Origin: Nitrospirota bacterium
GTDB taxonomy: Bacteria; Nitrospirota; JACRHJ01
Direction of reading: 5' to 3'
DNA: 64,000 nucleotides
Assembly (NCBI GenBank): GCA_021784575.1
Contig: JAJYHX010000008.1
Span: 1-64,000 of the forward strand
The translations under genes were made by a program, and so were the position numbers. The notes beneath the pieces were generated by a model. The model had not been told where the DNA came from. It did not search any database and was given only the letters and a program-made list of their open reading frames with translations. Of this stretch, positions 1 through 64,000 are shown in pieces. The stretch's first letter is position 1, and each line of letters opens with the position of its first letter.

Positions 1-58
1 GGATCGCCTCTTCCTTGAACTCCCGGCTAAACTTACGCCTTACCTCCTTCTCGCTCAT
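1..58 (-). CDS. IS3/IS911-type transposase OrfA, N-terminal fragment (runs off the window)
   Basis: Reading leftward from an ATG at 58-56, the first 19 residues are MSEKEVRRKFSREFKEEAI. The 'RRKFSREFKEEAI' pattern is the classic start of the helix-turn-helix OrfA of IS3-family elements, which binds the element's ends. A clear ribosome binding site (GGAGGTGA) sits six bases upstream. The gene continues beyond position 1, so nothing can be said of its intactness. Confidence 0.6.
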   Translation of the reverse strand, partial: MSEKEVRRKFSREFKEEAI

Positions 59-112
59 GAACTCACCTCCAAGTCAGTAGATTACTACTTGCTTTTCGGT
101 GTGTCCACTAAA
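1..112 (-). mobile_element. end of an IS3-type insertion sequence, partial
   Basis: The left edge of the window holds the 5' end of a transposase gene on the minus strand, followed by its ribosome binding site and a short non-coding end. That end carries the motif tgtccacta directly next to a truncated unrelated reading frame. TGTCCACT-type ends are common in IS3-like elements. A related terminus (tgtccacttttt) occurs at 19917. The rest of the element lies outside the window, so family and length cannot be fixed. Confidence 0.55.
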
Positions 113-534
113 TCAGGGCAAAGTCAACTTCGAATGGTTTAATCTCAATAACTGTTGAAGGAAAGGTTAGCGAACCTTTTGATAAAACCTTAGACGAATG
201 GAAGGTTGGAGCGTCTCCTGGCAAGCAAAAGCGGCTTAATTATTTACTGGGAACTCTTGGATTAAATGAGCCAATCCGAGGTAGTATTCGGTATCAATTG
301 TTACACAGGGCTGCTTGTTCCATAATCGAAGCGGAAAAATATGGGGCAAAGCAAGCTGCAATGATAATTCATTCGTTCAGCCATAATGATAAACATTTCG
401 GTGACTTTAAACAATTTGTTCAGTTGTTTGGGCAACAAGCCGAGATTGGGCATCTGGTTACAGTCCCCACGCCAGACGGGATTACGCTCTATCTTGCATG
501 GGTTCACGGGGATGAGAAGTTTTTGGGATACTGA
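112..534 (+). pseudogene. truncated gene, C-terminal part of a DUF6946-like protein
   Basis: An open frame runs from about 112 to the TGA at 534 and encodes a well-formed polypeptide (GLISITVEGKVSEPFDKTL ... YLAWVHGDEKFLGY). It has no plausible start at its upstream end; the frame is stopped by TAA at 109-111 inside the IS end. The residues resemble the C-terminal half of the uncharacterised DUF6946 family, a recollection without a search. An IS insertion or IS-mediated deletion probably removed the 5' half. Its codon use is more AT-rich than the neighbouring genes, suggesting acquired DNA. It converges with the rhodanese gene three bases downstream. Confidence 0.6.
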
Positions 535-536
535 AC

Positions 537-851
537 TTACCACCTGCTTATCCCGCCAGCGAGGTTCCTGACGCGGAAGCCAAGGCTCTTGAGCTTCTTG
601 CAGGCGAACGCGCTCCTGACGCCGCTCGCGCAATATACCACGACCTCTTTCGCCTTCGGCACTTCCTTTACGCGCGCATCGAGCTCGCTTAGCGGTATGA
701 GCTTCGCGCCGTCTATCTTGCGCCTCTGATATTCCGACGGCGTGCGCACGTCAAGAAGGAAGAAGTCCTCTTTCCTGCCCTTTTTTTCCTTGAGTTCAGT
801 TGTATCTATGCTTTCACAGCCCAGTCCCGCCAGCAGAGAAAAAAGTCCCAT
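537..851 (-). CDS. single-domain rhodanese-like sulfurtransferase
   Basis: This 104-residue protein is one rhodanese domain. The DVRTPSEY substrate-side motif is near residue 34, and the active-site loop C-A-S-G-V-R-S is near residue 74, with the persulfide-forming cysteine present. The C-terminus (NLAGGISRW) is the usual end of stand-alone rhodaneses such as GlpE/PspE. There is no clear signal peptide, although the first dozen residues are hydrophobic. Such proteins transfer sulfane sulfur to thiols or cyanide; the physiological partner is unknown here. It is the last gene of a minus-strand run below the rRNA methyltransferase. Confidence 0.85.
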   Translation of the reverse strand: MGLFSLLAGLGCESIDTTELKEKKGRKEDFFLLDVRTPSEYQRRKIDGAKLIPLSELDARVKEVPKAKEVVVYCASGVRSAFACKKLKSLGFRVRNLAGGISRW

Positions 852-918
852 TGTCTTGCTCCTTATTTCTACGAAGTTATTCCGAAAACGAGAGATTATA
901 CCAGAAAAGGGCGGCGGT

Positions 919-1764
919 TCAAATTATTTTTTGGGAGTAGCGCCCGGCGGAGAGGTTCTGTCTGACGGCCTCGTAGAGGATTATGGACGCCGCCGAGGCC
1001 ACGTTAAGCGAATCTATCATCGTTGCCATGGGGATGGATACCCTGTAGTCCGCAAGCTTGCCCGCCTCCGGCGGAAGGCCCGCCCCTTCCTGGCCAAGGA
1101 GCAGGATGGTCGGTTTTGTATAGTCGATGTCGAAATATTTAGGCTTCGCGGAGACCATCGCGGCCACGGTCTGATAGCCCCTGGGCTTGAAATTGCCGAT
1201 AAACGCTTCAAGGGATGGCGTCTTTAACGTCGGGAGCCGGAATATGCTTCCCATCGTCGCCCGGAGCGCCTTTGGGTTATAGAAATCCACCGTCCCCGGC
1301 GTCGTTACGACGCCGCCCGCGCCCGCAGCCTCCGCTACCCTGACGATTGTCCCGAGGTTCCCGGGGTCCTGCAGGAGATGCGCGACGATAATCATCGGCA
1401 TCTGGCTGTTCAGAAGGTCGTCTTCCGAGAATTCCCGAGGCTCTACAAGGGCAAGGACTCCCTGGCTCGTCTTTGTCTCGGAGAGATAGTCCATCACCCT
1501 CTCGGCCACCCACATCACTTCTATCCCCTGCCCTCGGGCTGATTCCACAAGCATCGCCGCCCTTTCGTTTTCGGCGGCAAGTGGCGAGATTATAAGCTTT
1601 TTTACGCTTCTGCCCTGTTCGAGTATCTCCTCGGTTATCCTGATGCCCTCGACCATGAACCGGCCATCTTTCTGGCGGTTCCGCGAAAGCGACAGGGATT
1701 TCAGGTATTTTACGATCCTGTTGCTCCTGCTGCTTATGATTTCGGTTGGGGCCTGGCAATTCAT
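919..1764 (-). CDS. TrmH/SpoU-family RNA 2'-O-methyltransferase
   Basis: The 281-residue protein has the two-part layout of RlmB/TsnR-type enzymes: an N-terminal RNA-binding region (about 1-105) and a C-terminal SPOUT methyltransferase domain. The three SPOUT motifs are visible: QDPGNLGTIVRVAEAAG, LLLGQEGAGL and IPMATMIDSLNVASAASIIL. Together they form the knotted SAM site that methylates a ribose 2'-OH, most often in 23S rRNA. The exact target nucleotide cannot be told from sequence. The ATG overlaps the stop of the FabZ-like gene by four bases, so the two are probably translationally coupled. Confidence 0.85.
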   Translation of the reverse strand: MNCQAPTEIISSRSNRIVKYLKSLSLSRNRQKDGRFMVEGIRITEEILEQGRSVKKLIISPLAAENERAAMLVESARGQGIEVMWVAERVMDYLSETKTSQGVLALVEPREFSEDDLLNSQMPMIIVAHLLQDPGNLGTIVRVAEAAGAGGVVTTPGTVDFYNPKALRATMGSIFRLPTLKTPSLEAFIGNFKPRGYQTVAAMVSAKPKYFDIDYTKPTILLLGQEGAGLPPEAGKLADYRVSIPMATMIDSLNVASAASIILYEAVRQNLSAGRYSQKII

Positions 1765-2192
1765 TCTACGGCCTTTGCTGGTATGCTGAAAGTCAATACC
1801 CCTTCGGCGGCGGGCTCTCCGTCAACCTCGGCCCTGCCCCTGAAACGGGCCATGCCCATCGCGGCGGCCTCGAACTCCACGAAATATCGTATCTCATTGC
1901 CGGATATGGCTTTTTTATGGAACCTGAAGTCCGTCACGGCGGCGAGAAAACCGGGGCTGGGGTGCGCGGGTCCTTCCGGGGCTTCGGGCGCGGCGGCTGC
2001 GGCGGCAAGCTGCGCCATGCCCTCGACCAGGAATACCTGCGGGTAAGCCCCCGCCGGGGCGAATGAGCAGTCTGCAGTGAGATTCTTTATTGCTATCGCG
2101 GACTTACCGGGCATAAGCTCAACAATCCTGTCGAGCATAAGGAACGGATACGAATGCGGCAATGCCTTGTTCGGGTTCAGAGAATCGCTCAT
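1761..2192 (-). CDS. FabZ-like hotdog-fold 3-hydroxyacyl-ACP dehydratase
   Basis: The 143-residue protein carries the FabZ signature LPHSYPFLMLDRIVE near residue 10, with the catalytic-type histidine, and the central-helix motif FLVEGMAQLAA with the Glu of the active site. It therefore probably dehydrates 3-hydroxyacyl-ACP, or acts as an ACP-linked hotdog protein. It is divergent and rich in Ala/Pro in the middle (AAAAAAPEAPEGPAHPSPG), so it may be a paralogue of the housekeeping FabZ. The start at 2192 is chosen because the promoter at 2239-2267 lies downstream of the longer open frame's start, and GGAGA precedes it. First gene of its operon. Confidence 0.75.
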   Translation of the reverse strand: MSDSLNPNKALPHSYPFLMLDRIVELMPGKSAIAIKNLTADCSFAPAGAYPQVFLVEGMAQLAAAAAAPEAPEGPAHPSPGFLAAVTDFRFHKKAISGNEIRYFVEFEAAAMGMARFRGRAEVDGEPAAEGVLTFSIPAKAVE

Positions 2193-2238
2193 CTGTGAGT
2201 CTCCGCACGAATAGATTGACTGGGACTCAAAATAATTT

Positions 2239-2267
2239 ATTGTAACCGTAACCATGTAAATAATCAA
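2239..2267 (-). promoter_or_regulatory. sigma-70-type promoter for the dehydratase-methyltransferase operon
   Basis: On the minus strand TTGATT (2267-2262) and TACAAT (2244-2239) are separated by exactly 17 bases. The predicted transcript starts near 2232, giving a leader of about 40 bases to the ATG at 2192. No competing promoter is visible nearer the gene. Confidence 0.6.
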
Positions 2268-2370
2268 GCGTTTTTTTGTGCCTGCATACCGTAAAAAGAG
2301 ACACGCTCTCTGCGCACACTTTTTGCCCCGAAATCACGCCGTCCCCGCACCCCCTTTTTGGCCCGAAATT

Positions 2371-2395
2371 GCCCGAAAACGGCCCGTTTTCGGGC
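2371..2395. repeat. perfect 11-bp inverted repeat in the intergenic region
   Basis: The arms gcccgaaaacg and cgttttcgggc flank a three-base loop. A further copy of gcccgaaa lies ten bases to the left. There is no clean T-run on either side, so it is not called as a terminator. It lies in the 540-base gene-free stretch 2268-2804, which otherwise contains only the repeat elements listed below; no reading frame there looks coding. Confidence 0.6.
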
Positions 2396-2560
2396 CGCTT
2401 TCGATACCGCCGGGAAAATGTGATTTTTACTGTTTTTTCTTTAATAATCAATATATTGTATCGCCAATCCGGAATAGACACTGACAATGAACTTCGCCTA
2501 CCGATGAGGATTGCTCACTGGCGTTTGGGCCAAAGTATAAGTAAATAGCATCGCCATTCA

Positions 2561-2611
2561 TCCCCCTCTTAAGATAAGAGGGGGAACGAGGGGGCGTTAT
2601 GACAACTGTAG
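2561..2611. repeat. dispersed repeat, CCCCTCTTA-AGA-TAAGAGGGG type
   Basis: A perfect hairpin (ccccctctta / taagaggggg) is followed by gaacgagggggcgttatgac. The same unit recurs at 47667-47757 (ccctcttaagataaga, then gggggagttatga), so this is a dispersed intergenic repeat. The function is unknown. Confidence 0.7.
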
Positions 2612-2642
2612 CTTCTTCGCGCTGCTAAGAATTACGGGCGGT

Positions 2643-2762
2643 GGCAAACCCTCTCCCGGCCTTCGGCCACCCTCTCCCATGAAAGGGAGAGGGGTGAACT
2701 TTTACCCTCCCCCGCTGCTGGGGGAGGGAACCGGCTCCCGCCGGTGGGAGAGGGCTGAGGGC
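2643..2762. repeat. dispersed CCCTCTCCC / GGGAGAGGG repeat cluster
   Basis: Several short inverted units (ccctctcccggcc..., ctctcccatgaaagggagag, ccctcccccgctgctgggggaggg, ggtgggagagggc) are packed in 120 bases between the dehydratase promoter and glnK. Related units occur at 9130, 38837, 43777, 58932 and 59001. Units of this type in the same genome can lie inside genes. Confidence 0.65.
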
Positions 2763-2804
2763 CGGGCGCAGGGGCGCGCCCTGCTTTCTGCCGCCGGGGA
2801 TCGG

Positions 2805-4485
<1,681 letters not shown>

Positions 4486-4530
4486 GTTTTTGCTCCTCCT
4501 TTTTGAGTGGAAACTGTTTGACATGGACAT

Positions 4531-4546
4531 TACAAAGTCCGTGCCA
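4531..4546 (-). promoter_or_regulatory. sigma-54 (RpoN) promoter for amt-glnK
   Basis: The minus strand reads TGGCACG-GACT-TTGTA, against the consensus TGGCACG-N4-TTGCA/T: one mismatch in the -12 box and the correct spacing. Transcription would start near 4520, some 35 bases before the GTG of amt. Nitrogen-starvation control through NtrC-like activators is the established pattern for amt-glnK operons. The rest of the gene-free stretch 4547-4833 shows no other recognisable element. Confidence 0.8.
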
Positions 4547-4833
4547 GCAGGAGAAAAACGGCGGGAGAATCCCTTAACCGAATGACAAGCAAGGATAATC
4601 CGACATTTTTGCAGGGCTTCAAGTTTGCATTACATCTTTGTATCGATGCACACAAAAAAGGCAGGAAGGCATGGAATGTATATTAATTATGCACGCCGGC
4701 CTGGATTACCGCGCGGATGCGGCATATTACCTTGCCGTCAAATCTCAAGTCAAGCGGGTTGGGGCACCTAAGTTTGCAACTCCCCTTTTTGTGTTATACT
4801 ATTTCCAGTAGGCATAAAAATTGGGAGGTGGAG

Positions 4834-5013
4834 ATGAAAAGCGACCCGGTATGCGGAATGGACGTGAAGGAAGACAGCCAGTACAATACGCTCCACGGCG
4901 GGCAGAAGATGTATTTCTGCAGCAGGGACTGCCAGCAGAAGTTCATCAAGAACCCCGACCAGTACATTGCCAAGAGCAAGGAAAGCTCTGAAAAGGGCAG
5001 GAAGGTTGCTTAG
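4834..5013 (+). CDS. small YHS-domain protein
   Basis: The 59-residue protein is essentially one YHS domain: DPVCGMDV at residues 4-11 and YFCSRDCQQKFIKNPDQYI at about 27-45, with the Cys residues that define this TRASH-like metal-binding fold. YHS domains occur alone or attached to copper ATPases and toluene monooxygenases and are thought to bind metal. The ATG at 4834 has a strong ribosome binding site (GGGAGGTGGAG). A terminator hairpin lies just after the stop. It converges on and overlaps the VanZ-like gene by four bases. Confidence 0.85.
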   Translation: MKSDPVCGMDVKEDSQYNTLHGGQKMYFCSRDCQQKFIKNPDQYIAKSKESSEKGRKVA

Positions 5014-5510
5014 GGGAGGCCTTGGCCTCCTGCCGTTGTAGTATGGATTGAAACGCCGCCTCCGCGCGGCGTTTTTCTTTTTCCCGCCCCGGATATGAAC
5101 GCCGTGACAACTATCGCCAGGGCAGAGGTGGCAGTGTCGAGGACGACGTCGGATACCTCCGCGCCCCTGCCGCCCGCAAGATACTGGTGTATCTCGTCGC
5201 TCGAAGCCCATAGCGCGCATATGAGAAGAACCGTAAGACCGGCCCTTGCCATATTCCGGCGCGATCCCTTCAGCGCCGCCCTGTACCACAGGACGGCGAG
5301 GACGGCGTAGATGAATACGTGCGCGGACTTCCGGACGATGAAGTCCGCAGTGTTCAGTGAGGATGCGTCGTAGTTGTAACCGATGAAGTCGAGAATGCGG
5401 CCAATGATGGGCTTCGTGAACGCGGAGCCGAAATAGTGAGTGGACAGCGTGAACATCACGGCCATCCAGAGAAGCGCGGGAACGTAGGGTTTTATCTTCG
5501 AGGTGTTCAA
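5010..5510 (-). CDS. VanZ-family membrane protein
   Basis: About 166 residues with four predicted membrane helices. The VanZ core is visible: FIVRKSAHVFIYAVLAVLWYRA, then WASSDEIHQYLAGGRGAEVSDVVLDT. VanZ was named for low-level teicoplanin resistance, but most members have no known role. The start is the TTG at 5510, which overlaps the stop of the REC-PilZ gene (TTGA) and has GAGGAAG upstream. The 3' end contains the terminator hairpin of the convergent YHS gene, so its last 25 or so residues (GKRKTPRGGGVSIHTTTAGG) are encoded by hairpin DNA and probably not conserved. Confidence 0.75.
   Translation of the reverse strand: MNTSKIKPYVPALLWMAVMFTLSTHYFGSAFTKPIIGRILDFIGYNYDASSLNTADFIVRKSAHVFIYAVLAVLWYRAALKGSRRNMARAGLTVLLICALWASSDEIHQYLAGGRGAEVSDVVLDTATSALAIVVTAFISGAGKRKTPRGGGVSIHTTTAGGQGLP
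5051..5081 (+). terminator. intrinsic terminator of the YHS gene
   Basis: The arms aaacgccgc and gcggcgttt flank a six-base loop and are followed by ttctttttc. A second hairpin, ggaggcc-tt-ggcctcc, lies directly after the YHS stop codon at about 5015-5030. Both lie within the 3' end of the opposing VanZ reading frame. Confidence 0.75.
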
Positions 5511-6199
5511 TGCCTTGTCTTCCTCGCTATGAAGCCTTCGATACTGCCGGGGTTTCCTTCCTTGAAATCCGTGAATTTCACCCCGTACCTCATCATGTCC
5601 GTATTGCTCGGAGCAATCCTCATGACATCCGCCCTTGCCGCGACCCTGTTGAATTCCGACGCGCCGGGGATGAAGAACGACACCTCGATGCCTTCCCCGA
5701 CACTCAAGGTCCTGTTGCACTCGAACAGAAGCCCGGTCGTGCTCACATCCACGGTGTTTGCGAGGAAGAACTCGTCTCCCAGCCTCCCGCCTATCTTCAC
5801 CTTGACGAGTATCCTTATCGACTGTCTTACCGGGATGCCGAGGAGCTTCGCTATCTTCTCTGCCAGCTCGTGCTTGTCTATCGGCTTCTTTACGAAGTCG
5901 TTTGCCCCGGCCTCGCCGCAACGGCGGACTTCGTCCTGGTCGTTCAGGAGCGTTACCAGGATAATCGAGACGTGTTTGAGCTCCGGGTCGCCGCGGATTG
6001 TCTTGCAGACCTCGTCGCCGCCAAGCCCCGGCATGTGGAGGTCCATAATTATTATATCCGCTTTTTCGGTTTTATGCACCTCAAGGGCCTCGCGGCCGCT
6101 TGTGGCGGTGAAAATCTGGAAAATGTCTCTTTCGAGCAGACCTACCTGACGTTCAAGGATTGAACGGACGCTTTCTACCAGCAGTACCTTTTTTTTCAT
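5507..6199 (-). CDS. response regulator with PilZ output domain (REC-PilZ)
   Basis: Residues 1-120 form a receiver domain with phospho-acceptor Asp53 (IIMDLHMPG) and Lys of FVKKPID. The usual N-terminal acidic pair is only partly kept (LLVES). Residues 125-225 form a PilZ domain with the c-di-GMP motif RQSIR and DVSTTG, matching RxxxR and D/NxSxxG. The protein is thus expected to link a phosphorelay to c-di-GMP. Its kinase is not adjacent. The first 47 bases overlap the end of proS, and it is coupled to the VanZ-like gene by a four-base overlap. Confidence 0.85.
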   Translation of the reverse strand: MKKKVLLVESVRSILERQVGLLERDIFQIFTATSGREALEVHKTEKADIIIMDLHMPGLGGDEVCKTIRGDPELKHVSIILVTLLNDQDEVRRCGEAGANDFVKKPIDKHELAEKIAKLLGIPVRQSIRILVKVKIGGRLGDEFFLANTVDVSTTGLLFECNRTLSVGEGIEVSFFIPGASEFNRVAARADVMRIAPSNTDMMRYGVKFTDFKEGNPGSIEGFIARKTRH

Positions 6200-8042
6200 T
6201 TATTATTTCTCCGGTCTTGCATGCGGCTTCCGATACTCTTACCTTCAGAGCCTCTCCGGCGCTTCTCCTCTTTACCTCCACGAGCCCATCCTTCAGGTTC
6301 TTCTCCCCCACGACGACGCTGACGGGGAACCCGATAAGGTCGGCGTCCTTGAACTTGAACCCGGCCCGAAGGTCCCGGTCGTCCAGGAGCGCCTCCACGC
6401 CGTCTTTCTTGAGCTCCTCGTAAATCTCCGTCGCCGCGTCCATGACGCCCTTGTCGTTGACGTTCAGCGGCAGGACGATTACCTCATACGGCGCAATCGG
6501 CGCGGGCCAGATGATGCCGTTCTTGTCGTTGTTCTGCTCGATGGCGGCGGCGGCTGTGCGCCCGACGCCTATGCCGTAGCAGCCCATAATCATCGGCTTA
6601 TCGGAGCCGTCGTCGTCCTTGTAAGTGCATTTCATCGCCTCGGAATATTTCGTCCCCAGCATGAAAATGTGGCCGACCTCGATGCCCTTGAAAATCTCAA
6701 TCTTGCCGGAGCCGCATTTCGGGCACGGGTCGCCGGGGGCGATTTTGCGGAGGTCCCAAAATTTAATGAGATGAACGGGCGTAGGTGTAACGCCTAAAGC
6801 AAAATCTCCCATATTGACATCCTTAAAGTGCGTATCTGCTTTATTCCCGCCGGTGATAAAATTCCTCATTCCATCAACAGCATGATCTGCAATAATAATC
6901 ACATCTTTAAGTCCTACGGGGCCAGCAAAACCGGAAGGAGCGCCCGTTACCCGCTCGACCGTTTCCTTATCCGCAAGCGCAATCTCCACATTCTTATCGC
7001 CAGACATTACTTTAATATACTCATTGGGATCCTGATATCCAGGCCACAGATTTTTCAGAGTCATCACAAATTTTTTAAGCTTTATCTCATTAACCTCATG
7101 GTCGCCCCGCACAAGGACAGCAATCGTGACCTTCTTAGCTGCACCTTCAAATACATCATATATCAGCGTCTTAACTATCTTCTTCAGTGGCACATGCAGG
7201 AATTCCGCGACCTCCTCGACGGTCTTTTTGCCGGGGGTATGGACTTTTTCAAGGGGCTTCAACTCGCCGCCGTCGTCTTCGACCATCTCGCGCGGAAGAC
7301 GGCTTGGCTCTACCTGCTCCGGCGGCTTGCACTCCGCCTTCTCCACGTTCGCGGCGTACTCGCACGAATCGCACGAGGCGATAAAGTCCTCGCCCGTCTC
7401 GGCCAATACCATGAACTCGTGCGAAAAACTCCCGCCGATATTGCCCGTGTCCGCCTCGACCGCGCGGAAGTTCAGCCCGCAACGTGTAAATATCCGTTTA
7501 TACGTCTCATACATGTTCCAGTATTCGGCTTCGGCGGACTCGTTGTCCTTGTGGAAGCTGTATGCGTCCTTCATGATGAACTCGCGCCCGCGCATGAGGC
7601 CGAATCGGGGGCGGATTTCGTCCCGGAACTTCGTCTGTATCTGGTAGAGGTTCATCGGGAGCTGGCGGTAGGACTTCGCCTCTCTTTTGACGAGGTCTGT
7701 TATGACCTCCTCGGCGGTCGGCGCGATGCAGAACTCGTTGTCGTGCCTATCCTTGAACCTAAGCAGTTCCTTGCCGTAGAAGTCCCACCTGCCGGACTGT
7801 CTCCAGAGGTCTGCCGGCTGGACGGCGGGCATCATGATCTCCTGCGCGCCCGCACTGTCCATCTCCTGGCGGACAATCTCGGCGACCTTCATGACGGTGC
7901 GCCATCCGAGCGGCAGATACGTATAAATCCCAGCCGCGACCTTCCTTATCATCCCCGCGCGCACCATCAGCCTGTGCGAGATTACCTCCGCCTCGGCAGG
8001 GTCTTCCTTCAATGTCGGTATAAGTAGTCTCGAGTAGAGCAT
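6153..8042 (-). CDS. proS: prolyl-tRNA synthetase (bacterial type with editing insertion)
   Basis: The 629-residue class II synthetase charges tRNA-Pro. The N-terminal catalytic domain has the RKVAAGIYTYLPLGWR start region, the motif 2 region (YQIQTKFRDEIRPRFGLMRGREF) and motif 3 (MGCYGIGVGRTAAAAIEQ). An INS-type cis-editing domain lies at about residues 240-400, and an anticodon-binding domain ends the protein. The segment at about 6745-7195, within the editing domain, is clearly lower in GC (23 of 60 in 6841-6900) than the flanks (39 of 60 in 6541-6600). It starts two bases after ispG would end and is part of the uppS-to-proS operon. Confidence 0.95.
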   Translation of the reverse strand: MLYSRLLIPTLKEDPAEAEVISHRLMVRAGMIRKVAAGIYTYLPLGWRTVMKVAEIVRQEMDSAGAQEIMMPAVQPADLWRQSGRWDFYGKELLRFKDRHDNEFCIAPTAEEVITDLVKREAKSYRQLPMNLYQIQTKFRDEIRPRFGLMRGREFIMKDAYSFHKDNESAEAEYWNMYETYKRIFTRCGLNFRAVEADTGNIGGSFSHEFMVLAETGEDFIASCDSCEYAANVEKAECKPPEQVEPSRLPREMVEDDGGELKPLEKVHTPGKKTVEEVAEFLHVPLKKIVKTLIYDVFEGAAKKVTIAVLVRGDHEVNEIKLKKFVMTLKNLWPGYQDPNEYIKVMSGDKNVEIALADKETVERVTGAPSGFAGPVGLKDVIIIADHAVDGMRNFITGGNKADTHFKDVNMGDFALGVTPTPVHLIKFWDLRKIAPGDPCPKCGSGKIEIFKGIEVGHIFMLGTKYSEAMKCTYKDDDGSDKPMIMGCYGIGVGRTAAAAIEQNNDKNGIIWPAPIAPYEVIVLPLNVNDKGVMDAATEIYEELKKDGVEALLDDRDLRAGFKFKDADLIGFPVSVVVGEKNLKDGLVEVKRRSAGEALKVRVSEAACKTGEIINEKKGTAGRKRPFNP

Positions 8043-8044
8043 TT

Positions 8045-9109
8045 TTATCCTTTTGCCGCGTTCTCGACTTCGTTTACAAGGGCGTCGGCAAGCTCGTCTT
8101 CCCTGAGCTTACGGATTACCTCGCCTTTACGGAATAGAAGCCCGCGCCCCCTGCCGCCGGCGATGCCCATGTCGGCCAGGGCCGCCTCGCCCGGCCCGTT
8201 GACTATGCACCCCATGACGGCCACGTCGAACGGCTTGGTTACGTGTGAGAGCCGCCTTTCCACTTCCTGCGCAAGGCCGATTACGTCTATCTGCGTCCTG
8301 CCGCACGTGGGGCAGGAGATTATGTTCACACCGCGCTGGCGGAGGTGAAGGCTCTTCAGCATCTCCCACGCCGCCCTGACCTCCTCGACAGGATTGGCCG
8401 TGAGCGAGACGCGCATCGTGTCTCCTATGCCCGCAGCGAGGAGGATTCCAAGGCCGACGGAGGACTTCACCGTGCCGGAGAAGAGCGTCCCGGCTTCGGT
8501 TACGCCTATGTGCAGGGGATACCTTACCGTCTTCGACATAAGCCTGTACGCGTCAACGGTCGTCGGGACGTCGGAGGCCTTGATGGATATTTTCATGTCG
8601 AGGAAGTCCAGGTCTTCGAGGATGCGCACGTGCCTCATGGCGGATTCGACGAGCGCCTCAGGCGTCGGCTTCCCGTATTTCTTAAGCAGGTCTTCCTCAA
8701 GCGAGCCGGAGTTGACGCCGATGCGTATCGGAACTCCGCGTTCCTTCGCGGCCTTCACAAGCTCCACGACCTTTTGCCTCCCGCCGATGTTGCCGGGATT
8801 GATGCGAAGGCCGTCCACGCCCTTGTCGATTGCCGTGAGGGCCAGGCGGTGGTCGAAGTGAACGTCCGCGATGAGCGGTATGGAGATGGCTCTTTTTATT
8901 TTATCAAGCGACTTTGCCGCGTCCATGTCGAGTAGCGCAACGCGCACGACCTCGCAGCCCGCCCGCGCAAGCTCGTCAATCTGCCTGACGGTCGCCTTGA
9001 CGTCCCGCGTGTCGGTGTTGGTCATGGACTGGACGACGACGGGCGCACCGCCGCCTATGGGCACGCCGCCGAGGGTTATGCGGCGGGTCTTCCTGCGGGT
9101 GATTTTCAT
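8045..9109 (-). CDS. ispG: (E)-4-hydroxy-3-methylbut-2-enyl-diphosphate synthase IspG
   Basis: The 354-residue enzyme catalyses the penultimate step of the MEP isoprenoid pathway, converting MEcPP to HMBPP with a [4Fe-4S] cluster. The start region VPIGGGAPVVVQSMTNTDT and the TIM-barrel motifs PLIADVHFDHRLAL and GLRINPGNIG are typical. Cluster cysteines are CPTCGRTQID near residue 260 and VMGCIVNGPGEA near 300. The length suits the short bacterial form without a plant-type insertion. It lies between rseP and proS, as in many Deltaproteobacteria. Confidence 0.95.
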   Translation of the reverse strand: MKITRRKTRRITLGGVPIGGGAPVVVQSMTNTDTRDVKATVRQIDELARAGCEVVRVALLDMDAAKSLDKIKRAISIPLIADVHFDHRLALTAIDKGVDGLRINPGNIGGRQKVVELVKAAKERGVPIRIGVNSGSLEEDLLKKYGKPTPEALVESAMRHVRILEDLDFLDMKISIKASDVPTTVDAYRLMSKTVRYPLHIGVTEAGTLFSGTVKSSVGLGILLAAGIGDTMRVSLTANPVEEVRAAWEMLKSLHLRQRGVNIISCPTCGRTQIDVIGLAQEVERRLSHVTKPFDVAVMGCIVNGPGEAALADMGIAGGRGRGLLFRKGEVIRKLREDELADALVNEVENAAKG

Positions 9110-9129
9110 GGTGCTGTCCTCAATGGTGC

Positions 9130-9221
9130 TCCCTCACCCCCCAACCCCCTATCCCGGCGGGCGAGGGGAGATTTTATAATGTCCATCTCCTCGCGGGAGA
9201 GGGACTACGGGGTGAGGGGAT
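9130..9221. repeat. dispersed CCCTCACC / GGTGAGGG repeat between rseP and ispG
   Basis: The outer arms ccctcacccc and ggggtgaggg enclose smaller inverted units, including cccggcgggcgaggg and ctcctcgcgggagag. The element fills most of the gap between two operon genes and belongs to the same group as those at 2643 and 43777. Confidence 0.7.
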
Positions 9222-9225
9222 TTAT

Positions 9226-10581
9226 CTATTTCCACATCGGCAGATAGCCCAGGTTCCGCATGATGTCGTTGTAGGACACGAACACCATCAGCGCGATAAG
9301 CATTAACAGCCCTATCTGCTGGGCTATTTCGCGCTTCCGCATCGACAGCGGCCTGCCCTGTATCGCCTCTATCCCTATGAACATGAGGTGCCCGCCGTCG
9401 AGTATGGGCACGGGGAAGAGGTTTATTACGCCGAGGTTCACGCTCAAAAACGCGATGAATATTATGTAGTCGCCGATCCCCTGCCTGGCCTGCCGCCCCG
9501 AGAGCTGGACAATCGCAATCGGCCCGCCAACCTGGCTTGCGTCCTCCCTGCCGCCTATCAGCCGGGCGATGGACTGCACCGTGAGGCTCGTCATCATATA
9601 TGTGCGCTCGTAGGCGAGCTTGAGAGATTCAAGCGGCCCGTAGGCCATCTTGACCTCGTTGGAGCCCATCTCGATGCCTATGACGCCGTAGGGCTTCTTC
9701 CCAGGCCTGGCCTTGCTTAAGGCAGGCGTGATGTTGACGGAGAAGAGTCTGCCATGTCTATCGACGGTAAAGCTCATCGGCCTGCCGGGGTTCGCCCTCA
9801 CTGCGTCCTCTATGTCAATAAAGGAGCCGATGGGGCGTCCATTGACGGCCACGATACGGTCATTGGTCTTTATTCCGGCCTTGTTGGCGGGGGAAGGGTC
9901 CATTACCGCGCCGACGATTACGGAGCCCATGAGCCCGGCGTCTCCATGTCCGTTCACGTCCGCGGGAGTAACTTTTATATCCAAAGGCCGGCCGTCTCTG
10001 CGGACGGAGAATGAGATTTCGCGCCCCGGATGGGACCTTATGTATTCCGAGACCTCATCCCACACGTCAATGTAATCCCCGTTAACCTTCTCTATGACGT
10101 CTCCGGGCCTGAAACCCGCCGCCTGCGCCGGGCTGCCCTTTACGACACTCGCCACCTTCGCAATCGCCGTGGGAAAACCGGTAAGGAACAGGATGTAGCA
10201 GAGCAGCACCGCCAGGAGTATGTTGAAGAAAGGCCCTGCGAAGATAATGGCCGCGCGCTTCCAGAGCGGCTGCTCCGTGAACGAATGTTCCTTCTCTTCG
10301 GGCGTAAGCTCCGGGTCGTCCTCGTCCTCGCCCTGCATCTTGACGTAACCGCCCAGGGGGAAGATGGAGATCATGTATTCCGTTTCGCCTATCTTCCAGC
10401 CGACGAGTTTCTTCCCGAAGCCGAGCGAGAACTTCTGCACCGAGACCCCGGATAGCTTGGCCACGAGGAAGTGCCCCATCTCGTGCGCGAATACGAGAAG
10501 ACCCAGCGCCACCACCGCGGCAAGAAAACCGAACGCCAGGGGAAATATGCCTGCTGCGGCCTCAAGAAGCGTGTTTTGCAA
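9226..10581 (-). CDS. rseP: RIP metalloprotease RseP (site-2 protease)
   Basis: The 451-residue inner-membrane zinc protease has HEMGH at residues 33-37 in the first membrane helix and the second active-site element NLFPVPILDGGHLMF near 390-405. Two PDZ domains lie between (about 125-200 and 205-290; GSPAQAAGFRPGDVI and PSPANKAGIKTNDRI). It cuts membrane-spanning substrates such as anti-sigma factors and signal-peptide remnants. Its position between dxr and ispG is the classical arrangement. Confidence 0.95.
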   Translation of the reverse strand: MQNTLLEAAAGIFPLAFGFLAAVVALGLLVFAHEMGHFLVAKLSGVSVQKFSLGFGKKLVGWKIGETEYMISIFPLGGYVKMQGEDEDDPELTPEEKEHSFTEQPLWKRAAIIFAGPFFNILLAVLLCYILFLTGFPTAIAKVASVVKGSPAQAAGFRPGDVIEKVNGDYIDVWDEVSEYIRSHPGREISFSVRRDGRPLDIKVTPADVNGHGDAGLMGSVIVGAVMDPSPANKAGIKTNDRIVAVNGRPIGSFIDIEDAVRANPGRPMSFTVDRHGRLFSVNITPALSKARPGKKPYGVIGIEMGSNEVKMAYGPLESLKLAYERTYMMTSLTVQSIARLIGGREDASQVGGPIAIVQLSGRQARQGIGDYIIFIAFLSVNLGVINLFPVPILDGGHLMFIGIEAIQGRPLSMRKREIAQQIGLLMLIALMVFVSYNDIMRNLGYLPMWK

Positions 10582-10658
10582 ATTACCTCCGGATAGAGCC
10601 GTGTTCGTGGTTCGTGATTCCCGCGAACATGAACCACTTTATTTCATTCTACCACAAA

Positions 10659-11807
10659 TCATTTTTTCATCAGCCTCGCCGCCGCAACCCTGGCCCATTT
10701 GTCCGCCGATAACACGTCATCGACCGTCGAAGGCTCCCAGGGCCTGTGGCCGTCCATGACTGCCCTAATGACAGCCGGGATGTCCATGAAGCCGATTTTC
10801 TCATCGAGGAATGCCTGCACGGCGACTTCGTTCGCCGCATTCAATACGGCGGGCATAGTCCCGCCCGCGTCGAGGGCGCCAAACGCGTACGAAAGGCACG
10901 GGAATTTTTGTAGATCCGGCTCCGTGAACGTAAGGCGGCCTACCTTCGAGAGGTCGAGACCGGGTATGTTCTTCTTGAGCCTTCCTGGATAGCCGAGCGC
11001 GTAGGAGATTGGCCCGCGCATGTCTGGGACGCCGAGCTGGGCTATGACGGAGCCGTCTATGAACTCCGCCATCGAGTGTATAATGCTCTGGGGATGAACG
11101 AGCACGGATATTCTCTCGGGGGCTACGTCGAAGAGCCACCTGGCCTCGATGACCTCAAGACCCTTGTTCATAAGCGTCGCGGAGTCTATGGTTATCTTCC
11201 TGCCCATCTCCCAGTTCGGGTGCTTCAGCGCGTCCGCGGGTTTCACTCCCTTGAGCCTCTCCGCCGGGTATTCCCTGAAAGGCCCGCCGGAGGCAGTGAG
11301 CATCAGGCGCGCGAGGTCCGTCTTCCTGTGGCCCTTCATGGACTGGAAGATGGCCGAGTGTTCGCTGTCCACGGGCAGGAGTTTTACGCCCTTTCTCTTC
11401 ACGGCGTCCATTACAAGCGAGCCCGCGCAGACGAGCGTCTCCTTGTTCGCAAGCGCGATGTCCTTGCCGGACTCTATCGCGGCCATGGTGGGTATAAGGC
11501 CCGCCGCGCCGACTATGCTCGAGACGACCATGTCCACGCCGCCCATCGACGCCGCCTCGACAAGACCCTCGACGCCGTGCAGGACGCGGACGCCCCCGCC
11601 AAGGCGTTTTTTGAGCGCCTGGGCGGCCTTCCTGTCCCGCACCGTGACAATCACGGGAGAGAACTCCCGCGCCTGGGCCTCGACAAGGTCTACATTCGCG
11701 CCGCAGGAAAGCGCCCTGACACGGAACCTCTCCGGGAACCGGCGCACGACATCGAGCGTGTTTACGCCTATCGAACCTGTGCATCCGAGTATGGATAGAT
11801 TTTTCAT
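10659..11807 (-). CDS. dxr: 1-deoxy-D-xylulose 5-phosphate reductoisomerase
   Basis: The 382-residue enzyme makes MEP from DXP using NADPH and a divalent metal. Visible are the dinucleotide motif GCTGSIGVNTLDVV at the start, ANKETLVCAG, the metal-binding PVDSEHSAIFQ, the flexible loop with HPNWEMGRKITIDSATLMNKG (first part cited), and VHPQSIIHSMAEF. The ATG at 11807 overlaps the cdsA stop (ATGA). A longer frame upstream merely runs through cdsA in another phase. With ispG it supplies isoprenoid precursors that UppS, encoded nearby, uses. Confidence 0.95.
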   Translation of the reverse strand: MKNLSILGCTGSIGVNTLDVVRRFPERFRVRALSCGANVDLVEAQAREFSPVIVTVRDRKAAQALKKRLGGGVRVLHGVEGLVEAASMGGVDMVVSSIVGAAGLIPTMAAIESGKDIALANKETLVCAGSLVMDAVKRKGVKLLPVDSEHSAIFQSMKGHRKTDLARLMLTASGGPFREYPAERLKGVKPADALKHPNWEMGRKITIDSATLMNKGLEVIEARWLFDVAPERISVLVHPQSIIHSMAEFIDGSVIAQLGVPDMRGPISYALGYPGRLKKNIPGLDLSKVGRLTFTEPDLQKFPCLSYAFGALDAGGTMPAVLNAANEVAVQAFLDEKIGFMDIPAVIRAVMDGHRPWEPSTVDDVLSADKWARVAAARLMKK

Positions 11808-12664
11808 TTCAGAGATATGACCCTTGAAGAGAGTTCGACCAGTGTATAATAGTAAAGCGCGGGGGCGTTCAAGAGCATACTGTCCACCCTGTCGAGGAAG
11901 CCGCCGTGCCCGGGGAATATGCCGCCGGAGTCCTTCGTCCTTGCGCTCCTTTTTATCATGGACTCGGCCAGGTCTCCCACCTGCCCGACAATCCCCAGGA
12001 CTATCCCGAGACATATGGCGTCGTGCAGGGGGAGCGCGCGGTAAAACCACACGCGGCAGACGAGCGACATGCCCACGCCCGCCATGAGGCCGCCGATTGC
12101 GCCTTCCCATGACTTCTTCGGACTTATCTTCCGGTACAGCTTTTTCCTGCCGAAACGGCTACCGATGTAATACGCCCCTGTGTCCGTCGCCCATGTGACG
12201 GCGAACAGGAAGAAGACAAGCTGGCGTCCGTCCACATCCGGCGTCTTCCAGGCGCGGAGCAGGATTACGTAGGCGGAGAGCCATGCGACGTATACCACGC
12301 CGGTGAAGGTGAGGGCTACGTCAACAAGCGCGCCGTTTATGTCCTTTCGGGAGAAGAGCCTGAAGAGAAGCGCCACGACGAACGCGGATGCGACCATGAC
12401 ATCCGGGGAGAATACCGTCGCATACGGCCAGGCAGGGATCTCCGCCCCGACATAGAACCCGCTCATTACCAGCGCCCCGACGAACATCCCCACGAACGTC
12501 TGGGGCCTGTAGCCGCTGTTCTTGAACATCCTGTAGAACTCGTAGAGGCCGACCATGACGCCTGAGAGCGTCAGGAAAAAGAACGCAAGGACACCCGCAT
12601 ACTGCACGATGAGGAACAGCAGCGGAATCGCAAAAACCGCCGTCAGAACCCTTTTGTAGCCCAT
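11804..12664 (-). CDS. cdsA: phosphatidate cytidylyltransferase
   Basis: The 286-residue polytopic membrane protein makes CDP-diacylglycerol from CTP and phosphatidic acid. The C-terminal signature KRSARTKDSGGIFPGHGGF, followed by LDRVDS, matches the CDP-alcohol cytidylyltransferase pattern. Seven or eight hydrophobic segments precede it. The ATG follows the UppS stop codon without a gap, and the 3' end overlaps dxr by four bases. Confidence 0.93.
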   Translation of the reverse strand: MGYKRVLTAVFAIPLLFLIVQYAGVLAFFFLTLSGVMVGLYEFYRMFKNSGYRPQTFVGMFVGALVMSGFYVGAEIPAWPYATVFSPDVMVASAFVVALLFRLFSRKDINGALVDVALTFTGVVYVAWLSAYVILLRAWKTPDVDGRQLVFFLFAVTWATDTGAYYIGSRFGRKKLYRKISPKKSWEGAIGGLMAGVGMSLVCRVWFYRALPLHDAICLGIVLGIVGQVGDLAESMIKRSARTKDSGGIFPGHGGFLDRVDSMLLNAPALYYYTLVELSSRVISLK

Positions 12665-13456
12665 TTAACTCCCCAGTTGCTCGGATGTCTTCCCAAAACG
12701 CCTCTGTCTTCCCTGGTAGTCGAGTATGGCAATCAGTAGGTCTCTCTCAGTGAAGTCCGGCCAGAGGGCCTCTGTGAAATAAAGCTCCGCGTACGCCATC
12801 TGCCAGAGCAGGAAGTTCGATACCCTCTGCTCGCCTGATGTCCTGATGACAAGGTCGAGCTCCGGCATTTCCCTCGTGTCGAGATACCCTGAAAAAGTCC
12901 GCTCGTCAAGGGCGGACGGCTCAATCTTTCCGGATTTCATATCCGCCGCGATCTTCTTCGCGGCCTCGATTATCTCCCGCCTCCCGCCGTATGAGAGCGC
13001 GAGGTCGAGCACCATGCCGGCATTAGACGCCGTTTCCGCTTTCGCCTTGTCTATCCATGCCCGCGCCTCGGACGGGAGGTCTTCCACCAGCCCGATTGTC
13101 GAGAAGCGTATGTTCTCCCTCTTCATGAGCGAAAGCTCCTGCCTCAGGTAGAGCGTCAGGAGAGACATCAGAAAGGACACCTCCGGCGCGGGCCTCTTCC
13201 AGTTTTCCGTCGAGAAGGCGTAGAGCGTGAGCGCCGGGACGCCAAGCTTCGCGCAGGCCGTCACCACCTCGTGCACCACTTCCATGCCCCTCTTGTGGCC
13301 GGCAATCCTCGGCAGCCCCTTCTTCGCCGCCCACCTGCCGTTCCCGTCCATTATTATCGCCATGTGCCTGGGCAGGCGCAGAGGGTCCACCAGCGTCCGA
13401 AGCTCTGCGACGGTCAAATCGGCATGGTCTTTTATCCGGGTCAGCGTATGTTCCAA
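12665..13456 (-). CDS. uppS: undecaprenyl diphosphate synthase
   Basis: The 263-residue cis-prenyltransferase extends farnesyl diphosphate to the C55 carrier lipid. The catalytic Asp37 lies in HMAIIMDGNGRWA, and STENWKRPAPEV and the late DLVIRTSGEQRVSNFLLWQ region (cited in part) are characteristic. The likely start is TTG at 13456 with AGAGG five bases upstream; no ATG precedes the catalytic motif. It begins the uppS-cdsA-dxr-rseP-ispG-proS operon. Confidence 0.93.
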   Translation of the reverse strand: MEHTLTRIKDHADLTVAELRTLVDPLRLPRHMAIIMDGNGRWAAKKGLPRIAGHKRGMEVVHEVVTACAKLGVPALTLYAFSTENWKRPAPEVSFLMSLLTLYLRQELSLMKRENIRFSTIGLVEDLPSEARAWIDKAKAETASNAGMVLDLALSYGGRREIIEAAKKIAADMKSGKIEPSALDERTFSGYLDTREMPELDLVIRTSGEQRVSNFLLWQMAYAELYFTEALWPDFTERDLLIAILDYQGRQRRFGKTSEQLGS

Positions 13457-13479
13457 GTCCGCCTCTGCCTATTTTTTTT

Positions 13480-13530
13480 GTAGGGGCGTGATTTATCACG
13501 CCTGCGGGCGCAATGAATTGCGCCCCTACG
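13480..13530. repeat. GTAGGGGCG...CGCCCCTAC palindromic repeat, composite copy
   Basis: The outer arms gtaggggcg and cgcccctac enclose two small hairpins (gcgtgat-tt-atcacgc and gggcgcaat-ga-attgcgccc). The right half matches the copy inside rfbD (46065-46088) with one difference. It lies in the short space upstream of uppS. Confidence 0.8.
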
Positions 13531-13547
13531 AGTATACATGGGGCCCG

Positions 13548-15404
13548 CTACCTCTGCGGAATCTTGTAAAGCAGGAACTTTGCGCGGCTCGCAATACCGC
13601 TCGCCGCGGACGACACCCCGCCCATAGGGTTGAGCTTCGACTTGTGCTCCAGCGCAAATGTCGGGTCCGTGATTATGGCAATCTCATCCCTGCCGTCGTT
13701 AAGCGCGTCGCCGATGTAGATGTCGGCGAGATATCCCCTTATCTTCTTTACGCTCCATTTGTGTTCGAGGCGCTTGCCGTCCCAGACGAAGGAATATATC
13801 TCCGCGCCGCTGTAGCCGTGCCAGCGCCGGATGATGTTCGTGGTGGCGTTGTTCTTGGTTATTATAACTTCTTTCTCGCCGTCCGGCGCGGCGCGGACGA
13901 TGACCCTGCCCTTGACCTTGCCCCGGTCGTCGGCTCCGGTGAGCAACATGCCCTTTTTCTTTACCTCGAAGAAATTGTCGTATCCGCCGTAGCGCTCTCT
14001 GCTCTCCCATAGCTTCCTGCCGGTGTGGTCGAGCACCTCCACGTAGTCGTCGTCGTTAACCCAAACGTAAAGCGGCTCCTTTACAACCTTGCCGTTTTTG
14101 TCTTTCCGGGACGTCTCCAGCATAGCAAAGCCGTACGGGTCCTGTATCCTGGACGGCAGCTTGAACCTGCCTTTCCTCACAAGTCTGCCGTTCTTCCATG
14201 CGGACTGGTAGATAATCCCGGAGTAGGGCGAGTCCATGCCGACGCTGGTGGTAAGGAGCTTCTTTTGCCCGCCGGGCATGTCCAGCACGCGGAAGAGGAC
14301 GGGCGATGGGCCGTATACCCTACTGAAGTCCTTCCCGTCGTATTTTATGACGTAGGACTGCGGGCGTCCCTGGCCGAAGGCCGTTACGTATATCTCGTCT
14401 CTTCCGTCCCCGTCGATGTCCGCGCATTCGACGTCGAGCTGTTCGGCGGGATGCGCCTCCGGCTCCCGCCAGATCTCGTGCAGGACGCCCTTGTCGAGCC
14501 TGTAGACGATTATCCTGTCGCCGGTGGATATGGCAAGCTCGGTCTTGCCGTCTCCCATTATGTTCCCGGCGGCGAAATGTTTCGCCCTGTAGGGAAGCTC
14601 GTCCATGTGGAAGAAGTCCCGCATCTCGTTTATGACGAGCGGGATGTCCATCTCCTTTGCCCTGTAGACGCTGCTCGTCGTGTCCACGAGCGAGGAGAGG
14701 TTCTCCGTCCGTGTCCCGTCCGGGGCGTAAAGGGCTATATCGACGAGCGTCCTGTCGGGCTTTTTAGAGGGAGACGTGGAAAGCGTTACGACATCTTCCG
14801 CGCCGCCGGCCTTTGCTATGGCGGCTATGTCGCCTTTCATGGCGGTCTTCGGGAGTTCCTTCACACCAAGCAAATCGAACCGCCCGGAGCCGCGAAGGAT
14901 ATGGAGAAGCCTGTCCTGCACAAGCCTCTTTACATCGCCCCGCGATACGAAGAGAAGTTTCGTTTTACTGGTTGACAGCCTTGCCGTGTCGCCCGGTATT
15001 ATCCGCGTGACCAGGAGCTTCTTTATCCTGCCCGATGCGCTGCGCGCGTCGAGCTTGTCCACGACAAAGCTCCCGAGAGAGATCTCGCGGTAGCCGAGTA
15101 TGGCCTTGGTCACAGGATGGAATATGGGCCTGCCGGAGCGGAAGAGGTATACCTCCATGCCCTTGCGGAGGCCGTCTTTCGCGCCCATGTCCACAGTTAC
15201 GGTCTTTTCGTCCGCAGATGTTACCCTGCCCTGGGCGCGCGGGAAATTCTCCAACACTTCCCCGGCCATCCGGTCTATGGTATCGACGCTCGTCGCAGCC
15301 GCGAAGACCGGCGCGGCAGCGCCGGGAGAGGGCGCAGCCATCGCATACGGGATATTAAGGGCCAGGAAAACCAACACCGCCGGGACAACGAAAAACTTTT
15401 TCAT
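13548..15404 (-). CDS. exported VCBS/FG-GAP repeat protein with FlgT-like N-terminal region
   Basis: The 618-residue protein starts with a signal peptide (MKKFFVVPAVLVFLALNIPYAMA). Residues about 50-130 (GRVTSADEKTVTVDMGAKDG, then LRKGMEVYLFRSG) look like the C-terminal domain of FlgT-type or curli-related exported proteins, in which a lumped 'dissolved' beta structure senses or binds. The rest carries beta-propeller-like FG-GAP/VCBS units, for example VECADIDGDGRDEIYVTAFG and IYIGDALNDGRDEIAII. It is probably periplasmic or outer-membrane associated. No function is recognised. Neighbours are uppS below and GH57 above, separated from both by palindromic repeats. Confidence 0.65.
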   Translation of the reverse strand: MKKFFVVPAVLVFLALNIPYAMAAPSPGAAAPVFAAATSVDTIDRMAGEVLENFPRAQGRVTSADEKTVTVDMGAKDGLRKGMEVYLFRSGRPIFHPVTKAILGYREISLGSFVVDKLDARSASGRIKKLLVTRIIPGDTARLSTSKTKLLFVSRGDVKRLVQDRLLHILRGSGRFDLLGVKELPKTAMKGDIAAIAKAGGAEDVVTLSTSPSKKPDRTLVDIALYAPDGTRTENLSSLVDTTSSVYRAKEMDIPLVINEMRDFFHMDELPYRAKHFAAGNIMGDGKTELAISTGDRIIVYRLDKGVLHEIWREPEAHPAEQLDVECADIDGDGRDEIYVTAFGQGRPQSYVIKYDGKDFSRVYGPSPVLFRVLDMPGGQKKLLTTSVGMDSPYSGIIYQSAWKNGRLVRKGRFKLPSRIQDPYGFAMLETSRKDKNGKVVKEPLYVWVNDDDYVEVLDHTGRKLWESRERYGGYDNFFEVKKKGMLLTGADDRGKVKGRVIVRAAPDGEKEVIITKNNATTNIIRRWHGYSGAEIYSFVWDGKRLEHKWSVKKIRGYLADIYIGDALNDGRDEIAIITDPTFALEHKSKLNPMGGVSSAASGIASRAKFLLYKIPQR

Positions 15405-15452
15405 AAGATCCTCTTAATCCTCACTTGCCGAAAGCTATGCGGCGCGGCAATC

Positions 15453-15482
15453 TGTAGGGGCGCGATGAACCGCGCCCCTACA
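15453..15482. repeat. GTAGGGGCGCG palindromic repeat overlapping the GH57 stop codon
   Basis: Perfect 12-base arms (tgtaggggcgcg / cgcgcccctaca) flank the loop atgaac. The TAG that ends the GH57 gene (15480-15478) is part of the repeat's right arm, so insertion set the present C-terminus. Confidence 0.85.
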
Positions 15483-17637
15483 AACTATCCTTTTTGCCTT
15501 TTCTATCCAGCCTCAGACTTATCGAAAGCCCGACGTCCGCGCCCGGCGGGAGCGTCAGCCGAAAGACCGGCATAACGCTCTCGCACTGGAACACGCGCTC
15601 GTACCCGGATTCGGACTGCGATACCGTCTCGACCGGGAACCGCCAGAGCGTCGCCTTCTCGCCAAACGACAGCGTCATGGCGTAGTTCAGCCACTCGTCC
15701 ACCATCCGGACTTCCTGCACGTTATTGAGCTCTCCCGCGCTTGCGAAGTTATTCGCCTTCAGGGAGTGCCCCGGTATCTCGAAATACCTGTCCGGGGAAT
15801 CGCCTGCAAGGAGCGAGAAATTGAACTCCACGCCAAACGCGGTGTTGATCTCCTCTTTTCCCTCGTTCCTGAGGACATACACCGCATCGAAACCGCTCTC
15901 TTCCGATGCCGGTCTGCCTGAGGCCGGACGACCGGCGGAGGCGCGGACGGTAACGGTCTTTTTTACGGACACCCGCTGCCCCTGAACCTCTCCCGCGCGG
16001 GATAGCACAACGGAGGCTTTATCGCCTGACTTCTTTACCTTTGCCGAATACGGCGCGCCGACAAAGCCGCCCGCCTCTTTGTGCGAGGCGTTTCCGAACG
16101 CCTCGAAGTCCATATCCCCTTCCAGGAAGTGATCTATCAGCGACGCCTTCCTGTACCAGTCGTAGCGCAGATACGAGGAAAGCCCTTCTTCCTTCGCGCC
16201 CATCCTGTCGTGTATCGTCGCAGCGCCGCCGGGATTAGCCGCCTGCGCTTCGGCGAGTTTCCCGTGGTATGCCTCCGGACGCCGGGAGAGCGTGTTCATC
16301 ATGTTCATGGCTATTGGACGGTAGTCCAGCTCGTAGATTATCCCGCCCTCGCCGGGGTCGATAAAAATGGCGATGTCCCCGCCCGCTATCATCAACTCGT
16401 CTGCGAGGTCGCCGTCAAAATCTGCGGTCTCGACGGAGAGCCTGCCGTCCGAAGCCGGTCCACTGGCCGCCGCGACTTCCGCCTTTATAAGGTGCCGGTA
16501 GACCGCGTCCCGGAGGTGCGGGAGATATAGGCCGCCGAATACGCCGTGCCAGTATGCGTCGTTGCACTGCGCGCGCCACAGATCATCGAGGGCTTTGCCC
16601 GAAGCCGGCATGCCGGCATGAACCCTGCGGCTCACCTGTAGCATACGCTTGTGCATGGCGTTCGCCTCAGGATACTTAGAAAGGAAGTTCCTGAAGAACC
16701 CTCCTTTCACGAACAGCCTTTTTGTGTCGTATCCCGGCTCGTTTTTAAGCTCATCCACGAAATTCTGATATTGGGCAGCCGCGGCAGCCGGGAGCGACCA
16801 CTCCCCCATCTCCATGTAGGAGCTTGTCGGGAGATACACCCTGCCCCGAGGGCCTTCGGAGTCTATATATTCGCTGAAGGTCGAGGGCTCTATCCAGTCC
16901 CTGTTCTCTTCGAGCGCGCTTACGAATCTCTTGAGCCAGCCGTCTTCGTATACCCACTTGTAAGTCCCCGGCCAGACGCCGAACTTCTCCCCGTCGTCCG
17001 CCATGACGGAGAGCGTGTTGATACCCGCATCCGGCATGTCGCGCCAATACTGTAGCGTCTCCCGGGGTTCTTTGAAGGGAATCGTGTATCTTAATTTCTC
17101 GCTTCCGGGAAAGACCTTCACCGTCTTTCCCTGCTCCTCGGTTATGAAATACCCGGTAAGCTCGGAGTCCCTAAGGCCCGACATCTTGAAATGGAAGTCG
17201 TCCACGACGACATATTCCACCCCCGCGTCATGCAGCGCGGCGGGCAGGTGCGGCTCCCACACCCTCTCGGCAAGCCATATCCCCCTGGGCCTTTTGCCGA
17301 AATGCTCCAGGACGAACTTCGACATCTTCTCTATCTGCCCCAGCTTGTCTTCGTCCGGGAGCAGGGCAAGTATAGGCTCGTAGAACCCTCCGCCCATGAC
17401 CTCCGCCTGCCCGGACTCGACCATCGACGCGACGGTAAGGATGAACTCCGGGTGGTTCTCAAGGATCCATTCGAGTAGCGAGCCTGTGAAATGCAGGCAA
17501 ACCTTGAACCACGGCACACCCCTCATCGCCTCGACAAGGGGATAATAGGCGTTGTGGTACGCCTCTTCCGCGACGTGGTCGAAGTTCCCTACCGGCTGAT
17601 GGCTGTGGATGGCGAAGACGAATTTTATCTTTTTCAT
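15478..17637 (-). CDS. GH57 4-alpha-glucanotransferase / alpha-amylase with DUF1926 domain
   Basis: The 719-residue protein shows all five GH57 motifs: HSHQP (11-15), GGGFYEP (82-88), WLAERVWEP with nucleophile Glu124, ADDGEKFGVWPG with acid/base Asp214, and QCNDAYWHGVFGG near 380. The spacing fits the 4-alpha-glucanotransferase of Thermococcus litoralis (Glu123/Asp214). The C-terminal 300 residues match the DUF1926 / amylase-associated beta domain. It probably remodels glycogen or maltodextrins in the cytoplasm; no signal peptide is present. Pro-Ala-Ser-Gly-rich segments (RPASGRPASEE) are odd and may be repeat-derived. The stop codon lies in a palindromic repeat. Confidence 0.9.
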   Translation of the reverse strand: MKKIKFVFAIHSHQPVGNFDHVAEEAYHNAYYPLVEAMRGVPWFKVCLHFTGSLLEWILENHPEFILTVASMVESGQAEVMGGGFYEPILALLPDEDKLGQIEKMSKFVLEHFGKRPRGIWLAERVWEPHLPAALHDAGVEYVVVDDFHFKMSGLRDSELTGYFITEEQGKTVKVFPGSEKLRYTIPFKEPRETLQYWRDMPDAGINTLSVMADDGEKFGVWPGTYKWVYEDGWLKRFVSALEENRDWIEPSTFSEYIDSEGPRGRVYLPTSSYMEMGEWSLPAAAAAQYQNFVDELKNEPGYDTKRLFVKGGFFRNFLSKYPEANAMHKRMLQVSRRVHAGMPASGKALDDLWRAQCNDAYWHGVFGGLYLPHLRDAVYRHLIKAEVAAASGPASDGRLSVETADFDGDLADELMIAGGDIAIFIDPGEGGIIYELDYRPIAMNMMNTLSRRPEAYHGKLAEAQAANPGGAATIHDRMGAKEEGLSSYLRYDWYRKASLIDHFLEGDMDFEAFGNASHKEAGGFVGAPYSAKVKKSGDKASVVLSRAGEVQGQRVSVKKTVTVRASAGRPASGRPASEESGFDAVYVLRNEGKEEINTAFGVEFNFSLLAGDSPDRYFEIPGHSLKANNFASAGELNNVQEVRMVDEWLNYAMTLSFGEKATLWRFPVETVSQSESGYERVFQCESVMPVFRLTLPPGADVGLSISLRLDRKGKKDSL

Positions 17638-17712
17638 TGGCCCCTTGAACGTAATTTTTGATAGTAGCAGAGAACCGGCGCGCAGTCAAGAATTTAGCGG
17701 GAACCATTTTCC

Positions 17713-17741
17713 TTGAAAAAGCGTCGGAATTCGGTTATTAT
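17713..17741 (+). promoter_or_regulatory. sigma-70-type promoter of the CDF transporter gene
   Basis: TTGAAA (17713-17718) and TATTAT (17736-17741) are exactly 17 bases apart. Transcription would begin near 17748, about 29 bases before the ATG at 17777, with AAAGAGG as ribosome binding site. Confidence 0.65.
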
Positions 17742-17776
17742 TTAAGTGGTAAGGGGATGGAGTTAAAGAGGTTTTA

Positions 17777-18772
17777 ATGAAACTATTTGCCGGCTTCAAG
17801 ACGGATACCGAGCAGTCGAAAAACCTTCTCTTTTCCCTTGCCCTGACCGGACTTATCTTCCTGGTGGAGGTCGTCGCGGGGTTCCTTACGAACTCCCTGG
17901 CCCTTCTCTCCGACGCCGTCCACGTCCTGACCGACATGGTCTCCCTGGGGCTTGCGTTTTTCGCAATCCTTCTCTCCGCCTTCCCCGCGACCGACACCCG
18001 CACCTACGGCTGGCACAGGACCGAGGTCTTCGCGGCCCTCATAAACGGCGTCACGCTGGTGCTCATATCCGGCTTCATAATCCTTGAGGCCGTTCACAGG
18101 CTCTCCGCGCCGCAGCCGGTAAAGAGCGTCGGGATGCTGGCCGCCGCCGCATTCGGCCTGCTTGTCAATCTCTTCGTCATCCACAGGCTTCACGGCCACG
18201 ACGAGCACGACCTGAACATCCGGAGCGCGTTCCTGCACGTCGTCGGGGACGTCCTGATCTCGGCGGGTGTCATTGTCGGCGCCGTAATAATCTACTACAC
18301 CGGCTGGTATCTCGTAGACCCGATCCTGTCCGTAATTTTCTCGCTCGTAATCCTGCGGGGGGCGGCAAAGGTACTCTATGACGCCTCGCACATCCTCCTG
18401 GAAGGCGTGCCCAAGGGGCTGGACATCAACGCCGTCGTGGACGAAATGAAACGGGTTCCCCACGTGCTCGACGTCCACCGGCTGCACGTCTGGAGCATAT
18501 GCCCGAGCATTTCCGCGCTCTCGGCGCATATACTCATAGACCCGGCCTACCAGGGCGAGAGGAAGAAGATTATCGACGACATAAACTGCCGCCTCATATC
18601 GTGCTTCCATATAAACCACACGACGCTTCAGCTTGAGAAGGGCGCGTGCGAGTTCAATAACCTCGTCTGCGACATAGTCCACTGCGAGCGCCGGGCGGCG
18701 CATGTTCACCGGCACGGCCATGCGCACGGCCATGCCCACGAACACGAGCACGACACCGTCCACACGCACTAA
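17777..18772 (+). CDS. cation diffusion facilitator (Zn/Co/Cd efflux), CzcD/ZitB type
   Basis: The 331-residue protein has six membrane helices. Metal-site residues are in helix 2 (LSDAVHVLTDMVSLG) and helix 5 (HVVGDVLISAG), and the cytoplasmic loop and tail are histidine-rich (HRLHGHDEHD; HGHAHGHAHEHEHD). This is the CDF family, which exports divalent metals in exchange for protons. A C-terminal cytoplasmic domain (about 210-300) is also typical. It is monocistronic, divergent from GH57, with its own promoter. The metal specificity cannot be told from the sequence. Confidence 0.9.
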   Translation: MKLFAGFKTDTEQSKNLLFSLALTGLIFLVEVVAGFLTNSLALLSDAVHVLTDMVSLGLAFFAILLSAFPATDTRTYGWHRTEVFAALINGVTLVLISGFIILEAVHRLSAPQPVKSVGMLAAAAFGLLVNLFVIHRLHGHDEHDLNIRSAFLHVVGDVLISAGVIVGAVIIYYTGWYLVDPILSVIFSLVILRGAAKVLYDASHILLEGVPKGLDINAVVDEMKRVPHVLDVHRLHVWSICPSISALSAHILIDPAYQGERKKIIDDINCRLISCFHINHTTLQLEKGACEFNNLVCDIVHCERRAAHVHRHGHAHGHAHEHEHDTVHTH

Positions 18773-18908
18773 GCCCTCACCCACTGCCGTCATCTACGCC
18801 GCGAAGGGGCGGAAGATGAACAGATGCATCGCGTCTAAGCGACTCTCCCGAAGGTATAGGGGTTAAGGTTTTCATTCCCGCGAAGGTGTGAATCCGGGAA
18901 TTTTCAGC

Positions 18909-18914
18909 TATAAT
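18909..18914 (+). promoter_or_regulatory. -10 box giving a nearly leaderless transcript
   Basis: A perfect TATAAT ends only 10 bases before the ATG at 18925, so the transcript would start within about 4-5 bases of the start codon. No convincing -35 box is seen. Upstream, at about 18872-18898, lies a degenerate copy of the cattcccgcg...gaatcc repeat. Confidence 0.45.
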
Positions 18915-18924
18915 ATATTACTAA

Positions 18925-19812
18925 ATGATCCTCGTCACCGGCTCCACAGGCTTCGTCGGAAGCCGTCTGGTCAATAGACTCGCCGCAGAAGGCAGGGCGG
19001 TGCGCGCGCTCGTGCGCAGCCGTGAGAAGGCGGAGAAAAAGCTCGGCGGCGGCAATATCGAGCTTGCGGTCGGCGACGTAAGCGACCCGGAATCCCTTGT
19101 CCTGGCGGCACAGGGCTGCGATGCCGTCGTGCATCTCGTCGGGATAATCCAGCCCGCGCCCGGCCAGAGCTTCCGCTCCATTCACGTCGAGGGCACGAGA
19201 AACGTCCTTGACGCGGCGAAGAAGGCCGGGACGGTGAAACATTTTATCTACCAGTCCGCTCTCGGCACGCGCGAGAACGCCCGCTCGGAATACCACAAGA
19301 CGAAATACGCCGCAGAGGAGATGACGCGCGCCTCAGGACTAAACTGGACAATCACGCGCCCGTCCATAATATACGGCCCCGGCGACGAGTTCACGCTACG
19401 GATGAAGTCTCTGATAGGACAGCCCGTGCCGTTCATCCCTCTGCTCGGGAACGGAAATGGGCTTTTCCAGCCGGTATACATAGACGACCTGACGGAAGCG
19501 CTGGCAAGGATAACGGGAGAGCCGAAATATCACGGGAAGGTCGCGGAGCTTTGCGGCCCGCGCAGGCTTACGCTGAACGAAGTAGTGCGGGAGATTGCCG
19601 GGGCCATGGGTAAAAAGAAGCCCCTAATGCACATACCTATTCCCTTCGCAGGCCCGGCGGTGCTGGCGATGGAGGCGATACTCCCGAAACCGCCGGTCAC
19701 CTTCGACCAGCTCCTCATGCTCCGGGAGGACAACGTCTGCGACTCGAATTTCATGGACGAACTGGGGATATTACCGATTGACTTCAGGGAAGGGTTGAGG
19801 AAGTTCGTGTAA
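18925..19812 (+). CDS. NDUFA9-like NAD(P)-binding SDR protein (atypical SDR)
   Basis: The 295-residue Rossmann protein starts with the dinucleotide motif TGSTGFVGSRLVNRL. It has GDVSDPESL, a YHKTKYAAE segment in place of the classical YxxxK, and the late VTFDQLLMLREDNVCD block common to 'complex I NDUFA9 subunit family' proteins. These resemble quinone-associated or isoflavone-reductase-like proteins; the substrate is unknown. There is no ribosome binding site, in line with a leaderless transcript from TATAAT at 18909. IS debris follows the stop codon by about 100 bases. Confidence 0.8.
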   Translation: MILVTGSTGFVGSRLVNRLAAEGRAVRALVRSREKAEKKLGGGNIELAVGDVSDPESLVLAAQGCDAVVHLVGIIQPAPGQSFRSIHVEGTRNVLDAAKKAGTVKHFIYQSALGTRENARSEYHKTKYAAEEMTRASGLNWTITRPSIIYGPGDEFTLRMKSLIGQPVPFIPLLGNGNGLFQPVYIDDLTEALARITGEPKYHGKVAELCGPRRLTLNEVVREIAGAMGKKKPLMHIPIPFAGPAVLAMEAILPKPPVTFDQLLMLREDNVCDSNFMDELGILPIDFREGLRKFV

Positions 19813-19914
19813 AATGAGTATTTATTCTGGCACATTTTGAACGCCGCCAGAATACGACTCGTCAACCTCGACTTCGTCCGAGTTCAAGGCGATGACGGTA
19901 TCTCAAGCCTGACC

Positions 19915-19970
19915 GAGTGTCCACTTTTTCGGGGGAAGAACACTTCCGGTTCATACCTAAATCAGGGCAA
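19915..19970 (+). mobile_element. IS-end remnant downstream of cheB
   Basis: The stretch gtgtccactttttcggggga resembles an IS3-type terminus. Some 35 bases later comes ctaaatcagggcaaa, which recurs next to the IS end at position 108-122 (tgtccacta aatcagggcaaa). The two shared blocks suggest debris of related elements. The remnant overlaps the last codons of cheB and may mark the left boundary of the signalling island. Confidence 0.4.
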
Positions 19971-21038
19971 ATCCGTACCAAGTTCATCGAGTATAGCGGA
20001 AACCGCGCCATCTAACGGGACTACCCTGTCAACTCCGCCCAATGAAACCGCTACCTTTGGCATTCCGTAGACGATGCATGATTCTTCATCCTGAGCTATT
20101 GTCCTGCCGCCAGCGTCATGGAGTACCTTTATACCCATAGCTCCGTCGGACCCCATGCCGGTCAGTATAACTCCTATCGCCCTGCCGCCCATTACCTTTG
20201 CCACCGATTCCATTAGTACGTCCACAGACGGTCGGTGGAGACTGTCTTCCGGGGATTTAGAAAGATGTACGCAAAGCTCTTCTTCAACACGCAATGTCAT
20301 ATGCAATCCCGAAGGCGCGATCAGGCATTTCCCCGGCCTTATCAAGTCGCCGTCGAACGCCTCTGAAACCTCCAGCTTTGAAAGGCTGTTCAGCCTTTCA
20401 GCCAAAGAGGCGGTGAAACCCATCGGCATGTGTTGCACCACGAGAAACGCCGCATTCAGGCCTGCGGGAAGTTTCGAGAGTATCTCTTGCAGTGCGGGAG
20501 GGCCGCCCGTGGATGCGCCGATTGCCACGACCTTCATCTCTCCTGTGTCGGCTTTGACCGTGATGCCGGTTTGAGGCCGGATTGATGGCGGCGGCGCATC
20601 GACTGGCGTCCTTTTCTTTACTATCTTATCGGTATCGACACCTGCCACCGCTCTGACTTTCGATGTAAGTTCTCCGGCTATGCCAAGTATATCCATTGCG
20701 GTATGGGCGGAGGATTTATCGATTACATCCACGGCGCCTAAATCAAGCGCCCTCAAGGTCACTTCGCCGCCTTCGGAAGTCAATGACGAGAGCATGAGAA
20801 CAGGCACGGGACAGTCCGTCATTATCATTCTGAGAGCGTCTAAGCCGTCCATGCCGGGCATACGCACATCCAGGGTAATCACGTCAGGTTTAAGCATTCG
20901 GGCCTTTTTATATCCTTCCTCGCCATCCGATGCCGTGTCTATCACCTCTATCAACGGATCTGAGGACAACATCCTGTATAATGCCTTCCGCATGAACGCC
21001 GAGTCATCCACTACCAGCACCCGTATTTTTTTACACAT
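19962..21038 (-). CDS. cheB: chemotaxis protein-glutamate methylesterase CheB
   Basis: The 358-residue protein has a receiver domain (Asp57 in VITLDVRMPGMDG) and a C-terminal methylesterase/deamidase domain with Ser in GASTGGP, His in VVQHMPMGFT and Asp in GMGSDGA. It removes methyl groups from, or deamidates, the MCP encoded in the same operon. The last residues (GTDLP) are encoded by the IS-like sequence at the boundary. The start overlaps the cheR stop by eight bases. Confidence 0.93.
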   Translation of the reverse strand: MCKKIRVLVVDDSAFMRKALYRMLSSDPLIEVIDTASDGEEGYKKARMLKPDVITLDVRMPGMDGLDALRMIMTDCPVPVLMLSSLTSEGGEVTLRALDLGAVDVIDKSSAHTAMDILGIAGELTSKVRAVAGVDTDKIVKKRTPVDAPPPSIRPQTGITVKADTGEMKVVAIGASTGGPPALQEILSKLPAGLNAAFLVVQHMPMGFTASLAERLNSLSKLEVSEAFDGDLIRPGKCLIAPSGLHMTLRVEEELCVHLSKSPEDSLHRPSVDVLMESVAKVMGGRAIGVILTGMGSDGAMGIKVLHDAGGRTIAQDEESCIVYGMPKVAVSLGGVDRVVPLDGAVSAILDELGTDLP

Positions 21039-21933
21039 CCCGAATCTCTCTTTTTACGTAAAACATGGCGTTTTTGTGGCGCTCGGCAATGAACATATCT
21101 GTTATCCTTGAAAGCGACTCGGAATGTCCAAGCAAAAGGCAGCCATCGCGGGCAAGCGCGTTATAAAACGTTTCAACGGCTCTGCATATCGCCGCATCAG
21201 AGAAATAAATAAAGACGTTCCGGCACAGTATCGCGTCCATGTCTTTAATTTCCTCGAAAATATCATGCTCTACCAAATTTCCGTGTAAAAACCTGACGCG
21301 ATTCCTTATACTTTCGTCCAGGAGATACTTTTCGCCGTTTTTTAAGAAATACCGCTCTGTTCTCTCGCTGTCAGTAGACCTCAAAGAATATGCGGTGAAC
21401 TCTGCGGATTCTGCTTTTTGCAAGATTTTTTGGTCGATGTCCATGCCTGTTATTTCTATTTTGCACTGGTCGTAAACTCCGGCTTCATCCAGCATTATTG
21501 CCAGAGTATATGCCTCTTCGCCCGACGAACAGCCGCACGACAGAATGCGAAAAGGCGCAATGCTTCCCGCTTGTTTTTTTTCCTTAAGCCGTGAGACAAG
21601 CAATGAGAGCTGATTTGTCTCTCTGAAAAAATATGTCTCGTTGTTGGTAAGCCGGGAGATTAAATCCGCCATCTCCGCCTCGCCGCGGTGGTGAAATTTT
21701 AAATAATTGTAATACTCCAAGAACGAGCCAATGTCCAGTACAGCCATACGAAAAGAAAGCCGCATGGCAAGAGTCTGAATCTTTGCATCTTCAAAAAAAA
21801 TTCCACAGTAATCGTGTATATAATCCCGGATAATTCTGAATTCAAACTCAGATAACGCCTTTTCTTTATAGGCTGTCTCCGTCTCGGCCTCATTAGGTGC
21901 GGCTCCTGTTTCATTTATCGTGTTAAAATTCAT
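21031..21933 (-). CDS. cheR: chemotaxis methyltransferase CheR (first of two)
   Basis: The 300-residue protein has the N-terminal all-alpha CheR domain, in which NNETYFFRETNQL marks the catalytic loop, and a SAM-binding domain with ILSCGCSSGEEAYTLA and DMDAILCRNVFIYF. It methylates Glu residues on chemoreceptors. A 25-residue N-terminal extension is rich in Glu/Asn. The operon has a second CheR at 23975-24904, so one may serve a different receptor. It lies between the HEAT protein and cheB. Confidence 0.92.
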   Translation of the reverse strand: MNFNTINETGAAPNEAETETAYKEKALSEFEFRIIRDYIHDYCGIFFEDAKIQTLAMRLSFRMAVLDIGSFLEYYNYLKFHHRGEAEMADLISRLTNNETYFFRETNQLSLLVSRLKEKKQAGSIAPFRILSCGCSSGEEAYTLAIMLDEAGVYDQCKIEITGMDIDQKILQKAESAEFTAYSLRSTDSERTERYFLKNGEKYLLDESIRNRVRFLHGNLVEHDIFEEIKDMDAILCRNVFIYFSDAAICRAVETFYNALARDGCLLLGHSESLSRITDMFIAERHKNAMFYVKREIRDV

Positions 21934-22004
21934 AAAAGACCCCGAAGATTAATCGCGGATAATTTCAAATATGATACATGTATCAAGTATGTGCTGCTAT
22001 GTCT

Positions 22005-23960
22005 TTATGTAGCGCCGCAAGAGCCTTGGTGGCTATTTTTCGCACCATGATCGCCATCTTTATGTGCGGAGCGCAGCACTCCGCAAGCCCCATCACCTCC
22101 TGCCTTGCCAAGAGCTTCCGCCGCCGCCGCCCTGACGCTCCAATGGGTGTGCGAGAGAAGCTCCGTTAGCAGTGGGACGGATTTCTCGCATCCAATCCGG
22201 CCAAGCGTCCGGACTGAGACCACGAGAATATCCATGTCGTCCGTGCGGGCCGTTTCAAGCACAGCCTGGCAGGCCTCTTTTCTTCCCAGAGCCCCAAGCG
22301 CTTCAAGGGCCGCGACCGTCAACTCGCGCGGCGAATCATTCAGAACTTCCATGAGCGAGAAAATGGCGATTGGATCCCCTTGTTCCTTCAAGGCCCCGAT
22401 GGCATAGAAACAGAACCGTTCGTCCTTATCCCTCACAAATTTTATAAGTCTTTGCAACACGTGCGGATCTCTAACCTTCCCCATGGAGATAACTGCCTGT
22501 TGCGCCACTTTAAGGCTATTATCTCTTAGCGCCACGAACAGGTATGGGACTGCATTCTCCCCGCCTATGCGTCCAATGGCTTTTACGGCTACCTCGCGTA
22601 TTGCATCCCTTGGATCATCGAGCAGTGTAGCGAGCGGGCCTATGGCCTCTTCAGCCCCAACCCGCCCAAGTGTCTCGGCGGCCGGACCCACATACCCGGA
22701 ATCGCTTCCGCTTTTAATGTACGGCAGGAGCTTGGTAAAAACAACCTTGGGCGAAAGATTTGAAAGCGCGGCTACCGCCGCCTCCTGCACCTCGGAGCTT
22801 TCGTCTTCCAAAGCTTCGGCCAGATCGCCCACAGCCTCTGATGCTCCTACCCGGCCAAGAGCTATAGCCGCTTCCGCGCGTATCATATTCATATCGTCAT
22901 GGAGCATTCGTACAAGATATTCCACTCCCGGCCCAGGTACCAGGCTGCTAAAATAATTGACCAACGCCTGCCGCACGCGGCCTGACGGGTTCTTCAGGTG
23001 TTTTCTGGCTTCCGGCAACGCCGCTATTCCGATCTCTCGGACCGCTTCCAGGGCCGCCGTAACCAAATCATCGTCTTCAAGCAGTTCAAATGCCTTACCC
23101 GCAGCCGCCTCGTATTTAAGAATTCCTGCAGCCATAAGCGCGTTCTCTTTTAATTGATATTCGTTGCCTTCAAGAATCCCGATTAAATATGCCCCAAAAT
23201 TCCCCATGCCAAACTCATTGCGGAGTTTCTCCTTTACGGACAATGTCTCTTCGGTACAGCCATTATCGCCGGATATCTTTTTGAATATATCCATCAATGC
23301 CTGGAACGCGGTATCCCTAACCGGGGAACCCTCCAGCCGAATAATATTTAAAAGCGGATCAAGGGCTTTCGGGCTTCCAATATTTCCCAGCGCCTGGATT
23401 GCTCCCGGAGATAGAAGCTCATTATCCAGACATTTTAAAACACGGGGAACGGCACTCTCGGCCTTTAAATTCCCAAGCGCGGCAATAATTGGATATGCGC
23501 TCCAGAATTCGCCTTTGTCCAACGCCTCCAAAAGCGGAGTTATGGCCGACTGGTCGCCTATCTTGCCGAGCGCCTCTGCCGCGGCATGAGAAACATTGGG
23601 CTCTTTGTCATTTAGGGCGCTCAAGAGTACCGGGACAGAGGTACGGCTCCCGATAGCGCCAAGCATCACGCAGGAGAAATTTCTGATTTCCCAGTCCGGG
23701 TCGGCGGCGAGGCGCGACAGGGCCAACACTGCATCTTCGCCTAAACCTATGAAGACCTCCATGGCGGAGTTCCTTCTGTCCGCATCGTCGTTGTCCCTTA
23801 ATGCCTCCTCCAGACTGACGAGAACTTCGGCAATCCCTTCTTGCAAAATCCGCGTCTTAGCCGCCTTCCTTGCCTTAAGGTCTCCGGTCTTCATCGCCGA
23901 AAGGAGTCCGGGGATATCCGCCGCTCCGGAGACGCGCACATGTTCGACTTGATTAGGCAT
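22005..23960 (-). CDS. HEAT/PBS-lyase-like repeat protein in the chemotaxis operon
   Basis: The 651 residues are an almost unbroken series of about 31-residue helical repeats with the pattern 'A..ALG.IG...A...L...L.D....VR..A' (for example HAAAEALGKIGDQSAITPLL and AEALEDESSEVQEAAVAAL). HEAT-repeat solenoids are protein-binding scaffolds, and PBS-lyase-like ones occur near chemotaxis genes in some bacteria. After GGDGACG the last 26 residues (RSAHKDGDHGAKNSHQGS...) lose the helical pattern. In the next frame the sequence continues as an amphipathic helix (HIKMAIMVRKIATKALAAL) to a TGA at 21983, suggesting a one-base frameshift at the C4 run 22088-22091. Confidence 0.8.
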   Translation of the reverse strand: MPNQVEHVRVSGAADIPGLLSAMKTGDLKARKAAKTRILQEGIAEVLVSLEEALRDNDDADRRNSAMEVFIGLGEDAVLALSRLAADPDWEIRNFSCVMLGAIGSRTSVPVLLSALNDKEPNVSHAAAEALGKIGDQSAITPLLEALDKGEFWSAYPIIAALGNLKAESAVPRVLKCLDNELLSPGAIQALGNIGSPKALDPLLNIIRLEGSPVRDTAFQALMDIFKKISGDNGCTEETLSVKEKLRNEFGMGNFGAYLIGILEGNEYQLKENALMAAGILKYEAAAGKAFELLEDDDLVTAALEAVREIGIAALPEARKHLKNPSGRVRQALVNYFSSLVPGPGVEYLVRMLHDDMNMIRAEAAIALGRVGASEAVGDLAEALEDESSEVQEAAVAALSNLSPKVVFTKLLPYIKSGSDSGYVGPAAETLGRVGAEEAIGPLATLLDDPRDAIREVAVKAIGRIGGENAVPYLFVALRDNSLKVAQQAVISMGKVRDPHVLQRLIKFVRDKDERFCFYAIGALKEQGDPIAIFSLMEVLNDSPRELTVAALEALGALGRKEACQAVLETARTDDMDILVVSVRTLGRIGCEKSVPLLTELLSHTHWSVRAAAAEALGKAGGDGACGVLRSAHKDGDHGAKNSHQGSCGAT

Positions 23961-23974
23961 ACATTGGCCCCTCT

Positions 23975-24904
23975 TTAAGAAGGCTTGACATAATAAACGG
24001 CATCTCCTTCGGTAATAACATTAAACTCGTGCTCAAAGAGGTGCAGGGGTTCAGAATCCCCTGTGAAAAGAAAACCGCCGGGTTTCAGGCATCGGTAAAG
24101 AGCGTTTACCAGCCGTGCCTGCGCGGTTCTGTCGAAATAAATCATCACATTCCTGCAGAAAATAATGTCGAAATAACCCGAAGCGTCCAATTCGATTCCC
24201 GGCCCGTCCACCGGCCTAAGTTTCATAATTCCCGGCCCTGCCGATAGATCCTTTAAATTGGAATCGTAAAATTTCACAAGGCGGGCGGGAAACTCCTTTA
24301 CAACGAAACCTGCTTCTGACGTGTCAGTGTATCGCGTAAGCATATCCGGCCCTATCTCATTCGCGGAATTATTATCGTAAGCGGCCATCCTCGCGTGGTC
24401 CAGAACTGACTGGTTTATGTCCGTGGCCGTTATCTCGATATCCCATGCTCGCGGAAACTTCAGACTATCAAGAATCGTAAAAGCGATTGAATACGCCTCC
24501 TCGCCCGTGGAACAGCCCGCGCTCCAGATCCTTAAATGCATCAGAGGATGTCTCTCGCCCCACTTCCAGGGCCGCGTTGCATCGCCCCAGGATTTAACAA
24601 CCTCTCTGTTCCTTTTCTCTATCATTTCAGGAAGAATGTTTTCCTTGAGCGCCTTGAACTGGCTTGGATTCCTGAAGAACCGTGTTTCGTTTACTGTAAG
24701 TTCCTCAATCAGTAGCTGCATTTCTTCGCAATCTTCCAATAAACAATTGTAGTAACTCTCGTAATCACCGTATCCGCCAATGAGAAGACGCTCACACAGG
24801 CGGTTTTCCAAAAAGACCTGCTTGCTCGCCGGAAAGAACAGGTCGTATTTATCCAATACAAGTTCGTTGAATTTAGCAAGCTGTTCCCGAGTAATGGTCG
24901 GCAA
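23975..24904 (-). CDS. cheR: chemotaxis methyltransferase CheR (second of two)
   Basis: The 309-residue protein has the catalytic LTVNETRFFRNPSQF segment, the SAM motif IWSAGCSTGEEAYSIAF and IIFCRNVMIYFDRTAQARLV. The charged stretch NREVVKSWGDATRPWKW between the two domains is unlike the other CheR. It immediately follows the MCP gene (one base gap), so it is the likeliest dedicated methyltransferase of that receptor. Confidence 0.92.
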   Translation of the reverse strand: MPTITREQLAKFNELVLDKYDLFFPASKQVFLENRLCERLLIGGYGDYESYYNCLLEDCEEMQLLIEELTVNETRFFRNPSQFKALKENILPEMIEKRNREVVKSWGDATRPWKWGERHPLMHLRIWSAGCSTGEEAYSIAFTILDSLKFPRAWDIEITATDINQSVLDHARMAAYDNNSANEIGPDMLTRYTDTSEAGFVVKEFPARLVKFYDSNLKDLSAGPGIMKLRPVDGPGIELDASGYFDIIFCRNVMIYFDRTAQARLVNALYRCLKPGGFLFTGDSEPLHLFEHEFNVITEGDAVYYVKPS

Positions 24905-24905
24905 C

Positions 24906-27413
24906 TTAACTCCTCGCCGGCTGGTACGCTATCCCCTGCATTACCTTGTAGGCCTCGCAGTGCATGCAATTCGCAAGTTTCGCCCTCGCATCGCCCTGCT
25001 GAACACCTTTGCACCACGTGCCGCTTATAAGCCAACAGCGTTTTTCCGGGTTTTGATATGCCGGGCATTTCAGTCTGAAATCGGTGGCGCAGTGCATGAC
25101 GTCCCAGCAATTGACGTTAATATCCTTGGTCTTGAATATGCTTATCGCTCTCTGAAGGGACTCCGCCTGGTACGTCAGGTTTTCGGCGGCGGAACTCATC
25201 TGCTTGACTGCGCCCAGATTCTCCCTTGCAATATCCGAGATATTCTCGACCGCTTTTACGACCAATTCGCCTCCGCGTTTCTGTTCGGCGGTTGCATTTG
25301 CCACTATCTGAGTCATGGAATTCATGTTTTCTACAGCTTTTATTATCTGCGCGCTTCCGGCCGCCTGTTCTTTTGTCGCCAAGGACACCTGACCTGTAAC
25401 ACGGTTCATGTCTTCCGCTGCTATCCTTATCTGCTTGCCGCCGTCAGACTGCTCTTTCATCGCTCCCGCAAGCTGCCGGGCGATGGCATTCATATTCTCC
25501 ACGGACTTTTTTATCTGATCCGAACTGGCCACCTGTTCCTTCACTGCCCCCGTTACTTCATTAGTCGCGGCGTTCATATTCTCGACCGCCTTAAGCACCT
25601 GTACGGCTCCGGATGCCTGCTCGGATGATGCCTTGTTTATCTCCGTCATAAGGCGGTTGGTGGCGCCCACGCTTTCCAATATTCGGGCCAGCGAAGCCCC
25701 GGCCTTGTCCGCAAGCTTCTTGCCCTCAAGGGTTTCAGCGACCCCTGCCTCGGCGGTCCTGACAGCCTGCCCGGTTTCTTCCTGAACCTGTTTTATTACC
25801 TCTCCTATCTCTTTCGTGGCCACTACCGACCGCTCGGCCAGCTTGCGCACTTCGTCAGCCACAACGGCGAATCCCCTGCCTGCATCGCCCGCCCTGGCGG
25901 CCTCTATCGCCGCGTTCAGCGCAAGAAGGTTGGTCTGATCCGCTATCTCCTCTATCACTCCAACTATCTTGCCTATCTCTTCCGAGCGTTTGCCTAAACC
26001 GCTCATAACCTCAGAAGTGGCATTCATGGTCCGGGTAATACGATTTATCCCATCCATGGTAAGCTCTACCGCCTCACTTCCGGCCTTTGCAACCTCAGCC
26101 GCTTTCTGTGATATGTCATCCGCCTCGGAAACATTCAGCGCTACCCGCTTAATTGAGGCAGCCATCTCTTCTATAGTTGCCGTGGTCTCGGATACCGTGC
26201 TGGAAAGCTTGGCTGCGTTCTTCCCTACCTGGCCTATAGAGGCGACCATCTGCTCGATGGTGGCCGAGGTCTCTTCCACATACGATGAAAGCCCCTCGGA
26301 GTCTTTCGCAACCTGGTCTATAGAGGCCGTCATCTGCTCAATGGTAGCCGATGTCTCTGACACAGACGATGCCATGGACTGGCTGTTTTTTGCGACCTGC
26401 TCTATTGAGGCGACCATCTGGTTTATGCTTGCAGAGGTTTCATCTACGTTAGAGGCGAGTTGTTCTGCATTCTGGGCGACACCCTGTATGGATGCGGCCA
26501 TTTCCTCCATGCTGGAAGAAGTCTCATCGGCCGCACTTGCCTGGGTTGCCGCACCCTTGTTTATCTGTTGCGCGCCTTTCCCTACCTGGTCCGCCGCTGA
26601 TGCGACCTGCGCTGCAGTCTGGTTTGCCGTCTCGACCATCTCACTGAGACCGACTACCATTTTATTAATCGTTTCTCCCAGCGTGCCAAATTCATCCTTT
26701 GAATGCATCTTGATTCTCTGCGTAAGATCACCTTTGGCTATCATGTCGGCAATCCGTATGTTCTCCTCCAACGGTTTCGTTATGCTCCTGGTTATCAAGA
26801 CCGCTATAATCGCGCCGATGAATATTGAGATAATCGTCATTATATACATAACCTTCTCAACTCCGGACAACGACAATGCTATACCGGCCGACGCCGCATC
26901 AAGCTTGTCTATCTGCGTTTTTTTGAGTTCGTCCATGCTTTTGGCAAGAGTAACGGCGGTATTGTCGAAACCTGCCATCTTTTTATTGCCGGCGTCAATA
27001 CCGTTGGCAATATAGGTACTGGCCATGTCTTGCCCGGCGTCATAATAACTATTGAAATTAGCCTGCAAATCATCCATTCTTGCAAGCGCAGTTTTGTCGT
27101 TCTCCCTTTTGAATATCTTTCTGAATTTGTTTACGCCCGACTCGAAATGTTTGGCGTATACCTGCGCTTCCTTGAAGCCGCCCGGGTTATGCGTTGCGGA
27201 AACATCCGTTAAATACTGATTTACCTGAATTATGTCGTTTGACATTTCATCGGCCAGAATGGCGAATGGCACAGTTTCGTTATTGACCTTCGTTGAATTG
27301 TTTTTGACAGTTGTAAGCGTGGTGTTGGTTATGCCTGCAACTACTGCCAGGATTAACAGTATTGCCCCGAACCCAATTCCGAGCCTCATGCCGATTTTCA
27401 TTCTATTTAACAT
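24906..27413 (-). CDS. methyl-accepting chemotaxis protein with 28-residue repeats and a C-terminal two-CW domain
   Basis: The 835-residue receptor has an N-terminal membrane helix (7-29), a four-helix-bundle periplasmic domain, a second membrane helix near 190-210 and a HAMP domain. The cytoplasmic stalk contains about four and a half tandem 28-residue units ([16 protein letters not shown] type), then the conserved signalling tip ([20 protein letters not shown]). After the helical return arm comes a Cys-rich tail with seven cysteines in the order CW, C, C, CW, C, C, C. The same Cys pattern occurs in the histidine kinase at 32079. It may bind a metal or redox cofactor. Confidence 0.92.
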
Positions 27414-27447
27414 TGCTCCCCTCCCGGCTGTTTACTCAGTTTTTATC

Positions 27448-28050
27448 TCAGACTTTTATGTCCTTCCATATCACGTTTTCAAAATCAAGCAGTATAATAA
27501 GCCGTCCATCAATTTTGCCGACGCCCTTTATATATCCATTTCCAGCGCCTGATATTTCTTCCGGAGGCGGCTCCACCACATCTCCCGGCATCTTGAACAC
27601 CTGGAATACCCTGTCAACCAGAAGTCCGAGCGCCTTGCCGCCGCCGGTCGCTTGGTCGCCGACCTCAACTACTATTATCCTTGAATCCTTCGTCACACTG
27701 GAATCCCCCATGCCAATTCTGACCTTAAGGTCCATCACGGGGATTATGCGGCCCCTAAGGTTTATAACGCCCCTGACGTGCGCAGGGGCGTTTGGAACCC
27801 AAGTCCATCTCCCAGCCCTTATAATCTCCTGAACCCGCACTATTTCCAGTGCATATTCCTCCTGGTCCAGGAAAAAACCCACAAGGTGGAGTATTTCTCC
27901 CGTTGGTTTCATCTGATTACACCTGCCCGTTTCACCATCAGGCTCGTGAGGCGCTTCCGGCGGGATTTCCGACCGCCCCAATATCTCCTCCGCGAGCCCG
28001 GAAGAAGGGAGCTTTATATTACGCTTCTGCTCCGGAAAGCCATCCGTCAT
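27448..28050 (-). CDS. cheW: chemotaxis coupling protein CheW
   Basis: The 200-residue protein is a CheW domain (about 50-195) with LVGFFLDQEEYALEIVRVQEI, HVRGVINLRGRIIPVMDLK and GLLVDRVFQVFKMPG, preceded by a 50-residue flexible N-terminal extension. It links the receptor to CheA. It overlaps the cheA stop by four bases and lies 34 bases before the MCP gene. Confidence 0.93.
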   Translation of the reverse strand: MTDGFPEQKRNIKLPSSGLAEEILGRSEIPPEAPHEPDGETGRCNQMKPTGEILHLVGFFLDQEEYALEIVRVQEIIRAGRWTWVPNAPAHVRGVINLRGRIIPVMDLKVRIGMGDSSVTKDSRIIVVEVGDQATGGGKALGLLVDRVFQVFKMPGDVVEPPPEEISGAGNGYIKGVGKIDGRLIILLDFENVIWKDIKV

Positions 28051-29759
28051 CTCATACCTCCCTTAATATCCTGCTTACATGCGGTTTTTTTCACAATGCC
28101 TGCTATGTCAAGTATAAGAACAACCCTTCCGTCCCCAAGAATCGTTGCTCCGGCTATGTTCTCGCCTTCTCCGAGATATTCGTCGAGCGCCTTAATCACT
28201 ACTTCCTGCCTGCCCATCAGTCCATCAACCATCAGGGCTGCCAACTTATCGTCTCTCCCTACAACCACCGCGTAGGCGCGCTTGGATGTCACGGCAGTCT
28301 CGCGTCCTGGCTCGCCAGTCCACCCGGATTCCCCCGGATCATCTGATCCGAAAAGCCAGTCGAGCCTGACAAGCGGAAGAACCCTGTCCCTAAGAAAGAT
28401 TACCTCGTCCCCGCTGATGGTCTTTATGTCTTCAGGATTGAGTTTTACGCTCTCTACCACGGAAGAAAGCGGGAGTGCATAAAGCGAACGGCCCGATTTC
28501 ACCATTAGCGCGGAGATTATCGCCAGCGTAAGAGGCAGTTTTATAGTGAACGCTGTGCCCAAGCCGGGCCTGTTATTAACATCGATACTGCCGCCGAGTT
28601 TCGTCACGCCCTTCTTAACCACGTCCAGCCCCACGCCTCTGCCGGATACTTCCGTAACTTTCTTCGCTGTTGAAAATCCGGCCTCAAATATAAGTTCCGT
28701 AGCGTCCTGGTCGCTTAAACCGGATACAAACTCAACCGGGTAGACCTTGGCCGCCTTGGCCCTTACGGCGTTTATATCTATGCCAGCCCCGTCGTCAGCT
28801 ACTGTTATGACTATGTGGTTTCCTTCCTGTGCGGCCGAGAGCGTTATCTCTCCTACGCTCGACTTTTTCTTCTGAAGCCTTTCATCCGGCCCTTCTATGC
28901 CGTGATCCACGGCGTTTCGTATGAGGTGTATGAGCGGCTCTCCAATCTCGTCGATAACCGTCTTGTCCAATTCAGTTTCCCCTCCCTGGAAAACAAGGTT
29001 TATCTCCTTGCCCCTTTCACGGGAGAGATCCCTGACCATCCGCGGGAAGCGCTGAAATACCTGGCGTATCGGCAGCATCCGCACCTTCATTATGGCCTCT
29101 TGAAGCTGGGAGGTTGATTTAAATATTTCCGCCGTCACTTCCGAAAGATTATAAGCCACCGCTTTGTCCAGGTTAAGTTCGCTGAAAATCCTGCTTGTCA
29201 TTGCCAGCCTGGTCCTATGGATTATCAGTTCGCCTGCCAGATTGAGCAGATGATCCAAGCGCCCGAAATCGACCTTGAGTATGTTGGATTTATCCGCTAT
29301 ATATCTAAAGCTGTCGCTCCTGGATTTGGCTATTGGCGCCGGAGAGCCAACCTCGGCTGCCGAGGTTTCGCCAAGAGCATTTATCTGTTCGGTAAGGTCT
29401 ATTTCCGTTTTAGGATTCTCTCTGAGCCGTTCGAGCGCTTCTCTCATGACAGCGACTGCGTCAAACAGCTTCTGGAGTTTTTCGTCGGTTAATCCGGAGC
29501 CATAGCCATCTTCGAGCAGCTTTTTAAAAATTCCTTCTATATTGTGCACATACTGCTGAAGGGAATCAAAACCCATCATGCCGGAATTCCCTTTAAGGGT
29601 ATGCAATGAACCCAACAGGTCTGATATAAGCTCCACGTCAAGACCGCCCTGGCCCAAATATTTCTCCATCTCCATGAGCGAGGAGTCGAGCTTGTCTATG
29701 TGCCCGATGGCGTCTTCAAAAAATTCATTTATAAGGCCGGAAGTATCTAAGTCTTCCAT
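28047..29759 (-). CDS. cheA: chemotaxis histidine kinase CheA
   Basis: The 570-residue kinase has an HPt domain (phospho-acceptor His53 in GSLHTLKGNSGMMGF), a linker without an obvious CheY/CheB-binding P2 domain, a dimerisation region, a HATPase domain (NAVDHGIE, DDGAGID, GRGVGLDVVKKG) and a C-terminal CheW-like P5 domain. Lack of P2 makes it a short CheA. It transfers phosphate to the downstream receivers and CheB. It follows the CheY-like gene by seven bases. Confidence 0.93.
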   Translation of the reverse strand: MEDLDTSGLINEFFEDAIGHIDKLDSSLMEMEKYLGQGGLDVELISDLLGSLHTLKGNSGMMGFDSLQQYVHNIEGIFKKLLEDGYGSGLTDEKLQKLFDAVAVMREALERLRENPKTEIDLTEQINALGETSAAEVGSPAPIAKSRSDSFRYIADKSNILKVDFGRLDHLLNLAGELIIHRTRLAMTSRIFSELNLDKAVAYNLSEVTAEIFKSTSQLQEAIMKVRMLPIRQVFQRFPRMVRDLSRERGKEINLVFQGGETELDKTVIDEIGEPLIHLIRNAVDHGIEGPDERLQKKKSSVGEITLSAAQEGNHIVITVADDGAGIDINAVRAKAAKVYPVEFVSGLSDQDATELIFEAGFSTAKKVTEVSGRGVGLDVVKKGVTKLGGSIDVNNRPGLGTAFTIKLPLTLAIISALMVKSGRSLYALPLSSVVESVKLNPEDIKTISGDEVIFLRDRVLPLVRLDWLFGSDDPGESGWTGEPGRETAVTSKRAYAVVVGRDDKLAALMVDGLMGRQEVVIKALDEYLGEGENIAGATILGDGRVVLILDIAGIVKKTACKQDIKGGMR

Positions 29760-29766
29760 TTCTCTC

Positions 29767-30159
29767 CTATACGGCTACTTTTTGTATTCCCGAGAATATT
29801 CTCTCTATCAGGCTATGCAGTTCCGCCGGCTGAAAAGGCTTTTTAACGTATCCTTTTGCGCCAAGAGACAGTCCGCGCAGGGTGTCCTCCTCCTTGCCTT
29901 CGGTGCTCACGATGATTATGGGCGGGGCCTTGAAGTCCGCTTCTTTGCTTAAGGCCTCCATGAACTGAAGACCGTTCATTACCGGCATGTTTATATCCAG
30001 AAGGATAAGCTCTATGGCTTCTTCCTGGGAAAGCTTATCCAGAGCCTCAATCCCGTTCATGGCCGAGATAAGCTGACAGTCCTTATAGCGCATAAATACC
30101 AGCTTGTACATCTGGTGCAAAAGGCTTGAGTCGTCCACTATCAGGATTTTCTTGAGCAT
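29767..30159 (-). CDS. cheY: CheY-like single-domain response regulator
   Basis: The 130-residue receiver has the acidic pair DD (9-10), phospho-Asp55 (LLDINMP) and Lys of YVKKPFQ. It has no output domain. It lies just before cheA and is the likely direct acceptor. Its ribosome binding site is a run of ten G residues (coding strand) that also overlaps the stop codon of the upstream receiver gene. Confidence 0.9.
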   Translation of the reverse strand: MLKKILIVDDSSLLHQMYKLVFMRYKDCQLISAMNGIEALDKLSQEEAIELILLDINMPVMNGLQFMEALSKEADFKAPPIIIVSTEGKEEDTLRGLSLGAKGYVKKPFQPAELHSLIERIFSGIQKVAV

Positions 30160-30164
30160 TTTGT

Positions 30165-30174
30165 CCCCCCCCCC
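30165..30174 (-). repeat. ten-base G tract serving as ribosome binding site
   Basis: A run of ten C on the plus strand (G10 on the coding strand) lies five bases before the ATG at 30159 and touches the stop codon of the upstream gene. Long G tracts near a start are classic sites of slipped-strand phase variation. Whether it varies is not known. Confidence 0.55.
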
Positions 30175-30572
30175 TATTCCACAGAAGCCGGACCCGGCAC
30201 CGGAATCCCAAGACGGTTCACCATCATCAGCAGGTGGTCAATATCCACCGGTTTTTCATAATAGTGATATGCTCCCCGCTTGAACGCTTCCTCTTTTATT
30301 TCCGTAGAACCGTATGCGGTCATAATCATCACCGCCGTCACCGGGTTCAGCTCTTTCACGTATCTTAATAACTCCAGGCCTTCAATACCATACATGCCGC
30401 TCATACGGATATCCGCTATTACCAGATCAAACGAATACCTGGTCAGAGCCTCTTCTGCGGCCTCTATTTTTGAACAGGTTATGACCTCGACCCCATCGGT
30501 CCTCAGGCAATATGACAAGCTCAGGAGAATGGTCGGCTCATCATCGACGATAAGAATCCTTTTCACCATCAT
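30174..30572 (-). CDS. stand-alone response regulator, first gene of the chemotaxis operon
   Basis: The 132-residue receiver has the acidic pair (DD 10-11), phospho-Asp54 (VIADIRMSGM), Thr in VMIMTAYGS and Lys in YYEKPVD. A C-terminal tail of about 15 residues follows the domain. It has no output domain. The start is supported by GGAGCGC; the sigma-54 promoter at 30611-30626 lies about 40 bases upstream. It differs from the second receiver, so the two probably get phosphate from different kinases. Confidence 0.88.
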   Translation of the reverse strand: MMVKRILIVDDEPTILLSLSYCLRTDGVEVITCSKIEAAEEALTRYSFDLVIADIRMSGMYGIEGLELLRYVKELNPVTAVMIMTAYGSTEIKEEAFKRGAYHYYEKPVDIDHLLMMVNRLGIPVPGPASVE

Positions 30573-30610
30573 GCGCTCCTAAATAAATATGGATTGTTGC
30601 CATGAGATAA

Positions 30611-30626
30611 AGCAATAAGAATGCCA
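30611..30626 (-). promoter_or_regulatory. sigma-54 promoter of the chemotaxis operon
   Basis: The minus strand reads TGGCATT-CTTA-TTGCT, against the consensus TGGCAYG-N4-TTGCT, with the correct spacing and only one departure. The start would fall near 30600, close to the first receiver gene. The adjacent NtrC-family activator encoded at 30723 is the obvious candidate regulator. Confidence 0.75.
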
Positions 30627-30722
30627 TCAGAAATAACACAATAATATCAAGGTGTTATCTGGAAATTTATTATAGGAATTTCAGGGTGTGCGAAAATCGT
30701 ACAATACGACTGTATGGTTTTA

Positions 30723-32078
30723 CTACAGGAGGTTGTGTTTTTTCAGCTTGTTTATCAATGTAGAGCGGCTTATACCCAGGAGTCTGGCGGCAAGGCTCTG
30801 GTTTCCATGGGAGAAACCTATTGTCTTTTTTATATGGTCTTTTTCCAATCTGTCGAGCGAACATGGGGCTGACATATAATTTCCCCTCTCCTCCCGCACC
30901 ATCTGCTCACTTTTCCCGAGCAACTCATGCGGCAGATGTTCAGGAGTTATGGCTGGGCCAGGCGACAGTATAACGGCACGCTCAATTACGTTCCGCAGCT
31001 CTCTTATGTTGCCGGGCCATCCGTAGGCAAGCAGATAGCTTTCACCCTCTCTGGAAATTTCGGTTATATTCTTTTTGATTGCCGCGCTTTGCGAGAGAAA
31101 ATATCTCGCCAGATCAAGGACGTCATTCTCTCTTGTCCTGAGCGGCGGCATATGCACCGGCATCACGCATAACCTGTAATAGAGATCCTCCCTGAAGTTC
31201 TTGCGGTTTTCCGGGTCGGACAGGTCTTTGTTGGTTGCTGCCATTATCCGGACATCCACCTTTATGTCCCTCGTCCCGCCCACTCGCCTGAAGGTCTTGG
31301 TCTCTATTACCCTGAGAAGCTTCGGCTGAAGATTCATCGACAACTCGGCTATCTCGTCCAGGAATACCGTTCCACCGTCGGCCACTTCCAGAAGCCCCTT
31401 TTTCATTTCTTTCGCGTCGGTATACGCACCCCTTTCGTGTCCGAAGAGCTCCGACTCCAGGAGATGCTCTGACAGCGAGGCGCAATTGATGTCCAAAAAA
31501 GGTTTGTCCTTCCGAACGCTTAGGCTATGAATGCTCCGCGCCGCAAGCTCCTTGCCGGTGCCGGATTCACCGGTAATTATCACCGTAGTATCCGGATTTT
31601 CCGCGAGCATTTCTATTATCAGGAGCACCTTATGGATTTCCCTGGAGTTTCCGACAATGCCTGTATAGGAATTGTCTTGCCTCATTTTCAGTATCAGGTT
31701 TTCCTTCTTGAGTCCTTGGGTTTCCAACGCCCTTTCCACCGCTATCTCCAGGTCGTCGATGTCAACCGGTTTGGTCAGATAATCATAGGCCCCTTTCCGC
31801 ATGGCCTGCACGGCATCCGGCAAATTGGCATAACCTGTGAGCATTATTACCATAATGTCTGGTTGCTCGGCCTTTATCATTTCAAGCGCATGAAGCCCGG
31901 TTCCGTCTGGAAGCCTGTTGTCCAGAATGACCAAATCTGGCCTGATCGCCCATGTCAGCTTAAGTCCCTCCGCTATGGTCGCGGCGGAGGATACGTAAAA
32001 TCCTTTCCCCGCAAACAGGTATCCCAGGGACTTGCGTATACTCTCTTCATCGTCGATTATCAATACCGAATGTGGCAT
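30723..32078 (-). CDS. NtrC-family sigma-54 response regulator
   Basis: The 451-residue protein has a receiver (Asp53 in VILDNRLPDG), an AAA+ central domain with Walker A GESGTGKE and Walker B TVFLDEIAEL, and a Fis-type helix-turn-helix C-terminus (LAARLLGISRSTLINKLKKH). The sigma-54 contact loop reads GAYTDA rather than GAFTGA. It lies 150 bases upstream of a good sigma-54 promoter and directly follows the histidine kinase gene, so the two probably form a pair that controls the chemotaxis-type operon. Confidence 0.93.
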   Translation of the reverse strand: MPHSVLIIDDEESIRKSLGYLFAGKGFYVSSAATIAEGLKLTWAIRPDLVILDNRLPDGTGLHALEMIKAEQPDIMVIMLTGYANLPDAVQAMRKGAYDYLTKPVDIDDLEIAVERALETQGLKKENLILKMRQDNSYTGIVGNSREIHKVLLIIEMLAENPDTTVIITGESGTGKELAARSIHSLSVRKDKPFLDINCASLSEHLLESELFGHERGAYTDAKEMKKGLLEVADGGTVFLDEIAELSMNLQPKLLRVIETKTFRRVGGTRDIKVDVRIMAATNKDLSDPENRKNFREDLYYRLCVMPVHMPPLRTRENDVLDLARYFLSQSAAIKKNITEISREGESYLLAYGWPGNIRELRNVIERAVILSPGPAITPEHLPHELLGKSEQMVREERGNYMSAPCSLDRLEKDHIKKTIGFSHGNQSLAARLLGISRSTLINKLKKHNLL

Positions 32079-33824
32079 TTAAGTTCTCTCTGTCGTTACC
32101 TGAATATAGGGTAAGTTTATATGGACACTCGTGCCTTGACCCGATACGCTATTGACCGCAATCGTACCGTCGTGGTCTTCAATTATTTTGCGGCAGATGG
32201 CGAGTCCGATGCCAGTTCCTTTTTCCTTGGTGGTAAAGAACAGGTCAAATACCTTCGGGAGGTCAGGCCCTGGTATGCCCACTCCCTGATCGGATATTGT
32301 TATCTTTATTGCTCCGTCTGACCGCCTTGCCGAAATCGTTATATTTCCGCCTGCGTGCGAGGCGTCTATCGCGTTCACCAAGAGATTCAAGAATACCTGC
32401 TTTATCTGGTTGAGGTCGAGCATCGCTATTTCCAGAGCAGAACATTCTTTTACTACGTTAAGTCCCTTTTCCGTAATCGCCATGAAATGAAATTCCAGGA
32501 CATTTTCTATAAGAGAACATATGTCGACAGGCTGCCTTTGAAGCTTCATTGTCCGGTTGTAAAGCAGCATATCCTCTACGAGCCGGTTAAGTCTGTTCGT
32601 CTCCGAGAGCATAGCTTGCACAAGCGGCCCTATTGGATTCTCATTGCTCGTTTCCCTTGCTATTATCTGGGCAACGGAGGTAATACCGAAAAGCGGGTTC
32701 CTTATCTCATGCGCGACGCCGGCGGCGACCTTCCCGACCGCCGCAAACCGCTCCTTTTCGCGGAGATCGTCCTGGAGCTTTTTTATCTCGCTTAAGTCCC
32801 TGAACACCACAATGAAACCTTCCGGATTTCCGTCCCTGGAAATAAGATGATTGTTGTTAAAACCTACCGGTACGGCTCCGTTGGGCGTAATGATTTCCAC
32901 CTCCTCGCCTATTATTCTCGGTTTTATCTCCAGCATGCCGGCTGTCTCCGGATAAATGAGCGTTATGTCTTTCCCGATTATTGCCTCGCGGTCGCATCCC
33001 AATATCTCGGCCCCGGAGATGTTTATCATCTTTACCCTGCCCGTCAGATCAATAACGAGTAGCCCTGCAGCCATATTAAATATAATGCTGTCAAGCAGGT
33101 GCTCATTCCTCTTTATCCTATCCATGTTTATTATGTTGCTCATTAGACTTGCGGCAGAATTGGCAAACAGGTTTAATGAGTTCAAATTATCCTGGGTTAT
33201 TGGTTTCTTGCTCACACGGTTATCGGCGCATATCAAGCCAAAATTCTTTCCCGTAGTATTGGTCTTGTATACCGGGCAATTACCGCATATGTCCATTCTT
33301 GCAAGCATGTTATCGCTCCCCCGGAGCATTCGACAACTATTATCTATAACCCAACAGGACAGATGAGGGCTGTTCCTTGCCGGACAATTCTCGTCGTTGC
33401 ACCCAAAATGCTCCCAGCAGACGAGTTGGCGATTTTCCGGGTTGTATGTCTCTAACGGCGCGACAGCTACATCCACGTCGCCTCCTCCGACATGGCCCTT
33501 TATTACGGCACATAGCGGCTTGGAAGTCGTAAAGGCCTCGTTCTTGTCAAACTTAATAGCCTCCAGCCCAGACACCTCCAACGGAGTCGATAGTACTTCG
33601 CCTACGGTGCTATGACATGCAATAAGCCGGCGGGTGCCGTCTTTACTGTCTATAAGCCAAAGGCATACCTTATCGAAGCCTATGGCCTCGGCTACCGCCC
33701 AAACTGATACATTAGCCGCCTCCTGCAAGTCGCTTGAAACCCTTACGCGGTTGGAAAACCAGTTAAGAATAAAAAGCTGGTTTAGTTTTTTCTCATATGA
33801 CCCATCTTTTGACTTTGGCTCCAA
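32079..33824 (-). CDS. soluble sensor histidine kinase with two-CW and PAS domains
   Basis: The 581-residue kinase has no membrane helix. Residues about 20-235 look like a GAF-type domain interrupted at 136-183 by a two-CW module (C136W, C142, C147, C157W, C164, C180, C183), then a PAS domain (about 240-355), a HisKA domain with the phospho-His in GVAHEIRNPLFG and a HATPase (GVGIPGPDLPKVFDLFFTTKEKG cited in part). It likely senses a small molecule or redox state and phosphorylates the adjacent NtrC-type regulator. The start is TTG with AGAGG upstream; its promoter is at 33844-33871. Confidence 0.9.
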   Translation of the reverse strand: MEPKSKDGSYEKKLNQLFILNWFSNRVRVSSDLQEAANVSVWAVAEAIGFDKVCLWLIDSKDGTRRLIACHSTVGEVLSTPLEVSGLEAIKFDKNEAFTTSKPLCAVIKGHVGGGDVDVAVAPLETYNPENRQLVCWEHFGCNDENCPARNSPHLSCWVIDNSCRMLRGSDNMLARMDICGNCPVYKTNTTGKNFGLICADNRVSKKPITQDNLNSLNLFANSAASLMSNIINMDRIKRNEHLLDSIIFNMAAGLLVIDLTGRVKMINISGAEILGCDREAIIGKDITLIYPETAGMLEIKPRIIGEEVEIITPNGAVPVGFNNNHLISRDGNPEGFIVVFRDLSEIKKLQDDLREKERFAAVGKVAAGVAHEIRNPLFGITSVAQIIARETSNENPIGPLVQAMLSETNRLNRLVEDMLLYNRTMKLQRQPVDICSLIENVLEFHFMAITEKGLNVVKECSALEIAMLDLNQIKQVFLNLLVNAIDASHAGGNITISARRSDGAIKITISDQGVGIPGPDLPKVFDLFFTTKEKGTGIGLAICRKIIEDHDGTIAVNSVSGQGTSVHINLPYIQVTTERT

Positions 33825-33843
33825 ATTCTACCTCTGATGAAAA

Positions 33844-33871
33844 GTTATAAGCGAAAGAAATAAATTATCAA
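33844..33871 (-). promoter_or_regulatory. sigma-70-type promoter of the kinase-regulator operon
   Basis: TTGATA (33871-33866) and TATAAC (33849-33844) on the minus strand are 16 bases apart, with five matches of six in each box. The start of transcription would be near 33837, just upstream of the TTG of the kinase gene at 33824. Confidence 0.55.
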
Positions 33872-33913
33872 TCAACTTCAATCATAATTAGTGAGGCAAT
33901 AAATATGCCAGTT

Positions 33914-34293
33914 TTATGCAATTCGAGGACAAATAAGCGATGGAGTGGCGTGGCCCCCAATTTGTACTACCAGTTGTAAAGTTAGAGTTAAGGGCTCGAT
34001 TGCCTCTGGCTCTGGCAGTCTGTACCCCAGCGAGCTGTGCGGCCTGACGGCGTTGTACTGCCTGCGCCAGCCCTCGGTCAGTACCTGCGCCTCAAGCGGC
34101 GTGTAAAATATCCGCGGTTAAGCAGCTCGTCCCTCATCCTGCCATTGAACCAAGGGCGCGTTAGCAAGGAACTGGTCGCGCCACTTGTAATACTGAGTCC
34201 GGCTTATCTTCAAATGTCGGCAACGCTTCGGCCCTTCAGGCCCTCAAGGACGATTGCCGACTTGGCCATTGCGTCAAACTTGCGTCGCTGCAT
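33914..34293 (-). pseudogene. IS3-family transposase remnant, internally deleted
   Basis: An N-terminal OrfA piece (MQRRKFDAMAKSAIVLEGLK... with RTQYYKWRDQFL in another frame) is joined to the extreme C-terminus of an OrfB integrase (RMRDELLNRGYF, YNAVRPHSSLGYRLPEPE, LTLQLVVQIGG). Frameshifts and the missing DDE core make it non-functional. It lies between the kinase operon and tRNA-Arg and marks the right side of the signalling island. Confidence 0.8.
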
Positions 34294-34484
34294 GGCTGGC
34301 GGTCTCCTCTTCTCCAGCCACATATTACTCTCTTAGCTTGACCATTGTCTATAACGGGGTCAGTATGAATGATCTCTATCATTTGCTCCTCAACCAATAA
34401 CACTATCCGATAAACATTGCCTTTGCCGATGTTTCAAATGGCTGGATTTTTAAAATAAAATGTTACGATTTTGCCACGTTAGAC

Positions 34485-34516
34485 TAAAAAAGGGTTACGG
34501 CTAATACCGTAACCCC
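34485..34516 (-). terminator. intrinsic terminator of tRNA-Arg
   Basis: On the minus strand the arms GGGTTACGG and CCGTAACCC with a six-base loop are followed by six T residues. It lies ten bases after the CCA end of tRNA-Arg. The 190 bases from 34294 to 34484 show nothing recognisable. Confidence 0.8.
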
Positions 34517-34525
34517 TTGATTTTA

Positions 34526-34602
34526 TGGTGCCCCCAGCATGGCTCGAACATGCGACACCAGGTTTAGGAAACCTGTGCTCTATCCTACTGAGCTATGGGG
34601 GC
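34526..34602 (-). tRNA. tRNA-Arg (anticodon CCU)
   Basis: The minus strand gives a 77-base cloverleaf with encoded CCA. The acceptor arms GCCCCCA/TGGGGGC pair fully, the D-arm is AGCTCAGTAGGATAGAGC, the anticodon loop TTTCCTAA sits on a five-pair stem AGGTT/AACCT, and the T loop is TTCGAGC. It reads AGG codons. Its 3' end points at the IS debris. Confidence 0.95.
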
Positions 34603-35155
34603 TTGAGGCAATCTTTACCAATTTCCTATACAGTGTATCATTTAAATCGGAACCGTCCTACGCGCTGTTTTTATCGGTCATATAGTAACCTTTTTTTATA
34701 TAAAGTCAATACCTTTCCATACAACCGAAAGATTTCCCGCCCCATAAATCCGCTGCCGGTTCCTTGCCGCCAGTCATTTCCGCCAAGGCGAATGTCATTC
34801 AGATTAAAACGGGAATCCAGGTTTTTTCTCTGCCCCATTGCACGAGCCACGGCTACATACATGCTGAAAATGAAAACCGATGAAAGACATGAGTGTGTCC
34901 CTATTTTGCGGCATATTCAGGGGCGGTTTATGTGGCCGGAGGGAAGGGTTCCGGGGCTTACGGGTAGGGCGCGGACGCGCCTGCTTTCATTATAAAAAGG
35001 GCTTCTTTAGCTTATTAATCAATGAATTACGACTTAACGGGAATTATTGCGGTTTATGTGAATGCGTTTCATAACTATCGGAATATAAAGGACTTTTCCC
35101 GGACGATTTTGTCGATTTTACAATGTTCCACGTGGAAAACCATCGCCGCAATCGT
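34603..35155. other. gene-free stretch of about 550 bases
   Basis: No reading frame looks coding and no repeat of the local families is seen. The only elements noted are a parS-like palindrome at 35124-35139 and a short IS-end-like string tgtgtccctattttgc at about 34890, which is too short to call. Confidence 0.5.
35124..35139. promoter_or_regulatory. candidate parS site (ParB centromere)
   Basis: The sequence tgttccacgtggaaaa matches the bacterial parS palindrome TGTTCCACGTGGAACA at 15 of 16 positions. It lies 17 bases beyond the ketosynthase stop codon. parS sites normally cluster around the replication origin, which is not otherwise visible here. Confidence 0.5.
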
Positions 35156-36379
35156 CTATACGCGCCCCAGCACAAGCGCCGCGTTCATGCCGCCGAAGCC
35201 AAAGGCATTGGAAAGAACATAACTTACGCGCGCCTTGCGGCCCATATTCGGGATGTAGTCCAGGTCGCAATCCGGGTCCGGGTCTGTAAGGTTCAGCGTC
35301 GGCGGCAGATATTCGTTATGTATTGCAAGCGCGCAGATTGCCGCCTCTATCGCGCCTGTCGCGCCCAACGGATGGGCGTGGAAGGGCTTCGTGCCGCTGA
35401 CGGGCGTCTTGTATGCGCGCTCTCCGAAGACCTTCTTTATAGCGATGGTCTCGTTTCTGTCGTTCATCTTTGTAGAGCTTCCGTGGGCGTTTATATAGCC
35501 AATCTTATCCGGGCGGATGCCCGCCTGCCGGAGCGCAATTATCACCGCCCTTGCCGCGCATTCGCCGTCCTCGCGGGAGGACGTCATGTGATATGCGTCG
35601 TTTGTCAGGCCGTAGCCAAGGACCTCGGCGTATATCCTTGCGCCGCGCTCCCTGGCATGTTCCATTTCTTCGAGTATCAGCGCCGCGCTCCCCTCGCCCA
35701 TGACAAAGCCGTCCCGCCCGGAATCGAATGGCCGGCAGCTTCCCTCCGGGTTGTCATTACGCGCTGTCATCGCCTTAATCAGCGTGAACGAGCCGAACGT
35801 GAGCGGACTGAGCGGAGCCTCCGCACCGCCTGCAATCAGCGCGTCCGCCCGGCCCGCGCGTATCATCTCGAACGCCTCGCCCACGGCCATTGTGCCCGAC
35901 GAACAGGAGTTGGAATTGGTGATGTTCGGGCCTGTCAGCCCAAGCTCGATTGCGATATGGCAGGACGACGACGCGCCGAAAACGAGCGTTGCGAGGTGTG
36001 GACTGACGGACCTCAGGCCGTTTTCCCTGAAGATGTCGTGCTGGTTCTCCGCGAAAGCAAGCCCGCCGAGGGCAGAGCCCATGACGATACCCGTTTCCGG
36101 ATGTCTGGAGATGTCGAGGCCCGAGTCTTCCGTCGCCATCCTTGCCGCCGCCACGGCGAACGCGGCGAAACGGTCGATGCGTTTCAGATTCTTTCCGCTG
36201 ACATAATCCGATGCGTTGAAATCCCGCACCTCTCCGGCGAACTTCGTCCTGAAGCCCGATGCGTCGAAGGACGTTATTTCGCTTATCCCGGAGCGGTTTG
36301 CCAGGACACCCGCCCAAAGCCCGGAGACGCCGAAGCCTATGGACGTTACCGCGCCGATGCCCGTTATTGCGACACGCAT
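35156..36379 (-). CDS. FabF-like beta-ketoacyl-ACP synthase (KAS II / type II ketosynthase)
   Basis: About 407 residues with the whole catalytic triad: Cys in NSNSCSSGTMAVGEA, His in NAHGSSTKMNDRNE and a second His in GTKPFHAHPLGATGAIEA. The protein resembles FabF but has unusual flanks around the active-site Cys. It lies with a SRPBCC protein, a U32/UbiU-like protein and a methyltransferase and not with acyl-carrier genes, so it may make a special polyketide or fatty acid. The ATG at 36379 is used; a TTG at 36391 with AGGAG upstream is an alternative. A fragment of the gcgggaatccagcg repeat lies just upstream. Confidence 0.88.
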   Translation of the reverse strand: MRVAITGIGAVTSIGFGVSGLWAGVLANRSGISEITSFDASGFRTKFAGEVRDFNASDYVSGKNLKRIDRFAAFAVAAARMATEDSGLDISRHPETGIVMGSALGGLAFAENQHDIFRENGLRSVSPHLATLVFGASSSCHIAIELGLTGPNITNSNSCSSGTMAVGEAFEMIRAGRADALIAGGAEAPLSPLTFGSFTLIKAMTARNDNPEGSCRPFDSGRDGFVMGEGSAALILEEMEHARERGARIYAEVLGYGLTNDAYHMTSSREDGECAARAVIIALRQAGIRPDKIGYINAHGSSTKMNDRNETIAIKKVFGERAYKTPVSGTKPFHAHPLGATGAIEAAICALAIHNEYLPPTLNLTDPDPDCDLDYIPNMGRKARVSYVLSNAFGFGGMNAALVLGRV

Positions 36380-36462
36380 TTTATCAGACAATCCGGCTCC
36401 TTCCATAGCGGGAATCCAGCGATTTTCATAACGTCCGCCAAGCTGTAATTCCAAGCCCCGGC

Positions 36463-36918
36463 CTACCGGCCCTCGGCTATTTCCTTTATCCTTTTAAGCG
36501 TCTTCGAGGCGATGTTATGGACGAAGAAACGCCCGACGATATATTTCGCCGCAAACTCGCCCAGGACAGACCCCCAGTTCGGATCGAACTCGTGGGTTAT
36601 CCTGACGTGCGTTGTCCTGCCATGCTTCGTGGCGTTCTCCCTGATAATCCATTCCACATACATCCCGGTGGTGGGGCCGCCGATATGCCTGAAGATTATC
36701 CTGCCGGTCTCCGGCAGGGATTTCTGGATGGAAATCCAGCTTACCGGTATGCCGTCCCGGCTCGCCGCCATCTCCACGACCCGGTGGTCTCCTTCGTCCT
36801 TGAGGAGGGTTACGCGGCGGTAATGCGGGAGCTTCGCAGGCCAGCTGAGGACATCACAGGCCAGGCGGTAAACTTCTTCCGCCGGGGCGTTTATCGTTAT
36901 GGTGTCCTCGGTGAACAT
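36463..36918 (-). CDS. SRPBCC-superfamily protein (polyketide cyclase / aromatase-like)
   Basis: The 151-residue protein begins ITINAPAEEVYRLACDVLSWPAKLPHYRRV, the START-like opening helix and loop of polyketide cyclases (shown in part), and ends with a long helix (FFVHNIASKTLKRIKEIAEG). Such proteins cyclise or bind hydrophobic molecules. It lies between a ketosynthase and a U32 protein, in line with processing a polyketide or lipid chain. The exact substrate is unknown. Confidence 0.8.
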   Translation of the reverse strand: MFTEDTITINAPAEEVYRLACDVLSWPAKLPHYRRVTLLKDEGDHRVVEMAASRDGIPVSWISIQKSLPETGRIIFRHIGGPTTGMYVEWIIRENATKHGRTTHVRITHEFDPNWGSVLGEFAAKYIVGRFFVHNIASKTLKRIKEIAEGR

Positions 36919-36936
36919 GGAGGAATCTTTTGCCTC

Positions 36937-38181
36937 CTACGAACGCGAAACACGAACACGTCTTCTCATCCACGTCCTTCCGGAATCCATATCCCGGAAG
37001 ACTTCTTCGTATTCCTTAAGCATCCTGCTCCTGAAGCCTTCGTCAACGGCTACCGCCCTGCGCCTGTAGGATTCGCAGTGCCCGCACTCAAGGCAGTCCG
37101 AGGCTCGGCAGTCTTTATCTCTGAAGCCGGCCAGGAAACCGTCCAGCTTCCCGTTGTCGATATATACCGGCTCGCCCTCCTGCGCTCCCAGAAGCCCGCG
37201 ATTAACGGCCAGCCTTCTGATCCTCATAAGACCGGCAAGTCTTACGCTCCCCGGCCTTAGAAAATATTTCCAGAAATGCGCGGCATCCTTCAGCCCGCCG
37301 GGCCGTTTCTCCTTATAGCCGTAAGGCTGTATCAGGTCCAGGAGATTGCCGTCGAAGCCGCCTTCCCCGTACGCCCTTATTCGCCTTAGCATGGCAGCCG
37401 CCGGGGCGCCGCGTTCGAGTATCTTGAAATTATTATAACCGAGAATTTGATATTGTCCCAGGTCTTCGGGACGGATAAACTCCGAGCGCAGGTAGTTCAC
37501 CGGTTCCACAAGCTTCATGTAAGAGCAGCGCAGGGCGCACCAGTCTATCAGAAAACCGCCGCTTCCGTGCCCTTTTTGAGAGGCGTGGGAGAGGTTCACC
37601 ATGTGCTGGCCGGAGAGCGGGCAGAACATAAGGCAGTTGGAGTTCGCTATAAGCTGAAGCTCGATTTTAACCGCCTTTCTTATCGCGGCGAGCAGGCTGA
37701 AGTTCCTGTTTACGGATATGGACTCAAGCGTTATGCAGTCCGCGCCCATATCCTCCCAGAACTTCGCCTTGGAAACGCAGTCCACGCGCGCATAGACCCC
37801 TACCCGCACCTTCAGGGCCGGGTTATGTTTCTTTATTATCGGCAGGATGGAAGGCAGGGCAATCGTTACGCTCCCGGCGCCGACGGATTCGACAAAATCA
37901 ATTGCCGCGCGCAGGGCCTTCTGGCCCTTCCGTGTATATTCCGTGTTGTCCATGCAGGCGGGGTTCAGGAGGTAATTGAAACCAATCCCCTTTTTCCCTG
38001 CCGCTTCGATATATTCCTTGAGCTTCCGGGCGGAAAGCGGAGAGAGCATGAAAGAGGCCCTGCCGCCGCCGACGGGGTCGGATGGGAGTTTGCCGAAAAG
38101 CTCCGTCACGGCCGACCCTGAAAGCCCGTCCAGGAAGCCGTCCTCGAAGCACGCGGCGACGGAAAGTTTTATATTCGGCAT
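36937..38181 (-). CDS. U32-family (UbiU/YhbU-like) protein
   Basis: The 414-residue protein has the TIM-barrel U32 pattern. It has a Cys-rich centre (NSNCLMFCPLSGQHM and DWCALRCSYMKL), YLRSEFIRPEDL and a late CLECGHC motif. In E. coli UbiU/UbiV such Cys hold a [4Fe-4S] cluster and hydroxylate rings without oxygen; RlhA uses a similar fold on rRNA. No protease is implied. Its place beside ketosynthase, cyclase and methyltransferase genes suggests a ring-hydroxylating tailoring role, which is an inference. Confidence 0.75.
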   Translation of the reverse strand: MPNIKLSVAACFEDGFLDGLSGSAVTELFGKLPSDPVGGGRASFMLSPLSARKLKEYIEAAGKKGIGFNYLLNPACMDNTEYTRKGQKALRAAIDFVESVGAGSVTIALPSILPIIKKHNPALKVRVGVYARVDCVSKAKFWEDMGADCITLESISVNRNFSLLAAIRKAVKIELQLIANSNCLMFCPLSGQHMVNLSHASQKGHGSGGFLIDWCALRCSYMKLVEPVNYLRSEFIRPEDLGQYQILGYNNFKILERGAPAAAMLRRIRAYGEGGFDGNLLDLIQPYGYKEKRPGGLKDAAHFWKYFLRPGSVRLAGLMRIRRLAVNRGLLGAQEGEPVYIDNGKLDGFLAGFRDKDCRASDCLECGHCESYRRRAVAVDEGFRSRMLKEYEEVFRDMDSGRTWMRRRVRVSRS

Positions 38182-38230
38182 GGAAGTTAAAAATACCCCA
38201 AGAAAAGCCGGACAGTTTCGCTTTCTTTCG

Positions 38231-38262
38231 GTTACTTTTCTTTATCGCGAAAGAAAAGTAAC
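38231..38262. repeat. GTTACTTTTCTTT palindromic repeat at the 3' end of the methyltransferase gene
   Basis: Perfect 13-base arms (gttacttttcttt / aaagaaaagtaac) flank the loop atcgcg. The repeat encodes the last residues (LLFFRDKEK) and the stop codon of the methyltransferase. Repeats of this type (FFRDKEK/ FFARKKK-like) are common in bacterial genomes. Confidence 0.85.
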
Positions 38263-39113
38263 GACATCCTCCAGAAACGCCGCCGCCTCATCCTGAAATC
38301 CTCGATTCCCGCATCCTCAGCGAGTCTTCTCATCTCGGATGGCGTAAAGGCTTTAAGGACGGAGAGAGGCCCGTCGCAGCGGGTATACCTGTTGGCCGTG
38401 AAAAGCCTGGTCAATAGCCATATCAGCGCCCAGGGGATGATGTTCCTGCGCAAGTCGCCAATAATTATCGCGAACTTCGAGACGCGGGCCATCTCGGCCA
38501 TGAATTTCACGGCGTCGCCGCGGCTCAGGTGGTGCAGCACAAGGGAACAATGGACAATGTCGAAGCTTCCATCCGGGAAAGGGAGCCTCAGGCCATCGGC
38601 CAGAACATATGATATTTCAGAATTTCCTTGAGGCCGGTCTACCGGTTGAAGCCGGGCTGCCGGTTCGCGGTTCCAGGCACGCCCCGCCGAAAGCGCGGCA
38701 AGGTTTAAGTCCGCAGCCACGGAAAACACCGCATAGCCTTTATCTTCCGCATACCCGGCCATGGCGGCGGTAATGTCCGCAGAGCCTGCGGCGACGTCGA
38801 GTATCTTAAGGCGCCGGGCCTCTTTTTCGTCACTCTCCCCTCGCCCGCCGGGCGAGGGGACGGGGATGGCGGCTTCCATGCGCCCCAGCGCAAGCGCAAG
38901 CTCCTTCAGCGCCGAGCCGACTCCCCCCAGCCACAGGTTCACGCGCCTGATGTCCATCAGGCTTCCCTGAAGCGCCCGGCTGTCCTGTTCGTCCGGCGGC
39001 AGGTCGAGAAGCTCACGCTTCAAACACCTGCGGGGAACGAGGGCCGGGAACCAGCCCCGAGGTTTATTGTCCGGAGCCGAATCCTGGCCGGGGCGCCCGC
39101 GCGGAACGGACAT
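38232..39113 (-). CDS. class I SAM-dependent methyltransferase, with repeat-derived segments
   Basis: The 293-residue protein has a SAM-binding motif ILDVAAGSADITAAM, an acidic loop VLADGLRLPFPDGSFDIVHC (in part) and VLHHLSRGD, the features of class I methyltransferases. An N-terminal helical region (MDIRRVNLWLGGVGSALKEL) is shared with enzymes seen near ketosynthases. Residues 82-92 (PVPSPGGRGES) are encoded by a ggcgaggg-type repeat, and the C-terminus (LLFFRDKEK) by another, neither of which is part of the fold. The substrate is unknown. The gene's start overlaps the mdh stop by one base. Confidence 0.75.
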   Translation of the reverse strand: MSVPRGRPGQDSAPDNKPRGWFPALVPRRCLKRELLDLPPDEQDSRALQGSLMDIRRVNLWLGGVGSALKELALALGRMEAAIPVPSPGGRGESDEKEARRLKILDVAAGSADITAAMAGYAEDKGYAVFSVAADLNLAALSAGRAWNREPAARLQPVDRPQGNSEISYVLADGLRLPFPDGSFDIVHCSLVLHHLSRGDAVKFMAEMARVSKFAIIIGDLRRNIIPWALIWLLTRLFTANRYTRCDGPLSVLKAFTPSEMRRLAEDAGIEDFRMRRRRFWRMSLLFFRDKEK

Positions 39114-40045
39114 CAGAAGCCCGTGGCTTCCTGTCCCTTCTTTACCGCCTCGACAGACTTCTCGAACGCCTCCCGCTCCCCGCCCGCAAGCGTGACTTGC
39201 AGGATCTCCTCGACGCCGTCCTGGCCAAGGATAACGGGCACGCCGGTAAAGACGCCGGAGACCTTGTATTCGCCTTCAAGGAGCGCCGAGCATGGCAGTA
39301 TGCGTTTCTGGTCGAGCAGGATGGACTGGGCCATGACCGCGGCGGCCGCGGCAGGCGCATAGAAGGCGCTGCCGGTCTTGAGCATGGAAACAATCTCCGC
39401 GCCGCCGTTACGGGTCCTCTCCACGACGGAGTCTATCGAGTCCTTGTCCATGAGTTCCGTAATGGGTATGCCTGCAACAGTGGTGTAGCGCGGAAGCGGG
39501 AGCATCTGGTCTCCGTGGCCGCCCAGGACGAATGCCTGGATGCTGTCGGCGGAGATGCCGAGTTCGATGGATATGAACGTGCGGAACCTCGCCGCATCGA
39601 GTACTCCGCCCATGCCTATGACGCGCTCCTTTGAAAAACCGCTGACCTTCCACGCGACATACGCCATAACGTCCATCGGGTTCGTCACGACTATTATCTT
39701 CGCGTCGGGAGAGAGCGGCGCAGCGGCCTTTGTAACCTCGGAGACAATCTTCACGTTTGCGGAGAGCAGGTCGTCCCGGCTCATCCCGGGCTTCCTGGCC
39801 ATCCCGGCGGTGATGATTATGAGGTCGGAACCCGCGGTCTCCTCGTAGGTGTTGGTCCCGACTATGTCCCCGCTTATGCCCATTACCGGCGCGGACTGCA
39901 AGAGGTCGAGCCCCTTTCCCTGGGGCACGCCCTCCACCGCGTCCACGAGCGCCACATCGCCCAGACGCATCTCCAGTATCCTCTGGGCCACGGTGGCGCC
40001 GACATTGCCCGCGCCGATTACCGTTATTTTATTCCTTTTCTGCAA
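39113..40045 (-). CDS. mdh: malate dehydrogenase
   Basis: The 310-residue protein is an LDH/MDH-type dehydrogenase. The NAD motif [14 protein letters not shown], the MDH-specific Arg in [23 protein letters not shown] and the catalytic His in [15 protein letters not shown] are all present. It interconverts malate and oxaloacetate. It is of the LDH-like MDH type (about 310 residues), as in many non-enterobacterial lineages. It is adjacent to the candidate biosynthetic cluster and to a CNNM/CorC gene, but both connections are probably just operon neighbours. Confidence 0.93.
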
Positions 40046-40062
40046 AGCCGCCTCCTTTTTTT

Positions 40063-41340
40063 CTACGGTTTCGTGATTTTTACTCTCCCTATTTTCCTCT
40101 CGTCCATCTCGAGCACTTCAAACTTAAGCTCCTTGTATTTCAATATCTCGCCGGGACGCGGCATCCTCCCGAAAAGCCCGAATACGAACCCGCCGATTGT
40201 GTTGAAATCTCCCGACTGGATATTTATGCCCGTCTCCCGGCTTACCTCGTCGAGGTCAGCCGAGCCGGAGACTACGAAATTCTTTTCATCTACAATCTGC
40301 ACCTCGCTCTCCTCCCTGTCGAACTCGTCCTGTATGGAGCCGACAATCTCCTCGAGGAGGTCTTCGAGCGTTATAAGCCCGGCGGTTCCGCCGTACTCGT
40401 CTATGACGATGACCATCTGTATCTTCTGGTCCTGCATCTCCGTAAGGAGCTCGCGGACGCGCTTTGTCTCCGGGATGAAATATGCCGGCCTGACCATCCT
40501 CTTTATTGTATCATTTTCGTCGAGCTCGCCCCTCGACATGGCGATGACGAGGTCCTTGACATATAGCACGCCCTGGATCTCGTCCACGGACTCCAGGACG
40601 ACGGGATAGCGGGAGTGCCCGTGCTCCGCCACGAGCGAAAGCGCCTCGGAGACCCTTGCCCCGTTCTCGATGGAGATTATCTCCGTCCTGGGGCGCATGG
40701 CTTCCACGGCAAGCGTATCCCCGAACTCGAATACCTTGTGCAGCATCGCCTTCTCCTGCACGTCGAGCGCGCCCTCTTCCTGGCCTATGGATATTATGGC
40801 CTTTATCTCGTCCTCGGTGACGAACGGGGTCTTCTCCGTGTCTCCGCCGAAGAACCTTATGACCGCGCCCGTAACGCCGGTGAAGACCCGGACTATCGGG
40901 TGCATCATGGATATGATGAACTCCATCGGCCTTGCGACAATAAGCGCAACCTTCGAGGCGTTGGACGCGGCGAACGTCTTCGGCGCAATCTCTCCGAACA
41001 TGACGATGAAGACGGTCATGACCGCCGAGGCGGCAAGCGTGACGAACCGGTATTTGGGGAAAAGCGAGATGGCCAGCTCGGTGCCGAGAGACGAGGCCAG
41101 AATTATGAAGAAGTTCTCCGTCAGGAGTATCGTTCCGAAGAGCCTGCCGTGCTCCTCCCTTATCCTCTGGACGGACTTGGCGTTTTCGTCTCCCTTTTCG
41201 ACCATGCTCCTTATCCTCAGGCGGCTTACGGATATGAGCGCGGCCTCGGAACTGGAGAAAAACGCCACGAAAAGCACGCATAAAAGGATAATTATTATGC
41301 TGACGGAGGGGTCCGGAGCGGGCATTGCGAACGATTCCAT
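40063..41340 (-). CDS. CNNM-CBS-CorC family membrane protein (hemolysin-like, metal transport)
   Basis: The 425-residue protein has an N-terminal CNNM/DUF21 membrane domain (four helices), a pair of CBS domains (about 210-320) and a C-terminal CorC/HlyC domain (about 335-415). Such proteins are thought to handle Mg2+ or Co2+ or to repair membranes; experimental roles vary. The ATG at 41340 with AGAGG upstream is better than the longer open frame, which begins in a non-coding AT-rich leader. Confidence 0.88.
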
Positions 41341-41365
41341 TTGTCCTCTCGGGTATCCAAAAAAC

Positions 41366-41393
41366 ATGGGGGCGCAAGATATTACGCCCCCAT
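41366..41393. repeat. hairpin ATGGGGGCG...CGCCCCCAT in the leader of the CNNM gene
   Basis: The nine-base inverted arms flank ten bases (caagatatta). The sequence resembles the GGGGCG palindrome family seen at 13480 and 15453. It lies in the presumed 5' leader of the CNNM gene, downstream of a TATAAT box on the minus strand (41419-41414), so it could affect that gene's expression. Confidence 0.55.
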
Positions 41394-41510
41394 CCCCTTG
41401 CACTGTATTTAGGATTATATCATAACGATATAATTTTTTTAATAAAAAAAACCCTCGCCACACGGATTCCGGGCCTTTTTCATTTACATTAAAATTTTTA
41501 TTTAAAAATA

Positions 41511-41539
41511 TTGACAAAATATTAAATTTACTGTATTAA
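41511..41539 (+). promoter_or_regulatory. sigma-70 promoter of the H-NOX-like gene
   Basis: A perfect TTGACA (41511-41516) is followed after 17 bases by TATTAA (41534-41539). Transcription would begin near 41546, 32 bases before the ATG at 41578. The surroundings are strongly AT-rich. Confidence 0.7.
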
Positions 41540-41577
41540 CAAAGATAAAGCCATCCACAAAACGAGAGGGGTTGCCT

Positions 41578-42159
41578 ATGAAAGAGCTGCTTGGAGGGAT
41601 GCTGAACGGGATGAAGGATGTTCTGGCTGCAAGGGCGGGCGAGGGATCTATGGAAAAAATTTTGCTGTATTCAGGCATAGCCGAAATTTCATCGGCGAGT
41701 TCATCCGAAACTGCGCCCAAGGCGATTCTCTGCATGCTGGAAAACCTCTGCAGGACGCTGAACATTCCACTGGAAGAGACTGCGGAGGTCTACGGCGAAC
41801 GCTGGTTCAAACATTACATACCAAAGATAACGCCATATCTCGGAACGGACATAAACGACTCGCGGTCGTTTCTCCTCAAGTTAAACGAGATACATTCTTC
41901 CATGTCCGCTCCCGACGGCGGCAGCCCGTTTTTCTGTTACGACTGGAAGGACAGGGACACGCTGATTATGAGCTTCAGCGGCCTCGAAGAATGGGAGAGC
42001 CTGCCGGCTTATTTGTTCAAGGGGATGATTAGCGGCGTGGCGAAATTCTACGGCGAAGACGTGAGGCTCTTTACCGGCCCGTCAAACACGTTCATCATAA
42101 TCTTCCCTGAATCCGAGATCAGAAGAAGGAAAATCCGACGAGCAGGAAGCTCGAATTGA
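41578..42159 (+). CDS. H-NOX/HNOB-like (heme NO-binding-type) protein with degenerate heme clamp
   Basis: The 193-residue protein fits the HNOB/H-NOX pattern: GERWFKHYIPKITPYLG, SRSFLLKLNEIH, FFCYDWKDRDTLIMSF and YLFKGMISGVAKFYGEDV. A histidine (His106) stands where H-NOX proteins hold the proximal heme ligand. The heme-propionate motif YxSxR is absent: the aligned stretch is F-S-G-L-E. It may thus be a heme-free or altered sensor. The start has GAGAGGGG upstream, and the promoter at 41511 drives it alone. Its 3' end overlaps that of the PagL-like gene by 41 bases. Confidence 0.55.
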   Translation: MKELLGGMLNGMKDVLAARAGEGSMEKILLYSGIAEISSASSSETAPKAILCMLENLCRTLNIPLEETAEVYGERWFKHYIPKITPYLGTDINDSRSFLLKLNEIHSSMSAPDGGSPFFCYDWKDRDTLIMSFSGLEEWESLPAYLFKGMISGVAKFYGEDVRLFTGPSNTFIIIFPESEIRRRKIRRAGSSN

Positions 42160-42787
42160 TGCTCCGGTTCGGGTCTTTTATGTGGGCGTTGGAGATGTGC
42201 CGGTAGCGGTACTGGATGTTTACGGCGTGTTTTTCGTCTATGAAATACTGCACGCCGAAACCGGTCTGGATTATGAAATTGAAATCCGACCCCTGGACGT
42301 TATGGCCGATTGGCTCGTAGATGGCCCCAAAGCCGAAGGTGGAATAGGGAGACCACCGGCTGTGAAGCGCGGTGAAGTTGTATTTAAAGCCCGCAAACGA
42401 AAGCCCCGCCTCCACCTTGCCGTTCGGATGCGTTATAACGCCGACAACAGGCTCCGCCTGATACTGGACGAGGCCCCGGAAAAAAGACGCGCCAAGCTCC
42501 TTTTTTGTCAGGAGAATGGAAATAGACGGCATGAAGACCGCGTGCTCTATGCAGGGCTGAACGGAGTGATGATCCATCGCCCATCCATACCCGGTGAGAA
42601 AGCCAATCTCATACGGGCTGTTTTCGATGATGTTCGCGGAATCCAAATCCGCAGCGAAGGCGGGAGAGGAAAAAAACAGGAATATTGTCAACATGACTGT
42701 CATTCCCGCGAAAGCGGGAATCCAGCGCCTTTTAAAGTCTCCGGGCCCCAGCTTTCGCGGGGGTGACAAACCGATTCTATAAGGCAT
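42119..42787 (-). CDS. PagL-like lipid A 3-O-deacylase / acyloxyacyl hydrolase
   Basis: The 222-residue outer-membrane-barrel protein ends with IQYRYRHISNAHIKDPN and FLLVGFSFF, which match PagL; His and Ser of the catalytic site lie in RHISNAH. The export signal is MTVMLTIFLFFSSPAFA, after which the protein begins ADLDSANII. The first 30 residues up to RWIPAFAGMT are encoded by a palindromic repeat, so the original start may be ATG 42703 or 42694; 42787 is given because it has a GGGGGTG ribosome binding site. It trims an acyl chain from lipid A. It overlaps the opposing H-NOX-like gene. Confidence 0.75.
   Translation of the reverse strand: MPYRIGLSPPRKLGPGDFKRRWIPAFAGMTVMLTIFLFFSSPAFAADLDSANIIENSPYEIGFLTGYGWAMDHHSVQPCIEHAVFMPSISILLTKKELGASFFRGLVQYQAEPVVGVITHPNGKVEAGLSFAGFKYNFTALHSRWSPYSTFGFGAIYEPIGHNVQGSDFNFIIQTGFGVQYFIDEKHAVNIQYRYRHISNAHIKDPNRSINSSFLLVGFSFF
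42701..42766. repeat. CATTCCCGCGAAAGCGGGAATCC palindromic repeat
   Basis: The unit cattcccgcgaaagcgggaatcc is followed by an inverted relative (cccagctttcgcgggggtgac) at its other end. Translated in the PagL-like frame it gives RWIPAFAGMT. A second copy lies at 43850-43873, and fragments lie at 18872 and 36410. Confidence 0.8.
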
Positions 42788-42790
42788 TAT

Positions 42791-43726
42791 TTACACCCCC
42801 AGCTTCTTCCTGAAGTAATCGAGCGTCCTGGCCAGTCCCTCCTCAAGACCAACCTTCGGCTCCCAGCCGAGCAGGCCCTTCGCTTTCGTTATGTCGGGCT
42901 GGCGGACCTTCGGGTCGTCTTCCGGAAGCGGCTTGAAAACAATCCTGCTCTTCGAGCCTGTAATCTTTACAATCGCCTCCGCCATCTGTAGCACGCTCAT
43001 CTCGGCCGGGTTCCCGATATTTACCGGCGTGTCCACGCCGGATAACAGAAGCCTCGTTATGCCGTCCACCTCGTCCGATACGAAACAGAAGCTCCTGGTC
43101 TGGGAGCCGTCGCCGTAGACGGTTATGTCCTCGTTTTTCAGGGCCTGGCACATGAAGTTCGGCACCGCGCGCCCGTCCCGTATGCGCATACGCGGCCCGT
43201 AGGTATTGAATATCCGCACAATGCGGGTCTTTACTCCGTGGTAGCGGTGATACGCCATCGTCATGGCCTCGGAGAAGCGCTTGGCCTCGTCGTACACTCC
43301 CCTGGGGCCGATGGGGTTCACGTTGCCCCAGTAGTCCTCCGTCTGCGGGTGGATTAAAGGGTCTCCGTATACCTCGGACGTCGAGGCCAGAAGGAACACG
43401 GCCTTCTTTTCCTTCGCAAGCCCAAGCGCCTTGTGAGTCCCCAGCGAGCCGACTTTCATGGTCTGGATGGGAAGCTCAAGGTAGTCTATCGGCGAGGCCG
43501 GAGACGCGAAATGCAGGATATAGTCCAGCGGGCCGTCCACGAAAAGGTAGTTGGTCACGTCGTATTTTATGAACGTGAACTTATCGCTTTTTATGTGCGA
43601 GATATTGGCGACGTCTCCGGTGATGAGATTGTCAACGCATATTACCTCGTGCCCGTCCGCCAGGAACCTGTCTGCCAGGTGCGAGCCTATGAAACCCGCC
43701 CCTCCGGTAATGAGTATCCTTGCCAA
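42791..43726 (-). CDS. uxs: UDP-glucuronate decarboxylase-like SDR epimerase
   Basis: The 311-residue protein has the Rossmann motif [23 protein letters not shown] and [10 protein letters not shown] (YxxxK). Together with [19 protein letters not shown] and [14 protein letters not shown] this is the UXS signature. UXS makes UDP-xylose from UDP-glucuronate. The UDP-glucose dehydrogenase encoded just upstream supplies that substrate, so the two genes make UDP-xylose or a relative for surface polysaccharide. Confidence 0.9.
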
Positions 43727-43776
43727 AATAAACCTCCTTTAAATCGTTACTTTCTTTTCGGGTGGGAATAACATCA

Positions 43777-43873
43777 ACCCTCACCACCCTATCCCCTCTC
43801 TCCTCGACCCATAGGTAATGGATGCCCCGGGGCGAGGGTGGAAAGATTGTCGTTCCCGCAAAAGCGGGAACCC
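43777..43873. repeat. two dispersed repeats between uxs and ugd
   Basis: The left part (ccctcaccaccctatccc...gggcgagggtgg) belongs to the CCCTC group; the right part (cgttcccgcaaaagcgggaaccc) is a copy of the CATTCCCGC family. They fill the 150-base gap, which has no other feature. Confidence 0.7.
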
Positions 43874-43880
43874 GGTGACT

Positions 43881-45185
43881 TTAATGCCTTCCCACGCAGG
43901 CGTATCTGAAGCCTTCCGCCCTCATCTTGTCCGGTTCGTATACGTTCCTCAAATCGATTATAATGGGGTTCTTCATGCTGTGCCTGAGCTTCTGAAGGTC
44001 CATTATCCTGAACTGGTTCCATTCCGTCATTATCACAAGGGCGTCCGCGCCATCCGCACAGGAATAAGGGCCGTCGCAATATGTTATGTCCGGCAGGAGT
44101 TTCTTCGCCTCGCTTGTCGCGACGGGGTCGTGCGCGCGTATGACGGCGCCTTCCTTCTGGAGCGCCCGGATTATGGGCACTGACGGCGCGTCACGCATGT
44201 CGTCGGTATTCGGCTTGAACGAAAGCCCCAGGACGGCTATGACCTTTCCCGCGACACTGCCGCCCATTACTCCGCGTATCTTGTCGGTCATCTTCGCGCG
44301 CTGGTCGTGGTTCACATCGAGCACGGCCTTTACAATCCTGAAGTCGTAGTCGTGCTCTTTCGCTATCTGCACAATGGCCTGCGTGTCCTTCGGGAAACAC
44401 GAGCCGCCGAAACCGGGGCCGGGGTGCAGAAACTTCGAGCCGATGCGGTTGTCAAGCCCCATGCCTACGGCGACCTTGTGCACGTCCGCGCGCACAAGCT
44501 CACAGATATTCGCAATCTCGTTTATAAAAGAAATCTTGACGGCGAGGAAGGCGTTGGAGGCGTATTTTATCATCTCCGCAGTGGCGACGTTCGTCAGGAC
44601 GAACGGCGTCTCTATCAGATACAGCGGACTGTAAAGGTCTTTCATAATCGCCATGGCCTGGTCGGAATCGGCGCCGATCACCACCCTGTTCGGATGCATG
44701 AAGTCCTCTATGGCCGAGCCTTCGCGCAGAAACTCCGGGTTCGATACTATATCGAAATCGATCTTCTCCCTCTGGCTTTTGCTGATGATGGCGCGCAGCC
44801 TCTCGCCCGTCCCCACGGGCACGGTGCTCTTTGTGACGACGACCTTGTAGCCGTTCATGTTCAATGCTATGCTCTGCGCCACCTCTTCCACGTAGGAGAG
44901 GTCTGCGGAGCCGTCTTCCCTGGGCGGAGTGCCGACGGCGATAAAGACCACCAGCGCCTTCTGCACGGCTTCGGCGAGGTCGGAGGTGAAGGATATGCGC
45001 CCGCCCTTCATGTTCTTCTTCAACACCTCCTCAAGCCCCGGCTCGTATATCGGTATTATCCCCTGTTTCAGGTCTGATATTTTCTTTTCGTCATTATCGA
45101 CGCAGGTAACCTTCAGACCGAATTCGGCAAAACACGCGCCCGTGACAAGCCCAACGTAGCCGGAACCAACGACGCAGATATTCAT
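43881..45185 (-). CDS. ugd: UDP-glucose 6-dehydrogenase
   Basis: The 434-residue enzyme oxidises UDP-glucose to UDP-glucuronate in two NAD-linked steps. The N-terminal motif GSGYVGLVTGACFAEFG, TKSTVPVGTGERLR, NPEFLREGSA, the catalytic Cys in GPGFGGSCFPKD and the C-terminal domain are typical. The ATG at 45185 with AGGAGG nine bases upstream is chosen. With uxs it forms a UDP-sugar pair. Confidence 0.95.
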   Translation of the reverse strand: MNICVVGSGYVGLVTGACFAEFGLKVTCVDNDEKKISDLKQGIIPIYEPGLEEVLKKNMKGGRISFTSDLAEAVQKALVVFIAVGTPPREDGSADLSYVEEVAQSIALNMNGYKVVVTKSTVPVGTGERLRAIISKSQREKIDFDIVSNPEFLREGSAIEDFMHPNRVVIGADSDQAMAIMKDLYSPLYLIETPFVLTNVATAEMIKYASNAFLAVKISFINEIANICELVRADVHKVAVGMGLDNRIGSKFLHPGPGFGGSCFPKDTQAIVQIAKEHDYDFRIVKAVLDVNHDQRAKMTDKIRGVMGGSVAGKVIAVLGLSFKPNTDDMRDAPSVPIIRALQKEGAVIRAHDPVATSEAKKLLPDITYCDGPYSCADGADALVIMTEWNQFRIMDLQKLRHSMKNPIIIDLRNVYEPDKMRAEGFRYACVGRH

Positions 45186-45212
45186 ATAACAGAACCTCCT
45201 TAAAATGATTGC

Positions 45213-45284
45213 CATTCTGAGCCAAGCGAAGAATCCACAGTCCTCATTAAAAATAGATTCTTCGGCTGACGCCTCAGAATGACA
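45213..45284. repeat. inverted repeat ATTCTGAG...GAAGAATC / GATTCTTC...CTCAGAAT
   Basis: The left half (attctgagccaagcgaagaatc) is mirrored by the right half (gattcttcggctgacgcctcagaat) across about 30 bases. This fills the gap between ugd and rfbD. This type of repeat is widespread in bacteria; the function is unknown. Confidence 0.75.
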
Positions 45285-45290
45285 GGCGAA

Positions 45291-46202
45291 TCATTTCCTG
45301 TGGTTCAAATAATCCCTCAGGGACTCTTCCCAGCCGCGCATCCTGTGGCCGGTGGTACTTCCGTATTTTCCCTTCGAGAGCACCGAATAAGCCGGACGGA
45401 GCGCGGGCCGCCCAAGCTCTTCGGTGGTAATCGGTTTTACGTTTATGCCGGCGGCGCCGGAGAGCCTAAGGATTTCCCTCGCATAATCAAACCACGAACA
45501 GTATCCTTCGTTCGCGGCATGGAATGTGCCTGAGGCGTCCGCCTCGACAAGCCTTGCGAGCGCATCGGCCAAGTCCACGGTGTATGTCGGGCTTCCCACC
45601 TGGTCTGAGACGACGGACAGCTCGTCCTTCTTTCCGACCTGCGCGAGTATCGCCTCGACAAAGTTCGGGCCGTTCTTTCCGAAGAGCCATGATGTCCGGA
45701 CAATCAGCGCTCCGGGCAGAACGTTCAGGACTTCGACCTCCCCTTTAAGCTTCGATTTCCCGTATACGTTAAGCGGCCCCGTCACGTCCGTCTCGACGTA
45801 AGGTTCCGTTTTTTCCCCGTCGTAGACATAGTCCGTGCTGACGCAGAGCATCTTAGCCATCGCGCCCCACGCCCCTTTTGCGACATTCCTGGCGCCGTCG
45901 GCGTTCAAGCGGAACGCCTTGTCCGGCTCTTTTTCGCAGCCGTCCACGTTCGTGTACGCGGCGCAGTGTATCACCCAGTCCGGCTTCAGTTCCGCGGTCA
46001 GTTCGCGGATCGCTACCTCGTCCAGGATGTCGCAGGCGCGGAAAGAAATTTTGTTTGAGTCAACGGGCGCAATAAATTGCGCCCCTACGTGCGATTCGAG
46101 CCTCTGCGGCAGGTCGAGGCCGACGACCTCGTGCGCTCCCGAGAGCCGCGCCATGAGGTCCGTCCCGAGCATCCCCGCCGCGCCGGTAACCGCAATCTTC
46201 AC
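45291..46202 (-). CDS. rfbD: dTDP-4-dehydrorhamnose reductase with repeat-encoded insertion
   Basis: The 303-residue SDR does the last step of dTDP-L-rhamnose synthesis. Motifs: [41 protein letters not shown] with YGKSKLKGE (YxxxK). Between EVVGLDLPQ and FRACDILDE lie about 20 residues including [14 protein letters not shown], which are longer than normal and are encoded by the GTAGGGGCGCAAT palindrome (46065-46088). The GTG at 46202 overlaps the rfbB stop (GTGA), with GGGAG upstream. Confidence 0.9.
46065..46088. repeat. GGGCGCAAT-AA-ATTGCGCCCCTAC repeat inside rfbD
   Basis: The unit is nearly identical to bases 13508-13530 (one change in 25). Here it lies in frame in the rfbD coding sequence and adds the peptide VGAQFIAPV. 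Confidence 0.85.
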
Positions 46203-47185
46203 AGGGACGCTCCCTTTCCCACGAGGCGGCGCCACTCCCGATTCTCTTGATACCACTTTATGGTATCCCTGATGCCGTCCTCGAAGGAGACCTCCGGCCT
46301 CCAGCCGAGCTCGCGCTGTATTTTCGAGGAATCTATCGCATAGCGCCTGTCGTGGCCGAGGCGGTCGGTGACATAGTTTATCAGGCTTTCCGGCCTGCCG
46401 AGCTCTCCAAGTATAAGTCTCGTTATCTCTATATTCCTTCTCTCGTTGTTCCCGCCGATGTTGTATACCTCGCCGGGCGCGCCCTTTCGCATCACAATAT
46501 CCACGGCCTTGCAGTGGTCGGAGACGTGAAGCCAGTCCCGGACGTTCAGGCCGTCTCCGTAAAGCGGGACAGGCCTGCCGGCCAGCGCGTTATTGATGAA
46601 GAGCGGTATAAGCTTCTCCGGGAACTGGTAAGGCCCGTAGTTGTTCGAGCAGCGCGTTACGACGACCGGCAGGCCGAAGGTGTGCCGGCAAGCCAGCGCC
46701 AGCATGTCCGCCCCGGCCTTCGAGGCGGAATACGGGCTGTTCGGGGAAAGCGGCGTCTCTTCCGTGAAATACCCTTCCGTCCCAAGCGAGCCGTAGACCT
46801 CGTCGGTGGAAATATGGACGAATATTTCAGGCTTCAGTTTCATCGCGGCGTCGAGCAGAACCTGCGTGCCGACAACATTCGTCATCGCAAAGACTGAGGG
46901 ATTCTCTATGCTCCTGTCCACATGGGATTCGGCGGCGAAATGGACAACGGCGTCCGCGCCGTCCATGGCCTCCGATACGGCGCGCGGATCGCATATGTTT
47001 CCTTTTATGAATCTGTAGCGCGGGTTCTTCTCGATGTCCCTGAGGTTCTCAAGGCTGCCGGCATACGTGAGCGCGTCGAAGTTGACGACCTCGGCATCGG
47101 GACGGTTGTTTATTATGTGGCGGATAAAGTTGGAGCCGATGAACCCGCACCCGCCCGTCACCATTATTTTCCGGGGCGTCCTCAT
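46199..47185 (-). CDS. rfbB: dTDP-glucose 4,6-dehydratase
   Basis: The 328-residue SDR has [27 protein letters not shown] (active-site Thr-Asp-Glu), [11 protein letters not shown] (YxxxK) and [16 protein letters not shown]. It makes the 4-keto-6-deoxy sugar from dTDP-glucose. It forms a rhamnose operon with rfbA, rfbC and rfbD in the order A, C, B, D in transcription direction. Confidence 0.95.
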
Positions 47186-47641
47186 CTACCCGTCCTTCCT
47201 CGCCCAGTCGTAAGGGATGTCGCTTCCGTGCGCAGGTTTCCTGAACTCGTCCGGCTCCTTTGGATTGTACGGTTCGGTGGAACAGTTCATCACCATCGCC
47301 TCCGTGTCGCTTATGCACTTGAAACCGTGCCAGACGAACGGCGGTATCTGGAGCAGTATCTGGTTATGCTCCCCCAGGAAGAACTCGTTTACCTCGCCCA
47401 TCGTCGGAGAGCCTTCGCGGTCGTCGTAGAGGACGACCTTCATCATGCCCTTCACGCAGCAGAAGTTGTCCGTCTGCTTCTTGTGGTAATGCCACGCCTT
47501 CGTCACTCCGGGCCAGGCGGTGGTAACGTATACCTGGCCGAACTTGATGAACTCCGGGTCGTCCGCGCGCAGGACTTCCATAAGCCGTCCGCGCTCGTCA
47601 GGTATCATGCGGAGCTTTTTCACCTTTACGCCGTCGATCAT
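47186..47641 (-). CDS. rfbC: dTDP-4-dehydrorhamnose 3,5-epimerase-like protein
   Basis: The 151-residue cupin is shorter than classical RmlC (about 180). It keeps the catalytic His in KAWHYHKKQTDNF, the pocket GMMKVVLYDDR and the Tyr-rich end STEPYNPKEPDEF. It would be the epimerase between RfbB and RfbD. Its position in the operon supports that. It starts one base after rfbB's upstream neighbour region, without a gap to rfbB. Confidence 0.85.
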   Translation of the reverse strand: MIDGVKVKKLRMIPDERGRLMEVLRADDPEFIKFGQVYVTTAWPGVTKAWHYHKKQTDNFCCVKGMMKVVLYDDREGSPTMGEVNEFFLGEHNQILLQIPPFVWHGFKCISDTEAMVMNCSTEPYNPKEPDEFRKPAHGSDIPYDWARKDG

Positions 47642-47666
47642 TTTTATTCTCCAATTTTTGCCAATT

Positions 47667-47757
47667 TCCCCCCTCTTAAGATAAGATGGGGTTAGGGGGA
47701 GTTATGATAATTTATAGTAACGCCCCCTCGGTCCTCCTCTTAACCCAAGAGGGGGAT
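47667..47757. repeat. paired inverted copies of the CCCTCTTAAGATAAGA repeat
   Basis: The left unit (cccctcttaagataagatgggg...gggggagttatga) and the right unit (taacgccccctcg...aagaggggg) are inverted to each other. Single copy at 2561. It lies between rfbA and rfbC. Confidence 0.7.
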
Positions 47758-47765
47758 GAAGGAAT

Positions 47766-48830
47766 TTACAGCAGCCCTACCTTGCTGTTGTCTCCCAGCA
47801 TGAACCTGTACGCCGTGGGCTTGATAGGGGACTTCCCGACCTCGACATTGCGTCCGACGAGGCTGTCCTCGATTCTCCTGTCCACCTCGTTTATTATGCT
47901 CCCTTCGAGGACGATGCTGTGCTCTATCTCGGAGGAGAGCACCTGGACGTTTTTGTCGATGGAGGTGAACGGCCCTATGAACGAATTGATTACCCGCGCG
48001 TTACTGCCGATTATGGCCGGGCCGCGCACGACGCTGTTTATGACCTCCGCTCCGCTCTCGACTACGACCTTGAACTCCACCGTGGACAACGAATCTACGT
48101 GCCCGTAAATGCAGGTGGCAAGGCTGTCCAGCACCATCCTGTTCGCTTCGAGCATGTCCTCCAGCTTCCCCGTGTCTTTCCACCAGCCGTTCACCATGTG
48201 CGGATGCACGGTATAACCCTGGTCGATGAGATACTGTATCGCGTCCGTTATCTCAAGCTCGCCCCTGGCCGAGGGTTTTATGCGCTTTGCGGCCTTGATG
48301 ATATTCTGGTCGAACATATAAACACCGACCAGCGCGAGGTCGCTCTTCGGCTCGGAAGGCTTCTCGATTAGCCTCACGACCTTGCCGTCCTTAAGCTCCG
48401 CGACGCCGAACTGCCTGGGGTTAGCCACCTTCGCCAGGAGTATCTGGGCGTTCGGCCTGTCCCGCATGAACTCTTTGGCGAGCTCTTTTATGCCGCCAAG
48501 GATGAGGTTGTCCCCCAGGTACATCACGAAAGGGTCGTCCTTTAGGAAATCCTCGGCCACAAGCACGGCATGGGCAAGGCCCAGCGGCTCCGGCTGCCCG
48601 ATATACGTAACCTTTACGCCGAAACCGGAGCCGTTGCCGACAGCCGCCATGACCTCTTCTTTCGTGTCGCCCACGACTATGCCGATGTCCGTGATGCCGG
48701 CGTCGCGTATGGCCTCGATGCCGTAGAAGAGCACGGGCTTGTTCGCCACCGGCACAAGCTGTTTCGCGCTGGTGTAGGTTATAGGGCGAAGCCTCGTGCC
48801 CTTGCCGCCGGAAAGTATCAGCCCCTTCAT
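47766..48830 (-). CDS. rfbA: glucose-1-phosphate thymidylyltransferase, long form
   Basis: The 354-residue protein has the nucleotidyltransferase motif GGKGTRLRPITYTSAKQL, YLGDNLILGG and IEKPSEPKSD and a C-terminal left-handed beta-helix (about 250-350). This is the long RmlA/StrD type. It makes dTDP-glucose, the input for RfbB. First gene of the rhamnose operon, 21 bases from the lptD gene end. Confidence 0.93.
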   Translation of the reverse strand: MKGLILSGGKGTRLRPITYTSAKQLVPVANKPVLFYGIEAIRDAGITDIGIVVGDTKEEVMAAVGNGSGFGVKVTYIGQPEPLGLAHAVLVAEDFLKDDPFVMYLGDNLILGGIKELAKEFMRDRPNAQILLAKVANPRQFGVAELKDGKVVRLIEKPSEPKSDLALVGVYMFDQNIIKAAKRIKPSARGELEITDAIQYLIDQGYTVHPHMVNGWWKDTGKLEDMLEANRMVLDSLATCIYGHVDSLSTVEFKVVVESGAEVINSVVRGPAIIGSNARVINSFIGPFTSIDKNVQVLSSEIEHSIVLEGSIINEVDRRIEDSLVGRNVEVGKSPIKPTAYRFMLGDNSKVGLL

Positions 48831-48851
48831 AAGCGCTCCTTTGAGCTTTGT

Positions 48852-51125
48852 TTAAAACTTTACGTTCCCGATGCCTTTGAGGTTCAGCATGACCATGTAC
48901 TGCTTCCGCAAAGGACTGTTGAAGTAGTTGAATGTTATTCCCCAGCACTGCGAACTGTAGCCCGCCGAACCGTCCGTCTCGCGGAGATTGCGGGTGTGCC
49001 AGTCGTACCATATCTTGGCCGAGAAGTTCCAGTGAGTCCCAAGTTTTATCCCGCCGTCCAGCGTCAGGAAGTTGACCGTGCTCTCTTCATCCGCCTGGTT
49101 CAGCAGAAAATCGGTGGCGAAGTTGGTGCTGGGGGTGAAGAAATCGAAATACGACGGGGACATGAAGGTCTGCTCTGCGTCGAGCGAATATCTCTGGCCT
49201 ATCCCTGCGTGCCAGGACCCGTCCTGGGCATTGTACCCGAGACTGGTATCAACGGAGCGTATGCTCCCATGGTAAATGTCGTAGCGGAAGTCGTTGTCCA
49301 GCGTGATGCGCGACGACGAGCTGTAGTTTACTTCGCCGTAAAGGCTTGAGAAACTGCGTCTCTTCGTTCCTATGAAGGTGTCGGCGTAGAAGTCGTAGAA
49401 CTGGCTGAGCTTGACGGTCAGGTAGTCCACCCTCGGCTCCGGAGTCCCGTCCCTGTATTTCAGAACGAAACGGTTCGTGAGCGAATACGCGATCATGTTG
49501 CGCCTCGGAGGCAGTGTCTTGACTACATTGCCGGGAATGGAAGGCATTACATATTCGCTGTCGAGGGTGTCAACGCCGTCGAAATCCGGGAAATTTATAC
49601 CTCCCTGGCTGGCGACGTAATTATACGCGATGGCCGGGACGAGCGTGTGCCGGACACCTTCAAACGGGCCGCTATTGAAAAGATAGAGCTTGTACAGGTC
49701 TGTCTGAGCCTTTATCCCCGCCCCGAACAGCCCGCGCTCCTCGTCGCTCTTGTCCACCAGAACGCTGCTGCCGGTATTGGGATCGAACTTCGCGGTTTCG
49801 TGATTGTTGTCCAGGCTGTACACCGTCTCGCGGTATCCGGTCTTCGGCTCGAAATTTATTCCGGCCAGGTTGAAGTCGTACGAGAGTCTTGGGAAGATGT
49901 CGAACCTGCCGCCGGAGACGCCCTTTGTCTTGTAGAAGTCGTTAGCGGAGGAATCGAGACTTACGTAAAGCGGCTGGTTTAGAAGCTGTTTCCTGACGAC
50001 GTCAAGACCGGCCTCCGGCAGGCGCTGGACTATCGCGTCGTTGTTCTGCGTAGGGTCGAGCCCTTCGGTGTACTGCCCGAAGAAATACCCCCTGCCCCAG
50101 TTCTGGAGGTCGTCGAGCCAGACGTTTGAATCCAGCGTCCTCTGCGTCCTCTCGCGGGCGGCGTTGGTCAGGTCCCTGAAGAACTGTTTGTCGCTCAAGT
50201 TTATGCCGGCCATGCCGGAGAGGTCCGGCGTAAAGAGTTCCCGATAATTCAGCGAGACGTTATACCTGTTAGAATGAACAATGCGGTCTCTCATGTAGTA
50301 TCCGTAAAGCCGAAGCAAGGTGTCCTTGCTGCGCGCGTAGCGGATTTCGTCCGCCACGCCGAGGCCCCTGAGGCTCCTGTAATCGAGCGTGAGCGTGCTG
50401 TCGAAGTTGCCGACGGGCGCCCAGTAATAGCTCTCGACTATTCTCACCCCGTCCTCCGTGTTGTATCCTCCCGACGGTATCATAAACCCGCTCGTGCGGG
50501 GCTTCAGCATCGGGAGCCAGACATACGGCATGTAGAGCACGGGAACGCCCTTGATATAAAAGACCGCTCCCCTTGCGAAGATGTCCCTGTCCATCCGGAC
50601 GTCGAGCGACGTCGCGTGCATATACCAGAACGGGCTTCTCGCGTCGCAGGTTGTGAATTTCCCGTCCTTTATCACATACTCCTGCTCGCCCACCTTCTCC
50701 AGAGGGTTCCCGCCTATATGGTAGTCGCCTTTCTTTACGAGGATGTTCCCCTTCTCTATTACGCCAAGCTTCGTGTTGAAGTTTACTTTTATAACATCCG
50801 CGAAGATAATATTATCCGACGAGACAAGATACGCCTTGCCCCTGGCCTCGGCTTCACCGGTTTTCTCGTTTAAGACGGCTTTCTGCGATGTCAGGGTATA
50901 TCCCTTTTGCGTAATCTTCACGTGCCCTTCGGCAAAATATGTGTCGGTTTTACGGTCGTAGCGGAGGCTGTCGGCCTGAATCGTAACCGGCTCTTTGGCA
51001 TCGGCTATGGATTTTATCGTCCCGCCGATATTGTCGGCGCCCGCGGCAAGGGCATACGAAACGGAAAAGACCGGCGCAAACGCCATTATTATCGCTGCCG
51101 CAAGAGCGCATACAAGAGGTCTCAT
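48852..51125 (-). CDS. lptD: LPS-assembly outer membrane protein LptD
   Basis: The 757-residue protein has a signal peptide (ending around ALAAGAD), a periplasmic OstA-like beta-jellyroll (about 35-190; LRYDRKTDTYFAEGHVKI) and a C-terminal beta-barrel (from about 210) ending in NLKGIGNVKF. It inserts lipopolysaccharide into the outer leaflet. Conserved Cys pairs of E. coli LptD are mostly absent, so disulfide-controlled assembly may not apply. Confidence 0.9.
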   Translation of the reverse strand: MRPLVCALAAAIIMAFAPVFSVSYALAAGADNIGGTIKSIADAKEPVTIQADSLRYDRKTDTYFAEGHVKITQKGYTLTSQKAVLNEKTGEAEARGKAYLVSSDNIIFADVIKVNFNTKLGVIEKGNILVKKGDYHIGGNPLEKVGEQEYVIKDGKFTTCDARSPFWYMHATSLDVRMDRDIFARGAVFYIKGVPVLYMPYVWLPMLKPRTSGFMIPSGGYNTEDGVRIVESYYWAPVGNFDSTLTLDYRSLRGLGVADEIRYARSKDTLLRLYGYYMRDRIVHSNRYNVSLNYRELFTPDLSGMAGINLSDKQFFRDLTNAARERTQRTLDSNVWLDDLQNWGRGYFFGQYTEGLDPTQNNDAIVQRLPEAGLDVVRKQLLNQPLYVSLDSSANDFYKTKGVSGGRFDIFPRLSYDFNLAGINFEPKTGYRETVYSLDNNHETAKFDPNTGSSVLVDKSDEERGLFGAGIKAQTDLYKLYLFNSGPFEGVRHTLVPAIAYNYVASQGGINFPDFDGVDTLDSEYVMPSIPGNVVKTLPPRRNMIAYSLTNRFVLKYRDGTPEPRVDYLTVKLSQFYDFYADTFIGTKRRSFSSLYGEVNYSSSSRITLDNDFRYDIYHGSIRSVDTSLGYNAQDGSWHAGIGQRYSLDAEQTFMSPSYFDFFTPSTNFATDFLLNQADEESTVNFLTLDGGIKLGTHWNFSAKIWYDWHTRNLRETDGSAGYSSQCWGITFNYFNSPLRKQYMVMLNLKGIGNVKF

Positions 51126-52438
51126 GCCTTAAGGAATTGCTCCCTCTTAGACAGCCATGCCTTCGCCTCTCCAACGACATACAGCGAGCCGGTTACCAGC
51201 ACCATGTCGTCGGGCCCGGCCAGGGAGAGCGCCTTTAGAAGCGCGCCCGGCACGTCGGCGCAGACCATTGTCTCGCCCTTGCCGCCGCCGAGACTGCGTG
51301 ACAGTTCATCGGCGGGAACGGCGCGGCTGTAGTCGGCCTGCGTGAATATCACGCTGTCCGCCAGGGGCATAAGATACGCCGCCATGTCCCGGAAGTCCTT
51401 GTCCGCCAGGACTCCAAGGACAAGCAGGAGCCGCGCGTAGTGTCCCGCGTAATATTTTTTTACCGCCTCCGCGAGTATTTTCGCCGAAGCCGCATTGTGC
51501 GCACCGTCCAGCACGACAAGCGGCCTTTGAGAGACGGTTTCCAGCCTCCCCTCCCACCTGGCGGATGCAAGACCTTTTCTTACCGCCTTTTCGGGGACGT
51601 TCATTCCGGACACGGACAACGCGCAAACGGCGGCTGCGGCATTGCTCAGTTGGTGCTCTCCCGCGAGCGGGACGTGAAGACCTTTCATCTCGCCGCCCGG
51701 CCCCCAGTAATCGAACTCCTGGATAAATATCCCGTCTTCACGGCGATGACCAAGGGAGCGATAACCGTAATCCGCGCCCATAACATATGCCGGCGCATCA
51801 TTTTCGCGGCATACGCCCATGATGCAGTCCAGCGCCTCCGGCTTCTTCTCGGACGTGACAAGCGGCACGCCCGGCTTTATAATCCCGGCCTTCTCGCGCG
51901 CAATCGCCTCTATGGTGTCTCCCAGATATTCCCTGTGCTCCATCTCCACGTTGGTTATCACGCAGCACTGCGGCGTTATCACGTTTGTCGAATCGAGCCT
52001 GCCGCCCATCCCGACTTCCAGCGCCACCGCTTCCGCATCCTTCTCCCTGAAATAATCCAGGGCCATCGCGGTGGTGAACTCGAAGAAAGTCGGTTTCATG
52101 TCGGGGGCGCGCGCATCCAGCAGCCGTCTTAACCTGTCCGCAAGCCTTGCGACATCATCCCTGGATATTTCATCCCCGTCCACCGTCATCCTTTCGGTGA
52201 AACTCACAAGATGCGGGGACGTATAGAGGCCCGTCCTGTATCCGGCCGCTCTCAGGACGGACGCCGAAAGCGCGGACACCGAGCCCTTGCCGTTCGTCCC
52301 GGTCACGTGCAGGAACCTGACTCCCCGCTCCGGATGCCCCAGTATTTCGAGGAGCCGGAATGTGTTCTCAAGGCCCAGCTTCGTCCCGAACTTCTGGAGG
52401 CCGAAAAGGAAATCCACCGTCTGGCCGAAGTCCGTCAC
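51122..52438 (-). CDS. folC: bifunctional dihydrofolate / folylpolyglutamate synthase
   Basis: The 438-residue Mur-ligase-type enzyme has the P-loop HVTGTNGKGSVSALS, EVGMGGRLDSTNVI and LDGAHNAASA. It adds glutamate to dihydropteroate and folates. It overlaps lptD at its 3' end by four bases and accD at its 5' end by four. Confidence 0.93.
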   Translation of the reverse strand: MTDFGQTVDFLFGLQKFGTKLGLENTFRLLEILGHPERGVRFLHVTGTNGKGSVSALSASVLRAAGYRTGLYTSPHLVSFTERMTVDGDEISRDDVARLADRLRRLLDARAPDMKPTFFEFTTAMALDYFREKDAEAVALEVGMGGRLDSTNVITPQCCVITNVEMEHREYLGDTIEAIAREKAGIIKPGVPLVTSEKKPEALDCIMGVCRENDAPAYVMGADYGYRSLGHRREDGIFIQEFDYWGPGGEMKGLHVPLAGEHQLSNAAAAVCALSVSGMNVPEKAVRKGLASARWEGRLETVSQRPLVVLDGAHNAASAKILAEAVKKYYAGHYARLLLVLGVLADKDFRDMAAYLMPLADSVIFTQADYSRAVPADELSRSLGGGKGETMVCADVPGALLKALSLAGPDDMVLVTGSLYVVGEAKAWLSKREQFLKA

Positions 52439-53289
52439 TTCGCGTTTCCACGGAAGAACGCAAGGATATTCACCAGCGTCTCCTTGAGGCGTTTCCTGTC
52501 GATAATCATGTCAACCTGTCCGTGTTCGAGCTGGAACTCCGCGCGCTGGAAGCCCTCCGGGAGCTGTTTCTTTATCGTCTGTTCGATTACCCTCGGCCCG
52601 GCGAAACCTATAAGCGACCTGGGTTCGGCGATTATGATGTCCCCAAGGCTCGAAAAGCTGGCCGACACGCCGCCGAAAGTCGGGTCCGTAAGGACGGATA
52701 TGAACGGAATTCCCTTTTCCCCCAGCCTCGCCACGGCGGCCGATGTCTTCGCCATCTGCATAAGGGACACCAGGCCCTCCTGCATCCTGGCCCCGCCTGA
52801 CGACGAGAAAGTAATGAACGGCATGTCCTTCTCGAGGGAGTTCTCCGCCGCCAGGGCTATCTTCTCGCCGACGACCGAACCCATGCTCCCGCCCATGAAC
52901 CCGAAGTCGAGCACCGCCAGTGTGACGGAATAGCCGCCTATTCTCGCCTCGCCCGCGATTATGGCGTCCTTAAGGCCGGTCGCGTCCTGGTAACTCTTCA
53001 GCTTGTCCCTGTAGCGCACGGTGTCCCTGAAATCCAGGAAGTCCTTCGGCGCCATGCCGGGGGACATCTCCGTAAAGCTGCCTTCGTCGGCTATGAGGTC
53101 AAGACGCTCCTTAGCCGTAATCCTGAAGTGATAGTCGCACTTCGGGCAGACCTTGAGGTTCTTGTCTATCTCTTTTTTATAGACAATCTCCTTGCAGTTG
53201 TCGCACTTTACCCACAGGCCCTCCGGGATCTTGACCTTCTTTTCCGGCTGCTGGGCCTTCGGGGCCTTTACTTTCTTGAACCAGGCCAA
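52435..53289 (-). CDS. accD: acetyl-CoA carboxylase carboxyltransferase subunit beta
   Basis: The 284-residue protein has an N-terminal zinc ribbon with Cys29, Cys32, Cys48 and Cys51, then the carboxyltransferase domain (FMGGSMGSVVGEKIA, FSSSGGARMQEGLVSLMQM and PTFGGVSASFSSLGDI). It transfers carboxyl groups to acetyl-CoA with AccA. accA is not in the window. Confidence 0.95.
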   Translation of the reverse strand: MAWFKKVKAPKAQQPEKKVKIPEGLWVKCDNCKEIVYKKEIDKNLKVCPKCDYHFRITAKERLDLIADEGSFTEMSPGMAPKDFLDFRDTVRYRDKLKSYQDATGLKDAIIAGEARIGGYSVTLAVLDFGFMGGSMGSVVGEKIALAAENSLEKDMPFITFSSSGGARMQEGLVSLMQMAKTSAAVARLGEKGIPFISVLTDPTFGGVSASFSSLGDIIIAEPRSLIGFAGPRVIEQTIKKQLPEGFQRAEFQLEHGQVDMIIDRKRLKETLVNILAFFRGNAK

Positions 53290-54117
53290 TTAATTAAACT
53301 CCCCCAGGAGGTCTCCGTATGTCTCCGGGCGCCTGTCGCCCAGGAAATTCCAGAGCTCGCGCGCCTCGGATACGGTGTCCGTGTCTATCTCCGCCATGAC
53401 AACCGCGTCGCTTTTCCCGGTAGGCTCGATGACAATCTCGCCGAACGGGTTCGCAAGAAAGCTCTTGCCGTAAAACCTCTGGCGCTCCAAGCCGCCCACG
53501 CGGTTCACGCGGAAGACGTATATCCCGTTCGCAATCGCCGCGGACGTTACCATCCGCTCCCATTTCGACGCGGAGGCGAACGCCGCGGCCGTGGGGGCCA
53601 GGACGACATCCGCGCCCTTAAGCGCCAGCGCCCTGAAGCCCTCCGGAAAGAAGACGTCCCAGCACAATTGGACGCCGATTTTTCCGCATGACGTGTCGAA
53701 TACGGGAAAACCGGTGTCTCCCGGCTGGAAATAAAACTTCTCGCGCCAGAGGGGTATGTCCGGGACATGCGCCTTCCTGTATTTCCCGGCGACGCTCCCG
53801 TCGGCGTCGATTATAAAGGCGGTGTTATAATATTTTCCGCCGGAGGATTTCTCGAAAACGGGGCAGACGAATACCGCGCCGCTCTCCTGCGCAAGCTCTT
53901 TCATCTTCGATATTGTCTCGCCGTCCTCGCCTTCCGCGAGAGAAAACGCGCCCTCGTCCTGGTTCGCCGGGAACCACGGCAGGTGGAAGAGCTGCTGGAA
54001 CACGATAAGTTTCGCCCCGTTCTCAAGGGCGTAGCGCGCCATCTCGGAAGCCTTCTTCAGGTTCCTCTCGACACTCTCCTGGCAGGACATCTGTATGCCT
54101 GCAATCTTATAACGCAT
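53290..54117 (-). CDS. nitrilase-superfamily carbon-nitrogen hydrolase lacking the catalytic Glu
   Basis: The 275-residue protein resembles N-carbamoylputrescine amidase-type hydrolases. Catalytic Lys is in GKYRKAHVPD, and Cys in IGVQLCWDVFFPEG. The Glu expected in (F/P)QEL is Gln: IVFQQLFHLPWFP (Gln42, codon CAG). Glu is the general base in this family, so activity is doubtful unless the base reading is wrong. The start directly precedes accD, whose ATG follows its stop codon. Confidence 0.8.
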   Translation of the reverse strand: MRYKIAGIQMSCQESVERNLKKASEMARYALENGAKLIVFQQLFHLPWFPANQDEGAFSLAEGEDGETISKMKELAQESGAVFVCPVFEKSSGGKYYNTAFIIDADGSVAGKYRKAHVPDIPLWREKFYFQPGDTGFPVFDTSCGKIGVQLCWDVFFPEGFRALALKGADVVLAPTAAAFASASKWERMVTSAAIANGIYVFRVNRVGGLERQRFYGKSFLANPFGEIVIEPTGKSDAVVMAEIDTDTVSEARELWNFLGDRRPETYGDLLGEFN

Positions 54118-54186
54118 GAGACCTCACGGGCAGCATAATCGGGAATGACAGGCTTTTTTCTACGTGAACACGAATCACTATCAACG

Positions 54187-56832
<2,646 letters not shown>

Positions 56833-56961
56833 TTTTTTATCTCTCCGGAGTCCGGATTTGTCGTGTGGTTCGGGTTTTAAATCAAATATCGAATTATACT
56901 ATAAAAACGGGCAATGTCCAAAGGTTATTTGAAGCCGTATGCGCCATCCCTCGGAATAACA

Positions 56962-56995
56962 AAACCCCGGCTGGTCGCCCCGCCGGGGTTTTTTC
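56962..56995 (-). terminator. terminator between the cold-shock gene and secA
   Basis: Arms aaaccccggc and gccggggttt with a ten-base loop. On the minus strand TTTTGTTATT follows the hairpin. The plus side is also T-rich (tttttctttttc), so it may work in both directions. Confidence 0.75.
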
Positions 56996-57014
56996 TTTTT
57001 CTTAAAGACCGCCC

Positions 57015-57215
57015 TTAGAGCTTGACCACGTTCTTCGCCTGGAGGCCCTTGTCTCCCTGGGTTATCTCGAACTCGACATCCTGGCCCTCGTTAAGCGTCT
57101 TGAACCCTTCCTCCTGTATCTGCGAAAAATGCACGAAGACATCCTCGCCGTTGTCCTGCTCGATGAACCCGTAGCCCTTTGAGGCGTTAAACCATTTTAC
57201 CTTTCCAGTCGCCAT
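57015..57215 (-). CDS. cold-shock-domain protein (CspA type)
   Basis: The 66-residue protein is one cold-shock domain with RNP1 KGYGFIEQ and RNP2 DVFVHFSQI. It binds single-stranded RNA/DNA and melts RNA structure. The ATG at 57215 has GGGGT some nine bases upstream. Monocistronic with a terminator just after it. Confidence 0.93.
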
Positions 57216-57280
57216 TCTTAAGACCCCTTTCAATGATGCCTTTTACATATCCGGAGAGCCCGACGCTCCCCCGCTTCAAG

Positions 57281-58237
57281 CTATATATATTTCATCGGGT
57301 TTACCGGGACTCCGTTGACCAGCACCTCGTAATGGAGGTGCGGGCCGGTGGAATGCCCGGTATTCCCGATTGCGCCTATCACATCGCCTCTTTTGACGCG
57401 CTGGCCGTCCTGCACGCCTATCCTGGAGAGGTGGCAATACATCGTCGCCATGCCGTAGCCGTGCTCTATCTTCACATAATTCCCGTAGCTCGACGAAAAG
57501 CCCGCGGCGGACACCGTGCCGTCAGCGGTGGCGTGGACCGGGGTCCCGATGTCGTTTGCTATGTCAAGCCCGCAATGGAACTCCGTCGTGCCGTAAATGG
57601 GGGAGTTGCGGTATCCGAACCTGGAGGTTATGAATCCCCTCACGGGCCAGATGCTCGGAGTGCAGGCCATGATGGAGTTCCTCTGCTCGAAATAGACCAT
57701 CAGCTTCTTTATCCTGGCCTCTTCGGACGAGGCGTCGGATTTTAGGCTGTCGAGCTCCCGGGATACCTGGGCGGCGGCTTCGCCTTCGGGCTTCCTGCCG
57801 AATTCCCGGAGGCTTACCGCGCCGATCTCGGACGACCCGCCCGTCCCTTTCACGCCGAAACTCTTTCCGGCGACATTGCCGGCGACTGAGCTTAAGCGGT
57901 CGGAAAGCTCCTTTATTTTCGCCATCCGGCTCTTCATGTCAACGACGGAGACCGCCATCTTCATGAGCTGGGCGTGCTGGGACGAGGCCTCCCGCCGGAG
58001 ATAGTCGAGCTCTATTACCTTTCCGGCCATACTCAGGTATTCCCCGAACATGCCGGTGGAAAGCATGACGGCGGCGACCGCGGCAATAAGGGAGTTCCTG
58101 AGCAGGGATTTGGATATGCTGAACTTTCGGACTTTGGAGTTCGGTCCGGGCAGGATTACGACGGTGAAGTACTCTTTCTTCCGAGTGCTTGCCGCCTGCT
58201 TGTAAAGATTATACCTTTCCTTCAGCCTTTGTAGCAG
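57281..58237 (-). CDS. M23-family peptidoglycan endopeptidase with a non-canonical start
   Basis: The C-terminal 130 residues form an M23 (LytM) metallopeptidase: FHCGLDIANDIGTPVHA with zinc His and Asp, and GHSTGPHLHYEVLVNG with the HLH zinc motif. The middle is coiled coil. A membrane helix (about 45-68) spans the first in-frame ATG (58066), and conserved upstream sequence reads LLQRLKERYNLYK..., so the true start is further up. No ATG, GTG or TTG exists in the frame; CTG at 58237 with GGGGGG six bases upstream is the best candidate. The protein is about 318 residues, membrane anchored, and cuts peptidoglycan peptide bridges. Confidence 0.75.
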   Translation of the reverse strand: MLQRLKERYNLYKQAASTRKKEYFTVVILPGPNSKVRKFSISKSLLRNSLIAAVAAVMLSTGMFGEYLSMAGKVIELDYLRREASSQHAQLMKMAVSVVDMKSRMAKIKELSDRLSSVAGNVAGKSFGVKGTGGSSEIGAVSLREFGRKPEGEAAAQVSRELDSLKSDASSEEARIKKLMVYFEQRNSIMACTPSIWPVRGFITSRFGYRNSPIYGTTEFHCGLDIANDIGTPVHATADGTVSAAGFSSSYGNYVKIEHGYGMATMYCHLSRIGVQDGQRVKRGDVIGAIGNTGHSTGPHLHYEVLVNGVPVNPMKYI

Positions 58238-58294
58238 AAAGATCCCCCCTTTCGTAAAACTCGACGTTTTTCTACCACAAGGGGATTAGCCCTG

Positions 58295-59737
58295 TCAAGG
58301 ATTTTCTGCCTTTGCAAGAACGCAGATTCGACACGCCCCGGACCTTTTTGCGCATCGCTCCTTCGCCAGGCGTACGATAAGGGCGTGATATTCATTGTAT
58401 AATTTCACGTCCCCGGGCAGGGAATCCATAAAGAATTTCTGCACTTCGTGATATTCGGAGTCCGGCGGGAAAAAGCCGTGCCGGGAGAAAATCCGCTTCG
58501 TGTACGCGTCCACGACGAATACCGGCATCTCAAGGGCATAGAGCATTATGGAGTCCGCCGTCTCCGGGCCGATGCCGGTCACCGAGAGGAGTTCACGCCG
58601 GATTTGCGCCACATCGCCCTTGCGCATTTTCCCGGTTTTCCCGCCGTAACTCTCCATGAAATATTTAACGAACGACTTTAGCCTTTTCGCCTTGATGTTG
58701 AAGTAGCCGGACGGCTTTATAAGCTCCGCGAGCCGTCCCTCGGGCATGGCGTCGATCGCCTCCGGGGAGAGCGAATCGGAGCGCTTTAAATTGCTTATCG
58801 CCTTCTCGACATTCGTCCAGCTCGTGTTCTGCGTGAGTATCGCCCCCACCATAACCTCGAACGGCGTCTCTCCCGGCCACCAGCTCTGCGGGCCGTAATG
58901 CTCGAGGAGGGAATTGTAAATTTTGATAAGTTCCCCTCTCCCCATCCCCTCTCCCGCAAGGGGCGAGGGGTTTCGCTTCTCTATGATGTTATTTACCTTT
59001 TTACCCTCACCACCCGTGGGGGAGGGTGGCGCAAAGCGCCGGGAGAGGGCTGGCTTGGGGTTTTCTTTCCTTATTTTGTTCACAAGTATATGCGCCCTCC
59101 TTGCCGGTTCCGGGAGGCGGTACTTCGCGCAGCATCCAAGGACGATTTCGCAGGCCCTGTCCAGGCTTGTCATGTGGCCCACGGAAACAAAAACGGGCTT
59201 CACCTTCTCCTTCGTCCTGAGCGCGCGCCCGACCTCGATGTTTTTATAGACGAGCGGAGATGTCGAGCCGCGCATCCTTGCCGGTTCCCTGAACTCGCCC
59301 ACGAGAACGGACTTTGCGCAGCCTATCGACGGTATGCCCGTCAGGACGCCTATGTGGGACGCTATCCCGAAGCCGCGCGGATGCGCGACCCCGTGGCCGT
59401 CAACCAGGATAACATCGGGCCTGTTCTTCAGCTTGCCGAGCGCCTTGATTACAATCGGCCCCTCGCGGAAGGACAAAAGACCAGGGATATACGGGAACGG
59501 CGCCTTCCCGGAGGCGCGGGCTTCCTCGATTGTCTCCAACTCCGGGAACTTCAGGACCACCACGGCGGCGTGGAAATTATCGCTCCCCTTATCGTAAGAT
59601 ACATCCGCCCCGGCGACAAGATGGACGGGGCCTGTTTTGTCTTCGAGCACAAGCCGCGGCTTCAGCCGTTCCTGTATGCGGACGGCCTCTTTGTAGTTTC
59701 TCGGCCTGCGGGGGTGTTTCAAGACGGGTTCAACCAA
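58295..59737 (-). CDS. nfi: endonuclease V - endonuclease III-like fusion
   Basis: The 480-residue protein joins two DNA repair domains. Residues about 1-222 are endonuclease V: VAGADVSYDKG, VDGHGVAHPRGFGIASHIG and IPSIGCAKSVLVG with acidic residues, which cuts beside deoxyinosine. Residues about 265-480 are an HhH-GPD glycosylase/lyase: LTQNTSWTNVEKAI, GIGPETADSI and catalytic Asp in VFVVDAYTKRIF. The Fe-S tail has C-x6-C-x2-C but no fourth Cys. Between them, residues 227-245 and 255-268 (PSPTGGEG, PSPLAGEGMGRGE) are encoded by two repeat units (59001 and 58932). The start overlaps cutA by eight bases. Confidence 0.85.
   Translation of the reverse strand: MVEPVLKHPRRPRNYKEAVRIQERLKPRLVLEDKTGPVHLVAGADVSYDKGSDNFHAAVVVLKFPELETIEEARASGKAPFPYIPGLLSFREGPIVIKALGKLKNRPDVILVDGHGVAHPRGFGIASHIGVLTGIPSIGCAKSVLVGEFREPARMRGSTSPLVYKNIEVGRALRTKEKVKPVFVSVGHMTSLDRACEIVLGCCAKYRLPEPARRAHILVNKIRKENPKPALSRRFAPPSPTGGEGKKVNNIIEKRNPSPLAGEGMGRGELIKIYNSLLEHYGPQSWWPGETPFEVMVGAILTQNTSWTNVEKAISNLKRSDSLSPEAIDAMPEGRLAELIKPSGYFNIKAKRLKSFVKYFMESYGGKTGKMRKGDVAQIRRELLSVTGIGPETADSIMLYALEMPVFVVDAYTKRIFSRHGFFPPDSEYHEVQKFFMDSLPGDVKLYNEYHALIVRLAKERCAKRSGACRICVLAKAENP
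58932..58972. repeat. CCCCTCTCCC repeat in the nfi-nth linker (unit 1)
   Basis: ccccatcccctctcccgcaagg and ggcgagggg form inverted arms. It encodes PSPLAGEGMGRGE in the fusion protein. Confidence 0.75.
59001..59055. repeat. CCCTCACC repeat in the nfi-nth linker (unit 2)
   Basis: accctcaccacccgtgggg and aggg...agcgccgggagagggc form the unit; translated in frame it gives ALSRRFAPPSPTGGEG. A second copy type is at 58932. Confidence 0.7.
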
Positions 59738-60053
59738 GGCGGGTGTTTTCCGCTATCCACTGGAGGTATGGCTTAAAGCCTTCGGATATTTCAAGCGCGA
59801 TAATCTCCGGCACCTCGTAGGGGTGCATGGAGCGGACTCTTTTTTCAAGCTGCGGGAATCTCCCGGACGCGGTCTTGATTACGAGAAGGCACTCCCGCTC
59901 GTCGCAGATATCTCCCTTCCACCTGTAAATGGAGCGTATGCCCCTCACGATATTCGCGCAGGCCGCAAGCCGCTCCTCCACGAGCGTCCGGCCAATCATG
60001 GCCGCGGAGTCTTCGTCCGGCGCGGTAACAAGCGCAACGATTTCCTCAGTCAT
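59730..60053 (-). CDS. cutA: CutA1 divalent cation tolerance protein
   Basis: The 107-residue protein has the CutA1 hallmarks RTLVEERLAACANIV, GIRSIYRWKGDI, MHPYEVPEIIAL and YLQWIAENT. It forms trimers and is linked to copper tolerance. It overlaps the next gene (nfi) by eight bases at its 3' end and a preceding gene by eight at its 5' end. Confidence 0.92.
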   Translation of the reverse strand: MTEEIVALVTAPDEDSAAMIGRTLVEERLAACANIVRGIRSIYRWKGDICDERECLLVIKTASGRFPQLEKRVRSMHPYEVPEIIALEISEGFKPYLQWIAENTRLG

Positions 60054-60612
60054 CGCATTTGAGGCCCGTAAAGCTCAGATCTTTCCCGCACGCCGGTTTT
60101 CCCCCCTTTTCGTTCAGATATGGGGACAGTTCATTCTTTAATATCTCTTTTATAAAATTCGGGGTGTCGTCCGGCTGACGCAAGGCAGTCGGCGGGCTCA
60201 TTTTTTTTATATTCATGGCGTCCGCCTCTTCCTCGGCAAGGCATATCACCCACCAGGAAAATTCCTCCGCCGAGCCGTAGAACATATGTCTCTCTTCGTT
60301 ATTAAGCCCGGTAAGGAGTTTCCTGTAGTATTTACCGGATATGCAGTTGAGCCTCTCGGCGCCGGCGAGCCTGAACATCCCCGGGAAAAGCCCCGGGTGA
60401 TGCCCGATGCCTTCGGCGAACTTCTTCCTGTTCTGCAAAATATATTTCCCGAGGGCGGCGCGTATATCCGCCTCGTGGTCGAGCCTTCCGATTACGTAGG
60501 CCGAATATTCCCGCATGAAAAGCGGATGCCCTATCGTCCCGCCCTGTGCTCTGGACACCGCCGGGAAAAACAAGACCGACAGGACGAAAAGAATGCCGGT
60601 AATCTTTTTCAT
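60046..60612 (-). CDS. exported protein of unknown function
   Basis: The 188-residue protein has a signal peptide (MKKITGILFVLSVLFFPAVSRAQG). The mature part has few hydrophobic stretches, several Cys (LNCISGKYY, VICLAEEE, PACGKDL, LKCDD) and a conserved-looking helical core with Trp-Trp. No family is recognised. It lies between pheT and cutA, both overlapping or abutting. Confidence 0.6.
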   Translation of the reverse strand: MKKITGILFVLSVLFFPAVSRAQGGTIGHPLFMREYSAYVIGRLDHEADIRAALGKYILQNRKKFAEGIGHHPGLFPGMFRLAGAERLNCISGKYYRKLLTGLNNEERHMFYGSAEEFSWWVICLAEEEADAMNIKKMSPPTALRQPDDTPNFIKEILKNELSPYLNEKGGKPACGKDLSFTGLKCDD

Positions 60613-60614
60613 GG

Positions 60615-63023
60615 CTATTGTTCCCTTATCTCCGCGCCAAGGCGTTCCTTAAGGACGTCCATTATTTTTTTATGCGCGAGGTTCGCTTCCTCGTCCGTAA
60701 GCGTCTTCTCGAAAGAGCGGTAGGTGACGGTATACGCCAGGCTTTTTTTGCCTTCGGGTATCGGCGCGCCCTCGTAGTAATCGAAAAGCTTCACGTCCTC
60801 GACAAGGCCAAGCTTGAGCGACTCCATGGCCTTCAGGACGGAGAGCGACGTGACATCCGCCGGGACGATGACGGCGATGTCCCGTTCGACAGCGGGATAC
60901 CTGGGAAGTGCCTTGTAAGACGGCAATGCAGAGGCGGCCTCGATTATCGACCGGAAGTCTATCTCGAACACGCATACCTCCGCCGGTATGTCCCATCTCT
61001 CGGCAATGTCCGGGTGAACCTGGCCTATGTAACCCGCCGGGCTTCCGCCGACAAGCAGCCTCGCCGCCTTGCCCGGATGCAGAAACGGCGCGTCCTCCTC
61101 TGCGGCGAATACCGCGTTTGCAACCCTCAGGGCGTCGAGCATCTGCTCCACCGCGCCCTTCATGTCGTAGAAATCCGCTTTCCTGCCGCCCGTTTCCCAG
61201 GGCGATGCGGCCCGTGCGCCGCACGCCAGCCCGCCGATTTTAAGCGGCTCGTTCGGGAGCCCCGGCCCGGCATGAATGAAGACGCGCGAAAGCTCGAAAA
61301 CCTTCATGTCCCTGACGCCGCGGCTCAAGTTCAGTGAAAGATTGCCGAAAAGGCTCGGCAGAAGCGTCGTGCGCATGACGGACTGCCCGGCGGAGAGCGG
61401 GTTCTGCAAGGTTACGGTCTTCCTCCTGAAGTCGTTTTCCGAAAGACCCAGCCTGTCGAAATCTCCAGGGTCCATAAAGCTATAGTTTACCACTTCGTGG
61501 AAACCGCAGTCCTGCATCGCATCTCTTGCCCGCATAGAGGCCGCAAGCACGGTGTCCGGCTCCCGCGCCGCCGCGGCGCGCGCGGGCATGGAGCTTCTTA
61601 TCTTGCCGTATCCGTAAACCCTCGCCGCCTCCTCGACAAAGTCTATCTCGCGGGTCAAATCCGGCCTGAACGCCGGAGCCTGGAGGAGAAACGAATCCTC
61701 CGTCTCCTCGTGTATCTTTATCCGGAGCCGCTTCATAATGTCTGCTATCTCGTCTTTTTCGAGGCCGGCCCCAAGGATTTCGTTCACCCTCGCCACGCGG
61801 AGCGTCACCACCGGCATCTTCAGGGGGTTCGGATATTCGTCGATCCTTCCCGCCGCTATCTCGCCGCCCGCAAGCCCGGCAATCATGGACGCCGCCCTGT
61901 CGAGGGCCGTTATGACGCCTTCCGGGTCCGCGCCCCTCTCGAAACGATGAGACGCCTCCGTGTGCAGGCCGAGCTTCCGGGAGGTCTTCCGGACGCAGGA
62001 CGGGTTGAAATAAGCCGATTCGAGGAATACGTCCGTCGTCTGGTCCGTGACCTCGGAGTTCTGTCCTCCCATCACCCCGGCAAGGGCCACGGGCCTGTCT
62101 GCGTCGCAGATAAGGAGCATGTCCTTTGAGAGCGTCCTCTCTACGCCGTCGAGCGTCGTGAAGACCTCGCCCTCCACGGCCCGGCGGACGATTATCTCCC
62201 GGCCCGCGAGGAACCGGCAGTCGAACGCGTGGAGCGGCTGCCCCATCTCCATCATCACGTAGTTCGTCGCGTCCACGACGTTATTTATGCTGCGCACCCC
62301 GACTGCCTGAAGCCGCCTCCGCATCCACGCCGGGGACGGCCCGGCCTTCACACCAGTAACAAGCCTCCCGGCATAGCGCGGGCAAAGCTCCGGGTCTTCA
62401 ATCGTAACCTTCATCCGTCCGGCTATGTTCGCGCCATGCTCGGCCAGCTTGAACTTCGGCTGCCTGAGCGCCGAGCGCGTCAGGGCCGCGGCCTCGCGCG
62501 CGATGCCGAGCGCGCAGAGACAGTCCGGGCGGTTGGGCGTCACATTTATCTCCATCGCCCAGTCGTCAAGTCCGACGGCCTTGACTATGTCCCCGCCAAC
62601 GGGCGCATCCTCCGGGAGTATCATAAGCCCGGACGACTCCTTCGCAAGCCCAAGCTCCTTCTCGGAGCACAGCATCCCGAAAGACAGGACTCCCCGAAGC
62701 TTCGCCTTCTCTATCTTCATGCCGCCCGGCAGTTCCGCCCCGGGCAAAGCCAGGGGGACTCTGTCCCCGGCGTGTAGATTCTTCGCGCCGCAGATGACCG
62801 GCAGGACTTCACTGCCGTTGTCAACCTCGCAGAGCGTAAGCCTGTCGGCGTTCGGGTGTGGGTTTATCGACACAATCCTGCCCACGACAACGCCGCTTAT
62901 GCCCTCGCCCAGGTATTCCAGGCCCTCGACCTCAAGCCCGGCCATAGTCAGCCTGTCCGAGACCTGCCGAACAGTCAGGTCCGTCTCCACGTATTCCTTC
63001 AGCCAGTTAAAGCTTGTGCGCAA
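60615..63023 (-). CDS. pheT: phenylalanyl-tRNA synthetase beta subunit
   Basis: The 802-residue subunit has an N-terminal tRNA-binding EMAP-like domain (about 40-150), the B3/4 editing domain, B5 domains, the catalytic-like core (RGVRDMKVFELSRVF) and the C-terminal FDX-ACB domain (VERDIAVIVPADV...). With PheS it charges tRNA-Phe and edits Tyr. Its neighbour upstream is a small membrane protein and then pheS, so the pair is split by one gene. Confidence 0.95.
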   Translation of the reverse strand: MRTSFNWLKEYVETDLTVRQVSDRLTMAGLEVEGLEYLGEGISGVVVGRIVSINPHPNADRLTLCEVDNGSEVLPVICGAKNLHAGDRVPLALPGAELPGGMKIEKAKLRGVLSFGMLCSEKELGLAKESSGLMILPEDAPVGGDIVKAVGLDDWAMEINVTPNRPDCLCALGIAREAAALTRSALRQPKFKLAEHGANIAGRMKVTIEDPELCPRYAGRLVTGVKAGPSPAWMRRRLQAVGVRSINNVVDATNYVMMEMGQPLHAFDCRFLAGREIIVRRAVEGEVFTTLDGVERTLSKDMLLICDADRPVALAGVMGGQNSEVTDQTTDVFLESAYFNPSCVRKTSRKLGLHTEASHRFERGADPEGVITALDRAASMIAGLAGGEIAAGRIDEYPNPLKMPVVTLRVARVNEILGAGLEKDEIADIMKRLRIKIHEETEDSFLLQAPAFRPDLTREIDFVEEAARVYGYGKIRSSMPARAAAAREPDTVLAASMRARDAMQDCGFHEVVNYSFMDPGDFDRLGLSENDFRRKTVTLQNPLSAGQSVMRTTLLPSLFGNLSLNLSRGVRDMKVFELSRVFIHAGPGLPNEPLKIGGLACGARAASPWETGGRKADFYDMKGAVEQMLDALRVANAVFAAEEDAPFLHPGKAARLLVGGSPAGYIGQVHPDIAERWDIPAEVCVFEIDFRSIIEAASALPSYKALPRYPAVERDIAVIVPADVTSLSVLKAMESLKLGLVEDVKLFDYYEGAPIPEGKKSLAYTVTYRSFEKTLTDEEANLAHKKIMDVLKERLGAEIREQ

Positions 63024-63039
63024 TTTCGGTTTGTCCTTG

Positions 63040-63497
63040 TCAGTATGCCTTTATGGATTTCTCTTTAAGAAAAGCTTCCATGTCTTTCCTTACCCTGTCC
63101 GGGAAACCTATCATGTCCATAGGCACGACGCCCGTCTTCGGCCCTTTTGGCGTCGCGTAATCCACAAGGAAGAATTCCCTTTTCTTCCCTTTTTTGCCGG
63201 GAAGCGCCCTGAACCCGGCCCTGGCCGCCTTTTCCCACGGGCATCTGTCTCTCTTCCAGGGGTTTACGCCGTAGACCATGAAACCCTTTTCATCCCATTC
63301 GAATACCGGGAACTTCCAGAAGCGGTAGACCGCTGCGATGACAATTATGTTCAGAAGATACAGCAGCGCAAGAGGCGCGAATGTCAAAGGACCCTGGAAC
63401 CTCTTCAGCAGATACCCCAGGACGACATCCGCCCCGATGCAATAAAGGATAACCTCGTTCATCCTCTTCTGCGAGAGGAACATCCGCCCCGCGCGCA

Positions 63498-63498
<1 letters not shown>
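63040..63498 (-). CDS. small membrane protein between pheS and pheT
   Basis: The 152-residue protein has two predicted membrane helices (about 16-34 and 40-60) and then a soluble part with EKGFMVYGVNPWKRDRCPW and GFPDRVRKDMEAFLKEKSIK. The layout resembles small PH-like/YcxB membrane proteins, but the family is not recognised. It overlaps the pheS stop by one base and lies 17 bases before pheT, so it is part of the operon. Confidence 0.6.

Positions 63499-64000
<502 letters not shown>

Follow-up and report, generated by a model that had tools for sequence, protein, structure and literature searches.

A single open reading frame in a 64,000-nucleotide stretch of DNA (the window: positions 1 to 64,000 of contig JAJYHX010000008.1), from a 2.1 Mb, 97% complete Nitrospirota bin (G000), raises the question of whether two DNA repair enzymes have become one protein, which enzymes these are, how their frames were joined and what the union might serve.

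The fused frame and its two enzymes

The frame, its neighbors and its domains are as follows:

58295..59737, minus strand: fused open reading frame, 480 aa; its TTG start overlaps the end of cutA, and orthologous open frames occur in G001, G002, G004 and G005
59730..60053, minus strand: cutA, the upstream neighbor, with an 8 bp overlap with the fused gene
57281..58066, minus strand: M23-type peptidase gene (named from sequence), the downstream neighbor, conserved by synteny in G000, G001, G004 and other families
59090..59668, minus strand: endonuclease V domain, residues 24-216 (Pfam PF04493, E 2e-74; alignment to Thermotoga maritima EndoV, 2w35)
58421..58849, minus strand: HhH-GPD glycosylase core of the MagIII/MpgII type, residues 297-439 (Pfam PF00730, E 3e-17; match to MagIII, 1pu6)
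58322..58354, minus strand: C-X6-C-X2-C motif of three cysteines, lacking the customary fourth (from sequence; 48/55 subfamily members alike)

Translation of 58295-59737 gives 480 codons with zero internal stops, which encode an endonuclease V (PF04493), a linker of ~49 residues and an HhH-GPD glycosylase, in that order. The preliminary description of a single 480-residue frame fusing two enzymes is hence borne out, with Pfam Endonuclease_5 and HhH-GPD in the same frame and that frame open in four other genomes. In the AlphaFold model two confident domains flank a linker that is disordered over residues 228-266 (pLDDT about 25; about 22-26 over residues 231-260), and the C-terminus of the glycosylase, residues 444-480, is poorly modelled.

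The fusion is open and free of stops in five of the six genomes of the family, namely G000, G001, G002 and G004 of the same genus and G005 of a sister genus, with whole-protein identities to the query of 78-83% for G001, G002 and G004 and 65% for G005. Agreement among these five assemblies of separate genomes rules out an assembly error or frameshift as the source of the fusion. The fused gene was not found in G003, the remaining member of the genus, where the neighboring M23 gene also lacks a close match (33% identity at best); this locus is probably absent through an assembly gap, and the missing neighbor leaves loss of the fusion there unsupported. Across the five genomes the domains retain 206 and 205 codons with no indels, and dN/dS values of about 0.05-0.19 in both indicate that each is under purifying selection. 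Beyond the family, 396 other Nitrospirota genomes were searched, of which 106 have EndoV and 166 the glycosylase; relatives with separate genes, which had been proposed as a check, thus exist, and no fusion was found among the matches listed. Likewise, none of the matches listed from 297 genomes of another phylum (that of L043) covers both domains, the best scoring about 270 bits vs 665 or more for the true fusions.

In a residue-by-residue alignment to 2w35, D45, E92, D113, K142 and H216 of the first domain are intact along with the PYIP wedge, the five being identical to D43, E89, D110, K139 and H214 of the T. maritima enzyme, which we take to be its catalytic positions. By profile and catalytic residues this domain belongs to the Endonuclease V family (PF04493/nfi) and is predicted to nick 3' of deaminated bases (hypoxanthine/deoxyinosine).

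The second enzyme had been called endonuclease III-like, with oxidised pyrimidines or mismatches as its substrates. The likeness holds only at the level of the HhH-GPD superfamily fold. Where the HhH motif of Nth reads GVGRKTA that of the second domain reads GIGPETAD, with a glutamate (E392) in place of the lyase lysine, as in 78 of 78 subfamily hits; the catalytic D410 is present, and W286 and W287 of the pocket lie just upstream of the Pfam match. The same glutamate is shared by MagIII, MpgII and Mja-UDG (PMC11754123). The Nth four-cysteine FeS loop, C-X6-C-X2-C-X5-C, is incomplete, having Glu at the fourth position, and the second domain scores 101.8 bits against the NCBIfam model for MagIII (PRK13913) vs 66.1 bits against that for nth. 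Since the equivalog cut-offs of these models are 192 and 211.7 bits respectively, it should be read as a relative of MagIII rather than an equivalog. Helicobacter pylori MagIII (1pu6, E 6e-22) is also its closest solved structure by sequence and its best glycosylase match by fold. E392 and D410 align to MagIII E132 and D150, and the tryptophans likewise align to residues that presumably line the MagIII pocket. Thus, the second domain has the Glu for the lyase Lys, the catalytic Asp and the WWP pocket of MagIII and T. maritima MpgII; it differs in that MagIII stands alone, whereas here the glycosylase follows EndoV, in having Trp for the pocket residue F45 of MagIII, and in keeping the three-cysteine motif. 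The C-X6-C-X2-C arrangement lacking the fourth FeS ligand is widespread across the glycosylase subfamily.

The lysine-to-glutamate change, the cysteines and the NCBIfam scores rule out an endonuclease III identity, and two ordinary Nth genes, with GVGRKTA and four-cysteine loops, are present elsewhere in the window genome. Given the Glu at the lyase Lys position, MagIII as the best match and these Nth genes, we classify the second domain from its sequence as a monofunctional glycosylase of the MagIII/MpgII type. Its predicted substrates are alkylated purines such as 3-methyladenine, which it would excise, and lyase action on oxidised pyrimidines is not expected of it; the oxidised-pyrimidine or mismatch substrate finds no support.

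A linker of dispersed palindromic repeats

The two domains are joined by the following elements:

58931..59077, minus strand: linker, 49 residues (221-269), predicted disordered (junction mapping; AlphaFold pLDDT)
59003..59049, minus strand: palindromic repeat unit A, encoding ALSRRFAPPSPTGGEG; its best copies elsewhere are 94% and 89% identical
58933..58970, minus strand: palindromic repeat unit B, encoding NPSPLAGEGMGRG (copies elsewhere; hairpin pairing)

The junction begins at the natural end of EndoV (AHILVN-K-R-K) and stops just short of the normal start of the glycosylase (IYN..L). The presence of two palindromic units in the linker, as first described, is confirmed by mapping of their arms (58946-58955/58961-58970 and 59003-59011/59019-59027, with longer pairings that join the two units), and a 119-nt stretch of the linker folds better than 200 of 200 shuffles (z -3.0). 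An Rfam search of the linker recovered no known RNA. Pattern and BLAST searches placed units related to these at about 30 sites elsewhere in the genome. Further clusters of PSP-type palindromic repeats lie in the window at 2642-2730, 9128-9219 and 38836-38877, and a larger palindrome pair at 45204-45287 consists of two inverted HSERSEES-type units.

Comparison of the five fused genomes showed that the linker, 34-49 residues long, is built of dispersed palindromic repeats that have been rebuilt differently in each lineage yet always in frame. In G001 and G004 a PSP-type unit is followed by a CHSERSEES unit, and this composite pair recurs elsewhere in both genomes; G002 has the same pair preceded by an additional in-frame stretch, and G005 has a single PSP-type unit. 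Unit B of the window genome looks like the linker unit of G001, G004 and G002 in inverse orientation. In an alignment of G001 with G004, the repeat reaches 95-100% identity in each 90-column window and most of the flanking coding windows 77-95%. The linker is here conserved above the neighboring coding sequence, which suggests either conversion from other copies or a constraint at the DNA level.

Repeats of the same kinds are found in frame inside conserved housekeeping genes of the genus, namely those for an Ogg-type glycosylase (L057), MoeA (L060), an acyl-CoA synthetase, a ThiL-like protein (L064), an E2 acyltransferase (L071), KdsA (L072, L168), MetG (L158) and GlyS (L159). In most of these the Pfam domain runs straight through the repeat; against solved structures, MoeA shows an insert and KdsA has differing inserts at one loop in two species. 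Only 9 of 46 tested copies are intragenic and in frame, while 58 of 92 control positions fall in coding sequence; hence the repeats are depleted in genes, which nevertheless tolerate them. With dispersed, hairpin-forming copies and in-frame insertions in complete conserved genes, they can be classed by sequence as coding palindromic repeats of the RPE/REP type. A search for a Y1 transposase of the REP type found none in the window genome and one clear match in G001.

In-frame insertion into genes is described for the palindromic elements of Rickettsia (reviewed in PMC10969869), and in-frame intragenic REPs, including many in repair genes, for other bacteria (PMC3733652). Like the Rickettsia elements and the GTAG/CGTC REPs, the present repeats are small dispersed palindromes that lie in frame in functional genes, repair genes among them, and vary between relatives, but their sequences are different and they belong to another phylum. 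Moreover, they form here the junction of two complete enzymes, an arrangement that the passages of PMC3733652 and PMC10969869 available to us do not describe. The Nitrospirota thereby join Rickettsia, the best-known case, among bacteria with palindromes inserted in frame.

Gene order and the origin of the fusion

All five fused genomes share the order pheT - small gene - cutA - EndoV:glycosylase, and in G000, G001 and G004 the fusion is followed by the M23 peptidase and a cold-shock gene. In several other families cutA lies immediately before the glycosylase with no EndoV in between, the M23 gene being next in some, and in G387 and G235 EndoV adjoins cutA. G297 encodes EndoV and the glycosylase in tandem and unfused, with a TAA, 5 bp and then an ATG in a different frame. 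This arrangement is plausibly of the ancestral type and makes it likely that neighboring genes were the source of the fusion, as had been proposed.

We envisage an ancestral order cutA - endoV - glycosylase, in which a small mobile palindrome would have inserted at the endoV stop codon in the family ancestor; a repeat of suitable length placed before a stop such as that of G297 would abolish it and bring the two genes into one frame. This appears to be the likeliest route, and subsequent repeat insertions would then have kept remaking the linker in frame. The earlier proposal that repeat insertion between the genes produced the fusion thus stands as far as the repeat-derived linker goes, and as a cause the repeat is plausible. 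The linker of G005 shares only the general repeat type with those of the other fused genomes, so that the genus and its sister genus might have acquired their fusions in two separate events. In G005 another repeat lies between cutA and endoV (L013), and the open frame extends back through it to 615 aa; this repeat may extend the EndoV N-terminus or be non-coding.

Conversely, loss of a stop or a frameshift could have made the fusion first, with repeats later entering a tolerant linker as passengers. Such a history would be in keeping with the repeats in other single genes, where they occupy loops and linkers (the interdomain linkers of E2 and MetG, the KdsA loop), and with the variation of the units between lineages. 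Against it, repeat units are present in all five linkers and start right at the natural end of EndoV, and none of the fused relatives found has a linker free of repeats. We regard it as possible, though we would sooner doubt it than accept it.

The product and its possible advantage

One further element bears on whether the frame yields a single product:

58943..58945, minus strand: in-frame internal ATG with GGAGAGGGG directly upstream, a possible second start in the window species (junction mapping)

An internal stop or start had been named as the observation that would count against a fusion; no stop is in frame, and this ATG is present. A separate short glycosylase could possibly be made from it in the window species. 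Two proteins might then be the rule, with translation stopping or restarting in the linker and the open frame being a by-product of stop-poor GC-rich repeats. The purine-rich GGAGAGGGG before the ATG and the candidate linker starts in G005 (ATG) and G002 (TTG TTG) would fit this account. However, the linkers of G001 and G004 contain no in-frame ATG, GTG or TTG from the end of EndoV to the WWP motif of the glycosylase, and the next in-frame ATG lies within the conserved core (FEVMVG), past the pocket motif; in these two species the glycosylase could be made only with EndoV attached, unless translation began at a less common codon (ATT). Furthermore, none of the five genomes has an EndoV stop. 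Shuffled linkers are stop-free in 16-48% of cases, depending on the linker, and, taking the chance of being in frame as one in three and the three architectures (G000, G001-type and G005) as independent, we obtain a probability of about 0.06 x 0.05 x 0.16, or about 5e-4, that all three keep the frame and lack a stop. We consider the two-protein account improbable. A search for a promoter within the fused gene found none.

We think it probable that the locus encodes one bifunctional repair protein, in which EndoV and a MagIII/MpgII-type glycosylase are held by a disordered linker of 34-49 residues, their frames joined by repeats. EndoV would nick DNA 3' of hypoxanthine, while the glycosylase would excise alkylated purines and leave the AP site to other enzymes. 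The tether would ensure that both are made 1:1, share DNA binding and search the same DNA.

The closest known system is the fusion of O6-alkylguanine alkyltransferase to EndoV (AGT-EndoV) of Ferroplasma acidarmanus (Kanugula 2005, cited in PMC7690668). As presented in the passages of PMC7690668 available to us, it too is bifunctional and pairs EndoV with another base repair enzyme, one directed at alkylation damage; it differs in being archaeal, in having the alkyltransferase rather than an HhH-GPD glycosylase as partner, and in that those passages mention no repeat-derived linker. The literature searched, which was covered in part through titles, abstracts and passages, yielded no fusion of EndoV with a glycosylase. 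Within that coverage, bifunctional repair fusions are a known kind, and the glycosylase partner and the repeat-built linker would be new.

The fusion could also be real and functionally neutral, a stop-removing insertion having joined operon neighbors without harm to either domain and without any cooperation between them. This alternative overlaps with the reading we prefer, since it describes the same protein and differs only over benefit; we place it not far short of an even prospect. The same repeats lie in frame in many unrelated enzymes, which makes insertion with frame keeping a general phenomenon here, and the sequence and length of the linker are free (34-49 aa). On the other hand, the fusion has lasted in a genus and its sister genus through the rebuilding of its linker, even though one stop mutation together with a start could have reversed it, and the pairing of deamination and alkylation repair has a parallel in the Ferroplasma AGT-EndoV protein. 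Whether these two kinds of repair benefit from tethering, as with the archaeal fusion, is the question this protein poses for repair biology.

A broader and more tentative view, which we hold to be on balance doubtful, is that mobile palindromic repeats are ready-made, stop-free linkers that fuse operon neighbors into bifunctional enzymes, the EndoV-glycosylase being a selected product in which repeat turnover alters linker length and the fusion is kept. The family offers a natural set of linker exchanges between constant enzymes, and the five orthologs together with the tandem unfused relative make the creation of multidomain proteins by palindromes testable.
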